A DNA stretch of 64,000 nucleotides from Candidatus Zixiibacteriota bacterium. GTDB taxonomy: Bacteria; Zixibacteria; MSB-5A5; GN15; JAAZOE01. Position numbers and translations under genes: made by a program. Every line of letters starts with the position of its first letter. The stretch's first letter is position 1. The notes beneath the pieces are model-generated. The model was not told the origin of the DNA. It searched no databases and saw only the letters and a program-made list of their open reading frames with translations. Of the stretch, positions 1-64,000 are shown one piece after another. The DNA lies in NCBI GenBank assembly GCA_036480375.1, contig JAZGGI010000029.1, positions 1 through 64,000 of the forward strand. Reading direction: 5' to 3'.

Positions 1-79
1 TGATATTGCAAACAATACATGCTATGCGATGTCTTGATAACTTCCATAACGGTATTATACCGCCTCAAGGCTCATTCAT

Positions 80-97
80 CCACGGCTAAAGCCGTGG
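80..97. repeat. Short perfect hairpin resembling an IS200/IS605 or REP terminal palindrome
   Basis: A 7-bp perfect inverted repeat (CCACGGC / GCCGTGG) surrounds a TAAA loop, preceded by TTCAT and followed by TGTTCTGCC. This arrangement resembles the subterminal hairpins of IS200/IS605-family elements and of RAYT-associated REP sequences. No transposase or TnpB coding sequence is present beside it within the window, so it may be a solitary remnant, a REP unit, or the end of an element lying left of the window. The assignment rests on resemblance only. Confidence 0.35.
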
Positions 98-115
98 TGT
101 TCTGCCTACGGCCGC

Positions 116-147
116 ATAAAAAAAACCGGCATATTTCTATGCCGGTT
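116..147 (-). terminator. Intrinsic terminator of the lipoprotein gene at 166-1557
   Basis: On the minus strand a 10-bp stem (AACCGGCATA / TATGCCGGTT, loop GAAA) is followed by a run of eight T. It lies just after the stop codon of the minus-strand lipoprotein gene, as expected for a Rho-independent terminator. Confidence 0.85.
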
Positions 148-165
148 CAAGGACATTTTGATTCT

Positions 166-1557
166 TTATTCGTGAAAACTCACATTAACTTCAATTACCG
201 GTAAAAACTGGCTGTAGTTATGTAATATTAAATCGTTAGTGAATACCGGACCCCTATATGGGATATCTTTCGAAAGGAAAAACAGTGGGAAATTACGGGT
301 TTCATCAATTGTTAAATTTGCCGGATCAGGCTCCACACCTACAACGATCGCGGCGGCAAAACCTCCGGTCGCATCGCTGTCACTAGCATTTCTGAAATTA
401 ATGGCATCATAACCAGGGGGTAAATTCAATATAAAATCCTCGCCAGGAAAATTGGGTACTTCGCGATTATCAATATATGGGTTTGATATATCGGCTGAGT
501 CGGGACGTAAAAACGCTCCTAAGGGCAAAACGCGCCAGGACGGTTCGCCGACATACCTACCCTGCAATTTATATCCGAAAGGAACCATTTCTGGTAAATT
601 GGCATCTTCCGGGAAATATTCATGAAAAACCCAAGCGTTATAACGCCAACCAAAAGGGCTGACATCGGGAAGGTTTTCAAGAGAAGCGGCATAATTGAAG
701 TACTGAACCAATCCACGGAAGGCGCTGATACTATCGATGTCGTAAAATGGGAACAATAAGTAGTTTGAATCGGGAACAACGGCGGTCTCGAATTCAATAT
801 TAATGCGTCGATGCGGAATTGTATCATAGCCAAAAATAATTGTTGTATCAGTTATTGTCCAACCGGTGTCTGGAATTATGATTCCGATTGTGTCAAGCGC
901 AGTAGTATCTGAATCCACGGGTGGAGCGACATTAACAACTTCAACACTATCGACGCCTAAGGTATCATGGTTAAACCTCTGAGTCAGCGATCGAGCGCAG
1001 AGCCAAAGCCCCTTATCCTCATTCCAAAAATTCACAAAGTCATCGGTCGGGGTGGCGGTAATATATGTACCAATGGCGCCAAAAAAACTGACCGGAAATT
1101 TCAAAATAATCGGCCTGCTAACCGGATCGACAATGTCATCAATTAGCATGAAAGTCCCCGAAGGTTCTGAGAGATCGAGATCATTACGATTCTCAATTGA
1201 GATCGCCAGATAATCGTAGTCATAATATGACCCCGGCATTTCAAATACGCTGTCAATGGCGTTTCCGTCAATGTCACGGAATCGATAAAGGGAATTATCC
1301 CAAAGGAATTTGCTTCTTGTAGTATCCGATCTTGATTTTATCGAACTAAAAGTCAAATCCCCATTGTCAGCCTCGGCTACTGCCCACAGCTCGTAGACAT
1401 ACAAGGTATCAAGCTCCGGCAAATAGGTAGGTCTTAATGTTAAAGAGGCAAATTCTTTAGGCTTTAACACATCATCCTTTTGCCCGCATCCAAAAGCTGC
1501 CAAAATAATCCCGCAAACCGCCAAAAGCAGTAAGCAGTTTTTCAAGTTGAAACTCAT
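166..1557 (-). CDS. Unknown secreted lipoprotein
   Basis: This is a 463-residue protein with a typical type II signal peptide: basic start, hydrophobic stretch and a lipobox ending in FGC near residue 24. The mature part is acidic, beta-rich in appearance and full of Asp, Pro and aromatic residues, with no catalytic motif that I recognise. It is probably anchored on the outer or inner membrane facing the periplasm or outside. I chose the ATG at 1557 because GGGAGG lies 9 bases before it; the in-frame ATG at 1566 directly abuts that site. The gene stands alone, with its own sigma-70 promoter upstream and a terminator downstream. Function is unknown. Confidence 0.8.
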   Translation of the reverse strand: MSFNLKNCLLLLAVCGIILAAFGCGQKDDVLKPKEFASLTLRPTYLPELDTLYVYELWAVAEADNGDLTFSSIKSRSDTTRSKFLWDNSLYRFRDIDGNAIDSVFEMPGSYYDYDYLAISIENRNDLDLSEPSGTFMLIDDIVDPVSRPIILKFPVSFFGAIGTYITATPTDDFVNFWNEDKGLWLCARSLTQRFNHDTLGVDSVEVVNVAPPVDSDTTALDTIGIIIPDTGWTITDTTIIFGYDTIPHRRINIEFETAVVPDSNYLLFPFYDIDSISAFRGLVQYFNYAASLENLPDVSPFGWRYNAWVFHEYFPEDANLPEMVPFGYKLQGRYVGEPSWRVLPLGAFLRPDSADISNPYIDNREVPNFPGEDFILNLPPGYDAINFRNASDSDATGGFAAAIVVGVEPDPANLTIDETRNFPLFFLSKDIPYRGPVFTNDLILHNYSQFLPVIEVNVSFHE

Positions 1558-1608
1558 CCTCTTCATCCTCCCGACAAAGACATCATCGCAAAAAAAACTT
1601 GAACAAAT

Positions 1609-1637
1609 AATTTATCGAAAACAATAGCTCATGTCAA
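1609..1637 (-). promoter_or_regulatory. Sigma-70-type promoter for the lipoprotein gene at 166-1557
   Basis: On the minus strand TTGACA (1632-1637) is followed after 17 bases by TAAATT (1609-1614). The -35 box is a perfect match and the spacing is optimal. The predicted start lies about 45 bases before the start codon. Confidence 0.55.
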
Positions 1638-1775
1638 GCCGTTTTTAATAAATATCCCCCTAAGTTTTTGAATTTCAGGGTCGTTGAGAAGCAAAAGCTA
1701 ATTAACGACTGCTCAAGTATAAGACTTATAAGCCGATAATTTGTTTAGTGAAAAAAACATGATGAAGGAGTGGGC

Positions 1776-3809
1776 TTGCCCTACTGTGAAATTTGTAAAT
1801 ATCAAGCGGTTGATAAATCAATAAAAATGTGTCCGAATTGCGGCGCGCCATACGATAAAAAGGTCGGATCACCCGTCGAAGAGGATGATAAGTTTTCATC
1901 TCACATTGATTTAGGTGCGGATGAAGAAGATTTAATGGCAATCAATCAAGATTTTGAAGCCAATGAGGATGATTCGATTGAATTATGTGACCCCGGTGAT
2001 TTATTAGTTACCCGCGACCAGGCAAAACCTGAATCCCACGAAGGATCGGAAGACAATAACAAAACGGGAAGGCTCACCGATGAAGAGGTTAAAAACATCC
2101 GTTCCAACCTATTTAAGGAAAATGATGACTATGTTTTGCCAACCTCGGCAGGTTCAATCATAAACAACCTCTCAAATGATTCCAAAGAGAATGCTCAAGA
2201 GACGGCACCTATCACGGATCTACAGAGAAACATCGACAACGAAAACAAAATTAAGATAAATAAAACCGAATCAACTCCGAAACCGGTGATAAGGCAATCC
2301 TCACCCGTTAGAAAGACCGCTTATTTTCACAGGAACTTCATTCAATTGACGGGTAATTATTCTCCGAGTACGGGCGAGGAACTGATACTTTCCAATCAGC
2401 ATTATCTCCTAAGGCCAAAAAAAATTAAGAGTCAATATGCTATCGCGGCTTTCGCAACCGTATTGGTAGTACTTCTGATAATAATTGGCTCCCAATTTAT
2501 ATCACCGACAACTCCCGGACACGGCTCTATTATCGGAATTATTCTTGAAGATAATAATCAACCCTTTATCGGCGGAGCGGAAATATCACTGCCCAATGAA
2601 GGCAAAAAAGTCATTTCCGATGCCCAGGGTTTCTTCAGGTTTGATAAAATCCCGACCGGTGTTTATACCATTCAATATAAATTATCAGATGGTTCCCTGA
2701 TATCTGAAGAAATATCAATTGCCGCAGGCGAAATCTCGACATTGATCCTGGGGGGCAAGGGAGCTTTCGCCAATCTTGAAGTGGCCTCACAATCTAAGTA
2801 TTCTTATTCAAAGACGTCACAATCGACTCAATCAAATAAAAGTCAAAAACAATCTAATTCTTCCCCAACGGGAAAATCTACCGAGATAAATAAAGCGGAA
2901 AATAAATATTCGTCGCTCAGATTACAGGCCAACGTCGAAAATGCCCGTCTTAAAATGAACGGACAGGTCTTGGGATTGGGAAACCTTACTTATAAAAAAC
3001 TTCGTGTGGGCAAGCACACGGCCGAAGTCAGCAAAAAAGGATATAAAAGCTGGAAAGGTGCTGTCAGGTTACAAAGCGGCGAAACATATGTTTTAAAGGC
3101 CAATCTCGAAAAGATTGAGTTGATCCAGAAAGAAACCGCCCCGGAACCGCCGCCTCAGAAAACCGCTAATGATTTTTATGAAATGGGCAATTCAAATCTG
3201 GCCAACGGTAATATACAAGATGCGATTGGCAATCTGACAGAAGCAATAAATTTAAAGCCCTCAATGGCCGATGCCTATAAGCTGCGGGCCGATGCCTATC
3301 TGAGTAATAATCAATCCGCAAAAGCAGAAATTGATTATGTGCGAGCGGGGGAAATCTATGCGAGCCAAAAGCGTGAGAGCGCGGCCGTGAATATGTTTGA
3401 AAAGGCTCTTGATATTAATGATAAATCAATCCCGGCGCATCTCAATATGGCTTCATATTATAAACGCAAGAATAATATCGAAGAAGCGCTTCGATTGTAC
3501 AAACAAGTCTTAAGAAAAGATAAAAACAATTTTACCGCAAATTTTGAAATGGGCAAAATATACTTCTCAATGGGTAAAAACCGGGATGCCGATAAAAAAC
3601 TTCGTAAAGCTAAAGACCTGTCGCGGCGTTCCGCTGAAGTTTATCACTATCTGATGCTCAATTATTTTGCTCGCGATGATTTCAAAAAAGTTAAAGACTC
3701 ATACGCCGATTTCAAGAAGAATGTATCCGAGAATGAGATTAAATCTTTCAAGAATAATTCCAAATTTGACGCTATTCACAGAATTGTTGGAGAATATGTC
3801 AGACCATAA
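1776..3809 (+). CDS. Membrane protein with zinc ribbon, carboxypeptidase-regulatory-like, PEGA and TPR domains
   Basis: A modular protein of about 677 residues. The N terminus carries a zinc ribbon (CxxC at about residues 4-7 and 17-20). A long acidic, probably disordered linker leads to one membrane segment at about 220-240. The outer part then shows a carboxypeptidase-regulatory-like/CNA-B-type beta domain (about 250-320), a Ser/Gln-rich linker, a PEGA domain (about 380-445) and at least four TPR-like helical repeats to the end. The layout suggests a cytoplasmic zinc-binding head joined to an extracytoplasmic scaffold. I prefer the TTG at 1776, five bases after AAGGAG; the GTG at 1770 overlaps that site. 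It is a single-gene unit ending in a terminator. No enzymatic function is visible. Confidence 0.8.
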   Translation: MPYCEICKYQAVDKSIKMCPNCGAPYDKKVGSPVEEDDKFSSHIDLGADEEDLMAINQDFEANEDDSIELCDPGDLLVTRDQAKPESHEGSEDNNKTGRLTDEEVKNIRSNLFKENDDYVLPTSAGSIINNLSNDSKENAQETAPITDLQRNIDNENKIKINKTESTPKPVIRQSSPVRKTAYFHRNFIQLTGNYSPSTGEELILSNQHYLLRPKKIKSQYAIAAFATVLVVLLIIIGSQFISPTTPGHGSIIGIILEDNNQPFIGGAEISLPNEGKKVISDAQGFFRFDKIPTGVYTIQYKLSDGSLISEEISIAAGEISTLILGGKGAFANLEVASQSKYSYSKTSQSTQSNKSQKQSNSSPTGKSTEINKAENKYSSLRLQANVENARLKMNGQVLGLGNLTYKKLRVGKHTAEVSKKGYKSWKGAVRLQSGETYVLKANLEKIELIQKETAPEPPPQKTANDFYEMGNSNLANGNIQDAIGNLTEAINLKPSMADAYKLRADAYLSNNQSAKAEIDYVRAGEIYASQKRESAAVNMFEKALDINDKSIPAHLNMASYYKRKNNIEEALRLYKQVLRKDKNNFTANFEMGKIYFSMGKNRDADKKLRKAKDLSRRSAEVYHYLMLNYFARDDFKKVKDSYADFKKNVSENEIKSFKNNSKFDAIHRIVGEYVRP

Positions 3810-3832
3810 ATCTTGATTTATACTTATAAATA

Positions 3833-3868
3833 AAAAACCCATCATTACCGATTAATGATGGGTTTTTA
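3833..3868. terminator. Bidirectional intrinsic terminator between convergent genes
   Basis: A stem formed by AAACCCATCATTA and TAATGATGGGTTT around a short CCGAT loop has T-rich tails on both strands. It sits between the stop codons of the convergent genes at 1776-3809 and 3927-4400, so it probably serves both. Confidence 0.8.
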
Positions 3869-3926
3869 ATTTTGCGATTTAACTATCGATTAATAATCCG
3901 GAATCACTATTAAATGATTACGATTT

Positions 3927-4400
3927 TCAATTATTGTCTATCCAATAGTCAGCCGTATAACGATCCGCAACCAGTTCACCAACTTCTTTGGCCTCTTCCA
4001 TCGTCTCATATACCCCGATACGTAAACGATAATACGTGATTCCATCAATATTAGCGCTTACGACAAACGCCGGATAATCGCGGCCGATATATTTATCAGC
4101 CATCATTTGAGCGAATTCATAAGTAGAATAACTGCCGACTTGAACGACAAAGCCGGATAAACTTGAATAATCCGGAGCAGAACTCGGCTCTTCAGGCGCT
4201 TCGCTCGTCTCCGCGGCGGTTACTTCGGCAAGGGTGTCGATTTCCTCACCCGCACCGGTTCCTTCCAGGGAATCCATTACGGCCCCCGCGTCGTCCTGAG
4301 CTGCCTCCTGACTAAGGGCGTCAACTTCTTCCTGATTCTTATTGCATCCGATCAGGACCAGTCCGCTACAGAGAACCACAATAATTATATAGCGTGCCAT
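3927..4400 (-). CDS. SPOR-domain lipoprotein
   Basis: This 157-residue protein has a lipoprotein signal (lipobox LIGC, Cys about residue 19), an acidic Ala/Glu-rich linker, and a C-terminal SPOR domain (about residues 83-155) beginning FVVQVGSY, with the second half starting YYRLRIGVY. SPOR domains bind glycan strands stripped of peptide stems, usually at the division septum. The protein is therefore probably a periplasmic, lipid-anchored peptidoglycan-binding factor linked to cell division or wall remodelling. The start ATG is well placed behind AGGAGG. It is transcribed alone from a sigma-70 promoter at 4434-4462. Confidence 0.85.
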   Translation of the reverse strand: MARYIIIVVLCSGLVLIGCNKNQEEVDALSQEAAQDDAGAVMDSLEGTGAGEEIDTLAEVTAAETSEAPEEPSSAPDYSSLSGFVVQVGSYSTYEFAQMMADKYIGRDYPAFVVSANIDGITYYRLRIGVYETMEEAKEVGELVADRYTADYWIDNN

Positions 4401-4433
4401 GGCACCTCCTTATCTTCATCCTTGACTATTGAC

Positions 4434-4462
4434 AGTGTAGAAGCAAAAAAAACTTTTGTCAA
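4434..4462 (-). promoter_or_regulatory. Sigma-70-type promoter for the SPOR lipoprotein
   Basis: On the minus strand TTGACA (4457-4462) is followed after 17 bases by TACACT (4434-4439). The predicted transcript starts about 25 bases before the start codon. Confidence 0.5.
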
Positions 4463-4488
4463 GCATATAACAATCCGCAAAAAAAACA

Positions 4489-4515
4489 TTGAACTCACTC
4501 TTTAATTTGTATAAT
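4489..4515 (+). promoter_or_regulatory. Sigma-70-type promoter for the CBS-like gene
   Basis: TTGAAC (4489-4494) and a perfect TATAAT (4510-4515) are separated by 15 bases, slightly short of the ideal. The start codon at 4551 follows 35 bases later, with AAAGGA as ribosome binding site. Confidence 0.5.
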
Positions 4516-4550
4516 AATATGTCGGAAGAATGTGAAAGGAACTCAAGTAG

Positions 4551-5543
4551 ATGAAATTTCCAAATAGAATATCAGATTTGGTCGGCAACACGCCATTAAT
4601 TGAATTGCCGTTTTATGATAAACAAAATCCGGGACCGAAAATACTCGCCAAACTGGAATATATGAATCCCGGAGGTTCCGTTAAGGACCGTCTTGCGAAA
4701 TTCATTATTGAGGAAGCTCTCAAAGAAGGTCGCTTGAAAAAGGGTGATACCATAATTGACAATACCTCTGGAAACACCGGGGTGGGTGTCGCCATGATAG
4801 CGGCCGCCTATGGTCTGAAGGCAGTCTTTACCACGCCGGAAAAAACGAGTCAGGAAAAAGTAGATCTCATCAAGGCTCTGGGCGCTGAGGTTATTCGCAC
4901 TCCTACCGATGCCGCCTGGGATGATCCGCGGAGTTGCTATCAACTGGCTCGCAGCCTGGCCCGGGAAAAAGGTTACTTTCTATTTAATCAATATGACAAT
5001 CCGGACAATATCAGGACTCATTATTACAGTACCGGTCCCGAAATCTGGAAACAAACAGACGGGAAAATCACGCATTTTATCGGAGGGATTGGTACCGGAG
5101 GAACCGTCTCCGGCGTCGGGCGATATCTCAAAGAGCAAAATAGCGATGTAAAGATTATTGCTGTTGATCCTGCCGGCTCCATGTTTGCCGATTATATTAA
5201 AACCGGCAAAATACATGATTCACAAACCTATTTAGTAGAGGGAATCGGATCGGAAAAAGTAACCAAAGCTCTTGACCCAAATGTTATTGACGATGTAATT
5301 TCGGTCACTGATGAGCAATCGTTTTCCATAGCCCGTATGATAACCAGACGATTTGGTGTTTTGGCCGGAGGATCTTCCGGAACTGCAACTTATGCCGCCC
5401 TGGAAATTGCCAAAGACTTAACTCCCGACGATTTAATTGTAGTTATCTTTGCCGATTCGGCGATTCGGTATCTTTCGAAGTGCTTCTCCGACGAATGGAT
5501 GCTCAGTCATGGTTTTTCAATTGAGGAGACAACAGCAACATGA
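4551..5543 (+). CDS. PLP-dependent cysteine synthase / cystathionine beta-synthase family enzyme
   Basis: This 330-residue fold-type II PLP enzyme carries the Schiff-base lysine in GGSVKDR (K45), the substrate-binding NTSGNTG loop (71-77), the phosphate-binding GTGGT loop (about 180-184) and GGSSGT (272-277). The C-terminal third (VDPAGS, YLVEGIG and the ending SDEWM near 315) looks more like cystathionine beta-synthase than O-acetylserine sulfhydrylase. It lacks the regulatory CBS-domain pair and the N-terminal heme region of eukaryotic enzymes. The likely reaction is beta-replacement on serine or O-acetylserine to form cysteine or cystathionine. The stop overlaps the start of a DUF1573 gene. 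Family is sure; exact substrate is not. Confidence 0.85.
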   Translation: MKFPNRISDLVGNTPLIELPFYDKQNPGPKILAKLEYMNPGGSVKDRLAKFIIEEALKEGRLKKGDTIIDNTSGNTGVGVAMIAAAYGLKAVFTTPEKTSQEKVDLIKALGAEVIRTPTDAAWDDPRSCYQLARSLAREKGYFLFNQYDNPDNIRTHYYSTGPEIWKQTDGKITHFIGGIGTGGTVSGVGRYLKEQNSDVKIIAVDPAGSMFADYIKTGKIHDSQTYLVEGIGSEKVTKALDPNVIDDVISVTDEQSFSIARMITRRFGVLAGGSSGTATYAALEIAKDLTPDDLIVVIFADSAIRYLSKCFSDEWMLSHGFSIEETTAT

Positions 5544-6238
5544 AGATAATAACCCTGATTGCTCTTTTAGGGCTTTTTCTGATTTCCATGGGAATCGCTG
5601 ACGATAATATAGATACCAATGACTTTCCCCTGTTACCCTCGGAATTTGTTTGGGTATATGGATTTATACCTCAAGACGCCCAGGTTAGCCACCATTATAC
5701 ATTATTGAATCATCACAAAGACACAATAACAATAACTGAGTTGATCCCCGGTTGCGATTGCACTCATGTCCCCCGTGCTCCCATTACGATACCGCCGGGG
5801 GAAATTTATACTTTGCCGGTAAAATTCGACTCCAAAACTTATAGAGGTGAAGTTCAACAAGATGTTCGCATTGTAACCGATTATGAACCATATCCTGAAA
5901 TTCACGTATATTTTGCCTTAATTATAGGACGCTCTCCGAAAACAGTGAAAATCGATCCAATATCAACCGTTTTCATCATGGGTAAAAAATCCCAAAAGTT
6001 TTCTTTGCAGAATCTAATTAATGAGAAAGCGTCCGTGAGTATAAAAATCGATCACGATTCCGGTTTCGTCGTCTCTGAATCCAATTTTGAGCTAAAAGGT
6101 AACAGTACAGTCGAATTTGAGATTTCTCCGGTGTGGGAAAATTTACCTTATGGGCCACATTATGCCGCTATCGTCATTGAATTAGAGCGCAAGGAAAAAT
6201 TCCAGCTTACAATCCCGGTTAAAACCAACAAATTCTAA
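5540..6238 (+). CDS. Exported DUF1573-family protein
   Basis: A 232-residue protein with an N-terminal signal peptide (MKIITLIALLGLFLISMG) and an immunoglobulin-like DUF1573 domain at about residues 45-130. The family's hallmark cysteine motif appears as GCDCTHV (about 74-80), followed by IPPGE and a beta-strand-rich second half resembling another Ig-like domain. DUF1573 proteins are common exported proteins of FCB bacteria; their function is not established. The ATG overlaps the stop of the upstream CBS-like gene (ATGA), so the two are translationally coupled. Confidence 0.75.
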   Translation: MKIITLIALLGLFLISMGIADDNIDTNDFPLLPSEFVWVYGFIPQDAQVSHHYTLLNHHKDTITITELIPGCDCTHVPRAPITIPPGEIYTLPVKFDSKTYRGEVQQDVRIVTDYEPYPEIHVYFALIIGRSPKTVKIDPISTVFIMGKKSQKFSLQNLINEKASVSIKIDHDSGFVVSESNFELKGNSTVEFEISPVWENLPYGPHYAAIVIELERKEKFQLTIPVKTNKF

Positions 6239-6421
6239 TGTATTATATCCGTCTTTTAACGAATATTTCCTGATTTTTTCCCGTATTTTTTAAAAATTTG
6301 AAAGATTTTCACATTTAAAGTAACTCTTATGATAAAAAAAGGGCATAGAAATTAAAATTATTTTAAACATTTTGCGGATAAATTCGTCATAGTCCAAGAT
6401 AAGTTTTAAGAATTATTAAAT

Positions 6422-6494
6422 GAGGGTGACATTCTGCTGTCCCTGGGTAGTTTCCTAGCCCCCTCTACCCGACCGGAGTGCGCCCTCTTTTTTT
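6422..6494 (+). terminator. Long branched terminator-like hairpin, possibly a small RNA 3' end
   Basis: GAGGGTG + CATTC (6422-6434) pairs with GAGTG + CGCCCTC (6476-6487), leaving one bulged A and two G-T wobbles. Inside lies a second stem, GGGTAG (6445-6450) with CTACCC (6465-6470). Seven T follow at 6488-6494. It can end transcription from the DUF1573 operon 184 bases upstream, but the long stem and inner hairpin are more elaborate than a plain terminator. Confidence 0.6.
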
Positions 6495-6555
6495 ATGTTC
6501 CGTAATATGTAAAGCGGCTGAAATTCGTAATTTTGGCAAATAAGAAATTATTTTA

Positions 6556-6583
6556 TTGCATCTGGACAATTCTCGATTATATT
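6556..6583 (+). promoter_or_regulatory. Possible sigma-70 promoter for the C10 peptidase gene
   Basis: TTGCAT and TATATT are separated by 16 bases. The start codon lies about 165 bases downstream, giving a long leader. AT-rich surroundings make chance matches likely. Confidence 0.3.
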
Positions 6584-6752
6584 TGAGATAGAATTTGCCA
6601 GAGCATGAAAAAAATTGCCCGAATACCGCCCAAAAAATAATGCCTCATTGTCCGGTCCAAACAGGAGTAACTCGAATTCTATATTTTTGGGGAAGAAGGT
6701 AAGTACTTAAGAAATCGACAAATTAACATTTAGGCTCAGAAAGATAAATAAA

Positions 6753-9140
6753 ATGATTCTCAATTATCGACTCTTTGAAAAATTTACCCGAAATTGCCTG
6801 GCGTGCATTCGGTTGGCATTATTTCTCATTCCGTTAATATGTTTATCATCAATTATACAAGCGGAGGTTGCGACCGAAAATGAAATGGAAAGAGTGTGTC
6901 GGAACTGGCTTGCTAAAACTGTAGTCCAAAATGGGCATTGGGCCGGAACAGCAACGCCGGATATTGTATCCATTCAGGAAATCTACTCTAATGATACGGT
7001 TCTGGCCCGCATATATAATATATCTCCGTCCGGTTTCATTATAGTTCCGTCCCTTAAGGAGTTGAGCCCTATTAAAGCATATTCTGAGGTATCAACTCTG
7101 GATGAAAATCAGGAAAATGGTTTTCTCTCGCTTTTGCGCGAGACTTTATCGAGAAAATTCCAGATTTTCGCGGAAAATTATGGAAGTCTGGAAGCGTCCC
7201 AAGTCGAGGATATGGCTATTTTTGATCCGCAACAGCAAGCAAAATGGGGAGAATATACCAAGTCGGAAAAGGAATTTTTATCAGGCGATATCCTTGATAA
7301 ATCCGTTCTGGTCGAAGCCGGTCCGCTTACCACCACAACCTGGCACCAGAGGAGTCCCTATAATGATTACTGTCCAACCGGTGACGGGGGGCGCTGCGTA
7401 GTTGGCTGTGTGGCCACCGCCACGGCGCAGATTTTGGCTTACTGGCAATGGCCCCCTGCGGGTATGGGCCAGCATTCATATATTTGGGAAGGCGATAATT
7501 CATGTGACGGAAGCACCCCCGCGCAGGAGTTAACGGCCGATTATTCCGATTCTTACGATTGGGCTAATATTCCCGATAATTGCCATGCCGGTTGTACGGC
7601 CGAACAGGAGGCCGCCCTGGCTGAGTTGAATCACGAGGTTGGTGTCGCGTTTGAAATGAATTATGGAGTGTGCGGGTCGGGCGCGTCAACGTCATATGGC
7701 GCCGTTGTCTTCCCTACTTATTTCAAGTATAGCACTGATATCAGGGTTGAACACCGTATTGACCATGATCTCAATAGCTGGTTTAATGTCATTCGCGAAG
7801 AGATCGACAATGGACGTCCGGCTCAATATCGTATTAATTTACATTCTATTGTTTGTGACGGTTATCGCGATCAGGGCGCCGGTCAATATGAATATCATAT
7901 GAATTATGGATGGAACAATAGCTTTACCACCTGGTATGTTTTTGACAATCTATATTGCGGGTGGATTGATCCCGATGATATTTGCCCTTACGAGGAAGAG
8001 TTTGTAATTGTGAACATTAAACCGCAGGATAAGCCGAAGTTTATATATATCGGTAATTCCATGACCGAAGCCGACGGAGATGGAAAAATTGAACCGGGAG
8101 AAAGCGTATCAATTTCCTTGACTATAGAAAATTTTGGAATTGGCGCCGTCAACACTACCGGCACATTTTCCTGCGCAGACGAAAATGTTGATATAACCTC
8201 TGAGTCCATTTCTTTTCAGGAGATTATCCAATGGGGAGAGCAATGCACATCTCTCGATAATCTTGAATTATCAATATCTCCCACTTGTCCGACGAATTAT
8301 ATTATTACGCTAAATTATACGTTAAGCGAATTTGGAGGATATTCGTATTCAGATTCTATTTTCGTTTATATCGGAAATGAATCAGGTTTTTCCGATGATT
8401 TGGAATCCGGCGCGGGTTATTGGACACATAGGAAAATAATTCCGATGTATGTAGATCAATGGCACATTGAAACCCAAAGAGCTTACAGCGGAACTACGAG
8501 TTGGAAGTACGGCGGCGCAGGGACAAATGATTACGCCAATAATTCCGACGGAGCGTTGATTTCTCCCCCATTTTTATTGCCAAATAACGCCATATTGGAA
8601 TTCTGGCACTGGATGGACGCCGAGGGTGATTCTGATCCCGATAGTGCGTGGGACGGAGGTAATGTCTGGATTTCATCGGGAGACGGCAATTGGTTTTTTA
8701 TAACTCCTGACGGGGGGTATCCTCGCGGCATTATAAATAATCCCGCCAGTCCCTTTGAACCCGGAACCCCATGTTATTCAAGTAGTTTCGATTGGATTCA
8801 GGCTTCGTTTGACCTCTCTTCATATGCGGGAATCGTCCAAATCATGTTTAGATTTGGCTCGGATGGTTATGTTACCGAGGAAGGCTGGTATATTGATGAT
8901 ATATCGATTACCGGTGATCCCTATTTCGCCTGCGGTGACGCTAACGGTGATCAATCGGTCAATGTTGGAGACGCGGTATATATAATTAGTTATGTCTTTA
9001 AGGGTGGCCCCGAACCATTACCGGTGAAAATCGCCGGAGACGCTAATTGCGATGGAGATTGTAATGTTGGAGATGCAGTTTATATAATTAATTATGCCTT
9101 TAAGAGCGGTCCTGCTCCCTGCACCGATTGCCCGCAATAA
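6753..9140 (+). CDS. Secreted C10-family (streptopain-like) cysteine peptidase with dockerin-like repeats
   Basis: A 795-residue secreted protein. After a signal region (about residues 17-37) comes a propeptide-like part (about 40-185), then a C10 peptidase domain. The nucleophile is C219 in the typical GCVATATAQIL motif, and the histidine is H364 in LHSIVCDGY, followed by the family's NYGW signature near 389. A beta domain follows (about 430-545, IEPGESVSISLTIEN), then a MAM/jelly-roll-like region (about 550-725). The C terminus holds two calcium-binding dockerin-like repeats (GDANGDQSVNVGDAVY and GDANCDGDCNVGDAVY). It probably digests extracellular protein. The start codon lacks a clear ribosome site, but the signal peptide supports it. 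A terminator follows. Confidence 0.9.
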   Translation: MILNYRLFEKFTRNCLACIRLALFLIPLICLSSIIQAEVATENEMERVCRNWLAKTVVQNGHWAGTATPDIVSIQEIYSNDTVLARIYNISPSGFIIVPSLKELSPIKAYSEVSTLDENQENGFLSLLRETLSRKFQIFAENYGSLEASQVEDMAIFDPQQQAKWGEYTKSEKEFLSGDILDKSVLVEAGPLTTTTWHQRSPYNDYCPTGDGGRCVVGCVATATAQILAYWQWPPAGMGQHSYIWEGDNSCDGSTPAQELTADYSDSYDWANIPDNCHAGCTAEQEAALAELNHEVGVAFEMNYGVCGSGASTSYGAVVFPTYFKYSTDIRVEHRIDHDLNSWFNVIREEIDNGRPAQYRINLHSIVCDGYRDQGAGQYEYHMNYGWNNSFTTWYVFDNLYCGWIDPDDICPYEEEFVIVNIKPQDKPKFIYIGNSMTEADGDGKIEPGESVSISLTIENFGIGAVNTTGTFSCADENVDITSESISFQEIIQWGEQCTSLDNLELSISPTCPTNYIITLNYTLSEFGGYSYSDSIFVYIGNESGFSDDLESGAGYWTHRKIIPMYVDQWHIETQRAYSGTTSWKYGGAGTNDYANNSDGALISPPFLLPNNAILEFWHWMDAEGDSDPDSAWDGGNVWISSGDGNWFFITPDGGYPRGIINNPASPFEPGTPCYSSSFDWIQASFDLSSYAGIVQIMFRFGSDGYVTEEGWYIDDISITGDPYFACGDANGDQSVNVGDAVYIISYVFKGGPEPLPVKIAGDANCDGDCNVGDAVYIINYAFKSGPAPCTDCPQ

Positions 9141-9160
9141 TCATGCGAGGAAAAATAAAA

Positions 9161-9188
9161 AAAAGCCCGGATTGAGCCCGGGCTTTTT
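9161..9188. terminator. Bidirectional terminator between C10 peptidase and M32 carboxypeptidase genes
   Basis: AAAAGCCCGG and CCGGGCTTTT form a 10-bp stem with T-runs on both strands. It sits between convergent stop codons at 9140 and 9205. Confidence 0.85.
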
Positions 9189-9204
9189 CGTTTAAATATC
9201 AAAT

Positions 9205-10719
9205 CTATAATCCGTAAATCTCACCAAATTTCTCGTTTAAGTATTTAACGAGAGGAATATGGGATAATCCTTCACCGGTTAGATTCCTGCATAAATCCTG
9301 GGCCCGGTATTTCTGGCCGTGAATATGAATATTCTCTCTTAACCATTCCCGCAAAGTCAAGAAATCTCCCTGCTCAAACCGTTGTTCAAGATCGGAAATA
9401 TCTTTTTTGGCCTGGGCAAAGAATTGGGCCGCATAAATATTCCCCAGCGCATAAGTCGGGAAATACCCGATATAACCGGAAGACCAATGAATATCCTGCA
9501 GACAGCCATTGGCGTCTTTGTCCACTTTTATCCCAAAGTACTTCTCAAAGCGTTCGTTCCATTCCTTGGCGGCGTCGGCGATTTTGACGTCGCCGTTTAA
9601 CAGAGCCCGTTCCATTTCAAATCGCAAAAGAATATGCAGGTTATAAGTTACTTCGTCGGCTTCGACGCGGATGAACGACGGCGCAACATTATTAACAGCT
9701 CCATAAAAATCATCGAGAGTGACTCCGTTTAAGGGCTCTCTGAAAATCGACTTGGCAATTGGGAAAAAATATTTCCAAAACGATTTAGAGCGCCCGACCA
9801 TATTTTCCCACATTCGAGACTGCGACTCATGAATTCCCAAAGAAATTGACTTACCCATTGGGGTTCCAAAATGGGTTTTTTGGTCTATTCCCATCATGTA
9901 TAAAGCATGCCCGGTTTCGTGAATTGTTCCGAATAGTGCTTCATTGATATGGTTAGGGTTATAACGAGTCGTGATTCTCGAATCACCCGGGCCAAATCCT
10001 GCCGAAAAAGGATGCGTTGCTACATCAAGACGGCCTTGATTAAAATCATACCCTATCCTGTCGGCGACCATTTCTCCAAAAATTTTCTGCCTGGCGATAT
10101 CATACGGTTGTTCGACAATCGATACCTTCGGTTTTTCGGGAGCATCTTTTATTTTGACCAGCAATTCAACCAGTTCCACGCGTAATTTTTCAAAAACATC
10201 AGCAACTTCGTCAACTGTCGCTCCCGGTTCATAATTATCCAATAGGGCGTTATACGGCTCGCCTTCATAACCGTAGGCTTCCGCTTTTTTCTTAGTCAGA
10301 TCGACTATTTTTTTCAGCCAAGGCTCAAATATTTTGAAATCACTTGCCTTGCGGGCGGCCGCCCATTCATTGTGAGCCAGGGCGGTTGTTTTTTCGATCT
10401 CTTCAACCAAATCCTTGGGCAGTTTGATTTCTTTATCATACATATAGCGCAGCTCGCGAATATTCACCGCTTCTACCGATAAAGGATCCTTGACAAGGTC
10501 CGACTCTTCAACGGCCGATATCATTTCACCGACCTGGGGCGAAACAAATTTCTCATGCATCATTCCGGCCAAAAGGCTTGTCATCTGCGCGCGAATTTCC
10601 GCCCCCATAGGTGGCATATTAACTCGATGATCCCATTCGAGCACACCATAACATGAACCGAGCAGACTGATTTCTTTTATTTCCCTTATCAGTTCATTAT
10701 AAACTTCCTGTGCGTTCAT
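9205..10719 (-). CDS. M32-family metallocarboxypeptidase (carboxypeptidase Taq type)
   Basis: At 504 residues this is the usual length for the M32 family. The zinc motif HETGH (267-271) sits in the family signature IHETGHALY, with the third ligand expected in the downstream IHESQSRMWEN segment near 297. No signal peptide is present, so it acts in the cytoplasm, removing C-terminal residues from peptides. The start ATG follows AAGGAGATTGA on the minus strand. It is a single-gene unit, convergent with the C10 peptidase gene. The assignment is firm; substrate preference is unknown. Confidence 0.93.
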   Translation of the reverse strand: MNAQEVYNELIREIKEISLLGSCYGVLEWDHRVNMPPMGAEIRAQMTSLLAGMMHEKFVSPQVGEMISAVEESDLVKDPLSVEAVNIRELRYMYDKEIKLPKDLVEEIEKTTALAHNEWAAARKASDFKIFEPWLKKIVDLTKKKAEAYGYEGEPYNALLDNYEPGATVDEVADVFEKLRVELVELLVKIKDAPEKPKVSIVEQPYDIARQKIFGEMVADRIGYDFNQGRLDVATHPFSAGFGPGDSRITTRYNPNHINEALFGTIHETGHALYMMGIDQKTHFGTPMGKSISLGIHESQSRMWENMVGRSKSFWKYFFPIAKSIFREPLNGVTLDDFYGAVNNVAPSFIRVEADEVTYNLHILLRFEMERALLNGDVKIADAAKEWNERFEKYFGIKVDKDANGCLQDIHWSSGYIGYFPTYALGNIYAAQFFAQAKKDISDLEQRFEQGDFLTLREWLRENIHIHGQKYRAQDLCRNLTGEGLSHIPLVKYLNEKFGEIYGL

Positions 10720-10831
10720 TCAATCTCCTTGTGTCTGAATATATGTTAATTTGATATTTACACATTTACGGTTGAATATATACAAATGTTTAATTTAAAT
10801 CAATTTCTGATAACGTATCGCAGGAATTATT

Positions 10832-11068
10832 TTATTTAATGCCCCTTTTTTTATAATCGCTGCATGCGCCTTCAGCGAGATTACAGACCAGGTCGGATAA
10901 TTTTTTGGGATAAATTACTTTAGCGTCGGCGCCGAAACCGACAAGCCACCGGCTTATTTCTTCTAAGCCACTGGCCTGAATTGAATAGTCAAGCCCTCCA
11001 TTTTTCAAATTTGAATCATATTCAATATACCGAGAAGGCGGGCATAACGGTTTTTGCGAACACTCATA
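10832..11068 (-). pseudogene. C-terminal remnant of a WYL-domain (YafY/PafC-like) transcriptional regulator
   Basis: An open frame of 78 codons with no start codon ends at a TAA. Its translation contains GLDYSIQASGLEEISRWLVG, then FGADAKVIYPKKLSDLV and a final YKKRGIK. This matches the end of WYL-domain regulators, where a strand is followed by an E/I-x-RWLLGFG helix turn, an 'xVxxP..L' strand and a last helix. An in-frame TGA lies directly upstream at 11069-11071, and no N-terminal HTH or WYL core is found before the next gene. I read it as a decayed fragment left by a deletion. It has no detectable start or ribosome site. Confidence 0.6.
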
Positions 11069-11147
11069 TCATTATATTACATAAGTAAATAACATTTGTC
11101 AACTTTATTGCCAGATAACTCAAAAAATAATTACCCGCCCTATTGAC

Positions 11148-11172
11148 TGTAGGATTAATCCCATAATTTGAA
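11148..11172 (+). promoter_or_regulatory. Candidate enhancer (activator) site of a sigma-54 promoter
   Basis: TGTAGGATTAATCCC, containing the perfect palindrome GGATTAATCC, is followed by ATAATTTGAA. It lies 93 bp upstream of the -24 GG at 11241. A near copy stands 103 bp upstream of the sigma-54 promoter at 44881. Position and dyad symmetry fit a binding site for a bacterial enhancer-binding protein; no experimental motif is known to me. Confidence 0.45.
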
Positions 11173-11238
11173 ATCTTTCACGGCCATTTCACAATCTTTA
11201 TCTCATTGACAATCATAGACATAACTTATTTGAGCGAC

Positions 11239-11256
11239 TCGGCACAGGCTTTGCAA
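11239..11256 (+). promoter_or_regulatory. Sigma-54 (-24/-12) promoter of the lipoprotein / PorV-like / M6 peptidase operon
   Basis: CGGCACAGGCTTTGCAA matches the consensus TGGCAC-N5-TTGCA at all but the first base. GG (11241-11242) and GC (11253-11254) are exactly 10 bases apart. The start codon lies about 40 bases downstream behind GGGGGAGGAATA. Confidence 0.75.
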
Positions 11257-11296
11257 AAATGCCCATAGCTAATAAACCTTTTTAGGGGGAGGAATA

Positions 11297-13324
11297 ATGG
11301 CCTCGAAAAGAAAACGCGATAAGATAAGTTTATCAAGAAAGATGATATACTGGCTTGGCCATCTGGTTTGCGCTTTTGTTGTCATCATAGTCTTTTTGAC
11401 GCTTGTTCAATGCACAATTAAAAAGCCGGAGGCTCCGAGCTGGCGCACAAATATAGTAGTTCCGCTGGCCAACAAAACCTGGATAATGTCTGAAATTATC
11501 GAGAAAATCGACCAGGAAAATCTAACCGTCGACGAGAACGGTAATCCAATGTTTTTCTATGAAAATCTGCTCGATACAGTTGTCATCGATGGTTCATTTT
11601 CAATTACTGATATAACTGAAACGGTGGCAGAATCATTGGGAATAATTTCTCTTGATCCAATTGCGGCTACGAGTTTCGATATCAATCTATCAGATCAATT
11701 TCCCGGAGTGCCAGCCGGCACATTTCCAGATACTTCTTTTACCATATATAGTACATTACCGGCTCTGGGTGATTTCACCAGCGCCACAGTTGCATCAGGA
11801 TTTGCGGTAATTGCAATCGATAATAATTTCGGCTTGTATCTGGATACTGTAATAGTAACTATCAATGATGAAGTTAATTATATTCAAATAACTTCCTATT
11901 CCATTCCCGGCGGGATTCCGTCTGGATCGTCATCGGTTGACAGTATTAATCTTGCCGGAAAGACTATCTCTAATCAGTTAAGCGCCCAAATTCACTGTCA
12001 TGCTCAACAACAGCTGTCATTCTCATTATCCGGAAAATCGCTGACATCATCAGTAGGTATGCCCGACGGCCTCAACGTTTCCTCAGCCACGGCAGAGACC
12101 CCACAGATAACAAAAGCATTCAATAACAGCGTGGATATTGATTCTGAACATCAATTGGAGATTGCTCAATTGCTATCGGGAACACTGGTACTTGATATCT
12201 ATAATAACACCAACATTCCCGCAACACTGACAATTTCACTGCCTGATATAAAAGAAGGCGGTATTTCTTTTCAGGTAGATCAGCCTATTTTAGCTCAGCA
12301 ACAGAATACATTAATATATGATCTCAGCGGCTATACTATTGAACCTCTTGATCAAACCATGCCGCAGGGATTGAGCGTAGATGTTAGCGCCGACGTTGCT
12401 TCATCAAGTCCTTACGAAGTAACAATAAATGCCAACGACGATTTCCGCGTAGCGGCCACTCTGCAAAATTTCAACATCGGAAATGTGCAGGGCATTATTG
12501 CTCCCACATCGGCCAATTTTGATTCAATCCAGCAGGAAATTGAGATACCAACCGGTTTTGATCAGATGCAATTGCCGGCGGCGGTGATTGTTCTCGAAGT
12601 AGAAAATACTGTCAACATCCCCGGAAGTTTTAATATCAGCGTTGATGGCGATCAAGGCCAGCATAAGACTATAACCGGAAATATTGCCCCCGGGACGCAG
12701 GCAAACCCCGTTACGACAATAATTGTAGATAGTAACCTTGCTTCATTTATGGATCCGATTCCGGAAGTCTTTACTGTTGCCGGAAGCGCCACGTTTGGCG
12801 ACGGTGTATCCCAGGGATCCATAAGCTCCAGTGATTATATTGTCACCAAAGTAACCCTATCTTCACCGCTGGAAATGGTTATTGACTCATCTACATTTGA
12901 TGGTGAGTGGGAAGATACGAATCTTGATATAGACAGCGGCATAGTCAACAGCCTCAAACTGGCTAATTTTTTCGCGACCTTTGAAAACCACCTACCGGTC
13001 GGTTTATCGGCTGAAATACTATTGAACGGTGATTCGGCAACATTATATACCAATCCTGAAGTGATTTTAGGTCCTATCGATGTTCCGGCCGGGAATCTCA
13101 ATCCCGACGGCACCGTATCCTCGGCCATAATTACTGAAAACATCGTGACAATGGATTCTATCTCGGTTCTGGTTCTCAATAATGACTCTTTATGGATCGG
13201 TGAGTTGATAACTCTGCACAGTACCAATGGGACATCGGTGAAAATGAGCGCTTCGGATTATTTGAAAATTACCGGATACATTGAGATTGATTTCAATTTT
13301 AGCGAAGATCTGTGGGAGGATTAA
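11297..13324 (+). CDS. Large exported protein of unknown function, probably a lipoprotein
   Basis: A 675-residue protein with a basic N terminus, a strong hydrophobic stretch at residues about 20-38 and a cysteine (LTLVQC, residue about 39) that could be a lipobox, although Gln at -1 is unusual. The rest is beta-rich, low in cysteine, and contains several similar-looking Ig-like stretches with recurring LxxxxxIPATLTISLP / VNIPGSFNISV patterns, suggesting tandem beta-sandwich domains. It starts behind a strong GGGAGG site and a sigma-54 promoter, and is followed immediately by a PorV-like barrel gene and an M6 peptidase gene. It is probably a surface or periplasmic structural protein. No enzymatic motif is seen. 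Confidence 0.75.
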   Translation: MASKRKRDKISLSRKMIYWLGHLVCAFVVIIVFLTLVQCTIKKPEAPSWRTNIVVPLANKTWIMSEIIEKIDQENLTVDENGNPMFFYENLLDTVVIDGSFSITDITETVAESLGIISLDPIAATSFDINLSDQFPGVPAGTFPDTSFTIYSTLPALGDFTSATVASGFAVIAIDNNFGLYLDTVIVTINDEVNYIQITSYSIPGGIPSGSSSVDSINLAGKTISNQLSAQIHCHAQQQLSFSLSGKSLTSSVGMPDGLNVSSATAETPQITKAFNNSVDIDSEHQLEIAQLLSGTLVLDIYNNTNIPATLTISLPDIKEGGISFQVDQPILAQQQNTLIYDLSGYTIEPLDQTMPQGLSVDVSADVASSSPYEVTINANDDFRVAATLQNFNIGNVQGIIAPTSANFDSIQQEIEIPTGFDQMQLPAAVIVLEVENTVNIPGSFNISVDGDQGQHKTITGNIAPGTQANPVTTIIVDSNLASFMDPIPEVFTVAGSATFGDGVSQGSISSSDYIVTKVTLSSPLEMVIDSSTFDGEWEDTNLDIDSGIVNSLKLANFFATFENHLPVGLSAEILLNGDSATLYTNPEVILGPIDVPAGNLNPDGTVSSAIITENIVTMDSISVLVLNNDSLWIGELITLHSTNGTSVKMSASDYLKITGYIEIDFNFSEDLWED

Positions 13325-13326
13325 TC

Positions 13327-14622
13327 ATGACCGGTAATTTATTTTCAAAAATTGATCAGGGGGCCAATATGAAAAAGGTTATTACTTGTGCCATCTGTCT
13401 TCTGGGAATTCTTGCTGTGACTTTTAATCCAGCCCTGGGCTCAGGGCTATCAAATGCTCGCGCAATTGGAATGGCCGGAGCATACTCATCCCTGGCCCGC
13501 GGGTTTGACTGTCCCTATTTCAATCCTGCTAATCTCGGGATAGAAGGCAAAAAAAATAACGGCTTTCAACTTGTGGGTGTAGGCGCCGCCATATCCAATA
13601 ACAGCTTTTCTCTGGATGATTATAACAAATATACCGGAGCGACCTTGAGCGAAGGCGATAAAGCGACTCTTTTAAGTAAAATCCCCGCGGAAGGATTAAA
13701 GGTTTCCGCTGATGTCGAAGCCAGCGCTCTATCCTTTGGATTTGGCAACATAGCCATTTCATTCTCGGGATATGGAGCGGCTGAAATCAGTATCAGCCAT
13801 GCCGTGGCGGAGCTTCTTCTCAACGGCAACACCTTAAATGACACGCTTACCCTCAATGGAACTTACGGCGAAGGATTTGGCGTCGCATCCGCTAATTTTT
13901 CTTATGGACGCCGCCTTTATCATAAAGGCGACCGTCAATTAGCCGCCGGTTTGACATTCAAATATGTCAAAGGTTTCGGGTATGAAGAAATTACACACCT
14001 AAACGGCGAGGCTGTTACACTGGCAACCGGATTTGAAGGTTCCGGCAGTATAGTGTCTCGAACGGCTCTGGGCGGCAGCGGTTATGCCGTCGATCTGGGT
14101 GGCTCATTGAAATTGAACAATAGCTATACGGTCGGGGTGACGGTTTTTAATATTCTAAACAATATCTCCTGGAACAAAGATACCGAGGAACATCGCTATT
14201 CATTCGAATTCGATACTCTGACAGTCACCAATATGAGTAAAGATGATATCATTACTTCTTCCGATACAACCGTTGCCATACCGAATTTTTCAACCAAACT
14301 GCCTTCCAAAATCAGGTTTGGATTCGCAAAAACCACGGGGTCGCTGCTCTGGGCCGTCGAATGGGAACAGGGATTTAAGAAGGCAGCAGGCAGCAGTTCC
14401 AGGCCACGGATAACCTCCGGAGCCGAATATCATCTTTTGAGCTTTTTGCCAATACGAGCTGGTTTCGGCATTGGAGGCAAAAGAGGCGTCACGTATGCTG
14501 GCGGCCTGGGGATTAATGCCTCAGCCGTATTTTTAGATTTCGCGATTGCCAGCTACAATGCCATCAGCGGAGCATCAGGCAAGGGTTTGAATTTTGCGCT
14601 CAACATGGGTTTCAGAATCTAA
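13327..14622 (+). CDS. PorV/DUF5723-like outer-membrane beta-barrel protein
   Basis: About 431 residues. It has a signal peptide (MKKVITCAICLLGILAVTF) followed by the pattern SNARAIGMAGAYSSLARGFD and CPYFNPANLG, typical of the N terminus of PorV- and TraF-like FCB barrels, then many alternating beta strands, ending in a hydrophobic strand (FALNMGFRI). It should sit in the outer membrane. GGAGG stands seven bases before the ATG at 13327; a second ATG at 13369 with its own CAGGGGG site gives a cleaner signal peptide, so the true start may be 13369. It begins 2 bases after the upstream stop and precedes the M6 peptidase gene. PorV proteins help type IX secretion in Bacteroidetes; that role here is inference. 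Confidence 0.7.
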   Translation: MTGNLFSKIDQGANMKKVITCAICLLGILAVTFNPALGSGLSNARAIGMAGAYSSLARGFDCPYFNPANLGIEGKKNNGFQLVGVGAAISNNSFSLDDYNKYTGATLSEGDKATLLSKIPAEGLKVSADVEASALSFGFGNIAISFSGYGAAEISISHAVAELLLNGNTLNDTLTLNGTYGEGFGVASANFSYGRRLYHKGDRQLAAGLTFKYVKGFGYEEITHLNGEAVTLATGFEGSGSIVSRTALGGSGYAVDLGGSLKLNNSYTVGVTVFNILNNISWNKDTEEHRYSFEFDTLTVTNMSKDDIITSSDTTVAIPNFSTKLPSKIRFGFAKTTGSLLWAVEWEQGFKKAAGSSSRPRITSGAEYHLLSFLPIRAGFGIGGKRGVTYAGGLGINASAVFLDFAIASYNAISGASGKGLNFALNMGFRI

Positions 14623-14628
14623 GAGTTA

Positions 14629-16332
14629 ATGATGCCGGAATTGTTTATTGCCAAAAGATTCTATGTGATAGTGATTGCACTGTTTATAGGTATGGCCGGA
14701 TTGTCACCGGCCATGCCTCCTCATCCAAAATTGAAGAGTAAAATCTCCTCCGGCGAGATAATATATCCCGATTGCAATAAATCAATTACGTCTGCAGACA
14801 TGCGGGAAAAACGAAATATTGCACAAAAAAATAAATCATCACTAAATTCCGGTCCATTCAGAGTTTTGTGCTTGCTCGTTGATTTCTCGGATAACCTTTC
14901 GCAGACGCAATCATCGTTTTTGGATACATTGATATTTGAAAACCAATCGGGTACCGTAAGAAATTACTATAACGAAATTTCTTACGGTCAAATTGATATT
15001 GTTTCCATAAACCTTCCCTCGACGCTGGGCTGGAACCGAGCGCCGCAGGAATATGCTTTTTACGTAGATGATAACTATGGAATAAATTCAGCCTACCCCA
15101 ATAACTCACAAAAACTATGTGAAGATTTGGTAGATTTGGCTGATGCTAATATAGATTATTCACAATATGATAACGATGGCGATGGGTATGTCGATGTTAT
15201 TATGATTGTTCATTCCGGGCCAGGCGCCGAATTTTCCGGGAATACCGCCGATATGTGGTCGCATAAATGGGCTATCAAACCGCGCAGCAAAGACGGAGTC
15301 TATATCAGCGATTATACCGTTATGCCGGAATATTGGAATTCACCGAATGATTTGACCATGGGCGTTTACTGTCATGAATTGGCTCACGCCTTTGGCTTGC
15401 CGGATTTGTACGATGAAGACAACGGTTCTTACGGAACCGGTAGTTATTCTTTGATGTCGATTGGATGCTGGAATGGATACTTAGGAGATAGTCCGGCCCA
15501 CCCCGATGCATGGAGTAGGATTCAATTGGGCTGGTTAACGCCGATTAATATCATATCAAGCCAATCGAACGCCGCTATTCCAGAAGTAGAAAATAATTCG
15601 GTAGCTTATCGCCTGTGGATAAACGGCGTCATTGGCGATGAATATTTTCTGGTAGAAAATCGACAGCGCGTCGGATACGACGCGGCTCTCCCCGGTTCAG
15701 GCTTATGCATATGGCATATAGATGAAGGATTGACTCATAATAATTATGAATGGCATCCCGCCCATGATGCTTTCGGTAACTATTTAGTGGCCCTGGAACA
15801 GGCTGACAACCTATATCAATTGGAAAAGCTTATCTCGACTGGCGATGCCGGCGATCAATTTCCAGGCACGAATAACGTCAATGAATTCGCGCCATGGACG
15901 AATCCAGGCTCAAATAGTTATGCTGGTGACACTACTCTCGTATCGGTAACCAATATTTCCAATAGTGGCGAGATTATGTATGCCGATTTCTCCGTTTCGC
16001 TCGCTTCGGATAATGAACAAAACCCAGGAGGCGAAGGCGCCAGTTTATCTCTTCCCGGCATAATCCTGGAGCAAAATTATCCCAACCCCTTTAATCCCAT
16101 CACCACGATAAGATTCACATTAGCCAATACCGGGCACGTTGGGATTAAAATTTACAATATACTGGGGGAAATAATTTCAGAATATGATAAAGGTATAATG
16201 CCGTCCGGAACATATAGTTTTCAATGGAACGGTACCGATAACGCCGGGAACACCCTGCCGAGCGGAATATATCTTTATGAATTCATAACCGACAACAGTT
16301 ATGAAGTTCGAAAGATGATTCTCGCTAAATAA
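14629..16332 (+). CDS. Secreted M6-family metallopeptidase with FlgD-like/type IX-style C-terminal tail
   Basis: A 567-residue protein with a signal peptide (about 8-30), a short propeptide and an M6 (immune inhibitor A-like) peptidase domain. The zinc site is HELAH (249-253) with the downstream aspartate in GLPDLYDED. A likely calcium loop, DNDGDGYVD, lies at 181-189. The C terminus (about 487-567) begins EQNYPNPFNP, runs through VGIKIYNILGE and LPSGIYLYEF, and ends RKMILAK. This is the FlgD-Ig-like sorting tail used by many FCB bacteria for surface delivery. It follows the PorV-like barrel gene by 6 bases in the sigma-54 operon, which suggests that substrate and secretion partner are made together. 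Ribosome site is weak. Confidence 0.9.
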   Translation: MMPELFIAKRFYVIVIALFIGMAGLSPAMPPHPKLKSKISSGEIIYPDCNKSITSADMREKRNIAQKNKSSLNSGPFRVLCLLVDFSDNLSQTQSSFLDTLIFENQSGTVRNYYNEISYGQIDIVSINLPSTLGWNRAPQEYAFYVDDNYGINSAYPNNSQKLCEDLVDLADANIDYSQYDNDGDGYVDVIMIVHSGPGAEFSGNTADMWSHKWAIKPRSKDGVYISDYTVMPEYWNSPNDLTMGVYCHELAHAFGLPDLYDEDNGSYGTGSYSLMSIGCWNGYLGDSPAHPDAWSRIQLGWLTPINIISSQSNAAIPEVENNSVAYRLWINGVIGDEYFLVENRQRVGYDAALPGSGLCIWHIDEGLTHNNYEWHPAHDAFGNYLVALEQADNLYQLEKLISTGDAGDQFPGTNNVNEFAPWTNPGSNSYAGDTTLVSVTNISNSGEIMYADFSVSLASDNEQNPGGEGASLSLPGIILEQNYPNPFNPITTIRFTLANTGHVGIKIYNILGEIISEYDKGIMPSGTYSFQWNGTDNAGNTLPSGIYLYEFITDNSYEVRKMILAK

Positions 16333-16399
16333 TGTCTTTTACGTACCCGGAGCTATTCGATACATCGGAAATTGAAGAGTAACCCCCGAAGAGTTGTGA

Positions 16400-16411
16400 A
16401 CCGTTAACGGT
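16400..16411. repeat. Perfect 12-bp palindrome
   Basis: ACCGTTAACGGT lies between the stop codons of the convergent genes ending at 16332 and 16424. It has no T-run and so is not an obvious terminator. It may be a chance palindrome or protein site. Confidence 0.3.
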
Positions 16412-16423
16412 GAAGCTTTTGCG

Positions 16424-16639
16424 CTATTCATCCTTTACAGTAGAATAATCAAAATCAGCTTCGATGTTTCGCCCTTGACTCTTTTTCTCCCGTTTTAACT
16501 GCATATAACATGTCTTGCAAAGCTTAGGATCCTCTGTATATCCTTTCTCTGCAAAATACTCCTGTGCGGCAATTGTAAATACAAACTCCTCGCCACAATC
16601 GCCACATATCAGGATCTTCATTTCAAAACCTGAACTCAT
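16424..16639 (-). CDS. Small zinc-ribbon protein (zf-trcl-like)
   Basis: A 71-residue protein with paired zinc cysteines: CGDC near residues 12-15 and CKTC near 41-44, around the conserved EFVFT...QEYFAEKGYTEDP segment of the 'probable zinc-ribbon' family. A basic Lys/Arg tail follows. Proteins of this family are widespread and uncharacterised; a nucleic-acid or protein-binding role is plausible. The ATG at 16639 follows GAGGGGG; an internal ATG at 16621 would remove six residues. It has its own sigma-70 promoter. Confidence 0.8.
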   Translation of the reverse strand: MSSGFEMKILICGDCGEEFVFTIAAQEYFAEKGYTEDPKLCKTCYMQLKREKKSQGRNIEADFDYSTVKDE

Positions 16640-16722
16640 GATCCCCCTCTCGGATCGAATTAATTACTTCCCTGTAAATAGTCCTGCAATAATTCCAATT
16701 TGCCTTAGTTGAGATTTACGTT

Positions 16723-16751
16723 TATATACCACCGTCATATATTCTTGTCAA
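16723..16751 (-). promoter_or_regulatory. Sigma-70-type promoter for the zinc-ribbon gene
   Basis: On the minus strand TTGACA (16746-16751) and TATATA (16723-16728) are separated by 17 bases. The predicted leader is about 75 bases. Confidence 0.55.
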
Positions 16752-16814
16752 CATAAAACAATAGTAATTTATGTTTATACAATAAAGTGTTTTGGACCTA
16801 TGCTTTTCAGAGCA

Positions 16815-18512
16815 TTAAGGTATTCTTTCAGAGCAGGGCTCCTCCCCTCCTTTGAAGATTGCGCTAATTATCCTCACCGCATCCCCAACATTCACTCCAC
16901 CATCACAATTGGCGTCGCCGCATTCCATAATCGGCATAGGTGGAAGACCATCTTTGAAAATAAAATTTATCAGATATATGGCGTCGCCGACATTCATTTG
17001 TCCGTCATTATTGGCGTCACCATAAGGATGTAACTTGGTAGTCAAGTAATAATAGTTGCCGGAAGATAATGATGTAACCGTTATCGGCGTGATAATTACT
17101 TTATCGAAATCTTCTATGTGCGGTTTATAAACGTAAAGCGGTTCGTTGGCGGAGGCGGTATAATGAGATATTTCGTTGGCATCCCCGGACATGAAGATTG
17201 TCCCGATACCCCATCGGACGACCGGCCTGCCTTCCAAAATAGCTTCAAATATACCCTTATCATCCGGTCCAACCTCGAATTCAACATAACTGCTGGCTAA
17301 TCCGAATGGCTGTTGTACAGGCAAAATTGAATCATGTACCAAAGTCGTATGATATCTATCAATGGGTACCTCAGGATAATTAATCGCTTCAGAGTAATAA
17401 TTATCTTCAACATATCTGCTGCCGGTGAAATAATTCCAGATGACAAATTCAGGAAGAATTGTTTTCAAGGTTTTTCCCGTGCCGATTAAGGCGGAATCAA
17501 CCGCATCTAAGGGGGTATTATTCCTCATGGCCATCCAAACGTCTCTGATAACCAGGGAATTTATTTTTTCCTTTAGAAACATGGGCCAGACAAAGGCGCC
17601 ATACATATGGAGGTACACGCTGGAATTCAGACTTTCCTCGGGAACATTAAAGAAAAAGGGCAAATAGGCATAGTTATCATTTACTTCAGGGAAAAGACAT
17701 TCTTCCATAAACGTGGCGCAGGCTTCCATCCACCATAAATTGTTATCGAGATCATTGGCGTATCCAAATTGAACGGCGTGGAAATATTCATGAGCGCATG
17801 TTACCTTCTGCGCCCCGATAACACGGCCCTCCGGGTCATCATTGGGAGGAGCAAAGGTGAAATTGCGATTAATCATTACGTATGAGGTATAATCATTCCA
17901 GGGCGAATCAGCGGGTTGTTCGAATACCGTCGCGCCGTAGGCCATAATAGACACTAAGAATATTTCGTATTTATCGTAACCCGCTTCCAGTGGCGCCGGA
18001 TAATAACCCGAATTATTTACATAGGTGACATATGAACTGTCGGCATAAATACCGGTTCTTTCCACAAAATCCGGAATTTCGTTGGCATCTAAATCATCCG
18101 TAACAGTCGCCTCTCCTCCGCTGGTATCATAATAAATTTTAAAATAACCTAAAGGTGAATCATAAGTGCATTGTTTGCCGGGGCGGGCCAGCATAGTTGA
18201 CAACGATGCCTTTTGATCGGGGGTAAATTTGTCCCAGTTATTCTTAATTTCACCTATTAAACCTGTGGCGGATTTCAGGTAATTATCAGAGCTAATCGCG
18301 GCCGCTTTGTCAGAAATTTCGATTGGAGTGAACAGGATAACGCTTTTTTCATACAGCATTTCAGTCCTGGTTATCAGACCTTTTTCATAAGCAACGGAGA
18401 TATCATCAAAATTGCTCCACTCCGCCGCAACTGTCAAATTAAAGACAATGCACAGAAACAAGGATATGAATAGAGCCTTCGTTTCCATCCTGAAATTAAA
18501 AAGTTGATCCAT
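16815..18512 (-). CDS. Secreted HExxH metallopeptidase (MXAN_6640-like) with dockerin-like repeats
   Basis: A protein of 565 residues with a signal peptide (hydrophobic segment about 11-30). The zinc motif HEYFH (about 241-245) is followed by WMEACATFME with a candidate glutamate ligand about 18 residues on, as in MXAN_6640-type gluzincins. The C-terminal 65 residues form two calcium-binding dockerin-like repeats (GDANNDGQMNVGDAIY and GDANCDGGVNVGDAVR), nearly the same as those of the C10 peptidase at 6753. The ATG at 18512 stands five bases after TAGGA; an in-frame TTG at 18527 is less likely. It is probably an extracellular peptidase. Fold and zinc site are convincing; substrate is unknown. 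Confidence 0.82.
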   Translation of the reverse strand: MDQLFNFRMETKALFISLFLCIVFNLTVAAEWSNFDDISVAYEKGLITRTEMLYEKSVILFTPIEISDKAAAISSDNYLKSATGLIGEIKNNWDKFTPDQKASLSTMLARPGKQCTYDSPLGYFKIYYDTSGGEATVTDDLDANEIPDFVERTGIYADSSYVTYVNNSGYYPAPLEAGYDKYEIFLVSIMAYGATVFEQPADSPWNDYTSYVMINRNFTFAPPNDDPEGRVIGAQKVTCAHEYFHAVQFGYANDLDNNLWWMEACATFMEECLFPEVNDNYAYLPFFFNVPEESLNSSVYLHMYGAFVWPMFLKEKINSLVIRDVWMAMRNNTPLDAVDSALIGTGKTLKTILPEFVIWNYFTGSRYVEDNYYSEAINYPEVPIDRYHTTLVHDSILPVQQPFGLASSYVEFEVGPDDKGIFEAILEGRPVVRWGIGTIFMSGDANEISHYTASANEPLYVYKPHIEDFDKVIITPITVTSLSSGNYYYLTTKLHPYGDANNDGQMNVGDAIYLINFIFKDGLPPMPIMECGDANCDGGVNVGDAVRIISAIFKGGEEPCSERIP

Positions 18513-18651
18513 GTTATTCCTACTCAACAGGTTAATAATCCTTGGGCGAGTAAAATACTCCTAACTATAAATTAGTTTATTATTTGGATATGTCAAGCAC
18601 ATAATAATTTCTTTACCGGAAATGTTGCGCTTTATTTTCAAATACTTATGG

Positions 18652-20328
18652 CTAAAAATACTGCCCGGTGCCTACAGATATTTGCCAGCTTCTTCTTTCT
18701 ATCGCATAGGCCAAATCGACGCGGACTATTTCAGCCTGCGTACTTCGACTTAATCCAAATCGCATTCCACATCCAATCGATATTTTAGATTCTCTAATTG
18801 AAAAAGCCGTTTCCCGTGTCCATATATTGCCAATATCGGCAAATATGACTCCCCCTAAACCAACAGATAAAATTTCAAGATCAGAAAATATGCGGTTTTC
18901 AATATTGGCGACAATTCTGCTATCACCGTTTAGAATGAATGCCGGATATCCGCGCATTCCTCTGTCTTCATCAAGATACAAAGTTAGTGAATGGTTTTGA
19001 AAATGATTGAATACGGCATTGATATTTACGGCAAGAGTGTGATTATTATGATATTTGACGTACCACTTAAAGTAATGCTTTACATATTTTCTAATCCAGG
19101 CGCCATCAGAAAACCAGAAACTCAGATTAGAACCGGCCCTGAAATATCCTTTATCAAATCCAATCGTTAATTGGGGCCAAAGATTTATTCTTTGATATAG
19201 CGGTTTTTTGAAATTAGCCTCATATGCCAGTAATCCCATCACCAGTATATCAATTCCCAAATTAACATCTTCAGCCTTTTGAAACCTGTTTATTCTGTGA
19301 TAAGTATTAAAATTGACCTGCTGCAGCCGAAATCCCAATTCAAGAGTATGGCTTAATGTATCGACCGGCTTTTCGGGCAATAGCCGTAAAATATCAGCTG
19401 AATCCAGGATATTTCCGTTGAAATCGATAGAATCCGATGTAATAAACCTTTGTCGCGGCTTGAGCTTGGTATATGTATGCCCCAAATAAAAACTGTACTT
19501 TAGGTTATCCGGACCATATCGGAGAACAAAATTAGTGCTTAACCTCTTTCCGGTGAACCGATCGCGCCCGGCCAGTATTTCGGCAATATAATAATCGAGT
19601 CTTTGTTTATTCAGATTATAACTCAGGTTCCAGCCCCAATTTTGATTGAGATTATACAGGGGTTTATTAAGCGATATTATCGTTTGTCCGCTTCTGGGAT
19701 TATCGGAATAGAAAAAACCGGCCGAATAATTCAACCCCATAAATCGGGAATCCCGGACTTCCCCCTGATAATAATTGCGATCGCCTTCCAGAACAAAATA
19801 ATCATGAGATGTGAATACTCCGTACCCGAGAAGATTATTTTCCTCAATTCCCAACTGGATATCTGAGCGACCCCCTGCGCGATGCAGGGAGACTCCCCCG
19901 ACCGTCGTCCATTTATCCGAAGTACGGACAACCATTATGTTTTCACCGTTATCCCCTTTTATCAAGTAAATTTCGGTTTTGAGTAAATAAGGCAGTCGGC
20001 GTAAATTTCTAACCGTTTCGTTAACAAGGCTCGTGTCAAATACATCACCCTTACCGAGTAACATTTCGCGCTTGATTACCGAATGTTTTGTAACTATATG
20101 TGTTTTATTGGCGATTTTGAAAAGGAAATTATTATAGCGGGGATCGTTTAAATTGAAAACATTTTCAGTAATGATTTCAATTGAATCAATGACTACTTGA
20201 TCAGCGGTTTGCGCAAAAGCAATATTAAAATGCTGAGTCAGAGATAACGCCAAAACCGAGACAAAGAGATTTAGTATCTGGTGGACGGATTTCGTTGTTG
20301 ATTTTGCGCCAAAATTAGTTTTTCTCAC
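18652..20328 (-). CDS. BamA/Omp85-like outer-membrane barrel with N-terminal POTRA-like domain
   Basis: This 558-residue protein has a signal peptide (about 18-40), then a POTRA-like region (about 45-130) with VKREMLL-type features: VIKREMLLGKGDVFD and ETVRNLRRLPYLL are classic for Omp85 proteins. The rest is a long beta barrel with many aromatic residues and ends in the outer-membrane signature with a final phenylalanine (SVGTGQYF). RGYP (about 458) may be the L6-loop-like motif VRGY/F of the Omp85 family. It may insert or export outer-membrane proteins or lipids. It has fewer POTRA units than BamA (five), so TamA-like or a specialised paralogue is more likely than BamA itself. It is divergent from the pilus operon. 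Confidence 0.8.
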   Translation of the reverse strand: MRKTNFGAKSTTKSVHQILNLFVSVLALSLTQHFNIAFAQTADQVVIDSIEIITENVFNLNDPRYNNFLFKIANKTHIVTKHSVIKREMLLGKGDVFDTSLVNETVRNLRRLPYLLKTEIYLIKGDNGENIMVVRTSDKWTTVGGVSLHRAGGRSDIQLGIEENNLLGYGVFTSHDYFVLEGDRNYYQGEVRDSRFMGLNYSAGFFYSDNPRSGQTIISLNKPLYNLNQNWGWNLSYNLNKQRLDYYIAEILAGRDRFTGKRLSTNFVLRYGPDNLKYSFYLGHTYTKLKPRQRFITSDSIDFNGNILDSADILRLLPEKPVDTLSHTLELGFRLQQVNFNTYHRINRFQKAEDVNLGIDILVMGLLAYEANFKKPLYQRINLWPQLTIGFDKGYFRAGSNLSFWFSDGAWIRKYVKHYFKWYVKYHNNHTLAVNINAVFNHFQNHSLTLYLDEDRGMRGYPAFILNGDSRIVANIENRIFSDLEILSVGLGGVIFADIGNIWTRETAFSIRESKISIGCGMRFGLSRSTQAEIVRVDLAYAIERRSWQISVGTGQYF

Positions 20329-20413
20329 TCACGCTGCCTTCTTCAAGATAATCGTTTTAAGACCGATAATATGATAAAAAAGAGAAATTTCTAACAGATA
20401 AAAATTTTCCAAT

Positions 20414-22168
20414 ATGGCCCCTGAAATATCAAAAAAAATCGGAACCCTGTTAGTTGAAAAGGGATATGTAACCGAGGAACAAATAAATACCGCCCTTAAA
20501 ATTCAAAAAGGTTCCAATGATAAATTAGGTGACGTTCTCGTCGGCGCCGGAATTATAAGCGAGGATCAATTAGTAGAGGTTATTTCCGAAAAGCTCAAGA
20601 TTCCCAAAATTAATCTTTCTTCATTGATTATAAACCCTCATGTTTTGGCAGCTATTCCGGTTGAAATGGCTAAAAGATTTACTCTCATTCCCTTCCTTAA
20701 AATGGGCAACACTCTATCCGTCGCGATGGTCAATCCTCTGGATGTGATAGCCCTTGACGAAATTAAATATCATACCAAGTGTGTCATCAAAAGGATCGTG
20801 GCCGGTAAGACCGCAATTACGAGGGCCATAGAGCAATATTACACTGTCGCCGATTCTGTTCGGGAAATCCTGGGTGATGAAAAAGAATCCGAAGAAATTG
20901 AAGAACCCTCTGAAATAAACCTTGAACAATTAACCGGCGGCGAGGGCGCGGTAGTCCGCATGGTTAATATGATCTTAACCCGGGCGATCAAAGACGGGGC
21001 TTCTGACGTTCATTTTGAGCCAGATGAAAAAGAACTGAGGATTCGTTACAGGGTTAATGGAATCATGCGTGAGGAGGCCGCGCCTCCCAAAAAATTACAG
21101 GCTGAAATAATATCTCGATTAAAAATCGCGTCCGACCTTGACGTTTCCGAAAAACGATTACCCCAGGACGGACGCATGTCTATAGCCGTTAAAGACAACA
21201 TCGTTGATCTAAGAGTTTCGACCCTGCCGACCATACACGGGGAGAAGGTTGCAATTCGGATTCTTGACCGGCAAAATCTCAAAACAGGATTACCTGAACT
21301 GGGCATGCAACAGAAACTACTGGCGGCCTGGCGGCAGCATATTCAGGTTTCCGAGGGACTCATTTTGATTTCCGGACCGACCTCTTCGGGAAAAACTACA
21401 ACGCTTTATGCTTCTTTGCAGGAGATAAACAGCATTGAAAAAAATATTATTACAGTCGAAGATCCGGTCGAATATTCTCTCCCTCTAATTAATCAGGTCC
21501 AGATAAACGAGAAAGCCAATTTAACTTTTGCCTCAGCTCTACGGTCAATTTTAAGACAGAATCCGGATATCGTAATGGTCGGTGAAATCAGAGATGCCGA
21601 AACGGCCGCTATCGCGACCCGCGCCGCTCTGACCGGCCATCTTGTTTTCTCAACGATACATACTAATGACGCGATTGGATCCATCACGCGACTGAACGAT
21701 ATGGGTATTGAACGCTATATGCTGGCCTCGGCTCTCGAGGCGATTCTGGCTCAAAGGCTGGTTCGAACAATATGCGGTGAATGCATTGAGGAAACAACCT
21801 CGCCGTCGGCAGCGGTTTTAAATCGCGCCTTTCCGGACGGAATTCCTGGCAATATTACATTTTATCATGGTGCGGGATGCCGCGCTTGTCGTGAATCGGG
21901 TTATGGAGGATTAACCGGAATTTTCGAATTGGCCGAGATAAATGATTCTATTCGCGAAATGATCTTAAATCATGAATCGGAAGCCGCAATCGCCAATGAA
22001 GCAAAACGTCTTGGATATCGCCCTCTCTTTGAATATGGCCTGGAACTCGTCACAAATGGCGTAACCACACTTGATGAAATTCTGAAAGTGACTTCTCCGG
22101 TATCAAATTCATTCGCGGTTGAGCCCATAAATCAGGTACGTTCAAGTGAAGCAAGTCTGGACTTATAA
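20414..22168 (+). CDS. pilB: Type IV pilus assembly ATPase PilB (GspE family)
   Basis: A 584-residue cytoplasmic hexameric ATPase that powers pilus or pseudopilus assembly. The N-terminal MshEN/GspE-N domain spans about 5-145. The Walker A motif is GPTSSGKTTT (321-330), the Asp box follows (VEDPVEYSL), and Walker B is IVMVGEIRD near 388. The zinc-binding part has CGEC and CRAC pairs (about 456-459 and 493-496). This is full family length. It opens the operon of pilus genes and overlaps pilC by 23 bases. No clear ribosome site precedes the ATG, and a leader promoter is not obvious in the 85-base gap to the divergent barrel gene. Confidence 0.95.
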   Translation: MAPEISKKIGTLLVEKGYVTEEQINTALKIQKGSNDKLGDVLVGAGIISEDQLVEVISEKLKIPKINLSSLIINPHVLAAIPVEMAKRFTLIPFLKMGNTLSVAMVNPLDVIALDEIKYHTKCVIKRIVAGKTAITRAIEQYYTVADSVREILGDEKESEEIEEPSEINLEQLTGGEGAVVRMVNMILTRAIKDGASDVHFEPDEKELRIRYRVNGIMREEAAPPKKLQAEIISRLKIASDLDVSEKRLPQDGRMSIAVKDNIVDLRVSTLPTIHGEKVAIRILDRQNLKTGLPELGMQQKLLAAWRQHIQVSEGLILISGPTSSGKTTTLYASLQEINSIEKNIITVEDPVEYSLPLINQVQINEKANLTFASALRSILRQNPDIVMVGEIRDAETAAIATRAALTGHLVFSTIHTNDAIGSITRLNDMGIERYMLASALEAILAQRLVRTICGECIEETTSPSAAVLNRAFPDGIPGNITFYHGAGCRACRESGYGGLTGIFELAEINDSIREMILNHESEAAIANEAKRLGYRPLFEYGLELVTNGVTTLDEILKVTSPVSNSFAVEPINQVRSSEASLDL

Positions 22169-23363
22169 GGCACGCGATCACGCCGGTAATCTCATTACCG
22201 GTGAGACCGATGCTGAAAGGCGCGATATTGTAATTCAATCGCTCTCGGAACAAGGATTAATCCCAACCAGTATAAGGCCGCGCTCTGAAGGTATTTCTTT
22301 TTCAGATATTTTGGGGAATTTCGGCTCGACCAATCGCGAAAGCTTGATTGTCTTCACCAAAAAATTATTGACCCTATACCGGGCCGGTATACCACTCCTG
22401 CGCGCCCTGTCAATTATTGAAAAGGGCGCCCTGGAATTGGGCTTGTCTAAAGAAATTGCGGAAATCAAAAATGATCTGCAGTCGGGTCAAACGCTCTCAA
22501 AAGCCATGAGCCGGCACCCGAAAAAATTTCCATCCATATATATTGCTTCGGTTTCGGCTGGGGAAACTTCGGGAACATTGGATGAAGTTCTGAAGCAATT
22601 AGGGCACCTTATTGAAAAAGAAATGATACTCGCTCGCCAGATTAAATCGGCATTGCGCTACCCTATCATGGTAATAATCGCGATTACAATTGCCATCTTC
22701 GTTTTGATGTCTTTTGTAATTCCGAAATTTTCCAGCATCTACGGTAAATTCGGAGCTGAGTTGCCTCTGGCGACCAAAATCGTGATCTCGGTCAGTAATG
22801 TCTTTTCTTCTTACTGGTATCTGATTTTGGCCTTGATAATTATTGGAATTTTTGGTTTGAAAAGATTCATTTCGACAACCAGGGGAAGGCTTATTTGGGA
22901 TGAGTTGATCCTGAAGATTCCAATTATTGGGGATTTAACCATCAAGTTCAACGTTGCTCGTTTTGCGACAATGCTAAAGTCACTCTTCAAAAGTGGCGTT
23001 CCTATGGTCAGCTGCCTGAATATTCTTCAGGAAACAACCTCAAATAAGGTCATCGCCTCCGAAATTTCCCAAATTGCCGAATCTTTTGAAAAGGGACAGG
23101 AAATAGGACTTGAAGGGGAAAAAGAATATAAACATTTCCCGGCCATGGCCTTAGAGGTTTTTCAGGTTGGTCTGGAATCAGGAACAGTCGATTCAATGAT
23201 GGGTGAATTAGCCAATCATTACGAAATGGAATTGGAGTACAAATCTCGCAATCTGACCGCATTGGTAGAACCAATATTAATAGTAGTGATCGGAACCATG
23301 ATTTTGATACTGGCTTTGTCGATTTTCCTTCCGATGTGGAATTTAATTCAGGTATTTCGATAA
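22146..23363 (+). CDS. pilC: Type IV pilus inner-membrane platform protein PilC (GspF family)
   Basis: A 405-residue polytopic protein with the two GspF domains of the family (about 70-193 and 273-395). Three hydrophobic segments lie near 172-195, 218-240 and 375-400. The pattern LSKAMSRHPKKFP and ASVSAGETSG is diagnostic. It connects PilB to the growing fibre at the inner membrane. The start is a GTG inside the end of pilB (23-base overlap), which implies coupled translation. Length is normal. Confidence 0.94.
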   Translation: MKQVWTYKARDHAGNLITGETDAERRDIVIQSLSEQGLIPTSIRPRSEGISFSDILGNFGSTNRESLIVFTKKLLTLYRAGIPLLRALSIIEKGALELGLSKEIAEIKNDLQSGQTLSKAMSRHPKKFPSIYIASVSAGETSGTLDEVLKQLGHLIEKEMILARQIKSALRYPIMVIIAITIAIFVLMSFVIPKFSSIYGKFGAELPLATKIVISVSNVFSSYWYLILALIIIGIFGLKRFISTTRGRLIWDELILKIPIIGDLTIKFNVARFATMLKSLFKSGVPMVSCLNILQETTSNKVIASEISQIAESFEKGQEIGLEGEKEYKHFPAMALEVFQVGLESGTVDSMMGELANHYEMELEYKSRNLTALVEPILIVVIGTMILILALSIFLPMWNLIQVFR

Positions 23364-23448
23364 GCAGGCTAAAATCTGCAATTAATAATCCGATAATGAT
23401 TTATAGGAATCTATTAACCCTATTTAACTGTTTCAAGGAGGTGAAAAA

Positions 23449-23871
23449 ATGCGTCTTGCCAAAAATTCCGGTTTTACTCTTATTGAGTTAGTAATTATAA
23501 TCGTCGTTCTTGGTATCCTCGCTGCTATCGCCATTCCCAAATACCAGGATATAACCTCCGATGCAAGAGAAGCAGCCTGTCGGGGCGCCCTGGGGGGGTT
23601 ACGTTCGGCTATTACTATTTATTACGCTAACCAGGCTGTAAAAACCGGATCCGCCACCTGGCCGGCTCTTGATAGCCTGGGTACGATCGGTATCGTAATG
23701 GAACAGCAGATACCGAAGAACCCGTATTGCCCCGATGCCAATTACTCCGATAGTATTGTTGCCGGAGTATCCAGAGGTACGATAGTTGGAATCGACTGTG
23801 GATGGGCCTATAATACTGCGACAGGAGAAATTTGGCCCAATACTAATACTGCCGGCGAGAATCAGTGGTAA
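23449..23871 (+). CDS. Type IV pilin / pseudopilin, first copy
   Basis: A 140-residue prepilin. A six-to-eight residue leader ends in SG, followed by FTLIELVIIIVVLGILAAIAIP, the N-methylated hydrophobic helix cut by prepilin peptidase before Phe. The glutamate at position +5 is present. The globular part contains four cysteines, potentially two disulfides, and ends in a hydrophilic loop. It has the best ribosome site of the operon (AAGGAGGTG, five bases before ATG) and an 85-base gap upstream, as expected for an abundantly made major pilin. Confidence 0.9.
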   Translation: MRLAKNSGFTLIELVIIIVVLGILAAIAIPKYQDITSDAREAACRGALGGLRSAITIYYANQAVKTGSATWPALDSLGTIGIVMEQQIPKNPYCPDANYSDSIVAGVSRGTIVGIDCGWAYNTATGEIWPNTNTAGENQW

Positions 23872-23872
23872 T

Positions 23873-24325
23873 ATGCCAGTCGAAAAGAGGTTAAACTCTT
23901 CAGGGTTCACCTTAATCGAGCTGATAATAGTTATTATTGTCTTGGGAATTGTCGCCGCGGTTGCTATTCCCAAAATGGGCGATGTTTCCCAAAATTCAAA
24001 AACGAACGCGACTCGCACCGAAATGCTTACGCTGAAACGGGCGATAATCGGAAATCCCCAAGTCATCGCGGGAAACCGTCACGCCAACCCCGGATTTGAA
24101 GGTGATGTAGGCCATCCTCCGATTACGCTTTCGGAGTTGGCGATTAAGCCCGATTCAATTGCGACCTATGATAGATTCCTGCATCGCGGATGGAATGGGC
24201 CTTATGTTGATAGCGCCGGTAATGACTATCTAAAAGATGCCTGGGATGTCGCTTATATTTATGATGGGATTAATCGCAAGATAACTTCGGCTGGCGGACC
24301 CGATTCAATTGTAGTCAGCTTTTAA
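23873..24325 (+). CDS. Type IV pilin / pseudopilin, second copy
   Basis: A 150-residue prepilin with leader MPVEKRLNSSG and the helix FTLIELIIVIIVLGIVAAVAIP. The globular domain (about 35-150) resembles GspG/PilA-type pilins and ends GGPDSIVVSF; it lacks cysteines. Its ATG at 23873 lies one base after the stop of the first pilin (TAATATG). An upstream in-frame ATG at 23786 exists inside the first pilin, but would add 29 residues before the leader and is therefore rejected. It may be a minor or paralogous pilin. Confidence 0.88.
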   Translation: MPVEKRLNSSGFTLIELIIVIIVLGIVAAVAIPKMGDVSQNSKTNATRTEMLTLKRAIIGNPQVIAGNRHANPGFEGDVGHPPITLSELAIKPDSIATYDRFLHRGWNGPYVDSAGNDYLKDAWDVAYIYDGINRKITSAGGPDSIVVSF

Positions 24326-24363
24326 TTGATGATTTTTAAACCGTATCCGGAAGAGCGCGCAAA

Positions 24364-25944
24364 ATGAAAATGGCGGATCAAAATTTGTCAACAATAGATA
24401 ATGACGTCGCCACAATGACATTCAGAACGACGCCGTTGACCGGATTACGGGTTGGATTGAGGTTGGGCGTTATTTTCGGTCGTCATTCGGTTAATCTCAG
24501 TCTTATTCAAAATATATTCGGCAAAAATTTTATTCGTGATATCGCCTCTTTCCCACTTGACTTGATTGAAAGTTCCCAATCTCAGGAAATTTTTTCAAAA
24601 GTAGTTGAGCTTATTAGGAATTATTTGTATCAGAATCAACTGCCCGCTATTCCCGTTAATATCGGCCTATATGGCGAAAATATGGCATTCAGGCGCATGT
24701 ATATACCGGTTATGTCTTCCGGCGAAATATCCAACGCTGTACTATGGGAAGGAGAGAAACTATTTCCGTTCAAATTCAGCGATTGCCGCCTTCATTACCA
24801 TATCGCCGATAAAGTGCGTGGCGAAAGCAAAAAAATAAGTTCACTGGGCGTTAATATTACGGCGGTGAAATCAGAGATTATTGAGGATCTTTATCAAAGA
24901 TTTTATAACGCGGGTCTGAAGCCGGGACAAATTAATTTCCTGCCAAATTTGACTTCAGATTTCGTCAAAATCAGTGATAAAAATGCCGGTAGGTATCAAT
25001 TGCATATTCATCTTGATAACAATCTCAGTTTTGCTGTCTTTCTTCATAATAATGAGTTGAGTTTTTTCCAGGAATTTATGTCCCTGCCCTTTTTTGATTC
25101 TTCAGTTCGGACCGGAATCACAAATATTGAATCGATTATTAGTGAATTGCAATCATTTATCGATATATATATAGCCCACACTCGAGACGCGGCGATTGAC
25201 ACGATTTTAATCTCTGGCAAAACATCCCAAAACTCTGAATTGCTTGATTACATAAATTCCACGACCGGAATTCCCTGTCAATATTTATTAGATCCGGCAC
25301 CAAAAATGCCCAGGATATCGGGTATATCAATTCGGGACCTATATAAAAATTTACCAGTGATCGCAACCGCGGCCGCCAATCCGAATTTTCGACCTTTGGC
25401 TCCGGATGCAATCAGACAAAAGGCCGTGAAGCGTCAATTTTATTCAAGAGTGGGTCTGATTGCGATGGCTTTTATCATTATTGCCTGCGGCCTTTTTGGG
25501 ATGATACAGAGCCAGGAACAAAAAGTCGAGTCGGAATTGGAAAGTATTCGCGCCAAAATCACTGAAATAGAAAATTCACCGGCTTATCACACCTATTTGA
25601 ATATTGTCGGGAAACTAAATCGCGGCAAAGAATTTCTTCGTATGAGTTCCGATAAGCAGCACTCGCATTTAGGCGTCTTGATCAAATCGTTATCTTTTGA
25701 TATTCCCGAAAGTCTTAATCTTACGGAAATTCATACGATTCAAAAAGAAAATGGCTACTCCATGCGATTAACCGGACATGTGAGGATCAAAAACTTTTCT
25801 CCCGAGATTGTTCTGGCCGGATATATCAAGGCTCTTGAAGAATATCCGTATTTCAACAACGTCGAAGTAATCAGTCATAACAAGAATTTAGAGGATGAAG
25901 AATTCGATCTTGATTTTCAAATAATGATGGATATTCAAGTATGA
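24364..25944 (+). CDS. PilM-PilN fusion protein (GspL-like assembly component)
   Basis: A 526-residue protein. Residues about 25-340 resemble the actin-like PilM/GspL cytoplasmic domain, while a membrane segment near 363-380 and the coiled region that follows (EQKVESELESIRAKITEIEN) plus a ferredoxin-like C-terminal domain resemble PilN. In most pilus systems these are two genes. The PilM phosphate-1 motif, normally containing D-x-G, reads GVIFGRHSVNL here, so ATP binding may be lost. It is joined by a four-base overlap to pilO. It forms the inner-membrane alignment complex with PilO and the PilP-like protein. Confidence 0.82.
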   Translation: MKMADQNLSTIDNDVATMTFRTTPLTGLRVGLRLGVIFGRHSVNLSLIQNIFGKNFIRDIASFPLDLIESSQSQEIFSKVVELIRNYLYQNQLPAIPVNIGLYGENMAFRRMYIPVMSSGEISNAVLWEGEKLFPFKFSDCRLHYHIADKVRGESKKISSLGVNITAVKSEIIEDLYQRFYNAGLKPGQINFLPNLTSDFVKISDKNAGRYQLHIHLDNNLSFAVFLHNNELSFFQEFMSLPFFDSSVRTGITNIESIISELQSFIDIYIAHTRDAAIDTILISGKTSQNSELLDYINSTTGIPCQYLLDPAPKMPRISGISIRDLYKNLPVIATAAANPNFRPLAPDAIRQKAVKRQFYSRVGLIAMAFIIIACGLFGMIQSQEQKVESELESIRAKITEIENSPAYHTYLNIVGKLNRGKEFLRMSSDKQHSHLGVLIKSLSFDIPESLNLTEIHTIQKENGYSMRLTGHVRIKNFSPEIVLAGYIKALEEYPYFNNVEVISHNKNLEDEEFDLDFQIMMDIQV

Positions 25945-26513
25945 TCAAGCTGACTGTAACAGGAACCGTTATATTCGCATTATTTCTGGGTGGTTTTTAT
26001 CTTTTCATTGGTAAACCGGCAGATAGCCGAATTAGGTCATTAAATGATGAGTTGTTTCGCGAACACAAAAAACTCGAAGCCTATCATACCTCTTTATCCA
26101 ATATCGATAATCTGCTGGCGGAAAATCAGGAAATTTATTCGGCGATTGGTAATATCGAATCTAATTTTTCCGGAGAAGATGAAGTTATCGCACTCTACCA
26201 CACGATTGATTCATTTTGTCATCGTCCGGGATATCAGTTAGAAGAAATTACGCCGTCTCTCAATGAAGTTATCCAATTCTTACGTAAATGGGACAACGCC
26301 GAATCAATTGTATATCTTCCGATGAGCGTCAAGATCCGCGGGAGATTTGACAATATCACGCGCCTATGTGAGGAGATTGAAAAAAGCGTATATTTCCACC
26401 ATCTGACTGAGAGTCATATCATCGGCTCCGAAAAACTCTATCCCGATTGTTATTTTAATCTGGCCTTTGTAGCCGGCCTTTCAAACCGTATGGGGTTGTT
26501 TAGCCTTGAATGA
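25941..26513 (+). CDS. pilO: Pilus alignment protein PilO-like
   Basis: A 190-residue inner-membrane protein with a single N-terminal membrane segment (about 6-25), a coiled coil (about 28-75) and a ferredoxin-like C-terminal half, the PilO/GspM layout. It starts with ATGA overlapping the stop of the PilM-PilN gene. Sequence identity in this family is low, so the call rests on size, topology and operon position. Confidence 0.75.
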   Translation: MIKLTVTGTVIFALFLGGFYLFIGKPADSRIRSLNDELFREHKKLEAYHTSLSNIDNLLAENQEIYSAIGNIESNFSGEDEVIALYHTIDSFCHRPGYQLEEITPSLNEVIQFLRKWDNAESIVYLPMSVKIRGRFDNITRLCEEIEKSVYFHHLTESHIIGSEKLYPDCYFNLAFVAGLSNRMGLFSLE

Positions 26514-26976
26514 AAAAGTCCGCAAATCAATAGTCTTTGGAATATTCATCATCGCCGTCATCTGGGGATATTCCAACCTGTCACAAAGATGGGCAAAAAA
26601 ACCCCAGGAGCAGGATATTGCGAAACAACAGGTGGCCGCAAATACGGTTAATAATAACATTGGACAGAATCAAGCCATACCCGAAAACCAAATAATCCAT
26701 GATTCAGTTTTTGCATTTTACGCTGAAAAACCTGTCACCAAAAACCCGTTTTATCATAATCGAAAAAGGGTAACCGGAAAAACAAAAAAAATAAAATTGC
26801 ACCTTTTGGGAATTCTCTATCGACAGACAAACGCACAGGCGCTTATAAACGGTCGCGTCCTCGGTGTTGGTGATCTAATCAGCGGTTATCATGTTAAAAA
26901 CATTGCCAGGGAAAGCGTCGTTTTGGAAAAAGCCGGGAAAACCATAACTCTGTTTCCCCGGAAGGAGTCATTGTGA
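26506..26976 (+). CDS. PilP/GspC-like inner-membrane protein
   Basis: A 156-residue protein with one membrane segment (about 9-24), a flexible Gln/Asn-rich linker, and a C-terminal beta domain (about 93-152) containing LHLLGILYRQTNAQALINGR and VGDLISGYHVKNI. This is the HR/PilP fold that contacts the secretin. It starts at a TTG that overlaps pilO by eight bases; the alternative ATG at 26510 is in another frame and hits a stop. Position between pilO and the secretin supports the role. Confidence 0.72.
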   Translation: MNEKVRKSIVFGIFIIAVIWGYSNLSQRWAKKPQEQDIAKQQVAANTVNNNIGQNQAIPENQIIHDSVFAFYAEKPVTKNPFYHNRKRVTGKTKKIKLHLLGILYRQTNAQALINGRVLGVGDLISGYHVKNIARESVVLEKAGKTITLFPRKESL

Positions 26977-28259
26977 AATCACAAATTAGAATAATATGTT
27001 TTTGGTTTGCTCTTTTTTTGGTCTTCACACAAAGCGGTTGGCCAAATAACTTCAATCCCAATGCCAGGGTTAGTCTTAATTTCGATGAGACCCCGATTAA
27101 TACGGTATTGAAGATGCTGGCGGTTCAAAATGACCTCAACCTGGTAGTTTCATCAGACATCAAAGAAAATATTTCCATCCATATAAATAATGTCGGCCTC
27201 AATACCGCTCTGGACGCGATACTCCTGCCGAACGGTCTCAATTATTATTTCAGTGAAGATGTTATTATTGTAAAAAAGGCAGATAAGCAGGTTGCGGGCG
27301 AACATATTGCCAAAACATATAAATTGAAATTTATTTCCGCCGAAGCGGCGGCGGCCGCGATAGAGCCGCTTAAATCCGGCCAGGGCAAAATAATACCGAT
27401 AGCTCCTCCTCCCAAAGAGGATGCTCCTGAAGCCAAAATCGAAGCTTATGAACTGGTGGTATTCGACACTCCGGAAAATCATCAAATAATTGGGGTGTTA
27501 CTGGATCAAATCGATATAAGAAGACGGCAAATCACAATAGAGGCGAAAATCATCGAGACCAATTTAACCGATGATGAAAAACTGGGAATTAACTGGCCTA
27601 AGTCCATCTCGGCTTCAATTAACGGCGTGGCGGCTCCGGGACAGCAATCATCATCACTCTCAGATAACACCACCGAAGCGGCAATGATGCCGCTCGAAAC
27701 AGGCAACTGGCAATTGGGTCATTTATCGGTCCATCAAATGGATATAGTTATAGACTTCCTGCGACAGCGGAATAATTCCAAATTATTATCCAATCCGCGC
27801 GTGACCACTTTGGATAATGAACCGGCCAAAATTAATATCGAAACGGTAATACCAATTCAGACTATTAATCGCTTTTCCGAAGGCGCCGTCATTCAGGATA
27901 TTGTTACTTTTCAGGATGAAAAGATCGGTATCTCTCTTGAAGTCACACCTCGAATAAATAATGACTCCACGATTACAATGCGGGTCCATCCGATTGTCGA
28001 AGAGATTATTGGATACACCGGGCCGGCCGAAAATCAAAAGCCGATTACATCGCGGCGTTCAATTACTACCACTGTAACGGTGAAAAATAATGAGACGATC
28101 GCTCTGGGCGGACTGCTCAAAGAATCTCAAATCGAAAATCAATCCAAAATATTTCTTCTCAGTGAAATCCCGTTTTTGGGTTCACTGTTTACGCATAATA
28201 CGAAAGAGATTAAGACTACCGACTTGTTGATTCTCCTGACACCGCGGATAATTGATTGA
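26973..28259 (+). CDS. pilQ: Type IV pilus secretin (PilQ/GspD family)
   Basis: A 428-residue secretin with a signal peptide (about 5-25), an STN-like N domain (about 30-100, VSLNFDETPINTVLKMLA), a NolW-like N1 region (about 110-180) and the secretin channel domain (about 190-428) with IPFLGSLF and a terminal LLILLTPRIID. It is shorter than PilQ of proteobacteria, lacking AMIN domains. It should form the outer-membrane pore for the pilus. It starts with GTG overlapping the previous gene by four bases and ends at the exact base before the convergent MauE gene's stop. Confidence 0.93.
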   Translation: MKSQIRIICFWFALFLVFTQSGWPNNFNPNARVSLNFDETPINTVLKMLAVQNDLNLVVSSDIKENISIHINNVGLNTALDAILLPNGLNYYFSEDVIIVKKADKQVAGEHIAKTYKLKFISAEAAAAAIEPLKSGQGKIIPIAPPPKEDAPEAKIEAYELVVFDTPENHQIIGVLLDQIDIRRRQITIEAKIIETNLTDDEKLGINWPKSISASINGVAAPGQQSSSLSDNTTEAAMMPLETGNWQLGHLSVHQMDIVIDFLRQRNNSKLLSNPRVTTLDNEPAKINIETVIPIQTINRFSEGAVIQDIVTFQDEKIGISLEVTPRINNDSTITMRVHPIVEEIIGYTGPAENQKPITSRRSITTTVTVKNNETIALGGLLKESQIENQSKIFLLSEIPFLGSLFTHNTKEIKTTDLLILLTPRIID

Positions 28260-28715
28260 TTAATCCCGAGATGGTGTTTGTAACATCCATCTGACGCTGT
28301 GCGAGAACATCAGAGCGATTCCGGGTATCAGGTAAACGATGTCTCGTAAAATTAAATAAAGACCGTGCGATTTCGCTTTGGAGCTGACGGTAAAACATCC
28401 GCACTCAAGATTTACGCCTCTAAAAATATTTATACTTATGGCAATCATAAACACAATCATCAGGATTATAAGATAATTGCGGCTTCCTTTGTAAAAGACA
28501 CCTAAAATTAAAAATAATCCGGCCATAAACTCGCTCATCGGAAGGATTAAGGCGAATACATTCACCAGCGAACCCGGTAATAGATGATAATTGTATACGA
28601 TGCGCGCGAATTGGTCGGGGCTGATAATTTTATCCAGCGAGGCGTAGATGAATATCCCGCCAAATAATAACCTGCATATCATCGTGACAAAATCATTGGA
28701 AAGGAATTTTCTCAC
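28260..28715 (-). CDS. MauE/DoxX-family membrane protein
   Basis: A 151-residue protein with four predicted membrane helices (about 8-25, 45-70, 75-97, 117-138). The layout and the LECGCF motif in the loop before the last helix resemble MauE (methylamine utilisation) and related DoxX-like proteins that carry redox cysteines. A role in thiol or disulfide chemistry at the membrane is plausible. Its ATG overlaps the stop of the rhodanese gene by four bases, so the two are coupled. Its stop codon abuts the pilQ stop, with no spacer. Confidence 0.75.
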   Translation of the reverse strand: MRKFLSNDFVTMICRLLFGGIFIYASLDKIISPDQFARIVYNYHLLPGSLVNVFALILPMSEFMAGLFLILGVFYKGSRNYLIILMIVFMIAISINIFRGVNLECGCFTVSSKAKSHGLYLILRDIVYLIPGIALMFSHSVRWMLQTPSRD

Positions 28716-29233
28716 TGGTTTTCCCCCTCGCTTGATTTTGCCTCTATGGGAAGATTATTGGTTTCCCACTCGCCCCAGCCGCCATAAAATATTTTGCTAT
28801 TAACGAAATCTTCATCACGAAAATACCGTCCGAGGAATAATGATGATTCACATTCGGTGCCGCTGCAATAGATTACATAATGGGCGGTTTTATCCATTTC
28901 GGCGATGACCTGCTCCCAATGCTCGTCAAGATAATCAAACGGAATATTAATAGCCCTTTTGATATGGGCATATTCAAAATCTTCAGGATCGCGGGCGTCT
29001 ATAAATATGTTATCCGTTGATTGGTATAAGGCAACGGCTTCATCCAGAGAAATAAATGGAGGATCGCCTTCTTCGGCCGACGGTGGAAGAATCATCTCGC
29101 CCGCCTCAGCCGTCCGGGACGGCCAATTGCCGATAAACGATATTCCATCATCGCGAATGCTATTGATACCAACCGCCAGAACTGCCGACAGCAGAAGTAT
29201 AATCAATATTTGAATTATCCAATTTTTCATCAT
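28712..29233 (-). CDS. Membrane-anchored rhodanese-domain protein
   Basis: A 173-residue protein. A single membrane segment (about 5-24) is followed by a short linker and a rhodanese domain (about 58-160). The active cysteine is in the CSGTECESS loop (about residues 119-127), and the DARDPEDFEYAHI segment is typical. It probably faces the periplasm and handles sulfane sulfur or thiols, with the adjacent MauE-like protein as membrane partner. It starts at ATGATG; the first ATG is used here. Confidence 0.85.
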   Translation of the reverse strand: MMKNWIIQILIILLLSAVLAVGINSIRDDGISFIGNWPSRTAEAGEMILPPSAEEGDPPFISLDEAVALYQSTDNIFIDARDPEDFEYAHIKRAINIPFDYLDEHWEQVIAEMDKTAHYVIYCSGTECESSLFLGRYFRDEDFVNSKIFYGGWGEWETNNLPIEAKSSEGENQ

Positions 29234-29321
29234 TGGTTCTTATACCTGACAGCGCTCAAATAGGTTCCTATCTAATACGCAACCACTTTTATATACATCT
29301 CGTAAGAATTGTTAAATAATT

Positions 29322-29349
29322 ATTTTTCCTTTCGGGTCAGGAAAAAATA
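29322..29349. repeat. AT-rich inverted repeat upstream of the M16 peptidase genes
   Basis: ATTTTTCCT and AGGAAAAAAT form a stem around TTCGGGTC. It lies about 70-95 bases before the TTG start of the M16 gene. It could be an operator or a terminator for leftward or rightward read-through; no T-run distinct from the stem is present. Confidence 0.3.
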
Positions 29350-29414
29350 GCGTATCTTAAATTGATAAAAATGGAATAGATCTGAATTAACAATCAATAA
29401 TCAAGGAGGTATTT

Positions 29415-30740
29415 TTGAATCTATCCAAAAAATTTATAATTTTCTTAATTGTGCTTTTTGCGGCATCGCCGATTCTGGCGGAATTTAAGTACGACGTAAC
29501 CGAACACAAACTTGCCAACGGTCTAACCGTTCTGCTCTATGAGAATCATAACGCGCCGCTTATATCCACCTATACTTTCTTCAAAGTAGGATCGCGCAAT
29601 GAACGGCCCGGCATCACGGGTATCAGCCACTTTTTTGAACATATGATGTTTAACGGAGCCAAACGATACGGACCCAAAATGTTTGATTTGACCCTGGAGC
29701 GAAATGGCGGGTATTCTAACGCGTATACTTCCAGAAATATGACAGCGTATTATCAAAACTTCTCGTCGGATATTCTGGAATTAGTCATTGATATGGAATC
29801 GGATCGGATGGCGAATCTTGCTTTCGAGCCGGAAATGCTCGCGTCCGAAATCGGAGTCGTCAAAGAAGAGCGCCGGGTCGGAATTGATAATAGCAACACC
29901 GGGTTGCTCTACGAAGAACTATACGCCACAGCATACAAGGCTCACTCTTATAGCTGGCCCGTTATAGGCTGGATGGAAGATCTCAACAGTATTACCAGGG
30001 AAGATTGCCTCTTATATCACAAGACGTATTATGCGCCTAATAATGCCGTAATGGTCATTACCGGAGATTTCGAAACTGCCAGGGCAATTAAATTACTTGA
30101 GGATTACTACAAAGATATCCCCTCCGGACCTCCGCCTCCGCCGGTAGTCAAGAATGAACCCGAACAGAGGGGGCCGCGCCGGGTAATTATCAATAATCCC
30201 GCGAGTCATTCGCATATAATGCTGGGTTATCACGTTGGTGATAAAGACAGTCCCGATCTTTATGCTATGGAAGTCCTGCAATCAGTCTTAACTGCCGGAG
30301 AATCGAGCCGAATGCAACAAGCTCTGTTAAACGATTTGGAATTGATAACCGGAATGTACGGCGGATTTGGATGGGGATACGATCCTTCCCTTTTCAATTT
30401 TTACTTCGCAGTATCACCAAGCAAGACATATCAGGAGGTTGAGAATGCTGTTGATTCGGTTCTTGCTGATTTTATAAAAAATGGCCCGACTAAAAAAGAG
30501 ATGGAAAAAGCCAAGAATGCATTAACTGCCAATTTTTACAGGAATTATAAAACCAATAACGGCATTGCCCATGAAATTGGCTACTACCATAGTTTATATG
30601 GTGATTGGAAAACGATGTACGGTTTTGTCGATAAGATTAAGGCCGTCACGGCAGATGAAGTCAAAAACGCCGCTGCGAAGTATTTTACGAAAAATAATTC
30701 CACTCTTGCGGTCTTGATTCCGGAAGGAGGTGGACAATGA
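29415..30740 (+). CDS. M16-family zinc peptidase, catalytic subunit
   Basis: A 441-residue secreted peptidase with signal peptide (about 5-22) and the inverted zinc motif HxxEH as HFFEH (about 74-78). A downstream glutamate ligand lies in the LASEIGVVKEE region near 150. It is the length of a half-size M16 subunit such as mitochondrial processing peptidase beta. The next gene encodes a partner lacking the motif, with a four-base overlap. Start is a TTG seven bases after AAGGAGG. It probably degrades peptides in the periplasm or on the outer surface. Confidence 0.92.
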   Translation: MNLSKKFIIFLIVLFAASPILAEFKYDVTEHKLANGLTVLLYENHNAPLISTYTFFKVGSRNERPGITGISHFFEHMMFNGAKRYGPKMFDLTLERNGGYSNAYTSRNMTAYYQNFSSDILELVIDMESDRMANLAFEPEMLASEIGVVKEERRVGIDNSNTGLLYEELYATAYKAHSYSWPVIGWMEDLNSITREDCLLYHKTYYAPNNAVMVITGDFETARAIKLLEDYYKDIPSGPPPPPVVKNEPEQRGPRRVIINNPASHSHIMLGYHVGDKDSPDLYAMEVLQSVLTAGESSRMQQALLNDLELITGMYGGFGWGYDPSLFNFYFAVSPSKTYQEVENAVDSVLADFIKNGPTKKEMEKAKNALTANFYRNYKTNNGIAHEIGYYHSLYGDWKTMYGFVDKIKAVTADEVKNAAAKYFTKNNSTLAVLIPEGGGQ

Positions 30741-32104
30741 AAAAGTTATTTATTTGTTGTATTGCGGTTTTAATTCTTGGCGCACCTATCGCCGCCAAGA
30801 TTAATCTTCCCGACGCGAAATCTATAAAGCTCGATAATGGCCTGCAAATTCTCGTTGTCGAACGACATGGTTTGCCGTTGTTTTCCCTGGATTTTGGATT
30901 TCGTTGCGGATCGATACACGATCCTGATAGCAAATTTGGGTTGGCAAATTTATGCAATGAAATGCTGATGCGCGGCACCCCTACCCGTACAGCCAAAGAA
31001 TTAGCCGAAGAAATATCGTTTCGAGGCGGTTCTTTAAGCAATTATTGCGGGCGTGAAATGAGCGGATTTTCGGGTGAATTTTTATCCAAATACGGTGAAT
31101 CGGCGATCGAAATTCTCGCCGATATCGTACTTAATTCGTCATTCACCGAAGATGAATTTACCAAAACAAAAACCCGCATTATTGCCAATCTTCAAAGCCG
31201 CCTGGAAAACGCGTCAAGAATGGCTACTGAGCATATCTTTAATTCCATTCTTGGTGAAAACCCCTTCTCCCATATCCCTTCGGGAAATCCGGAATCGATT
31301 TCGAGCATTAATCGGGAAGCTGCCCTGGATTTCTATGAGAATGCTTATACTCCCGATAATTGTCTGCTGGTAATATGCGGAGACATCAGTGCTGATATGG
31401 TCACACAATGGTGTCAAACGTATTTCGGTAATTGGAAAGGCAAAAGAAATCTTCCGAACGTCAAGGCTGATTTTCAAAAAACCGAAGGCGTCGAAATTAT
31501 TCTTTACGACAAAGAAGATGCCAGCCAGACTCAGATAAGATTCGGCGCCAACGGTCCCGGTATGAGCGCCCCGGACCGCATTCCGTTTGAAGCCGCGCGG
31601 ACAATCTTTGCCGGTTCTTTTACGTCCCGCCTGGTTGATGAAATTCGCGTAAAGCGAGGATTAACTTACGGCGTCAGCATGAGATCATCCAAGTTTTCAG
31701 GCGATGGAGTTTTGTACGTTTCGACCTTTACCAAAAACGTTTCCGTCGGTGAAGTCCTTGATATTATCTTAAATGAAACGCAGAAGATTCACACCATTCC
31801 CCTGACCGATGAGGAATTGACTGGAACAATCAAATATCGCAATGGCCTGTATCCTCTGAGTTTCGAGACCAATGAAGGTATCTCGGATAAATTTCTTAAT
31901 CTATGGTTCTATAATCTTGACAAATCTTTCTACGAAGATTACCAGGAGTCTTTTAAAAAATTAACCAGTGAAACCTTAATGAAGGCCGCCAAAGATAACT
32001 TTCCGCTTATGCATTATAAACTGGTTCTTGTCGGGAAAGCTGAAGAAGTGCTATCGCAACTTGAAAAATACGGAAAAGTTGAAGTAATCCCTTTCTATCA
32101 ATAA
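30737..32104 (+). CDS. M16-family peptidase-like partner subunit without the zinc motif
   Basis: A 455-residue secreted protein with signal peptide (about 1-20). It has the M16 fold, but the HxxEH position reads LANLCNEM, so zinc binding is lost. The substrate-binding arginine/tyrosine motif is kept (RVKRGLTYGV, near 312). This is the usual pattern of heterodimeric M16 peptidases, in which one subunit is catalytic and the other binds substrate. ATGA overlaps the stop of the catalytic subunit gene. A terminator follows. Confidence 0.92.
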   Translation: MKKLFICCIAVLILGAPIAAKINLPDAKSIKLDNGLQILVVERHGLPLFSLDFGFRCGSIHDPDSKFGLANLCNEMLMRGTPTRTAKELAEEISFRGGSLSNYCGREMSGFSGEFLSKYGESAIEILADIVLNSSFTEDEFTKTKTRIIANLQSRLENASRMATEHIFNSILGENPFSHIPSGNPESISSINREAALDFYENAYTPDNCLLVICGDISADMVTQWCQTYFGNWKGKRNLPNVKADFQKTEGVEIILYDKEDASQTQIRFGANGPGMSAPDRIPFEAARTIFAGSFTSRLVDEIRVKRGLTYGVSMRSSKFSGDGVLYVSTFTKNVSVGEVLDIILNETQKIHTIPLTDEELTGTIKYRNGLYPLSFETNEGISDKFLNLWFYNLDKSFYEDYQESFKKLTSETLMKAAKDNFPLMHYKLVLVGKAEEVLSQLEKYGKVEVIPFYQ

Positions 32105-32121
32105 TGAAATCAATCATAAGT

Positions 32122-32155
32122 AAAAGCCCCCGTTTTAAAAATACGAGGGCTTTTA
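32122..32155 (+). terminator. Intrinsic terminator after the M16 operon
   Basis: AAAAGCCC-C-CGT and ACG-A-GGGCTTTT pair with a 10-base AT-rich loop and end in TTTT. A C-A mismatch sits in the stem. Confidence 0.7.
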
Positions 32156-32263
32156 AACATGCGCTTGACGCAGTTCACAAAAACCAATTTTCAAGTTTTA
32201 CTTTTACAGCAACGAGAATCCCCCCTCATCCTGTAAGAAATCATTAGGCTATTTGCGGCGTTC

Positions 32264-32452
32264 CTAAAGCTCCAATGATGTCCCCTGCAACGGCCCCATT
32301 TGCCGCCCGGGCAACAATCCGATCTTGCCTTTGAGAATTCGATTGACTACGACAATAAATCTTTCCGAATTCAATGACTGTAAGCCGTAAGGATGCCACA
32401 AATCCTTTTCTCCTAATTTCGCGTACTTGATCGCCTTTTTTCTCTTCGGCAT
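32264..32452 (-). CDS. Small basic protein, unknown
   Basis: A 62-residue protein, strongly basic at the N terminus (MPKRKKAIKYAKLGEKDLW), with a hydrophobic middle (RFIVVVNRIL). It is chosen over the longer overlapping frame starting at a TTG (32474) because its ATG follows GGGGAGGTGTT at ideal spacing. It shows no known motif. It lies between the M16 operon terminator and a small HTH protein gene. A sequence resembling the sigma-54 enhancer dyad lies upstream (32500-32514). Confidence 0.5.
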   Translation of the reverse strand: MPKRKKAIKYAKLGEKDLWHPYGLQSLNSERFIVVVNRILKGKIGLLPGRQMGPLQGTSLEL

Positions 32453-32647
32453 AACACCTCCCCTTGAGGTTCAATTGATTTAGAACGGCGGTATTACGTG
32501 GGGAGTAATCCTACAATGTTACCACCTCCAGCTAAATATTTTTTGGTGCTTTCTACGGTGTGAGGGATCCATCATTATAAAGTAATGAGATGGGTATTTC
32601 GCTTGCCTAAAAATAATCCTCTCATAAATAAGGAAATATACATACAC

Positions 32648-32965
32648 CTAACCAACTAATAATTTTCTTATCTTGTTGATAGCACGGCGCTTATAAATAC
32701 TTACAACCTGTTGTGTGATTCCCAGAATTACCGCTATTTCTCGCTGTTTTTTGCCAGCAATAGTCAACTTCATGACCTTTTTTTGTCTCGGACTAAGTGA
32801 TCGTGATAAATGCCATCGAAATCTATTGCGAAATTTGTCGAACTTTTTATCTCGAATCTTGTCGGAATCAGTTTTGAAGTAGGCCGAAGACTCTGTTGGG
32901 AAGGATTCTATGAATAATTGGTCGACAATAATCTCAGCAAAATCAGATTCCCTTTTGCGGACCAT
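32648..32965 (-). CDS. Small helix-turn-helix regulator (sigma-70 region 4-like)
   Basis: A 105-residue protein whose C-terminal half is an HTH of the sigma region 4 / LuxR type: SPRQKKVMKLTIAGKKQREI followed by AVILGITQQVVSIYKRRAINKI (about 57-102). The N-terminal half is charged and unassigned and contains no sigma region 2. It may be a DNA-binding regulator acting with another factor. The starting ATG lies behind a weak site. It is unusual as an orphan region 4 protein and its targets are unknown. Confidence 0.7.
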   Translation of the reverse strand: MVRKRESDFAEIIVDQLFIESFPTESSAYFKTDSDKIRDKKFDKFRNRFRWHLSRSLSPRQKKVMKLTIAGKKQREIAVILGITQQVVSIYKRRAINKIRKLLVG

Positions 32966-33011
32966 AATTCAATCCCATTACGCCTGTGGCGATTCGGACT
33001 TTTCAACAGCT

Positions 33012-33542
33012 TCAATTATATTTTATGGCGATGCCGTTTAGCTGTTTTGTTGTGAGATCAAAATATTTTTTTATTTTGTTTTTTATTTCTTTTATCGATA
33101 CGGTTTTTTCATAATCGGATAAATCCGCGGGAAGATTAGCAAGTTCACCCTTATAGTATTTATCGGCCAGGTTTAATTTCAGGTCGGAGTAATCATTTTT
33201 GACGTTTTGTAATTCATTGCTGGATATATCTAATTTGGCGTTCAGATCATTAAATGAATTTTCAAGAGAATCTATTGTGTGATTTAGCAGGGCAATTTGC
33301 TCGTCGGCACCGGAGTTATCGCTGATCGTTTCCGGGGAATCGGATATATCGGCATAAATTGAATCGATCAGATACTGCCTCAGAGAATCAGTCATGGATA
33401 AGACATCATCTTTGCTGATATAATTCTCATCCGGAGCCGTATAATTTATTCTCTGTTTTTCCTGACTTGAATAAATCACCTTGATATAAGCGATACTCAC
33501 TAAAACCAACACCAGTATAATGGCGATAATATATTTCTTCAT
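33012..33542 (-). CDS. Membrane-anchored coiled-coil protein, unknown
   Basis: A 176-residue protein with one N-terminal membrane segment (MKKYIIAIILVLVLVSIAYI) followed by an acidic linker and a coiled coil (about 82-140; heptads in LLNHTIDSLENSFNDLNAKL), then a charged tail rich in Lys. The ATG at 33542 is preceded by GGAGG at eight bases; the in-frame TTG at 33560 overlaps that site. No family is recognised. It may be an envelope structural protein. Confidence 0.65.
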   Translation of the reverse strand: MKKYIIAIILVLVLVSIAYIKVIYSSQEKQRINYTAPDENYISKDDVLSMTDSLRQYLIDSIYADISDSPETISDNSGADEQIALLNHTIDSLENSFNDLNAKLDISSNELQNVKNDYSDLKLNLADKYYKGELANLPADLSDYEKTVSIKEIKNKIKKYFDLTTKQLNGIAIKYN

Positions 33543-33644
33543 ATCATTAACCTCCGGCAAAAAAATATAGATTTGAATATTTTAAGTCAAGATTAGATTT
33601 TCAGGTTGATTTAACGTTTTAATGATATTATTGCGTTTGACGAT

Positions 33645-34649
33645 TTAATTATACTCTACTTCTTTTTCAATTTGCTTCAACGAAATATGCTCTTTGCGCA
33701 AATAATAAAAACCCACTAATGTAACGACCAGATACTGAGCGGCATGCATAACAATAGAGCAGGATAACGCCGTCGATTGGTCAACATTGTAAAATCCTAA
33801 TGACAACACCGCCCCATAATGATAAACGCCGATAAATCCCGGAGACGCCGGTACCATTATGAGAATGGATACGACCACTAAAATCACAAATGACGCGGCC
33901 AGCGGCAGTTTTAACCCAAATGCAAGCAGAATAAAGTAATTTGAAATCCCCATTATCATCCAGATCATGAAAGTATGATAAGTTGCCCAGAAAATCTGCC
34001 GCCAGTCTCTCATGAATTCCGTCCCGGTGGCGAATCTTTTTACTGCTTCGTTTACAATGGGCCTGATTTTCCCGGGCATTATACCGAGCAGTCTTTTAAG
34101 AATATGGCTGTCCCGCTCTCCGCGGCGGCTCAGATAAACAGCAAATGACAAGCCCAATAATCCCACGACGATGGTTACGACGACTCCAAATTTCAGTTGT
34201 TGATTGAGAATTAACGGGGATACAAAGAGAACCAGAAAAAATATGATTAGTAAGGCCAGCAAATCAAAAACAATTCTCTCGACAAATATAGTCGCCAGCG
34301 AAGCTGATTTCGATATATCCTCTTTAACTGACAATGAATACGCCCGGACGAATTCTCCCAGGCGAAAGGGAAGAACATTATTAGCCATAAAGCCAATCAT
34401 CGTAATCGAAAACAATCTTGAGAAAGGAATACTTTTTATCGGGGAAAACATATGTTTCCAGCGCAATCCCCTGAAAATCATCGTGACCATAATGAGAATC
34501 ACATTCGGAATCAACCACCAGTAATTGGCATCTTTGAGCGCTTCGGTAAGCTCGGTGTAATCGACTCTATAGAATAGGTAGGACAGAAGAGCGGCCGAAA
34601 TAACTATTCCGGCAATCTGCATAAATATTTTTTTGCCTCTCGCGCTCAT
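33645..34649 (-). CDS. Flippase-like / lysylphosphatidylglycerol synthase transmembrane (YbhN/UPF0104) family protein
   Basis: A 334-residue polytopic protein with about eight membrane helices. The conserved LPFRLGEFVRAYSL segment (about 93-106), followed by ERIVFDLLALLI (about 126-137) and VPASPGFIGVYHYGAVL (about 272-288), identifies the LPG_synthase_TM family. These proteins are thought to move or modify lipid-linked substrates. Its start overlaps the stop of the glycosyltransferase gene by one base, which suggests a shared glycolipid pathway. Confidence 0.85.
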   Translation of the reverse strand: MSARGKKIFMQIAGIVISAALLSYLFYRVDYTELTEALKDANYWWLIPNVILIMVTMIFRGLRWKHMFSPIKSIPFSRLFSITMIGFMANNVLPFRLGEFVRAYSLSVKEDISKSASLATIFVERIVFDLLALLIIFFLVLFVSPLILNQQLKFGVVVTIVVGLLGLSFAVYLSRRGERDSHILKRLLGIMPGKIRPIVNEAVKRFATGTEFMRDWRQIFWATYHTFMIWMIMGISNYFILLAFGLKLPLAASFVILVVVSILIMVPASPGFIGVYHYGAVLSLGFYNVDQSTALSCSIVMHAAQYLVVTLVGFYYLRKEHISLKQIEKEVEYN

Positions 34650-35758
34650 TACTTTCCGGCTACCTCTTTACACAAATCAAGGAATTTATCAGCCGCCTTA
34701 TCCCAATTAAACTGCTCCGCCCAACTCAAACCGCCCTGCTCCAGTTTCTCTCTCACATTTTCATCGGTGAGAAGCATAATGATTTTGTCAGATAACTCTG
34801 AAATATTTCCATACTCATATAATAATCCACTGACATCGTGCTTGACCGAATCACATAGTCCGGGAGTATTGGCCGCAATAACCGTTGTACCGCAACTATT
34901 GGCCTCAATATTTGTCAGTCCCCATCCTTCTTTCAGAGACGGATATACCATAATATGAGAGCGGCACAGATTTTCGACCTTTTTCTCCTCGGAAACAAAT
35001 CCGGGAAAATCCACCGCATCCGATATTTTTAGCTCCTGAACCTGTTTTCTGAGAGTATCGAGATAATCTCCGATTCCGATCACGGATAATTTTGCGTTGG
35101 GTATTTTGCTTTTTACGATTGTAAAGGCGGAAATGAGATGTTGAACCGATTTATATTTTTTAATTCGACCCAAATATAGGACCGACGGATATTCAAATTT
35201 ATGAAATCCCTTGCCATTGTTATATAGCTCTCGATCTATGCCGCAATGAATCACGGAAATATTTTTTTCAGGAATTCCTCGAGTTATCATATCTCCTGCG
35301 GTTGATTCGGATATGACACAAAATTGCTTATTACGATAGATTCGTGTAAGAGGCTTTTCCGCGAGATATATATAGCTCCCCAAAATAAAATTAATTTCCT
35401 GAAATACCGCCGTAGAAAAAAGATGCGGGATAATAATTATCGTTGGCAAATTAAGGTATAGAGGGGTGTAGAAGGGAATCTTATTGATATCTTCAAGAAA
35501 TAAATCATAATTCTCCGACTTAACAAGCCTTCTGAGATGAAAAGGAGCCACTAGATTAAAGTTATATCGGTTGCCCGTCCGAATAATTCTTACACCTTCA
35601 ACTAATTCTTCAGATAATCCTCCTATGTAATTAGAACACAATAGAGTTACGGAATGGCCAGAGGACGCGATCCTACGAAGCAATTCCTCCAAATGAACTT
35701 CAGCTCCCCCCGACATGGGGTTTTTCAAGTCTTGCCAATTTAGCGCTAAAATATTCAC
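34649..35758 (-). CDS. Glycosyltransferase family 4 protein
   Basis: A 369-residue GT-B enzyme. The N-terminal domain begins NILALNWQDLKNPMSGGAEV, and the C-terminal GT1 domain includes VLYLGRIKKYKSVQHLISAF and the nucleotide-sugar site HIMVYPSLKEGWGLTNIEAN with the EX7E glutamates (about 278-286). It probably transfers a sugar onto a lipid or surface glycan. It starts with GTG three bases after the stop of the DUF2723 gene and is followed by the flippase-like gene, forming a three-gene operon. Confidence 0.9.
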   Translation of the reverse strand: MNILALNWQDLKNPMSGGAEVHLEELLRRIASSGHSVTLLCSNYIGGLSEELVEGVRIIRTGNRYNFNLVAPFHLRRLVKSENYDLFLEDINKIPFYTPLYLNLPTIIIIPHLFSTAVFQEINFILGSYIYLAEKPLTRIYRNKQFCVISESTAGDMITRGIPEKNISVIHCGIDRELYNNGKGFHKFEYPSVLYLGRIKKYKSVQHLISAFTIVKSKIPNAKLSVIGIGDYLDTLRKQVQELKISDAVDFPGFVSEEKKVENLCRSHIMVYPSLKEGWGLTNIEANSCGTTVIAANTPGLCDSVKHDVSGLLYEYGNISELSDKIIMLLTDENVREKLEQGGLSWAEQFNWDKAADKFLDLCKEVAGK

Positions 35759-35761
35759 GAA

Positions 35762-38236
35762 TCAATTTCCCCGAGAATCTGTGTCATTTTGGCTTGCGGG
35801 CAAAGTTCTCATCGTTTCTATTATCTTTGGCGCGTCTGGATCATCAGGATTATTCTTCAGCCAGTTTGCAATTACAGCTCTCATCCGATTCCATTCCTGG
35901 TCCTCAAACAACCATTTTGAGTAAAGCCGAAATCCATTATAAAAATGGGGAAAGGTATCAAGCGTAGCGCTCATTACTTCTTTAGCTTTTTGTCGATTTC
36001 CTATTTTATCATAAGTCATAGCACAGGTATAATACATCTCTATGGCACGTTCGCGAGGGATGAAATTAACAATCGAGTCGACTAAATGCTCCTGCCCCGA
36101 TTCAATATAAAGCTGGGCCAGGTAGTTGTAAGCGCCGACATTATAGGGAACGATCTTTGTACTAAATGCAGCCAGCTCTATCGCTTCCTCAAACTGTCCC
36201 AACATACGCAAAGAATCAGCCATTAGTGTTAATCCGGTCGTGTAATTGCCGGTTAAAGCCTTGGTTCGTTCATCCTTATAGATATTATCATCGGCAATTG
36301 AACGAAATTTGAATTTACTAAAATACAGATCTTTGGCCTTTTCCATATCGATTTGACCCGGTCTATCTCCCGACTCAAGACGATGAACCATACCCTGCAT
36401 GACTAACCTATCGTCAATCTTCTGACCTCGATATTGCCGCATACTTGGCGGAATAGATATTGAATAATGAATCGGTCTTTGCCAGCGGTTTACAGCCAGG
36501 ATTTCATCATGAACCTGATCCTGAATGCGGTACCTTACCTGGCCCTCCAGTAAACGATGCCGCAGATTCGAGATTTGAGAATCTGTCCATCTGATCGGAA
36601 TCTTTTTTGTATTTCGAATTTGTCTGATATACCAGTCCATATTCGCCAGAGAAAGGTTTACGACTGTCACGTCGGTTCTGATCTTATAAACATTCTGCAG
36701 ACACCACACCGGAAAAGTATCATTGTCTCCGCCGATGAATAAAATTGAATTAACATCGCACGAAATTAGGTTATTGTAGGCAAAATCATAGGGAATATAA
36801 TTGCCCGAACGATCCGACACATGATAATTGGCGACAACCGGTACAGCGCCAAGAAAGACCAATAGAGACAGAACAAACATTGTCGTACGGCGTAGAATTT
36901 TTGACTTAAATAAAATTGACTCACGCGCCATTTCCATTAAGGCGGCTATTCCCAATCCAATTGCAATTCCAAAAAGGATAAATCCGGGAGTGAAAAAATA
37001 ATCGCGGTCGCGGACTTCAAGGTTTCCGTCACCGGTTAACGGATCGATTCTGGTACCGTCAGCAAAATTCATATACCAAACCAAAAATACGGTTCCAAGT
37101 AAAATCAATAAAAAGAAGGGAATTCCGATTTTTGAACGCCTGCGCATCAACTCCCAAATTCCCAACAATCCCAAAACGAACACAAACGCAAATGAACGGC
37201 CGTTTATTCCATATTGATTTGAAAAGAAACCCCAGAATCCCATCCGAGGATAAACTCCGAATTGATTTTTAAGCTCCGCCCGTCTCATCATAGCCCGCTC
37301 AATCATTGATTCACGCCCGTATTGACGGCGTTCGAGAAAATTCTTGAAAGCCGCAAAGGAATATGATGGATCATTCTGATTAATAGCCGGCTTTTGAGCA
37401 GAACGAATCGGAGTATATATTTGCACCGAATATCCTATAATGGCGGCTAATATCAGCGCCAGAGAAAATTTCCAGATGTATTTGCGTGTAATTATCACAC
37501 CAAGAATAGCCGCCAGCAGCCATATTCCGGTTGACCATAAAAACAGATCTATATTATGGGCGATCAGAACAAGACAGAATCCTGTAACATAAAAAAAGAT
37601 TTCTCTTCGCAATCTCGGAGAATATAAAATAACGGTTATAAAAACCGCCGGCATTATTAAGAACGTCGTCAGATGAATACCGATTGACAAAAACGCCAGG
37701 AAATTAATTAATAGTAGATATTTGACTGAGGTTGGTTTTTCCCTTTCTTCAATCCAGCGAAGTAACAACCAAATTATGATAATCATTAAAAGCATCGCTG
37801 GTGAATACACTTCGGTTTCGACGGAATTATTCCATTGGGTTTGTGAAAACCCGAACATCATACTCCCAACAACTGCCCCAACATAAGCCGTAAATCTCCT
37901 CCAGCCGTCAATTTGACCCGGCTTCCACCACATGATTATTAATCTGCGCGTCACCAAATAAGCAAACATAACCGCAAAGGCTCCGCTTACGGCCGAAAAC
38001 ATATTCACTCGAGCCGAAATATCTTCATGAAGCGGTAAGATGCTGAATATGCGACCGAGAAGAACCCAGAGGGGATTTCCGGGAGGATGAGGTATTCCCA
38101 GGATATGGGCACAGGTAATAAATTCACCGCAATCCCAGAAAGATAGGGTTGGAGCCTTAGTCATATTATATATTATCAGAGAAATTATGAATAGCGCGCC
38201 GGCAAGAGATTTATGCAGATAATTATCTTTTATCAT
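35762..38236 (-). CDS. DUF2723-family membrane protein with C-terminal TPR-like region
   Basis: About 824 residues. The N-terminal half has 10 or more membrane helices and the family signature: SFWDCGEFITCAHILGIPHP around residues 30-50. That aspartate-containing loop is like the active site of GT-C glycosyltransferases. The soluble C-terminal part (about 480-820) ends with TPR-like helices. DUF2723 proteins are typical of FCB bacteria and are predicted polyprenol-sugar-dependent glycosyltransferases. The ATG at 38236 is used; an in-frame TTG at 38263 would add nine residues, and neither has ideal ribosome-site spacing. It heads the operon with the GT4 and flippase-like genes. Confidence 0.88.
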   Translation of the reverse strand: MIKDNYLHKSLAGALFIISLIIYNMTKAPTLSFWDCGEFITCAHILGIPHPPGNPLWVLLGRIFSILPLHEDISARVNMFSAVSGAFAVMFAYLVTRRLIIMWWKPGQIDGWRRFTAYVGAVVGSMMFGFSQTQWNNSVETEVYSPAMLLMIIIIWLLLRWIEEREKPTSVKYLLLINFLAFLSIGIHLTTFLIMPAVFITVILYSPRLRREIFFYVTGFCLVLIAHNIDLFLWSTGIWLLAAILGVIITRKYIWKFSLALILAAIIGYSVQIYTPIRSAQKPAINQNDPSYSFAAFKNFLERRQYGRESMIERAMMRRAELKNQFGVYPRMGFWGFFSNQYGINGRSFAFVFVLGLLGIWELMRRRSKIGIPFFLLILLGTVFLVWYMNFADGTRIDPLTGDGNLEVRDRDYFFTPGFILFGIAIGLGIAALMEMARESILFKSKILRRTTMFVLSLLVFLGAVPVVANYHVSDRSGNYIPYDFAYNNLISCDVNSILFIGGDNDTFPVWCLQNVYKIRTDVTVVNLSLANMDWYIRQIRNTKKIPIRWTDSQISNLRHRLLEGQVRYRIQDQVHDEILAVNRWQRPIHYSISIPPSMRQYRGQKIDDRLVMQGMVHRLESGDRPGQIDMEKAKDLYFSKFKFRSIADDNIYKDERTKALTGNYTTGLTLMADSLRMLGQFEEAIELAAFSTKIVPYNVGAYNYLAQLYIESGQEHLVDSIVNFIPRERAIEMYYTCAMTYDKIGNRQKAKEVMSATLDTFPHFYNGFRLYSKWLFEDQEWNRMRAVIANWLKNNPDDPDAPKIIETMRTLPASQNDTDSRGN

Positions 38237-38338
38237 CAAAATTGACTGTTCTCTCCAATTCAAAATTACCCATAAACGTTTAGTTTATTATACTTTGAAG
38301 GCAATAAATATAACACAAAAATTCTCTATGTCCAGCCA

Positions 38339-38372
38339 TAAAAAAAGCGGGCTTTCGTAATACCACCCGCTT
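38339..38372 (-). terminator. Intrinsic terminator of the rib-nusB operon
   Basis: On the minus strand AAGCGGG and CCCGCTT form a seven-bp stem around a 14-base loop, followed by seven T. It lies 36 bases after the nusB stop. Confidence 0.75.
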
Positions 38373-38407
38373 ATGCTCCTTACTAACAATTGCTTAGGAT
38401 TTTTAGA

Positions 38408-38815
38408 TCACTGTTTTATTTCAGTTAAGGCCGCGTCCAGAATCCCATTGACAAAAGAACTGGAATCAGAAGTGCTATACTTTTTGGCCAAATCAACGGC
38501 TTCATTAATAGCAACTTTTTCCGGTATATCGGGCATGAAATGAAGCTCGCATAATCCCATCCGCAAAATTATGCGATCGATTACGGCAATCCTGTCCAGT
38601 TTCCAATTCTCGGCCAGTCGCTCGATTTCCTTGTCGAGGGAATTCAGATTTTTTATAGTCTCCCCGACATAAAAGTGAATAAACGAAATCTGCCCCGCAG
38701 GAATTGAGCTTTCCTTTTGGACTTCCTCGATTATCTCATTTACGTCACGGTTAAAAATTTCGTACGCATACAATACCTTGAGAACAAATTCCCGCGCTTG
38801 TCGTCTTTTCGTCAT
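38408..38815 (-). CDS. nusB: Transcription antitermination factor NusB
   Basis: A 135-residue all-alpha RNA-binding protein of normal length. It begins [20 protein letters not shown] and contains the conserved [21 protein letters not shown] and [17 protein letters not shown] segments with FVNGILD near the end. With NusE it binds boxA RNA and supports rRNA antitermination. It overlaps ribH by four bases; ribH-nusB adjacency is a common arrangement in bacteria. It is the last gene before the operon terminator. Confidence 0.95.
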
Positions 38816-39288
38816 GCTTTATCAATCTGCCTGTAAAGATCAACCATTTCAATTGCCGATAGAGCCGCATCCCAACCCTTATTGCCAGCCTTTGTACCGG
38901 CCCGTTCTATCGCCTGATCAAGAGTATCAGCCATAACGATACCGAAAATTACCGGCAATTTCGTCTGCAATGCAATGTTCGCGATTCCTTTTGACGCCTC
39001 GGCCGCTATATAATCAAAATGCGGAGTATCGCCCCTGATGAGAGCGCCCAAACACAAAACAGCATCATACTTTTTGGCTAAGGCCGCTTTCTGCGCGGCG
39101 TACGGAATTTCAAATGACCCCGGTACCCAAATAACGCTTATATCTTTTTCGGCGACTCCATGACGAGACAGACAATCCAGAGCGCCTTCCAGAAGTTTTG
39201 AAGTCAACAGTTCGTTGAAGCGGCTAACTACGATGGCATGCTTTTGCCCCTTACCGCTTAATTGCCCAATATATGTTTTTGCCGGCAT
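38812..39288 (-). CDS. ribH: 6,7-dimethyl-8-ribityllumazine synthase
   Basis: A 158-residue protein with the family motifs [43 protein letters not shown] and [17 protein letters not shown]. The last step before riboflavin synthase: condenses 5-amino-6-ribitylaminouracil with dihydroxybutanone phosphate. The ATG at 39288 follows AAGGAGGATAAA, an ideal ribosome site; a longer frame reaching 39366 adds 26 unrelated residues and is rejected. It overlaps nusB by four bases. Confidence 0.95.
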
Positions 39289-39298
39289 TTTATCCTCC

Positions 39299-40504
39299 TT
39301 ACAATAATGATAATAAGTGTCCCAGCTTATCGCGTTTCGTTTCCAAATAAAATTTATTGTGCTCATTCGGCTTGCAAAGAACCGGAACCCGGTCGGTTAT
39401 TTCGAGACCGTGCCCCTGCAACCCAATCAGCTTACGGGGGTTATTGGTTATAATGCGAATGGTCGAAAGTCCCATATCTTTTAGAATCTGAGCTCCGATT
39501 CCATAATCCCTCAGGTCGGCCTTAAAGCCAAGCTCCTCGTTTGCCTGAACGGTATCGCGACCTTTTTCCTGAAGAACATACGCCTTAAGCTTATTTACCA
39601 ATCCAATACCCCTCCCCTCCTGGCGCATGTACAGAAGGACACCCATTCCTTCTTTTTCAATCATCTGCATAGCAAAAGCCAATTGATCGCCGCAGTCGCA
39701 CCGGGAAGAACCGAAAACATCGCCCGTCAAACATTGCGAATGCACCCTTACCAAAACGTCTTTTTTGCCCGCCACATCGCCTTTGGCAAGGGCCAAATGA
39801 TGATGATCATCAATCTCACTCCTATAGAGATGCAGTCGAAACTCTCCCCAGCAGGTCGGCAGTTTGGCCTCAAGCACATTAGTTATGAGTTTTTCATTAT
39901 GTCTTCGATATTCAATTAAATCCTGCACAGTAGTAATCTTTAGATCAAATTCGTCGGCCATTTTCAACAAACGCGGAACCCGAGCCATATTTCCGTCATC
40001 GTCGATGATTTCGCACAAGACACCCGCCGGAGCGAATCCGGCCAGACGAGCCAAATCCACTGAGGCTTCAGTGTGTCCCGCCCGAGCCAGAACGCCGCCG
40101 TCCAAAGCCTGCAATGGAAATATATGACCGGGTCTGCCAAAATCTTCCGGTTTGGCATCCTTATTAACCAACGTCTTAATAGTCGTCGCCCGGTCATAGG
40201 CGGATATTCCAGTAGTCGTGCCGTTAACGGCATCAACCGAGACGGTAAATCGAGTGCCATGTAATGCGGTATTACGCTGCACCATCGCCTCAAGGTCAAG
40301 CTGCCCCAGCCTCTCGCGCGTCAGGGGCGCGCAAATGAGGCCGCGCCCATGCTTACTGATAAAATTAATGGCTTCTGGTGTGGCCATCTCGGCTGCCATG
40401 ATAAAATCGCCTTCGTTTTCACGATTTTCATCATCAACAACGATGACCATTTTACCGGATTTTATATCTTCAATCGCTTCTTCGACTGTACAAAATTTTG
40501 CCAT
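39299..40504 (-). CDS. ribBA: Bifunctional DHBP synthase / GTP cyclohydrolase II
   Basis: A 401-residue fusion of normal size. The RibB part (about 1-200) contains [16 protein letters not shown] and [13 protein letters not shown]; the RibA part (about 205-401) has the zinc cysteines in [18 protein letters not shown] and the RQEGRGIGL motif. It supplies both precursors of riboflavin: dihydroxybutanone phosphate from ribulose 5-phosphate, and the pyrimidine from GTP. It sits 14 bases after ribE and 10 bases before ribH. Confidence 0.96.
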
Positions 40505-40518
40505 GTTGCACCTCTATT

Positions 40519-41157
40519 CTAATAACCCATTTTTCGCATAGACTCAACCGACAATTTCTCGGAATTAGATATCCTGTCTAAATGACGCAGGATATACTTG
40601 CCGATTAAATCAAATTCGATATTTAGTTCATCCCCGATTCTATTGTTAAATAAAGTCGTACGCTTTTGCGTTTCCGGGATAAGATTTACCAAAAAACTTT
40701 TCTTATCCAAGCGTGTCACGGTCAGGCTGACACCATCAAGGCATATTGATCCCTTATCGATTACATAGGGCGCATACTTATCGGCGAGCTCAACGGTAAT
40801 CTGCCGGCTTTCGCCCACCTTTGAAATATCAATAATTCTCAGGGTACAATCAATATGGCCCGAGACAAAATGACCGCCCAATCTTCCGTCGGAGCGGAGA
40901 GCCTGTTCAAGATTCACGCGGTCGCTCACTCCGAGGTTTTTTATTGTCGTTAGTTTAATTGTCTCCTGCGAGGCTTCAACCGTAAAGGAATTCTTATCAA
41001 ACGCTGTCACAGTCAAACATGGCCCGGAAACAGCCATCGATTCGCCGATTTCAATATTTTCAAATAATGGCTCAGGCGAAATGGTTATCACCCGATAATT
41101 CCCGCGCGAGGAAATATTTTTTATGATGCCTGCGCTTTCAATTAATCCTGTAAACAT
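40519..41157 (-). CDS. ribE: Riboflavin synthase alpha subunit
   Basis: A 212-residue protein with two lumazine-binding barrels. The N-terminal MFTGLIESAG and the two repeats beginning around residues 1 and 97 (LGGHFVSGHIDC in repeat two) are diagnostic. It dismutates two molecules of ribityllumazine to riboflavin. It starts one base after the ribD stop codon. In some genomes the gene is called ribC. Confidence 0.95.
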   Translation of the reverse strand: MFTGLIESAGIIKNISSRGNYRVITISPEPLFENIEIGESMAVSGPCLTVTAFDKNSFTVEASQETIKLTTIKNLGVSDRVNLEQALRSDGRLGGHFVSGHIDCTLRIIDISKVGESRQITVELADKYAPYVIDKGSICLDGVSLTVTRLDKKSFLVNLIPETQKRTTLFNNRIGDELNIEFDLIGKYILRHLDRISNSEKLSVESMRKMGY

Positions 41158-41158
41158 A

Positions 41159-42244
41159 TTACCACACCGGATAACCGCTGAAAAGGATATCCGTTCCCAT
41201 TTTCCTGAAAGAACTGTCTTTGAATTTTATGCTGCCGGAAATTTCTTTTATTCCGAGAGCGCCGATTGATTCAATTCCTTCGCCAATCAAAATAGGCGAA
41301 CAACTGAGATAAAACTTATTCACGAGCCGCTTATTAAATAACTCTGTCGCTATCTGCGACCCGCCTTCAAATAAAATAGACATCAATCCTGCTTTTCCTG
41401 CTTTATTTAACAAGCCTTTAATATCCAAGCCGCTTTTTAATTTGCGGATTGACCAGGTGGTCACATGTGAAAAATCGATCGTTTTTAGGATATTCGCGGG
41501 GGCCGCTACCACCGTTTTGTTATCATTATTATTGATAAACAGATTAAGATTTGCGGGAAGCTGACCTGAAACAGTCAGGATTATCCGGTAAGGGTTTTTT
41601 CCCCTGACGTGCCTCACCGTTAGCGAGGGATTATCGGCTCTTACCGTTCCCGAGCCCACCGCTACAGCGTCATAACGAGCTCTTAATTGATGCGCGAAAG
41701 TCCGTACCTTAATGCCTGATATCCATTGTGATTCGCCTGTTGCGGTCGCAATTCTTCCATCCAAAGTCTGAGCCATTTTTAATACAACAAAGGGTCGTCC
41801 GGTTTTATGAAAGTGGAAATATTCTTCATTGAGTTTGTAGGCTTCTTCTCGGCAAACATCAGAAATGACTTCTATCCCGTGCTCCTGCAGATATTCTCTT
41901 CCCCCTCCATTGACTTTGCAATTGGGATCTTTGACAGCGTAAATGACTCGTTTAATGCCGGCTTTTACTATGGCTTGCGTACAGGGACCGGTTCGACCGG
42001 TATGACAGCAGGGTTCGAGACTAACAGCGATTGACGCGCCTCTGGCTTTTTCTCCGGCTTTTTCAATCGCCACAATTTCGGCGTGCGCCAGGCCTGCTTT
42101 CTTATGGTATCCTTTTGAGATAATGCCGTCATCATTAAAGAGTACCGCTCCGACGGCAGGATTTGGGGAGGTATAACCCTGCGCCCATCGGGCCAACCGA
42201 ATTGCCCGGCGCATCATGTCCCTATATAACCTGTCATCGGCCAT
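41159..42244 (-). CDS. ribD: Bifunctional pyrimidine deaminase / reductase RibD
   Basis: A 361-residue protein with an N-terminal deaminase (about 1-145; zinc motif HAEIVAIEKAG and EPCCHTGRTGPC) and a C-terminal RibD reductase domain (about 148-361; KMAQTLDGRIAT, FEGGSQIATEL). It catalyses the second and third steps from the GTP product. It is the first gene of the rib operon. The ATG lies directly after the T-run of the riboswitch terminator, and its only plausible ribosome site (GGGG) lies inside that hairpin. Confidence 0.95.
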   Translation of the reverse strand: MADDRLYRDMMRRAIRLARWAQGYTSPNPAVGAVLFNDDGIISKGYHKKAGLAHAEIVAIEKAGEKARGASIAVSLEPCCHTGRTGPCTQAIVKAGIKRVIYAVKDPNCKVNGGGREYLQEHGIEVISDVCREEAYKLNEEYFHFHKTGRPFVVLKMAQTLDGRIATATGESQWISGIKVRTFAHQLRARYDAVAVGSGTVRADNPSLTVRHVRGKNPYRIILTVSGQLPANLNLFINNNDNKTVVAAPANILKTIDFSHVTTWSIRKLKSGLDIKGLLNKAGKAGLMSILFEGGSQIATELFNKRLVNKFYLSCSPILIGEGIESIGALGIKEISGSIKFKDSSFRKMGTDILFSGYPVW

Positions 42245-42270
42245 AAAAAAATCCCCATCATATCGGGGAT
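42245..42270 (-). terminator. Riboswitch-linked terminator just before ribD
   Basis: On the minus strand ATCCCCG and TGGGGAT (with mostly paired ends; loop ATATGA) are followed by seven T that run directly into the ribD ATG. It lies about 60 bases after the FMN aptamer, as expected for an attenuator. The second arm contains the GGGG that would serve as ribosome site, so the same hairpin may block translation too. Confidence 0.75.
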
Positions 42271-42331
42271 AGGGAGCGTCTGATATATACCCTTAATTTC
42301 TAAAACAGCTATATATTAAGCCGTTTAGTAT

Positions 42332-42454
42332 TATCTTCTCCCATCCGGACTATACCGTCGGCGCCGGAATTTCACCGGCTCAGCAGACTTCTTTTGAACT
42401 CCGCTCACGGGCTGTCACCGCCGGTCGAGGAATTTCGCCTCACCCCGAAGATAT
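42332..42454 (-). ncRNA. FMN riboswitch (RFN element)
   Basis: The minus strand shows the conserved RFN core: TCTTCGGGGTGAGGCGAAAT at the 5' side, GGCGGTGACAGCCCG, AGTCTGCTGAGCCGGTGAAA, and the 3' block GGTATAGTCCGGATGGGAGA. All five helices of the family can be drawn. It lies between a sigma-70 promoter and ribD, so flavin mononucleotide should turn the rib operon off. Confidence 0.95.
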
Positions 42455-42462
42455 TTGCATGG

Positions 42463-42490
42463 AATATATACGATCTTTGAATTTTGTCAA
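42463..42490 (-). promoter_or_regulatory. Sigma-70-type promoter of the riboflavin operon
   Basis: On the minus strand TTGACA (42485-42490) and TATATT (42463-42468) are separated by 16 bases. The predicted start falls within a few bases of the riboswitch 5' end. Confidence 0.65.
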
Positions 42491-42511
42491 TAGAATAAAA
42501 AGAGATAAATT

Positions 42512-42548
42512 TTATCGGATAATATGGGCTTTCCACATTCTCCGATAA
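42512..42548 (-). terminator. Probable terminator of the GAF sensor gene
   Basis: TTATCGGA and TCCGATAA form an eight-bp stem with an inner ATGTGG/CCCATAT pairing around AAAG. The T-rich tail on the minus strand is imperfect (AATTTATCTCTTTTT). It lies 30 bases after the stop codon at 42578. Confidence 0.4.
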
Positions 42549-42577
42549 GTAGCGAATATAACAATATTGAATAATTT

Positions 42578-44686
42578 TTATCCGATGACCTGCTCCGGTT
42601 CGATTTCCTCACTATCATGAACAAAAGAAGAAACAGCGTCCCAATCGGTCAATTCTTTCAATCGATCGGCTGATTTCATAATCATAATCTGATACCGAAT
42701 TGCTTTTTCGTCTTCAGTATCGGTATGGTTTTGCAGCAGTTCAACGGCACCCATAATCGACGTAATCGGACTTTTTATTTTTGTTAGAAATTCTCGGTTA
42801 GCCGATGCATAGCTTTCCTCGAAAACCGGTTCCATAATAGAATGTTTAGGCCCCGATTCCAGTTTATTGATTTTCAACGCGGTTGAGCACTTGGCGGCGA
42901 CATCGCGCACAATCAACATATCGCCGGTATTGAATGACCGCCGATTCCAATTACGCACTTCACCGATGGATATGATACCCCGCACCTTGTTATTAAGAGT
43001 TATCGGTACCAGCATCGCCGATTTAATATTCGGCATTAGAGTTTGAGTAGATTCCTGGGGTTGCATTCGTGATTCGGCATCTTCCTGATTTATCATCATC
43101 GGTTTTTCGGCATCTATAGCCATCTTGTGCCACGGTAAAAGACTTAAAGGAATGATTGATTTATCATTCAATGAAATTCCAGTTTCTCTGACGGTTCGAT
43201 GGGCATGGCTAATTAAGGTCTTTTTATCCTCATCCACCAAAGAAATTCTAGCCATGGTACATTTCATTCGCTTGGTTAATAATTCGCAGGCATTTTCAAA
43301 AAACTCATCGATATCGACTTCGCCCTGTAATTTTCTTTCCATCAATTGCAAACGTACCACCTGGTCATCCAGCGTTTCCAGTTTCCGGCTGAGCCGCTCA
43401 CGCTGTAATACGGGAGATATCAAATCCGTCAGATTCATAACCTGATTCAGATGCATTTGTTTGAAATAACCGGGATGAGAATTACCCAGGACCATAACGG
43501 CCAGGACTTTATTTCCTGATTTTATCGGGCATGCCAATTTCGATTCCATGCGGGAAGAAATAAATAATCCATCGTCGCCCGCCAACTTCATTTCCGGAGT
43601 AACCTGGGGAGATAGAATCGGAGCACAATTTTTGAATATTGCTTCTATCTCAGTACCCTTAGTCGATAAACTGACGCCCTTTTCCAAAAGCATACGACCA
43701 CTCGCACCAATTGTATAGCGCATCATATTTTCACCCGAATTATCAAGATCGGCCAGCGACATATATTCGACACCCAGGTTTTTCTTTAAGGTCCTATAAA
43801 AGGGATGCATCAATTGTTGAGCCGATGAAACTTGATTGCATAGCGAGGCGATTTCCTGATTAGTTTTTTGATGTTTTCTCATAATCTTGACGCCGGTAGT
43901 TTTAATCAGATTGGCCGTAAAAGTTCCGGTCACTTCACTAATCGAAGAAAGGAAATCCATAAAATCATCGTCAATCTTAGGCTTGTCGCCCATCCAGCAC
44001 AAAATGGCGCCGTATATCTGTCCCTGATTATGAATAGGTATTAAAATGCTCGGTTCACGGCCATGACTAAATACCGGATGATTTCCGACATTTATAATAA
44101 CCCGCGATTTATAAAGCGTATTTTTTAATTCGGTCTGAGACAAAGTAATCTCACGAAACACTTCCGGTTTTCTCGATTCAAAGCCACAGGCGCTTGCAAG
44201 GTATAAAGTTTCGTTACGATTGGAGTACTTAAAGGCGGCGCATTTGGGTATTTCAAGATAGACCGATAAGAAGCTTGTAATTTGATCCATTGCCGTATCA
44301 AAATCAAGTTTCTTAGTCAAAATCTGATTGATCATTTTGAGACAATAATATCGTTTTTGATATTTGGACCTGGGGGTTTTTGATCGCGTCCATGACGGCA
44401 ACCATGTTCCCACTCCGGTAAGAAGAGTAATTAGTCCGATAACTATTAAGGCCGCTTCTATCATTTGCCTAATCAAGGGATCATTCATAAAGGGTAATCC
44501 GCTCATCAAGCCTTGATTTCCCAGTAGCTGAATAATTGAAAATCCGGTAAGAAAAGATAATCCCATAACTATTTTTGAAAATGCCCCGGGGGTAGCCTTG
44601 AATGCTCCTCCGCCCGCACGAACTATCGCCCAAAATACAATTACAAACGTCGCGAAATAGAGCATATCATAATACAATTGTGGCAT
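42578..44686 (-). CDS. Membrane GAF-domain sensor with degenerate histidine-kinase segment
   Basis: About 702 residues. Three membrane segments lie near 7-25, 37-55 and 75-95. Three GAF-like domains follow (about 125-265, 290-440 and 460-615). At the C terminus, REFLTKIKSPITSIMGAVEL (about 637-656) resembles the HisKA dimerisation helix, but the phosphorylated histidine and its SHELRTP context are gone, and no ATPase domain follows. It probably signals through protein contact, or is a relic of a kinase. The ATG at 44686 lies five bases after GGTGGAGG; a GTG at 44698 would overlap this site. It is divergent from the sigma-54-driven lipoprotein gene. Confidence 0.78.
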   Translation of the reverse strand: MPQLYYDMLYFATFVIVFWAIVRAGGGAFKATPGAFSKIVMGLSFLTGFSIIQLLGNQGLMSGLPFMNDPLIRQMIEAALIVIGLITLLTGVGTWLPSWTRSKTPRSKYQKRYYCLKMINQILTKKLDFDTAMDQITSFLSVYLEIPKCAAFKYSNRNETLYLASACGFESRKPEVFREITLSQTELKNTLYKSRVIINVGNHPVFSHGREPSILIPIHNQGQIYGAILCWMGDKPKIDDDFMDFLSSISEVTGTFTANLIKTTGVKIMRKHQKTNQEIASLCNQVSSAQQLMHPFYRTLKKNLGVEYMSLADLDNSGENMMRYTIGASGRMLLEKGVSLSTKGTEIEAIFKNCAPILSPQVTPEMKLAGDDGLFISSRMESKLACPIKSGNKVLAVMVLGNSHPGYFKQMHLNQVMNLTDLISPVLQRERLSRKLETLDDQVVRLQLMERKLQGEVDIDEFFENACELLTKRMKCTMARISLVDEDKKTLISHAHRTVRETGISLNDKSIIPLSLLPWHKMAIDAEKPMMINQEDAESRMQPQESTQTLMPNIKSAMLVPITLNNKVRGIISIGEVRNWNRRSFNTGDMLIVRDVAAKCSTALKINKLESGPKHSIMEPVFEESYASANREFLTKIKSPITSIMGAVELLQNHTDTEDEKAIRYQIMIMKSADRLKELTDWDAVSSFVHDSEEIEPEQVIG

Positions 44687-44777
44687 TGCCGCCTCCACCT
44701 TTTTAAGCCTTTGTCTCCTTTTCTATTATCGGCAACTCGCATTTTTATTTAAGCCATGGGGCTTTGTATCCACAATC

Positions 44778-44802
44778 TGTGGGTTAATCCCAATATTTGA
44801 AT
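44778..44802 (+). promoter_or_regulatory. Candidate enhancer (activator) site of a sigma-54 promoter, second copy
   Basis: TGTGGGTTAATCCC followed by AATATTTGAA closely matches the site at 11148. It stands 103 bp upstream of the -24 GG at 44881, one helical turn more than the first copy (93 bp). Confidence 0.45.
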
Positions 44803-44879
44803 TGAATTAAAAACTCGCCGGCGGTAAATCGATCTCTCGATCCTCTTAAAACACAATATCTTATATTTCTCTCCTGTTC

Positions 44880-44896
44880 TGGCACCAACTTTGCAA
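44880..44896 (+). promoter_or_regulatory. Sigma-54 (-24/-12) promoter of a lipoprotein gene
   Basis: TGGCACCAACTTTGCAA is a full match to the consensus TGGCAC-N5-TTGCA, with GG (44881-44882) and GC (44893-44894) ten bases apart. The start codon at 44948 follows 52 bases later. Confidence 0.8.
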
Positions 44897-44947
44897 TTCT
44901 CACGGCAAAGAAGAAAAACCACTGACCCGACTATGAGGGGAGGTTAT

Positions 44948-45682
44948 ATGTTTTTGAGAAAACTATTCCGGATGACATTAATCGCAATTGTTGCACTATC
45001 GATCTGGCTTGTCGGCTGTTCCGATAATTCATTTGTCAGTTCAACATCATCCGTTTCTGAAAATGCGCCAGCCACGGTCTACGTGCCTTTGGAACAAGGT
45101 TGGCGAATCAATTATGCGACCGTTGAACCATCTACCGAGTATTATAGCGTTGAAGTGACTGAACCTATATCGATAAATGGTAATCCCGGATATACTATCA
45201 GACACGTCAATAGCACTACCAATGAGTTGTGGTACAGTTATATGTATTCCAAAGACAACGCGATTTATGAATCCTTTTCGACCAATCAGTCAGGGGAAAA
45301 AATTCTGGAAGCTCCGTTCGTAATTGGTCATAGCTGGAGTCGTATCGAAGAGAGTAACTCATCCGACAACAATGATTCCGGTTATGATTGGGGTGATGGG
45401 GGCGATGATCCTCCCGATGAGTACGGTGAATTTAATAAAACCCTCGGCTCTGAATATACGATGATGACCATTGTTGGCAAAGAAACCATAGCAACTCTTG
45501 ACGGGACATCCTACGGTAATTGTTTGAAGGTGGAATGGCCAACCGGCGAAAATTCTTATGCCCACTTCTGGTATGCCGCCGGGATTGGTCTTGTAAAATA
45601 TGAAAGTGTTTCAGATGCTTTGAGCAGCAATACTAATAAAATTTTAAGCATAATTACGGATTACCAAAAAGTAGAATATTAA
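44948..45682 (+). CDS. Unknown lipoprotein under sigma-54 control
   Basis: A 244-residue protein with a lipoprotein signal (lipobox LVGC, Cys about residue 24). The mature part contains a tryptophan/tyrosine-rich beta region and an acidic stretch of Asp and Gly (about residues 137-160). The closing KVEWPTGENSYAHFWYAAGI resembles exported beta-barrel-like lipoproteins of FCB bacteria that end in GIGLVKYE. The ATG at 44948 follows GGGGAGGTTAT; an upstream frame reaching 44891 would start within the promoter and is rejected. It is a single gene with a sigma-54 promoter upstream and a terminator downstream. Function is unknown. Confidence 0.8.
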   Translation: MFLRKLFRMTLIAIVALSIWLVGCSDNSFVSSTSSVSENAPATVYVPLEQGWRINYATVEPSTEYYSVEVTEPISINGNPGYTIRHVNSTTNELWYSYMYSKDNAIYESFSTNQSGEKILEAPFVIGHSWSRIEESNSSDNNDSGYDWGDGGDDPPDEYGEFNKTLGSEYTMMTIVGKETIATLDGTSYGNCLKVEWPTGENSYAHFWYAAGIGLVKYESVSDALSSNTNKILSIITDYQKVEY

Positions 45683-45711
45683 AACTTGTCGCCATCCCCA
45701 TGTTATAACTT

Positions 45712-45745
45712 GGCCGGGAGCCTATTGTCTCCCGGTTATTTTTTT
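45712..45745 (+). terminator. Intrinsic terminator of the lipoprotein gene
   Basis: CCGGGAG and CTCCCGG form a seven-bp stem around CCTATTGT, then TTATTTTTTT. It overlaps the end of the convergent eIF2B-like gene. Confidence 0.8.
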
Positions 45746-46516
45746 CATTCCCGATCTCGAAACTAAATAATCCACGAGAAATAAGGGAATTTTCTCGAAA
45801 TAGTAATTCTGAACCTTCAATTTCTCGCTCAAGGCTTTTGCTATTTCTGAGGTCTTTTGCGGTCTTGGAGCGAACTTATATGATGGAACAAATTTGAATT
45901 TTTCACAAAGAATGAATGATTTGGCGCCTTTTGCCTTCGCGGCCAAAAGTAACGGATAGGTTCCCGTCTTGTTAACGAAGTATTTCCTTGTTACACAATC
46001 GGCGCCAAGAAATACATAATCAGATTTTCTAATCAAATTTGCTAAGGCGGCGTCGGTGCATATTTCAACCTTTAATCCCGCTTTGTTTAACTTTTTACCG
46101 AGAATTATTCCTTCATTCCTCGGAGAAGCCTGGGATAACAGAACCGACTCAACTTTATTTTGGCTTTTACAAAGGATATGCTCAACTATAGATGAATTTG
46201 AAAAAGTTATGACTCTTCGTTTTTTACGCCACAATCTCTTCAAGTTATCATTTATGAATTCCAATTCGGTAGAGCATTCCAACATTAATAACCGCAGCCG
46301 CGAAGTGAGATCCTCTTTATTTACTCGGTTGAGAGACTGAAACAGATATTCAAACACAGCCATTTCGGGGAATTGAGTTTTTATCTTATAAATTACCTTG
46401 AGAGCTTTATCCGGCGAGCGGTATTTTGATTCAGATTGAAGAAGATATAGTGTTTTCTTATACAGAGCGGATGCCCCGGAGGTTTGATCATTTAATATTT
46501 CATGCAGCAATTTCAT
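45722..46516 (-). CDS. eIF2B alpha/beta/delta-like family protein
   Basis: A 264-residue protein of the IF-2B / ribose-1,5-bisphosphate isomerase / MtnA superfamily. The C-terminal Rossmann-like half carries the family motifs SSIVEHIL, SQASPRNEG, YVFLGADCV and NKTGTYPLLLAAKAKGA, and KFAPRP. The N-terminal half is shorter and divergent. Substrate is unclear; candidates are sugar-phosphate isomerisation or a regulatory role. It overlaps rnhC by four bases and follows efp and rnhC in one operon. Confidence 0.82.
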   Translation of the reverse strand: MKLLHEILNDQTSGASALYKKTLYLLQSESKYRSPDKALKVIYKIKTQFPEMAVFEYLFQSLNRVNKEDLTSRLRLLMLECSTELEFINDNLKRLWRKKRRVITFSNSSIVEHILCKSQNKVESVLLSQASPRNEGIILGKKLNKAGLKVEICTDAALANLIRKSDYVFLGADCVTRKYFVNKTGTYPLLLAAKAKGAKSFILCEKFKFVPSYKFAPRPQKTSEIAKALSEKLKVQNYYFEKIPLFLVDYLVSRSGMKKITGRQ

Positions 46517-47157
46517 CCGGTAAATATCTTTTTATAATTCTTGAAATGCGTCTTGGCTGTCTTATCCAAAACGCCGCGTCCCTCTTTTTTTACTAATTCT
46601 TTTCCGGCATTGTCTACAATCGATGAAGCGCCCAGAGGAAGTTTTAGTCCCACTTCTTTTGACAAATAATCCATGCGCCGTACAAATTCAGATCGAGCCA
46701 CAATCGATGCTGCCGCAACGGCCGGATGAGCCTCGCCCCTGACCATCTGAATCAATTCAATCTGTTTCCCCTTTTCCTGCAAATTATCCCTGATAAATCT
46801 TTCCTTTCCGAATTTATCGGAGATTGCTCTGTTTGCGGATGTTTTTGCCAATATATTCTCTATAGCTCGAGCATGCCCCCAACCCAATAATTTATTCAGA
46901 TTTTTTATCTTTTGATACAGCTGATTATATTTCAGGGGATTTATGACAATAACATCAAAATCACATTGAGTTTTAATTTCTTCGGCCAGACGCTGAATTT
47001 TCTTATCTGAGATTTTTTTGGAGTCTTTAACTCCCAATTCAATCAATTTTTGATTTTGATCCGGTTTAAGGCAAACCGCGGCAATCACCAGCGGGCCAAA
47101 AAAATCGCCTTTCCCCGATTCATCGACGCCGATTATGGGTCCGTTATAATCGTCCAC
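46513..47157 (-). CDS. rnhC: Ribonuclease HIII, without the N-terminal substrate-binding domain
   Basis: A 214-residue nuclease that starts with GVDESGKGDFFGPLV (about 9-23), the signature of RNase HIII rather than HII (which has EAGRG). The acidic active site is D11, E12, and the aspartates in VKDSKKISDKK and near 131-160. It lacks the TBP-like N-terminal domain (about 80-90 residues) of the Bacillus enzyme. It removes RNA from RNA-DNA hybrids. It overlaps efp by one base and the eIF2B-like gene by four. Confidence 0.88.
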   Translation of the reverse strand: MDDYNGPIIGVDESGKGDFFGPLVIAAVCLKPDQNQKLIELGVKDSKKISDKKIQRLAEEIKTQCDFDVIVINPLKYNQLYQKIKNLNKLLGWGHARAIENILAKTSANRAISDKFGKERFIRDNLQEKGKQIELIQMVRGEAHPAVAAASIVARSEFVRRMDYLSKEVGLKLPLGASSIVDNAGKELVKKEGRGVLDKTAKTHFKNYKKIFTG

Positions 47158-47717
47158 TAATTAGCCCGCTCAATATACTGCCCGGTGCGCGTATCTACCT
47201 TAATCTTATCGCCCGGTTTAACGAATAGAGGAACTTTTATTTTAAGACCTGATTCCAGGGTAGCGCCTTTTTGAATATTTGATACTGTATCTCCCTTGAC
47301 CGCCGGTTCTGCATCGACAACCTCAAGAATTACCGAAGCCGGCATATCGAGCGATATCGGCCGACCTTCAAAAAACAAAATGGAGTACTCATGATTTTCC
47401 ATCAAATAAAATCTGGTATCACCCAGATTCTCATCGGATAAAGCGCTTTGCTCAAAGGTGCGTGAATCCATGAAATGATAGCCGTCGTTATCGTTATATA
47501 AATATTGCATTTTTCTATTTTCCAGATCCGGCAGCTCAAAAGTTTCATTAGACAAATAGGATTTTTCAAAAACTGAACCGGTAATCAGGTGTTTCATTTT
47601 GGCCTTGGTATGAGGGCGCCCACGCCCCATCTTGGCGATCGAAAAATCCACGATTATATACGGTTCTCCATTAATAAGAACTCTCATACCTTTGCGAAAA
47701 TCACCAGCTGTTATCAT
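47157..47717 (-). CDS. efp: Elongation factor P with arginine at the modification site
   Basis: A 186-residue three-domain translation factor that rescues ribosomes stalled at polyproline. The domain I loop reads AKMGRGRPHTKAK, so the residue that is Lys34 in E. coli is here Arg32 (as in Pseudomonas EF-P). The rest is conserved (KMKHLITG, MDSRTFEQ, and the C-terminal VDTRTGQYIERA). An arginine type is normally rhamnosylated by EarP; no earP gene lies in the window. The ATG lies six bases after TTGGAGG. It opens the operon with rnhC and the eIF2B-like gene. Confidence 0.95.
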   Translation of the reverse strand: MITAGDFRKGMRVLINGEPYIIVDFSIAKMGRGRPHTKAKMKHLITGSVFEKSYLSNETFELPDLENRKMQYLYNDNDGYHFMDSRTFEQSALSDENLGDTRFYLMENHEYSILFFEGRPISLDMPASVILEVVDAEPAVKGDTVSNIQKGATLESGLKIKVPLFVKPGDKIKVDTRTGQYIERAN

Positions 47718-47782
47718 TGTACCTCCAAATTTACTTCGCTATATTTTTGACGGGGCAAATATAATAAAAATACGGCAGTTCG

Positions 47783-49639
47783 CTACACATTTTTGATGTC
47801 GCGAGAATCAAAAATTCGATTATTTGTATCCGTGGCGACTGATAGGGGAAGGCGAATTTCGCAGCGAGCTCCGGATTGATATGTGCCGTCAAAGCCAATG
47901 CTGCCTTCATGTAGATTTATTATTTTTCTCGTTAAGGCAAGGCCCAATCCCGTACCGGAAGGCTTCGAAGAGACAAATGGCGTGAATAATTTATTCATCA
48001 TTTCTTTATCAATTCCTGGGCCGTTATCGATTATGGAAATAATTACTTCATTCATGGCATGGACTTTTGCCGAAATCTCAATTCTGCCGTCGTGATCTAT
48101 TTCCTGAATCGAATTATCAATTACATTTGAGAACGCTTCTTTCAGTAGCAGGGAATCTCCAATTATTCCAATTTGTTCGATCGGCAGGGTTATGATAATC
48201 GATATATTTCGTTCTTGTCCAATTAGCATAAATTTTTGGGCAATGTCATCTATTAATTCCCCAAGATCTATCTGATCCGGCGATAAAGACAGCGGTCGGG
48301 AAAAATCAAGAAATCTGCGAACCATTTGTTCCGAGGCGGCCGATTCCGACCGAATCGAATCGGCAATTTCGGACATTGATGATTCTCCCTTGGTTTTTTT
48401 CTTGAGAAGTTGGGAAAATCCTGAGATTGCCGCCAGCGAATTACGGAGTTGATGCGCAAGTCCCGCCGTCATTTCTCCCAGGGCGGCCATTTGTCTATTT
48501 ATCTCCAATTCCGATTGAAGTTGTTTTACTTCGGTTAAATCCGTAATCAATAGGGTGATGCCCATAGCCCGGTTCCGGTCATCGAAAATTTGAGAACTTT
48601 CAATACCCAACCATACCCGCATATTGCCCTGACGGAACAATTCCAGCTCTCTCCGGCAGACAGTTTCACCTCGTTCCAGTCCTGCTTCAATAATACGATT
48701 TATTTCCGGTTCGTCGGAGAAAGCGGTCAGATAATGCCTTCCAAGCACCGAACTTTCTTCATAACATAAAATCTCAACCGCGGCGTGATTATAGCCCATA
48801 ATTTTACCGGTCAAATCGACGTTTATAATACCTGAGCCAATGGATTTTAGAATATATTTATTCAGCCTTTCCAGTCGATCGGCTTTATTTGAGCTTTCCT
48901 CATATAAGCGTTTTAGTTCAATCTCATTCTCTTTTAATTGTCTAATGCTATCTTTATAGGAATTTATTACCTGCGTTACATCATCATCATCATCGGAAAT
49001 CGACTTGAGATGCCCGGCTTCCTCCGCCGTCTTACGCATTTGCTTAAATGGCCGCAAAATCAAGCGGGGTAAGATTATTGTCAGAGGTACCAGCAGGATT
49101 AGAATTATAATGGCCGGATAAATAGCATATCGCGATGCCTGACCGATGTCATCGACGACTCGGGAATCGGCCTGCAAGGCTAAAAGAATAACCTTCCCGT
49201 TAGAAAGACGATTAACGGCAAGACCATATCTTATTCCGGCGATTCTGCCACGATGGAATTTCATCTCCCCTTGCCATAATCGTTTCCAGTCCTCGGCTTC
49301 AATGGAGGGGAATGCTTTGTCTAATTTACTTAAATTGCCGGGAACTTTATTAAAAGCCTCAAGGGAATCCATGATATGCAAATGCGCCCCCAGCAGCCCA
49401 AAATTCCTTTTCAGATATTCCTCTTGCTCGGGTAATAATATACCCTTTTTGTTTTTCCCGATCATTGCCGCGCCATAATCCAGAGCGGACGCGAGATTTT
49501 CGTCTATTTCGGAAATTGCCCGACGCTTGGCCTGGTAAAACAAATACGTGGTACTGATATTAAGAAGCAGAAGGAGAACTACGATGATGAGTAACCCCAT
49601 TCTGATTTCAGTCTCATATCGATTTATCAGGGTACGCAT
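47783..49639 (-). CDS. PAS-domain sensor histidine kinase (NtrB/AtoS type)
   Basis: A 618-residue membrane kinase. TM1 is at about 14-36, a periplasmic sensor part at 37-170, TM2 at 172-194, a HAMP-like linker and coiled coil to about 258, and a PAS domain at about 262-372. The phosphorylated histidine is H396 in GEMTAGLAHQLRNSL. The ATPase domain has the N-box NVIDNSIQEI, G1 DNGPGI and G2 GTGLGLAL. Kinases with this H-box commonly pair with sigma-54-dependent response regulators; three sigma-54 promoters lie in this window, but no response regulator does. The ribosome site before the ATG is weak. Confidence 0.9.
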   Translation of the reverse strand: MRTLINRYETEIRMGLLIIVVLLLLLNISTTYLFYQAKRRAISEIDENLASALDYGAAMIGKNKKGILLPEQEEYLKRNFGLLGAHLHIMDSLEAFNKVPGNLSKLDKAFPSIEAEDWKRLWQGEMKFHRGRIAGIRYGLAVNRLSNGKVILLALQADSRVVDDIGQASRYAIYPAIIILILLVPLTIILPRLILRPFKQMRKTAEEAGHLKSISDDDDDVTQVINSYKDSIRQLKENEIELKRLYEESSNKADRLERLNKYILKSIGSGIINVDLTGKIMGYNHAAVEILCYEESSVLGRHYLTAFSDEPEINRIIEAGLERGETVCRRELELFRQGNMRVWLGIESSQIFDDRNRAMGITLLITDLTEVKQLQSELEINRQMAALGEMTAGLAHQLRNSLAAISGFSQLLKKKTKGESSMSEIADSIRSESAASEQMVRRFLDFSRPLSLSPDQIDLGELIDDIAQKFMLIGQERNISIIITLPIEQIGIIGDSLLLKEAFSNVIDNSIQEIDHDGRIEISAKVHAMNEVIISIIDNGPGIDKEMMNKLFTPFVSSKPSGTGLGLALTRKIINLHEGSIGFDGTYQSGARCEIRLPLSVATDTNNRIFDSRDIKNV

Positions 49640-49720
49640 ATTTTATACTTCGGCATAAAGATGGTTTTCGTTGAGAATGAAGTAATATCCGAATTATTGA
49701 TTTTATTGCATTATGGTGCT

Positions 49721-50506
49721 TTAAGCGGTAAGGAAGTTCTCTATATAATACTTCAGTATTTGATCACCGTAAACGACAATAATAAACGCCGCCAGCGCAA
49801 GGAACGGTCCGAATGGAATTACCCGCTCATGCCGGACTTTCTTCGATAATGGCATCCAGATAATGGAAACTAACATACCGATTACGGCTCCACCGAAAAA
49901 TATGAGAATAATTTTCTGCCACCCTACGAAGGCCCCCAGCATCGCGGCCATTTTTATGTCCCCGCCTCCCATCGATTCTTTCTTGAATAACCATTCGCCC
50001 AAATAGGCAATCGCCAAAAGCGACAGTCCGCCGACAAAAAACCCGATAACGGAGTTTATTATTCCGGGAGGAGTAACAAAAATCGCGCTGGCCAATCCAA
50101 TAATCATTCCAGGAATCGTAATGGCATCGGGAATTATCTGAAACTCAAGATCAATGAAGAATATTGCAATCAAAGATGACACCAGAAAGCAATGGACCGG
50201 CAACTGCAGTGACCATCCATATAGATAATAGAACAGAATATAGGCGGCGGCGTTTAATATTTCCACAAACGGATACCTGGGTGAAATCGGATGGCGGCAT
50301 ATTTTACAATGGCCCAATAATATCAAATAAGAAAGCACCGGAATATTGCAATAAAAAGGTATTGGCATGCGGCAATTGGGGCATGATGAACGAGAAAATA
50401 TCAAGGGTATTTTTCTCGGAAGACGATAAATCAGGACATTCATAAACGAACCGATTGAAAGCCCTATCAATGTCAGGAATAAATATATATACAACTGTTT
50501 ATCCAT
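49721..50506 (-). CDS. pilD: Prepilin peptidase / N-methyltransferase PilD
   Basis: A 261-residue polytopic membrane enzyme. Both zinc cysteine pairs (CPNC near 38-41 and CKIC near 69-72) are present, as are the catalytic aspartates in FIDLEFQIIPD (about 122-132) and GGGDIKMAA (about 186-194). It cuts leader peptides of type IV pilins and methylates the new N terminus. It would act on the two pilins encoded at 23449-24325. It is the last gene of the heat-shock-headed operon, 24 bases after rsmE. Confidence 0.95.
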   Translation of the reverse strand: MDKQLYIYLFLTLIGLSIGSFMNVLIYRLPRKIPLIFSRSSCPNCRMPIPFYCNIPVLSYLILLGHCKICRHPISPRYPFVEILNAAAYILFYYLYGWSLQLPVHCFLVSSLIAIFFIDLEFQIIPDAITIPGMIIGLASAIFVTPPGIINSVIGFFVGGLSLLAIAYLGEWLFKKESMGGGDIKMAAMLGAFVGWQKIILIFFGGAVIGMLVSIIWMPLSKKVRHERVIPFGPFLALAAFIIVVYGDQILKYYIENFLTA

Positions 50507-50530
50507 ATAGACAGTATCGGAAGTATTTAT

Positions 50531-51274
50531 TTAAGCTTTCACCGATTCAAATAAATAAATGGCCAGGGCTGAAAATACGATACCGGCCGTCTCAGCTCTT
50601 AAAACCCTCTCCCCCAGACTGTAAACGGCACAGCCTTTCTTGATCACCATGTCAATTTCATTGGGCGAAAATCCCGATTCAGGACCCGTTATGATTGTTA
50701 ACGCTTTGCCCCGAAAGTTAGAAAATATATCCGTTGCGTTCAATTGAGTACCCTCGGGATGAAACAAGATTGTTGACTGAGAATCAGTCTTACCCAAATA
50801 TTCCTCTAACGATATAGGCTCATTTATGTGAGGTATTATTGATCGTCCCGTTTGTTTCACGGCCGCTTCGCAGACTCGTTGCCAGCGATTCATTTTTCGA
50901 GTCAGTGTGCCCGGCTTATCGATCTTTACTTTTCCCTTATCGGTTAACAACGGCACGAAATTCCGCACACCAACCTCGGTACCTTTTTCGATTATAGAAT
51001 CAAATTTGGAGGCTTGCGACAACCCTGCCGCCAATGTTACTGATAAAGAAGCTTCGCCACTATTTCTTACTTTCTTAATTATTCGGCATTCAACTCGCCC
51101 CGTTGAAATTTCTGCGATTTCACAAATCTCCGTATCACCCTGACCATCAATCAAACGTACAATCTCGCCTTCAGACAATCTCAAAACAGTAGCAACATGA
51201 CGCGCTTCTGCTCCGATCAGAAAAATTATATCATCGCATTTGTTAGCCGCTTTATAAATAAACGTATGCATCAC
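50531..51274 (-). CDS. rsmE: 16S rRNA (uracil-1498-N3)-methyltransferase
   Basis: A 247-residue SPOUT enzyme with an N-terminal PUA-like domain (HTFIYKAANKCDDIIFLIGA, RHVATVLRL) and a C-terminal knot holding GPESGFSPNEI (about 204-214) and LGERVLRAETA (about 227-237). It methylates U1498 of 16S rRNA. It overlaps prmA by four bases. Confidence 0.95.
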   Translation of the reverse strand: MMHTFIYKAANKCDDIIFLIGAEARHVATVLRLSEGEIVRLIDGQGDTEICEIAEISTGRVECRIIKKVRNSGEASLSVTLAAGLSQASKFDSIIEKGTEVGVRNFVPLLTDKGKVKIDKPGTLTRKMNRWQRVCEAAVKQTGRSIIPHINEPISLEEYLGKTDSQSTILFHPEGTQLNATDIFSNFRGKALTIITGPESGFSPNEIDMVIKKGCAVYSLGERVLRAETAGIVFSALAIYLFESVKA

Positions 51275-52146
51275 ATCTGAATCTTATAAGTAATCCATTC
51301 ACCGTCAAGATGAATTTCGCAATCGACAAGGTTATGCTCACTTAATGCGTTCTCAATAGCGGTCCTGTCATTTATCAATAATCCCGACAGAATCAAGTAT
51401 CCTCCCAGGCAAATAATCTCCTTGAGACGAGGCATAATTGGAAGAATAACGGCCTTTATAATATTGACAATACCCACGTCATATTTTTCATCCGTGATAT
51501 TTTCTATCGATCCCAATTCAGCCTTGCATTTATCACATACGTGATTGATCTCAAAATTCTCAAGGCTATTATCTACCGCCAGAGTATCTATATCATATCC
51601 TTGAACTTTTGACGCTCCTTTTTTGGCGGCATAAACGCCCAAAATTCCCGAACCACACCCCAAATCCAAAACCACTTTATGATTAAAATCAATCTTTTCC
51701 ATAACGGCCAAACAGCTCCGAGTCGTTTCGTGTCGACCGGTGCCGAATGCCATCTTAGGCTCGATAATAATCGTTGTTTTGTCCTGGTAATCTTCATCAT
51801 CCCATGGCGGGATTATAACTATTGAATTTCCCGCGAATATAGGCGTAACCGAAGCCCGGTACGATTCAATCCAATCGAGGCTCTTAATTGATTTTCGAGA
51901 CGTTTCTATCTTTTCATATTCGGGGTTTATCGCGCGAAGGTATTTTCGAAGCCATTCCAATTTGGAATTTATGTCAATGCCATTTGAAGGATAGAATTTT
52001 ATAATAGTCTGTAAATTGTCGTCTTCATCCTCAAGAAGAATTCCGCTGGCGATATTCTCTATAATATAATTGGAAACAGCGTCAACATCAGAATGTAAAA
52101 CTGGGACGGAAATCTCAAAATATAAATCGTCTTCCGCCATAGACAA
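51271..52146 (-). CDS. prmA: Ribosomal protein L11 methyltransferase
   Basis: A 291-residue methyltransferase. The SAM site is VVLDLGCGSGILG (about 163-175), preceded by the family's FGTGRHETTRSCL motif, and followed by the catalytic motif with VNIIKAVI. The N-terminal substrate-recognition domain (about 1-90) is typical. It begins four bases after dnaJ and overlaps rsmE. In this genome it is probably made with the chaperones. Confidence 0.92.
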   Translation of the reverse strand: MSMAEDDLYFEISVPVLHSDVDAVSNYIIENIASGILLEDEDDNLQTIIKFYPSNGIDINSKLEWLRKYLRAINPEYEKIETSRKSIKSLDWIESYRASVTPIFAGNSIVIIPPWDDEDYQDKTTIIIEPKMAFGTGRHETTRSCLAVMEKIDFNHKVVLDLGCGSGILGVYAAKKGASKVQGYDIDTLAVDNSLENFEINHVCDKCKAELGSIENITDEKYDVGIVNIIKAVILPIMPRLKEIICLGGYLILSGLLINDRTAIENALSEHNLVDCEIHLDGEWITYKIQM

Positions 52147-52150
52147 TCAC

Positions 52151-53308
52151 CTACACACCGAGCGAATCTCTCAGTTTCGAGAAAAATGACTTAGTCGATT
52201 TGGGCGGTTGGAATGATTGCGAGCGCATTAACTTTTCCAGAATCTTTTTCTCTTCCGAGTTGAGTTTTTTAGGCGTCCAAACCTGAACCTGCACTAACTG
52301 ATCCCCTCGACTGTTACGCCGTAAAAATGGGATACCCTTACCCCTGAGTCTGAAAACTTTGCCGGTCTGAGTGCCGGCCGGAATATTGAGCCGGGTCATT
52401 CCATCGAGAGTCGGAATTTCAATTGTATCTCCCAATGCCGCCGATAAAAACGAAATTGATTGCTGGCAGATTATATGATTATCCTGCCGCGTAAAAATAT
52501 CATGATCCTTTTCTTCGATAACGACAATTAAATCTCCCGGTGGCCCTCCCTGCAAACCGGCCTCGCCTTTGCCTTCAATGGGGATATAATTACCGCCAGC
52601 CACCCCGGCCGGGATATCGACACTTACCGTTATATTATCCTGCACTCGTCCTTCACCACGACATACCGGACAGGGTGTCGAAATTACCTGGCCGACCCCG
52701 CGGCATACATCACAGGTAGTGACATTGACCATCTGGCCGAATAGCGATCTTGTTACGCGCCGAATCTGGCCACTGCCTTTACATTGCGGACAGGTTTTCT
52801 TACCGCTGCCGGGTGCACTGCCATACCCCGAGCATTCAGGACACGACACTCTTTGTTTTACTCTGATTTTTTTCTTGATGCCGGTGGCGATTTCTTCCAG
52901 AGACAACATTATCCGAATCTGTTGATCGCGGCCGCGATTGTTAACCCTTTGCCTTCGGCCGCTCCCTCCGAAAATATCATCAAACCCGCCAAACCCTCCG
53001 AAATCACGCATGAAAGCCCGCAAGGCATCGGATAGATCAAAGCCCTCGAAACCAAATCCGCCTCCGCCAAACCCGGTGCCCTGCCCCAATCCGGCATGTC
53101 CGAATTGATCATAGGTCTGGCGCTTTGGGGAGTCTTTCAAAACTTCGTAAGCTTCGGTCGCTTCTTTGAAATTAGCCTCGGCCTGAGCATCGCCCGGATT
53201 TCGATCCGGGTGATATTTCATCGCCAATTTGCGATACGCCCTTTTTATATCATCTTCGGAAGCTGAACGATCAACGCCCAGGATTTCGTAGTAATCTCTT
53301 TTCTCCAT
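52151..53308 (-). CDS. dnaJ: Chaperone DnaJ
   Basis: A 385-residue class I J-protein. The J domain (about 4-70) has the HPD motif in [11 protein letters not shown] Gly/Phe-rich region follows (about 75-125). Four zinc repeats are present: [24 protein letters not shown] and CPVCRGEG (about 158-220), then the substrate-binding C-terminal domains. It stimulates DnaK and prevents aggregation. It is 17 bases after dnaK. Confidence 0.97.
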
Positions 53309-53325
53309 CCGTGCCTTAAGCTAAA

Positions 53326-55263
53326 TCACTTTTTTTCGTCATCATCAACGACTTCAAAATCAGCGTCAACAGCGCCGTCTTGAGCGCCAGCCGCGTCCTG
53401 AGTGGTTCCGGCTTCTGTCGTTTCAGGGCCAGGTTGACCTGCGGCCTGTTCGCCCGCCTGAGCACCGGCTTGCTTATACACTTCGGCAGCCAGTTTATGC
53501 GAAGCCTGCATCAACTCCTCGCATGCGGATTTAATCGCTTGAGCTTCTTCTGAAGTAAGCGTGGATTTTACTTTCTCAATACCTTCTTCAATGGCTTTCT
53601 TTTCTTCTTCACTGATTTTATCGCCGTATTCCTTGAGGGTTTTTTCGGACGTATAAATCAATTGGTCGGCTTCGTTGCGGGCCTGTATCAAATCTTTCTT
53701 AGCTTTATCGGCCTCGACATTGGCATCCGCGTCTTTGACCATCTTTTCGATTTCTTCTTCGGATAATCCCGAAGATGATTCGATTTTTATTTTTTGCTCT
53801 TTTCCTGTTCCGAGGTCTTTGGCCGAAACGTGAACGATACCATTGGCGTCAATATCAAAAGTCACTTCTATTTGCGGAATGCCGCGATGCGCCGGAGGGA
53901 TTCCGACCAAATCGAATCGCCCCAAAGTCCGGTTATCAATTGCCATCTCGCGCTCACCCTGCATAACATGAATTGAAACCGCCGGTTGATTATCCGAAGC
54001 GGTCGAAAATATCTGGGATTTCCGGGTCGGGATAGTGGTATTGCGTTCGATTAATCTCGTCATAACACCGCCCAGAGTTTCAATCCCCAGCGATAGCGGT
54101 GTCACATCGAGCAAAACGACGTCTTTTAAATCACCGGCCAGCACTCCCCCCTGAATCGCGGCGCCCACCGCGACCACTTCATCCGGATTTACAGATCGAT
54201 TGGGATCGCGACCGAATAACATTTTAACCGTTTCCTGAACCTTCGGCATTCGAGTCATCCCGCCGACAAGTATGACTTCATCAATATCAGACGGGGCGAC
54301 TTTGCCGTCATCAAGAGCCTTACGGCAGGGCTTAATTGTCCGTTCAATCAAATCGTCGCACAACGCCTCAAATTTGGCCCGCGTTAAAGTTAAGTCAAGA
54401 TGCTTGGGTCCCGCTTGATCGGCGGTGATAAACGGCAAATTTATATTGGTCTGCATTGTAGATGAGAGCTCAACTTTGGCTTTTTCACCTGCTTCCTTCA
54501 GGCGCTGCAAAGCCATGCGATCCTGGCGCAGGTCGATCCCGTTTGACTTTTTGAATTCATCCGCCATCCAGTCAATAATCTTCTGGTCGAAATCATCTCC
54601 ACCAAGATGCCCATCGCCATTGGTTGAACGTACCTCAAAAACGCCCTCGCCTAATTCCAGAATCGATATATCAAACGTGCCGCCGCCCAAATCATAAACG
54701 GCGATTTTTTTATTTTCTTTCTTATCGAGACCATATGCCAATGAAGCGGCTGTCGGCTCATTGATTATGCGCAAAACTTCCAGACCGGCGATACGACCGG
54801 CATCTTTGGTGGCCTGACGCTGACTGTCATTGAAATAAGCCGGTACGGTGATGACCGCCTGGGTTACCTCGCCGCCAAGATATTCTTCCGCGGTTTTCTT
54901 AAGATTTTGCAGGATCATCGCTGAAATTTCGGGCGGAGCATAGCTTTTACCTTCTACCGAAATTCGGACATCTCCACCGTCATCGGCGACTACCTTATAA
55001 GGTACGATTTTCTCTTCCGTACTAACCTCATTATGCTGGCGGCCCATAAATCTTTTTATTGAAAAAATCGTATTCTCAGGGTTGGTAATGGCCTGTCTTT
55101 TCGCGGATGAGCTCACAAGTTTCTCACCGTCCTTGGTAAAGGCGACAATCGATGGAGTCGTTCGCCCACCTTCGGCATTGGGAATAACAACCGGTGAGCC
55201 GCCTTCGAGAACCGCGACGCATGAATTGGTCGTCCCCAAATCAATCCCTATAACTTTACCCAT
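53326..55263 (-). CDS. dnaK: Chaperone DnaK (Hsp70)
   Basis: A 645-residue Hsp70 with the actin-like ATPase domain beginning [13 protein letters not shown], the motifs [14 protein letters not shown] and [11 protein letters not shown], and a substrate-binding domain starting about residue 390 ([16 protein letters not shown]). The C terminus is an Ala/Gly/Glu-rich linker followed by an acidic tail ending [13 protein letters not shown]. It folds and rescues proteins with GrpE and DnaJ. Length and all motifs are normal. Confidence 0.98.
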
Positions 55264-55283
55264 CTATCAAATCCTCCGTATAT

Positions 55284-55916
55284 TTATTTTTCGGAATTCT
55301 CTTCTTTGTCATTTTTCGTTTTGGAACCCGAGCTTACGATAACGCCAGCATGCCGCAAAACCTTTTCATCAATCTGATACCCTTTTTGAATCTCCTGAAT
55401 GACTATACCTTCTTCGTATTCATCGGATTCCTGCTGCATCATCGCTTCATGTAAATTAGGATCAAAAGCCCTGCCAACCGCCTCGATCGGCTTAACATTT
55501 TCCTTACTCAGAAGTTCGGTGATTTGATTATAAATCAGTTCGATGCCCTGTATATATGCATCAACATTGTCATTGCTGTTATTCTTATCAAGAGCCCGTT
55601 CGAAATTATCCGCAATCTCTACCAATGATCGCAGCAAGCGAGCATTGGCTGTCCTTATTAAATTTCCAAACTCGCGAGCCGTGCGTTTTTTATAATTGTC
55701 AAATTCGGCGGCCAGCCGAATGTACCTTTCTGATTCCGATTCCGGTGGTTGCACTTCTTGCTCAGCAGGTATTTTTATTTCCTCTTCACCGGAAGCCTCT
55801 GACGAGTCATCAGATTCTTTTTTTATTTCAACTTCATGGCCAGAAACTCCGGATTCGTCGATCTCCGGCTTTTCGTCTTTTACTTCATTTTCAGTATTGT
55901 CTTTATTCTTTCCCAT
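55284..55916 (-). CDS. grpE: Nucleotide exchange factor GrpE
   Basis: A 210-residue protein with an acidic, low-complexity N terminus (about 1-60), a long alpha-helical part containing the family's AAEFDNYKKRTAREFGNL and LLRSLVEIADNFERAL, and the C-terminal beta domain with GRAFDPNLHEAMM and GYQIDEKVLRHAGVIVS. It releases ADP from DnaK. It lies 23 bases after hrcA and 20 before dnaK. Confidence 0.96.
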   Translation of the reverse strand: MGKNKDNTENEVKDEKPEIDESGVSGHEVEIKKESDDSSEASGEEEIKIPAEQEVQPPESESERYIRLAAEFDNYKKRTAREFGNLIRTANARLLRSLVEIADNFERALDKNNSNDNVDAYIQGIELIYNQITELLSKENVKPIEAVGRAFDPNLHEAMMQQESDEYEEGIVIQEIQKGYQIDEKVLRHAGVIVSSGSKTKNDKEENSEK

Positions 55917-55939
55917 AGTCCAGATACCATAAACTTGTT

Positions 55940-56974
55940 CTAATCGCTTTTAAAGGCTTTACTCAGCTGGCCGGCAGCGTATTTTACCAATGAAACCAGC
56001 TTACCATAAGGCATCCGTGTCGGTCCGATCACTCCAATCGTACCCGATGTGGAACCGGCCTTATACGAAGCCGATACAACCGAACAGGATTGAATCTCCT
56101 TAGCCTTGTTTTCCGCGCCGATTGTGATAATTATACCGCCGTCCGAATCAGATTCAGCATTTAAATCCTGAATTAGCTCTGCCGGAGTTTCCAGCAATCT
56201 AATCAAATCCTGTAATTTTTCACGGTTGGCGAATTCCGGTTTACTCAAAAGATTCTCAGTACCGCCAACATGCAATTGATTGATCGATACACTATCCCAA
56301 ATTTCTGAGTCCTCATCAAGAAAAATTCTTAACAAACGTGGATTACCATCAGATCCTGACAATCTTTCCTGGATTGTGTTTCTTATTTCACCAAGCGTCA
56401 ATCCCGATAATTTCTCATTTAATACTTGCGACATCATCGATAATTCGTCATTTCCTATGGATGCTTCAATCTCAAGAAGAATCGTTCTGGCCAACCCCGA
56501 ACGAAAAGCCAACACCACCAAAACCTTCCCCTCGGCCATATGGATCAATTCAATTCGGGATAAGATTGAATTATCCAGCTTAGGTGAAACGGTCACACCT
56601 ATCTGATTGGACAGGTTTGCCAGTACTCTTGACGTTTGCTCAAGGATTGAATCAATTCCACCAAATCCGGGGCTTAAGCGATCATCAATCGCCTTTTTCT
56701 CGGATTCGGTTAGCATTTCCCGGCCAAGTAACATGTCTACGTACAGGCGATAACCGGTATCGGTCGGAACCCGCCCCGCAGAGGTATGAGGCTGAATAAC
56801 CAATCCCAATTCCTCGAGGTCCTGCATTGTATTACGGATCGTCGCCGGTGATATGCCCAGTTTGAATTTATTGGCAATGACGCGCGAGCCTACCGGATCA
56901 GCCGATTCCACGTAATGAGAAACCAAGCATGCCAGTACCTCTTTTTCACGAGCGGAAAGATTCTCAAACGCCAT
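55940..56974 (-). CDS. hrcA: Heat-inducible transcription repressor HrcA
   Basis: A repressor of about 344 residues. The N-terminal winged helix begins LSAREKEVLACLVSHYVESA and DPVGSRVIAN, and the family motif TSAGRVPTDTGYRLYV is present (about 66-81). GTIGVIGPTRMPYGK is near the end. It binds CIRCE operators and needs GroEL for folding. A CIRCE sequence at 57010-57036 shows autoregulation. The ATG at 56974 is preferred; a TTG at 56986 in the same frame lacks a ribosome site. It heads the operon. Confidence 0.95.
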   Translation of the reverse strand: MAFENLSAREKEVLACLVSHYVESADPVGSRVIANKFKLGISPATIRNTMQDLEELGLVIQPHTSAGRVPTDTGYRLYVDMLLGREMLTESEKKAIDDRLSPGFGGIDSILEQTSRVLANLSNQIGVTVSPKLDNSILSRIELIHMAEGKVLVVLAFRSGLARTILLEIEASIGNDELSMMSQVLNEKLSGLTLGEIRNTIQERLSGSDGNPRLLRIFLDEDSEIWDSVSINQLHVGGTENLLSKPEFANREKLQDLIRLLETPAELIQDLNAESDSDGGIIITIGAENKAKEIQSCSVVSASYKAGSTSGTIGVIGPTRMPYGKLVSLVKYAAGQLSKAFKSD

Positions 56975-57009
56975 GATAATATCCAATCATTCAATGGGAT
57001 AGCGTCAAA

Positions 57010-57036
57010 TTGGCACTCTCCCTTAGCGAGTGACAA
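57010..57036 (-). promoter_or_regulatory. CIRCE operator (HrcA binding site)
   Basis: The inverted repeat TTGGCACTC-N9-GAGTGACAA is a near match to the consensus TTAGCACTC-N9-GAGTGCTAA. It lies 36 bases before the hrcA start, between promoter and gene. HrcA should repress the operon here. Confidence 0.92.
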
Positions 57037-57038
57037 AA

Positions 57039-57063
57039 AATATATAAATTCACTATTTGTCAA
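57039..57063 (-). promoter_or_regulatory. Promoter-like sequence of the hrcA operon
   Basis: On the minus strand TTGACA (57058-57063) is followed by AT-rich DNA with TATATT (57039-57044). The gap is only 13 bases, so the exact -10 is uncertain, but the position directly upstream of the CIRCE operator is right. Confidence 0.45.
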
Positions 57064-57114
57064 CCATTATTTAACTGAGTAAGGATTAAGAAGTTCCCGA
57101 CGAAATGAAGTGAT

Positions 57115-57414
57115 TTATTGGGTTGGCGGCTTATCTTTCTTTACGGTTTTTTTGGATTTCTCTTTTTTTGTTGTCGTTGTTTTGTTTTTTTCCGCTCGAT
57201 CGTCGATTCCGTTGTTATTGTTATCTATAAAATTATCATATTTTTTCTTCTGGCTGGGAGATTGATCCTTGTTGGTAGCCTGCTTTTGCTTTTCGACCTT
57301 TTTGGTATCCGGTTTTGGATTTTCTTTCTTTTTGGACTTATCGATGGCCGCGGCGCCACCTGCCAAAAAGAGTACCAGCCAGAAAACTACAAATATTTTG
57401 AAAACTTTCTTCAT
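57115..57414 (-). CDS. Small exported Lys-rich protein with a calcium-loop-like motif
   Basis: A 99-residue protein with a signal peptide (MKKVFKIFVVFWLVLFLAGG, cleaved near AAA) and a highly basic body. In its middle, NFIDNNNNGIDDRAE (about 61-75) resembles a calcium-binding thrombospondin type 3/EF-hand-like loop. The C terminus is almost pure Lys, Thr and Glu. The ATG at 57414 has no strong ribosome site. It lies 56 bases after the stop of the DUF4384 gene (57471) and may share its operon. Confidence 0.6.
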   Translation of the reverse strand: MKKVFKIFVVFWLVLFLAGGAAAIDKSKKKENPKPDTKKVEKQKQATNKDQSPSQKKKYDNFIDNNNNGIDDRAEKNKTTTTKKEKSKKTVKKDKPPTQ

Positions 57415-57470
57415 GATATCATTCAATATATGCTATTCATCGGCAAATGCCATAAAAATAATCCCTTGTC

Positions 57471-58937
57471 TTAACGTTTTTTATAACCTCCTCTTTTAGA
57501 TGACGATGATGATTTTGGGGATTTGCTCGACTTGACAGAACCGCTTTTTGAACCTCCGGAGCTTTTATGGCTACCGGAGGATTTTGAGGAGGACTTCACG
57601 CTCGAAGAGCCCCCACCTTTTTTCTTGGCCGGGGTTGAGCGCTGTGTCGGTCTTGATTTGATCGATTTCGGTGAGCCGCTTTTCCTGATAGCCGGGGCGG
57701 TTGATTTTTTTGAGCCGCCGCTCTTCTTTATCACTTTGGATGATTTTGAACTTCCGGTTTTGCCAGGGCTTTTACTCGTTTCCCGTTTGGTTGAGCGGAC
57801 AGTATTACTTCTCCGAGATTTGTCTGTTTTCCTTGAATCAGATTTTCTGGTATTCCAGCTATCCCAGCGATTACCTGTCTTTTTAGTACTCTTGGTCGTC
57901 TTCCGTGAATCGATACGTGCCTTCGATTTGGCCGATCCGGTTGTACGTTTACTGGTGCCTTTTTCAAGCTTGGTCCCGGTCCCCGGACGCGAGAACTTGT
58001 CGGTTTTGATCCGAGTTGATTCGGTTCGTGTTGTTTTAAGTCTCTTCTCTGAAAGAACGTAATCAGATTTCCGGTATTTCCGCGACTGAGTGCGGACATC
58101 TTTATAGCGGCTGACCTTGCTGCGACTCGTTTTGACAACGGTTCGATCAAAGTAAATCGTCGTATTGTTATGCACGTTCATATGATGCTCCCAGCAATAT
58201 CCAAAGCGATCATAGATCGTGAACCAATGCCACCCAACAACGATTCTCGGTACCCATAACGGAGCGATTCCGATAAAGATGCCATCCACATATATTTCCC
58301 CGCCATAAGGATAATCGATGTATATCATCGAATAGTAGGGATCATCGTACCAATGCGTCGGCACATAAACCGGCTGATAGTAATATTGAGAAGTCTTAAC
58401 ATAAATCGAGGTGTGATCATAAGCCCGGAGACAATCATCCCGGCGGCATTTGAAATACCTTTCGTTAATTTCCTCAATAAAATCTTCAGGATCTTCGTAT
58501 GCCCCCAGTGTAATATTGGCTCCGTCGTACCAGCGCGGCATTTCGATCTTTTCCACTGAAGCCACGGCTTGTATATGTTCGATTCCTTCCGGCCCCGACA
58601 CAATCAGGCTATAATCGGAATAACCTCCCGGAATCGAGTAAAGTTCGCCGCCTTCAATGAATCCATCATCCCTGGGATTTTCCGGGAAGAGAAGATTGAC
58701 ATCGCCTCTCGTATCGACGCTGTAAATCGCGGCAAAACAATCGCGGTCGGCCTGGAAAAAGATCGTTATCTCTTCGCTCTTGTAATATATGCCGTCCTCG
58801 TTATCGACCCAGACGTCAATTTCAAGTGGTTGCTTATTTGGGCCGTTATGATATTCCTTGACCAGCGTCTGCGACATGGCAGATAACGGCATTAACATGA
58901 AGGCCGTTATAATTGAAATTATCGTGAACTTTTTCAT
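57471..58937 (-). CDS. Exported DUF4384-domain protein with long basic Ser/Lys tail
   Basis: A 488-residue protein. Signal peptide (MKKFTIISIITAFMLMPLS), then a DUF4384 domain (about 45-150: YYKSEEITIFFQADRDCF, NLLFPEN). A Tyr/Trp-rich stretch (about 180-250) is followed by a PEGA-like segment (GGEIYVDGIFIGIAP). The last ~210 residues are low-complexity Ser, Lys, Arg and Thr, with repeated KSS/KSG patterns and no aromatic residues. Such a tail could bind acidic surfaces, glycans or nucleic acid. The ATG lies behind AAGGAGG, which is inside the end of the FN3 lipoprotein gene. Confidence 0.75.
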   Translation of the reverse strand: MKKFTIISIITAFMLMPLSAMSQTLVKEYHNGPNKQPLEIDVWVDNEDGIYYKSEEITIFFQADRDCFAAIYSVDTRGDVNLLFPENPRDDGFIEGGELYSIPGGYSDYSLIVSGPEGIEHIQAVASVEKIEMPRWYDGANITLGAYEDPEDFIEEINERYFKCRRDDCLRAYDHTSIYVKTSQYYYQPVYVPTHWYDDPYYSMIYIDYPYGGEIYVDGIFIGIAPLWVPRIVVGWHWFTIYDRFGYCWEHHMNVHNNTTIYFDRTVVKTSRSKVSRYKDVRTQSRKYRKSDYVLSEKRLKTTRTESTRIKTDKFSRPGTGTKLEKGTSKRTTGSAKSKARIDSRKTTKSTKKTGNRWDSWNTRKSDSRKTDKSRRSNTVRSTKRETSKSPGKTGSSKSSKVIKKSGGSKKSTAPAIRKSGSPKSIKSRPTQRSTPAKKKGGGSSSVKSSSKSSGSHKSSGGSKSGSVKSSKSPKSSSSSKRGGYKKR

Positions 58938-58938
58938 C

Positions 58939-59871
58939 TTAAATTCCCTCCTTTCGGGAGATATCAAGACTCATTGTCTTATTACCTGTGAGGGCAATCT
59001 TATTCACATCCATAAATTTATTGTTCTTTTCAGGTGTACGCAAATAGTTATCCGGCCGCGGTCGTTCCGGTTTGGTCGTCAATGGCTTCAACTCCGGATT
59101 GCCTGTATCAACCTGAAACGCCCAGTCAAATAATACATTATCATCATTGATAGCCGTGACCCGCAATTTCGCAAAATGATTATCGCCTGTCCAGATGATA
59201 TACGTATGGTCAAGGATGACTTCCGACCAGCCTAAATATGACCAGCCATCATCGGGAGCGTAGCCGATCTCATCTAAGTTTTCCGTATATCCCATATCCT
59301 GAATATCTGTGTATTCATCCGCGACATTTATATAAAAAACTCCATGGTCAGCGTAATATTCAAGATAGATATCGGCCTCGAGGCTGGAGTATGGCACAGT
59401 TACCTCAGCCGAGAAATCCCATCCGGAATATAATGGCATGGTATTGAAATCAAATACGGTACGATTGATTCCTTCGGGTCGGGGCGTATCAAAGACATAC
59501 TCATACGATAAATCCGACAAATAACCGTCTTCATCCACCGACGATATGGCGTAGAAATAAGTATTACCGTTGACAACATTGTCATCGACAAAATACTCAT
59601 TTATGGTCTCGCCTATTTCAATATACCCGGTATCAGGATCGGTATCCGAACGATAAATAACATAAGCATCAAAATCACCGGCGACATCATCGATCGGAAG
59701 CCAGTAGAGTAGGATTTCTCCATCACCGGTTACGGAATAAACACCCTGAGGTACCGGTGGAGGACCTTCTTCACCGACATAAACTACTTCCGTAATATAT
59801 TCAGTATCGTTATCACAGGCTACTATGAGAAAGGCTGACAGGGCCAGAATTGTTAGTATTAGTGATTTCAT
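58939..59871 (-). CDS. FN3-domain lipoprotein under sigma-54 control
   Basis: A 310-residue lipoprotein (lipobox LIVAC, Cys about residue 19). A fibronectin type III domain spans about 42-125 (PQGVYSVTGDGEILLYWLP), followed by an acidic beta-rich domain with many aromatic residues. The C-terminal tail is basic. The ATG at 59871 follows GGAGGTAGAA; an upstream in-frame ATG at 59961 would lie in the promoter and is rejected. Its stop is one base before the start of the DUF4384 gene, so both are made from the sigma-54 promoter at 59904-59920. Confidence 0.8.
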   Translation of the reverse strand: MKSLILTILALSAFLIVACDNDTEYITEVVYVGEEGPPPVPQGVYSVTGDGEILLYWLPIDDVAGDFDAYVIYRSDTDPDTGYIEIGETINEYFVDDNVVNGNTYFYAISSVDEDGYLSDLSYEYVFDTPRPEGINRTVFDFNTMPLYSGWDFSAEVTVPYSSLEADIYLEYYADHGVFYINVADEYTDIQDMGYTENLDEIGYAPDDGWSYLGWSEVILDHTYIIWTGDNHFAKLRVTAINDDNVLFDWAFQVDTGNPELKPLTTKPERPRPDNYLRTPEKNNKFMDVNKIALTGNKTMSLDISRKEGI

Positions 59872-59903
59872 TTCTACCTCCAGTTTTTTATTCAACAAAG
59901 TTA

Positions 59904-59920
59904 TTGCAAAGAGCGTGCCA
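59904..59920 (-). promoter_or_regulatory. Sigma-54 (-24/-12) promoter of the FN3/DUF4384 operon
   Basis: On the minus strand TGGCACGCTCTTTGCAA is a full match to TGGCAC-N5-TTGCA, with GG and GC ten bases apart (59918-59919 and 59906-59907). The start codon follows about 33 bases later. The region upstream contains dyads CCTATGC-G-GCATAGG (59984-59998) and CGCAC-N7-GTGCG (60007-60023). Confidence 0.8.
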
Positions 59921-59983
59921 CATTTCTTTAAACGATTCATGTGTTTGCTATACAATAACATACGTCCACCGTTAAATATGCGC

Positions 59984-59998
59984 CCTATGCGGCATAGG
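59984..59998. repeat. Palindrome upstream of a sigma-54 promoter
   Basis: CCTATGC-G-GCATAGG is a perfect dyad of seven bases each side. It lies 65-80 bp upstream of the -24 GG, a plausible position for an activator site. It does not match the dyad of the other two sigma-54 promoters. Confidence 0.4.
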
Positions 59999-60006
59999 CG
60001 ATATTC

Positions 60007-60023
60007 GCACTTTTTTTGTGCGT
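60007..60023. repeat. Inverted repeat upstream of a sigma-54 promoter
   Basis: CGCAC-N7-GTGCG lies 88-104 bp upstream of the -24 GG at 59919. The spacer is all T. It could be an enhancer site or a terminator-like hairpin. Confidence 0.35.
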
Positions 60024-60114
60024 TGTCTCTTCTGGATGCACTTTTTCATTACCTATTAAATATCGCTATTATTCGCCTTGGCGGACCCTTATATTTTTGA
60101 CAGACAGAAAGCTC

Positions 60115-60144
60115 TTGATTTAGCCGTAGATTATTGTATATAAT
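60115..60144 (+). promoter_or_regulatory. Sigma-70-type promoter of purD-purE
   Basis: TTGATT (60115-60120) and a perfect TATAAT (60139-60144) are separated by 18 bases. The start codon follows 24 bases later. Confidence 0.6.
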
Positions 60145-60168
60145 AGACTTTCAAAGTAAGGGAAATAT

Positions 60169-61434
60169 ATGAAAATTTTGGTCATCGGATCGGGAGGGCG
60201 TGAGCACGCTCTTGTATGGAAATTAAAATTCTCGCCGCTGGTGCGGAAAATATATGCCGCCCCAGGCAATGCCGGAATTGGCCTTATGGCCGAATGTGTC
60301 AAAATCAAGGCCGATGACATTTCCACGATTGCTAATTTTGTTCAGGAAAATAAAATTGACCTGACCGTAGTCGGCCCGGAATTGCCGCTCACTCTTGGAA
60401 TTGTCGATCATTTTGAAAGTAAAGGTCTCCGCATATTCGGACCTTCAAAAAAGGCTGCCGAGATTGAAGGATCCAAGGCATTTGCCAAAGAATTTATGCG
60501 TAAATACCATATCCCCACGGCCAGCTTTAGGATTTTTGATGATAAAGCGGAAGCGCTGACTTTTGTTAAAACCGCTGCGTATCCGGTATTTATTAAGGCA
60601 TCAGGTTTGGCCGCCGGGAAAGGAGCTATTAAAGCCAATAACGCTTCGGAAGCAGAAGAAATTGTTGAGAAAATGATGGGACAGAAAATCTTTGGCGAGG
60701 CCGGGGCCAAAGTCATTATCGAAGACTGTCTTACCGGTCCGGAAGTTACCGTTATGGCTTTTACCGACGGTAAAACAATTTTGCCTATGATCTCTTCTCA
60801 GGATCATAAGCAAGTTAACGACGGTGATCAGGGCCCGAATACCGGCGGAATGGGCGCCTACTGTCCGACTAAAATAGTTGACGGTCAAATGATGAAAACC
60901 ATCAAAGAGCAAATACTTGAACCGGTTGTGTACGGGCTTGAAAAAGAAGGTCGCCGATACAAAGGCATCTTATACGCCGGTTTGATGATTACATCTTACG
61001 GCCCCAAAGTCATCGAGTTCAACTGTCGTTTTGGTGATCCTGAGACACAGGCTGTTTTGCCGCTCTTGCTTACAGACCTGGCCGATATATTTATTGCCAT
61101 TGTTGATGAAAATCTTGGTATCATTGAACCGGTTTGGAAAGAAGGTGCCGCCGTTTGTGTTGTTCTGGCATCTGAAGGGTATCCCGGAAAAGCCGAAGTG
61201 AACCGCAAAATCACCGGTATCAGAACCTACCGTGAAAATCACGCTTATCTTTTCCATGCGGCGACTCAAAAAGAAGGCAAGAACTGGTTCACAACCGGAG
61301 GACGGGTGATTGGAGTAACGGCTGTCGACAAGACAATAGATTCGGCCGTAAAGGCCGCATACAACACTATTGATAATATTCATTTTGAAGGCATGCATTA
61401 TCGTAGTGATATTGCGTACCAGGCAAGGAAATAA
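60169..61434 (+). CDS. purD: Phosphoribosylamine-glycine ligase
   Basis: A 421-residue ATP-grasp enzyme with KILVIGSGGREHAL at the N terminus, EFMRKYHIPTASF, the ATP-grasp loop FIKASGLAAGKGA, QDHKQVNDGDQGPNTGGMGA and VIEFNCRFGDPETQ. It makes glycinamide ribonucleotide in purine synthesis. Length is normal. It overlaps nothing but is followed by purE after seven bases, so the two are cotranscribed from the promoter at 60115-60144. Confidence 0.97.
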   Translation: MKILVIGSGGREHALVWKLKFSPLVRKIYAAPGNAGIGLMAECVKIKADDISTIANFVQENKIDLTVVGPELPLTLGIVDHFESKGLRIFGPSKKAAEIEGSKAFAKEFMRKYHIPTASFRIFDDKAEALTFVKTAAYPVFIKASGLAAGKGAIKANNASEAEEIVEKMMGQKIFGEAGAKVIIEDCLTGPEVTVMAFTDGKTILPMISSQDHKQVNDGDQGPNTGGMGAYCPTKIVDGQMMKTIKEQILEPVVYGLEKEGRRYKGILYAGLMITSYGPKVIEFNCRFGDPETQAVLPLLLTDLADIFIAIVDENLGIIEPVWKEGAAVCVVLASEGYPGKAEVNRKITGIRTYRENHAYLFHAATQKEGKNWFTTGGRVIGVTAVDKTIDSAVKAAYNTIDNIHFEGMHYRSDIAYQARK

Positions 61435-61441
61435 ACAAAAA

Positions 61442-61891
61442 ATGAACAAAGATGTACTGATAATTATTGGTTCCAAATCGGATCAGGATATAGCCGACGC
61501 CGCTATTGGTATGCTGGAGAAATTGTCAATCGGTTATAGACTTGAAATCTCCTCGGCCCATCGGCATCCCGATAAAACCGTCGAATTGGCCCGTGGAGCG
61601 ACTGATGAAGGATTCAAAGTGGTAATATGTATGGCCGGTATGGCTGCGCATCTTCCAGGTGTCGTTGCGGCCAATACCAACCTTCCGGTAATCGGGGTTC
61701 CCGTGGCGGCATCTTTGGGAGGTATGGATTCGGCCTTATCAATGATCCAAATGCCTCCGGGAATACCGGTCGCGACGGTCGCGATTGGAAAGGCGGGAGC
61801 CAAAAACAGCGCTGTTTTGGCGGCTCGAATATTGGGACTTTTGGACGAGAAAATTGCCGCAAAACATCTTGATTACCGACAATCTCTTTGA
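61442..61891 (+). CDS. purE: N5-carboxyaminoimidazole ribonucleotide mutase
   Basis: A 149-residue class I PurE with IIIGSKSDQDIADAA, the catalytic SSAHRHPDKT, and AGMAAHLPGVVAANTNLPVI followed by GVP. It converts N5-CAIR to CAIR. The ATG at 61442 is chosen because upstream sequence in the same frame (to 61370) overlaps purD and does not resemble PurE. Ribosome site AAGGAA lies 11 bases upstream. No purK lies in the window. Confidence 0.95.
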   Translation: MNKDVLIIIGSKSDQDIADAAIGMLEKLSIGYRLEISSAHRHPDKTVELARGATDEGFKVVICMAGMAAHLPGVVAANTNLPVIGVPVAASLGGMDSALSMIQMPPGIPVATVAIGKAGAKNSAVLAARILGLLDEKIAAKHLDYRQSL

Positions 61892-61964
61892 TATTTTTGG
61901 GATATTTTCGTCTTATACTGTATATAAGTAGATAGTAATCGATAAAATACTGTTAGGAGAACTT

Positions 61965-62888
61965 ATGAAATACTTCGCGGCAAAACCAATACTCAAGATT
62001 TTATCTTTGGGGTTTGCAATCGCCCTGATATCATCCGGGGCCGTTTTAGCTCAAGAAGCTGATGATGAAAAAACTATTCAAGCCAAAGAAAGTTTTAATA
62101 CGGCGATAGAATCAATGAAAAGCGGCGATACCGCTCAGGCTATTGGATTATATAACGCGGCGATAACCGCCAACCCTGAATTTACGGACGCTTATCTGAA
62201 TCTGGGATCGATTTATTTCGCGCAAAAAAAATACGGTGACGCGGGCACAAACTTCAAAAAAGTTACCGAATTGGCGCCCAATGATCCCGTTGGCTTTTCA
62301 AATTATGGAAAAGTCCTCGCCGCTCAAAAGAATAACGACGATGCAGTCACTGCCTTTGAAGGAGCCCTTGCGGCGGATGCAGCATATGCTGAAGCGAATA
62401 AAGAACTGGGCAAACTTTATTATTCGGCCAAGGAGTACGATAAAGCTATTACTTCCCTGGAAAATTTCATAAAACTCGATACAAAAGACTACTATACTTA
62501 CTATCTGCTGGCCGCTGCCTATAAAAAAGCAAAAAATTACAATAAGGCCGTCGAGAATTACAAAGCCGCCATAAATTTGCGCTCCAATCATTTTGAGTCA
62601 ATAAGAAATCTGGCGAATTTGTACCGCGAAAGAGAACGCTTTTCTGAAGCCATAACCTATTATAAGCGAGCCATAAAGCTTAAACCCAAAGATTATAAAA
62701 CCGCTTATAATCTAGCCGTGGCGGTTCAATCCAATGATCCGGAAGATTATGCGACCGCTATTACCTCCTGGAATGAATTTTTGAAAGTCGGCCGCAAAAA
62801 TCCTAAAGCGAGAAAACAGGTCGCCAACGCCGAACAATTAATCAAACAGTTGAAAGAAGCCAAAGAGGCTCAGGAAATGAACGAATAG
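61965..62888 (+). CDS. Exported TPR-repeat protein
   Basis: A 307-residue protein. A signal peptide (about 6-30, SSGAVLAQ) precedes seven to eight TPR repeats (about 35-285), such as AIGLYNAAITANPEFTDAYL, AYAEANKELGKLYYSAKEYD and AVENYKAAINLRSNHFES. It is likely a periplasmic scaffold for protein complexes. It is a single gene with ribosome site TTAGGAGAAC and a terminator. The paralogous TPR part of the protein at 1776 is unrelated in order but of the same kind. Confidence 0.85.
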   Translation: MKYFAAKPILKILSLGFAIALISSGAVLAQEADDEKTIQAKESFNTAIESMKSGDTAQAIGLYNAAITANPEFTDAYLNLGSIYFAQKKYGDAGTNFKKVTELAPNDPVGFSNYGKVLAAQKNNDDAVTAFEGALAADAAYAEANKELGKLYYSAKEYDKAITSLENFIKLDTKDYYTYYLLAAAYKKAKNYNKAVENYKAAINLRSNHFESIRNLANLYRERERFSEAITYYKRAIKLKPKDYKTAYNLAVAVQSNDPEDYATAITSWNEFLKVGRKNPKARKQVANAEQLIKQLKEAKEAQEMNE

Positions 62889-62908
62889 ATTTTTAAAATT
62901 GTGTAAAA

Positions 62909-62938
62909 TAAAAAGCCCCAATACGATCGGGGCTTTTT
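62909..62938. terminator. Bidirectional intrinsic terminator
   Basis: AAAAGCCCC and GGGGCTTTT form a nine-bp stem around an ATCG-containing loop, with T-rich tails on both strands. It separates convergent genes ending at 62888 and 62958. Confidence 0.85.
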
Positions 62939-62957
62939 ATTTCATATCAAATTTTAG

Positions 62958-64000
62958 TCATTTCTCAAATTCAATCCTGGAAAAATCTTCCCACTCGATA
63001 ATAATTTCATCGTCTTCGTCATCTTTGGGATAAATGAATATACCATTATTATCATCATCGACATCGTTCGACTCGCGCAGTTTGAAACTGCGGCCATCCC
63101 ACAAAGTAACCCGGCTACCCCGACGGGAAAGCTTTTCAATTGATTTGATATTTCTCATGACGATATCAAATTCAACATCGCGATAGCTGCCGTCTAAGAC
63201 TTCCCAGCCGTACTCCTCATCATCGTCCCACCGAATATAACCGGAATATTCATTTCCATCTTCGTCATATACGGTTCCGACGAGTCGGCCGCATTTGGCA
63301 TAATCACTGTAACTGGGATAAGCGTCAGCCGGCGGAGTTTTTATATCCAATCTCTCAAATTCATCCCATTCAACATTGACGCGTCCAAGATTTTTGTCGG
63401 CAATAGCGATTCCCCGGTTACCGCTGTCAACATCATTGGAATCATCTAAACGCATCGTTTTGCCTTCTTTAGTAGTAATTTCCGAAGCCTGCGACGATAT
63501 TTTTTCAATAGAGGTTATTTGTTCAAATTTGATTTTGCGTTTTCTTCTCCGATCTCTGCCGTCAATTATATCCTTGGTAAAAGATTCATCAACATCCCAG
63601 ACAATCCAACCGGTAAATTCACCGACCCGGTCTGTCGAAACCGTTCCATAAATTTTCTCGCCAAAGTCCGATTCAACGTCGCCGCCATCCATGAATTCAA
63701 TATAATCTATGTCGTACCAATCAAGTTCCAGCATGCCTTCATCTGAAGTCTCAATTACGATTTCCCTTATCCCCGTACCCAAATCAGTTGAACTTCCCTC
63801 AATAGTAACCTCTTCTCCGTTCTGCAAGAGCAATTCGGCGCCATTGTTCGAAATCGGGGTAAGCTTTTTTATAAATCCAAAAGGTATCGCCGCTTGTCTG
63901 GATGATGTATAAAAAATATCATTATCGCCGATTGTTAAGCCAAATAGCTTAATTCTTGAAGATGAGCGTCTGTCCCTATATTTTTTGCGTCTTTTCCTGT
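62958..64000 (-). CDS. Acidic protein of three tandem repeats (5' end outside window)
   Basis: The reading frame stays open to the window edge at 64000, so the start lies beyond; the TTG at 63833 is not its true start. The visible ~347 residues contain three copies of a ~100-residue beta-rich unit. The two complete ones share GTV-x-GxxGxIxW-DxD...V...F..I.SIEK-...R...L..SNDVD...GI.I......V.WDEF.R.DI, and the first, partial one ends LDWYDIDYIEF. The protein is acidic and has no visible catalytic motif. It could be a surface or periplasmic structural protein. Its terminator is shared with the TPR gene. Confidence 0.7.
   Translation of the reverse strand, partial: RKRRKKYRDRRSSSRIKLFGLTIGDNDIFYTSSRQAAIPFGFIKKLTPISNNGAELLLQNGEEVTIEGSSTDLGTGIREIVIETSDEGMLELDWYDIDYIEFMDGGDVESDFGEKIYGTVSTDRVGEFTGWIVWDVDESFTKDIIDGRDRRRKRKIKFEQITSIEKISSQASEITTKEGKTMRLDDSNDVDSGNRGIAIADKNLGRVNVEWDEFERLDIKTPPADAYPSYSDYAKCGRLVGTVYDEDGNEYSGYIRWDDDEEYGWEVLDGSYRDVEFDIVMRNIKSIEKLSRRGSRVTLWDGRSFKLRESNDVDDDNNGIFIYPKDDEDDEIIIEWEDFSRIEFEK

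Follow-up and report, generated by a model that had tools for sequence, protein, structure and literature searches.

The operon encoding an FN3-like lipoprotein, a DUF4384 protein and a small exported protein is probably driven by a sigma-54 promoter with a tandem NtrC-type enhancer, on which the NtrC-family regulator encoded at C29:86805-88142 would act from a distance; we put this reading at roughly four in five. The operon lies in the window, the whole 64,000-nucleotide stretch analysed here, from the genome of a Candidatus Zixiibacteriota bacterium (G000; 3.59 Mb, 50 contigs). Its upstream region was compared with those of relatives in four families, f1 (the window's own) to f4. The features of the window are collected in Table 1.

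Table 1. Features in and around the operon (positions in the window)
Feature	Position	Strand	Basis
PAS-HisKA-HATPase histidine kinase, candidate sensor	47783..49639	minus	domains and synteny
Presumed CIRCE-like element before hrcA-grpE-dnaK-dnaJ, a separate heat-shock unit beside the operon	57010..57036	minus	3/18 mismatches
Third operon gene, small exported protein with a D-N-N-N-N-G-I-D-D loop	57115..57414	minus	sequence; other regions
Second operon gene, DUF4384 protein with a weak PEGA match	57471..58937	minus	domain search
First operon gene, lipoprotein with an FN3-like part	58939..59871	minus	FN3-like chains in PDB profile search
GGAGG ribosome-binding site of the lipoprotein gene	59877..59881	minus	sequence
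Predicted transcription start	59894	minus	from the -12 C at 59906
Sigma-54 -24/-12 promoter TGGCAC-GCTCT-TTGCA, TGGCACGCTCTTTGCA	59905..59920	minus	exact consensus match in the window
CCTATGC-G-GCATAGG dyad, non-conserved, probably outside the enhancer	59984..59998	none	G000 only, 67 loci scanned
Proximal predicted activator site CGCACAAAAAAAGTGCG (CGCAC-T7-GTGCG), centre near -120	60006..60022	minus	conserved GCAC-N7-GTGC
Distal predicted activator site, one clear GTGC arm at 60038-60041, 31 bp from the proximal site	60038..60052	minus	conserved arm

Promoter, operon and upstream sites

The perfect TGGCAC-N5-TTGCA promoter that the initial annotation had placed before the operon is present on the minus strand, and the lipoprotein ATG at 59871 together with the GGAGG in front of it fits a start near 59894. 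Exact copies of this motif occur twice in the window against 0.03 expected. The promoter had been counted as the third of its kind, which did not hold, as the window has only two perfect sites and a tolerance of one mismatch adds a single further one (11240), with 1.2 expected by chance. Of the three units said to encode exported proteins, two were examined, and both encode lipoproteins by sequence. Across G000, exact TGGCAC-N5-TTGCW occurs three times, and one mismatch gives 81 matches versus 55 in the reversed control. The third exact site (C36:17652-17667, L027) lies about 650 bp from an activator match on the same strand (C36:18314-18820).

The gene rpoN was found in 72 of 79 genomes and in all 44 good ones, and G000 has one rpoN match and 19 strong sigma-54 activator domains (23 matches were listed, the last four of them weak). 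The lipoprotein has orthologues in all seven family genomes and in 70 of 80 genomes of the order, including 44/44 good ones. From the 70 genomes with a match, 68 loci were examined (without G022 and G037), of which 67 had a start (G053 had none) and 66 enough upstream sequence (G012 had 16 bp); distances and the -12 position were scored in 64, without G063 and G064, whose starts are seemingly wrong. A sigma-54-like site, scored with hand-made weights at a threshold of 18 or more, was found in 64 of the 66 upstream regions against 3.75 expected. GG at -24 and GC at -12, separated by N10, are exact in the window and in 7/7 f1 genomes.

Both dyads named in the initial annotation, CCTATGC-G-GCATAGG and CGCAC-N7-GTGCG, are in place. 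In the window alone they are no better than chance: shuffling the 297-bp gap produced a dyad with 7-bp arms (spacer 0-10) in 97 of 500 trials, and in 78 of 500 the number of dyads with 5-bp arms equalled or exceeded the observed one. Only the relatives tell the conserved dyad and the other apart, so that the expected conservation in orthologous operons stood for CGCAC-N7-GTGCG and failed for CCTATGC-G-GCATAGG, which is ruled out as a conserved site. GCAC-N7-GTGC, which has its sole copy in the window here, occurs in 52 of 66 orthologous upstream regions against 0.26 expected, and a chance origin is thereby excluded, although the counts are not independent because the relatives share ancestry.

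By family, GCAC-N7-GTGC is found in 6/7 f1, 45/45 f2 and 0/12 f4 regions. The right arm is kept in all 12 f4 regions, with GAACA or GACCA as the left arm; in the two f3 genomes both sites were recognized by eye, the distal one having the better left arm. Of 64 loci, 52 have a second GTGC arm that lies 31 or 32 bp upstream of the proximal site. The distance from the dyad to the -24 box is mostly 80-81 bp in f2 (79-82, two at 71), 80-81 bp in f4 and 101-105 bp in f1, a variation of 4 bp within the last. For G004 and G017 the script had chosen the distal site, and the proximal ones, re-read by eye, lie near 103-104 and 82 bp. A dyad followed by 62-92 bp and a promoter was found at 46 places in 40 of 79 genomes and nowhere in the reversed control. 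The conserved candidate activator sites thus lie within the 80-200 bp upstream that is expected of enhancer-driven sigma-54 promoters.

A related arrangement was seen in a MAG labelled WOR-3 (L089, 5772-5890), where GCACAAAAATTGTGC stands 68 bp before the sigma-54-like TGGCAACGGATTTGCT and a lipoprotein gene follows. Its GTGC arm is at 43 bp, not 31-32, and the genes after the lipoprotein encode a DUF6600/FecR protein and a small D-K-D-R-D-G protein.

Across the eight regions compared, the lipoprotein and DUF4384 genes are present in 7/7 others, hrcA in 6/7 and the small protein in 3/7, two of these matches covering 17-19 residues only. The neighbouring element before hrcA is CIRCE-like. The C-terminal part of the lipoprotein gave matches to Pfam HmuY in 9 of 36 members at E <= 0.01 (best 0.0015), the window protein itself falling under the cut-off at E 0.031; an AlphaFold2 model built from two sequences has a mean pLDDT of 40. 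Our literature search found nothing published on this operon and, in the library searched, no paper joining DUF4384 with sigma-54.

Candidate activator, sensor and further targets

The likely activator gene can be named because it adjoins the operon in many relatives. A same-strand NtrC-family activator gene lies directly upstream at 56 of 66 loci, that is, in 42/45 f2 loci with data, 2/2 f3, 12/12 f4 and 0/7 f1. The distance from the end of the match to the ATG is 604-775 bp for three of the 56 and 158-417 bp for the rest. In f1 the operon is instead preceded by purD on the opposite strand in 6/7 genomes (none in G003). The G000 orthologue of the operon-adjacent gene, C29:86805-88142, is 57-58% identical and lies about 27 kb from the operon; the other 18 activators of G000 do not exceed 46.1%, apart from L015, whose 49-52% covers just 230 residues. 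It carries the domains of an NtrC-family regulator, namely a receiver, a sigma-54 AAA+ domain with GAFTGA and a Fis-type HTH, and is most likely the regulator of the operon as judged from these comparisons. A barrel-like gene adjoins it in G000 and is matched in 5/7 other regions; a nearby EF-G-like gene is matched in 3/7. Since f1 retains the sites although the activator gene is not beside the operon, the protein would there act from a distance. None of the 19 activator loci of G000 contains GCAC-N7-GTGC, so there is no sign of autoregulation, which we discard.

In the proposed mechanism, the activated regulator, an orthologue of the gene that adjoins the operon in most f2, f3 and f4 loci, would bind two sites of the GCACAA-N3-TTGTGC type, 31-32 bp apart and at about -120 and -150 relative to the start. 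It would then loop the DNA, and its AAA+ domain would open the sigma-54 polymerase at the promoter, switching on the lipoprotein, the DUF4384 protein and the small exported protein. Sensing could fall to the histidine kinase of Table 1, with a signal that may be envelope-related. A protein matching this kinase over 518-613 residues (29-50% identity) lies beyond dnaK-dnaJ in all eight relatives checked, and it is a possible sensor for the activator on grounds of synteny, kinases being large families. Neither those kinase stretches nor the window yielded a second full-length sigma-54 activator; the search gave one 108-residue receiver match, in G078. No kinase adjoining the activator gene was recognized in eight regions annotated by eye.

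The strict motif GCACANWWWNTGTGC was found in 57 of 79 genomes, among the matches listed, versus 5 of 79 in the reversed control. Three of the 29 extra loci are the upstream region of this same operon on another contig (G012, G037, G039), where the activator gene stands before the site at the contig end. Nine are followed by a good promoter at a distance of 79-82 or 103-105 bp (G020, G021, G022, G024, G053, G001, two in G005, and contig C26 of G000), and 17, including three in G000, have no promoter at such a distance. The target on C26 has its promoter, CGGCATAAACATTGCA, at 105 bp before a gene for a 553-residue exported protein. A locus in G055 (L220), not among the 29 because it deviates from the strict motif, resembles the nine. 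Scanning nine target proteins gave two weak barrel matches under the cut-off. The same predicted site and spacing are thus found before other genes for putative exported proteins, one more of them in G000. Half-site matches outside the known targets were also noted (L246, L250, L254 and G000:C17:1501, L249).

The second perfect sigma-54 site of the window (44880-44895, plus strand) precedes another lipoprotein gene, with orthologues in all seven family genomes. The orthologue loci have a sigma-54-like site in 6/8 and an upstream TATCGGCAA in 4/8, and GCAC-N7-GTGC in 0/8, which supports different activators for the two promoters; the initial annotation had suggested that the operon may answer to an activator of a different kind from its other sigma-54 units. 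That the operon has a sigma-54 promoter with an activator of its own is likewise well supported by rpoN, the 19 strong activator domains and the dyad conserved in relatives.

Other readings and the -12 position

The conserved sites could be bound by another regulator, whether from among the other 18 activators or outside the sigma-54 system, with the adjacent activator gene a mere neighbour. Adjacency alone is no proof of binding and the f1 gene is located elsewhere; outside f1 the sites lie between the activator gene and the operon, which makes adjacency and conservation partly the same evidence. We nevertheless regard another regulator as unlikely, given that the gene adjoins the operon in 56 of the 59 non-f1 loci with data, and given the tandem spacing and set distances to the -24 box, which fit an enhancer. 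The same position after the activator gene would also suit a transcription terminator, or an RNA hairpin, marking the end of that gene. This explanation is scarcely credible and was rejected, as f1 keeps the dyad in 6/7 genomes with no activator gene before it (purD being there in 6/7), the window dyad has no T-run after it on the operon strand, and the same site and spacing recur at other genes. As for CCTATGC-G-GCATAGG, its location between enhancer and promoter would be compatible with an additional site peculiar to this genome, serving perhaps a repressor or a regulator of purD, a possibility to which we give little credence, since the dyad is absent from the other 66 loci and the shuffles readily produce its like.

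The -12 position raises a further alternative. GG at -24 is found in 64/64 scored sites, whereas the -12 dinucleotide is GC in 7/7 f1 and GA or GT in 43/45 f2 and 12/12 f4; in G035 the promoter picked by the script was false, and the likely one (AGGCACGCAGCTTGTT, 81 bp) brings the f2 count to 44/45. With the -12 C gone, the f2 and f4 promoters might no longer be of the sigma-54 type and be read by another sigma factor, but the invariant -24 GG, the retained enhancer spacing and the GC throughout the window's family make this very unlikely. Sigma-54 control being the preferred reading, the two families without the -12 C keep both the -24 GG and the enhancer, and GC stays where the activator gene is non-adjacent. 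In E. coli a less conserved -12 C accompanied low-level bypass transcription, as described in the accessible part of PMC4551910. It is conceivable, if doubtful, that the families form a natural series of leaky versus tight sigma-54 promoters, in which the -12 base would tune activator-independent expression of an envelope operon. Second-target promoters in f2 have GC at -12 in 5/6 (Fisher p 5e-5, in a small hand-picked set); those in f1 have it in only 2/4, which weakens a family-wide rule. TTGA/TTGT sites searched genome-wide in three f2/f4 genomes gave 45 matches versus 33 in reversed controls.

Relation to known systems

The proposed switch of this operon adds one more case to a familiar type. 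In glnA the NtrC sites are spaced about 32 bp apart. The GCAC-N7-GTGC arms resemble the NtrC enhancer of enterobacterial glnA (TGCACCAnnnTGGTGCA, as given in an excerpt of PMC8743547), for which a variant spelling, TGCACC(A/T)4TGGTGCA, appears in part of PMC4987338, and tandem sites upstream of a sigma-54 promoter are described in the available text of PMC4740811. The outer arms and the N7 spacing match, whereas the inner bases here are AA/TT and not the CC/GG of TGCACC...GGTGCA, the site of NtrC proper. The targets differ as well, being exported proteins rather than nitrogen genes, and neither ntrB nor glnA was recognized by eye beside the activator gene in eight regions, the kinase lying elsewhere in the cluster. 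The best PDB sequence match of the candidate activator is 4l4u (E 2e-111 over residues 4-443), which we take to be Aquifex NtrC1; the likeness is one of sequence alone.

Activator sites paired with sigma-54 promoters are likewise a feature of the Desulfovibrio vulgaris sigma-54 regulome, and the words lipoprotein, GCAC and GTGC are absent from the main text of that paper as far as it was accessible (PMC4641369). The present comparison points to a probable activator of the operon with its predicted binding site, to a candidate sensor and to a few exported-protein targets, and the separation of the activator gene from the operon in f1, with the sites kept, offers a natural test of the pairing. 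In the LuxO/qrr enhancers of Vibrio, enhancer-promoter indels follow the DNA helical repeat (excerpted text of PMC4740811); the targets there are small RNAs, whereas here they are a protein operon, and f1 also has 103-105 bp. The main distance steps here, 71, 81 and 101 bp, are consistent with the helical-repeat fingerprint that the same text proposes for enhancers (PMC4740811).
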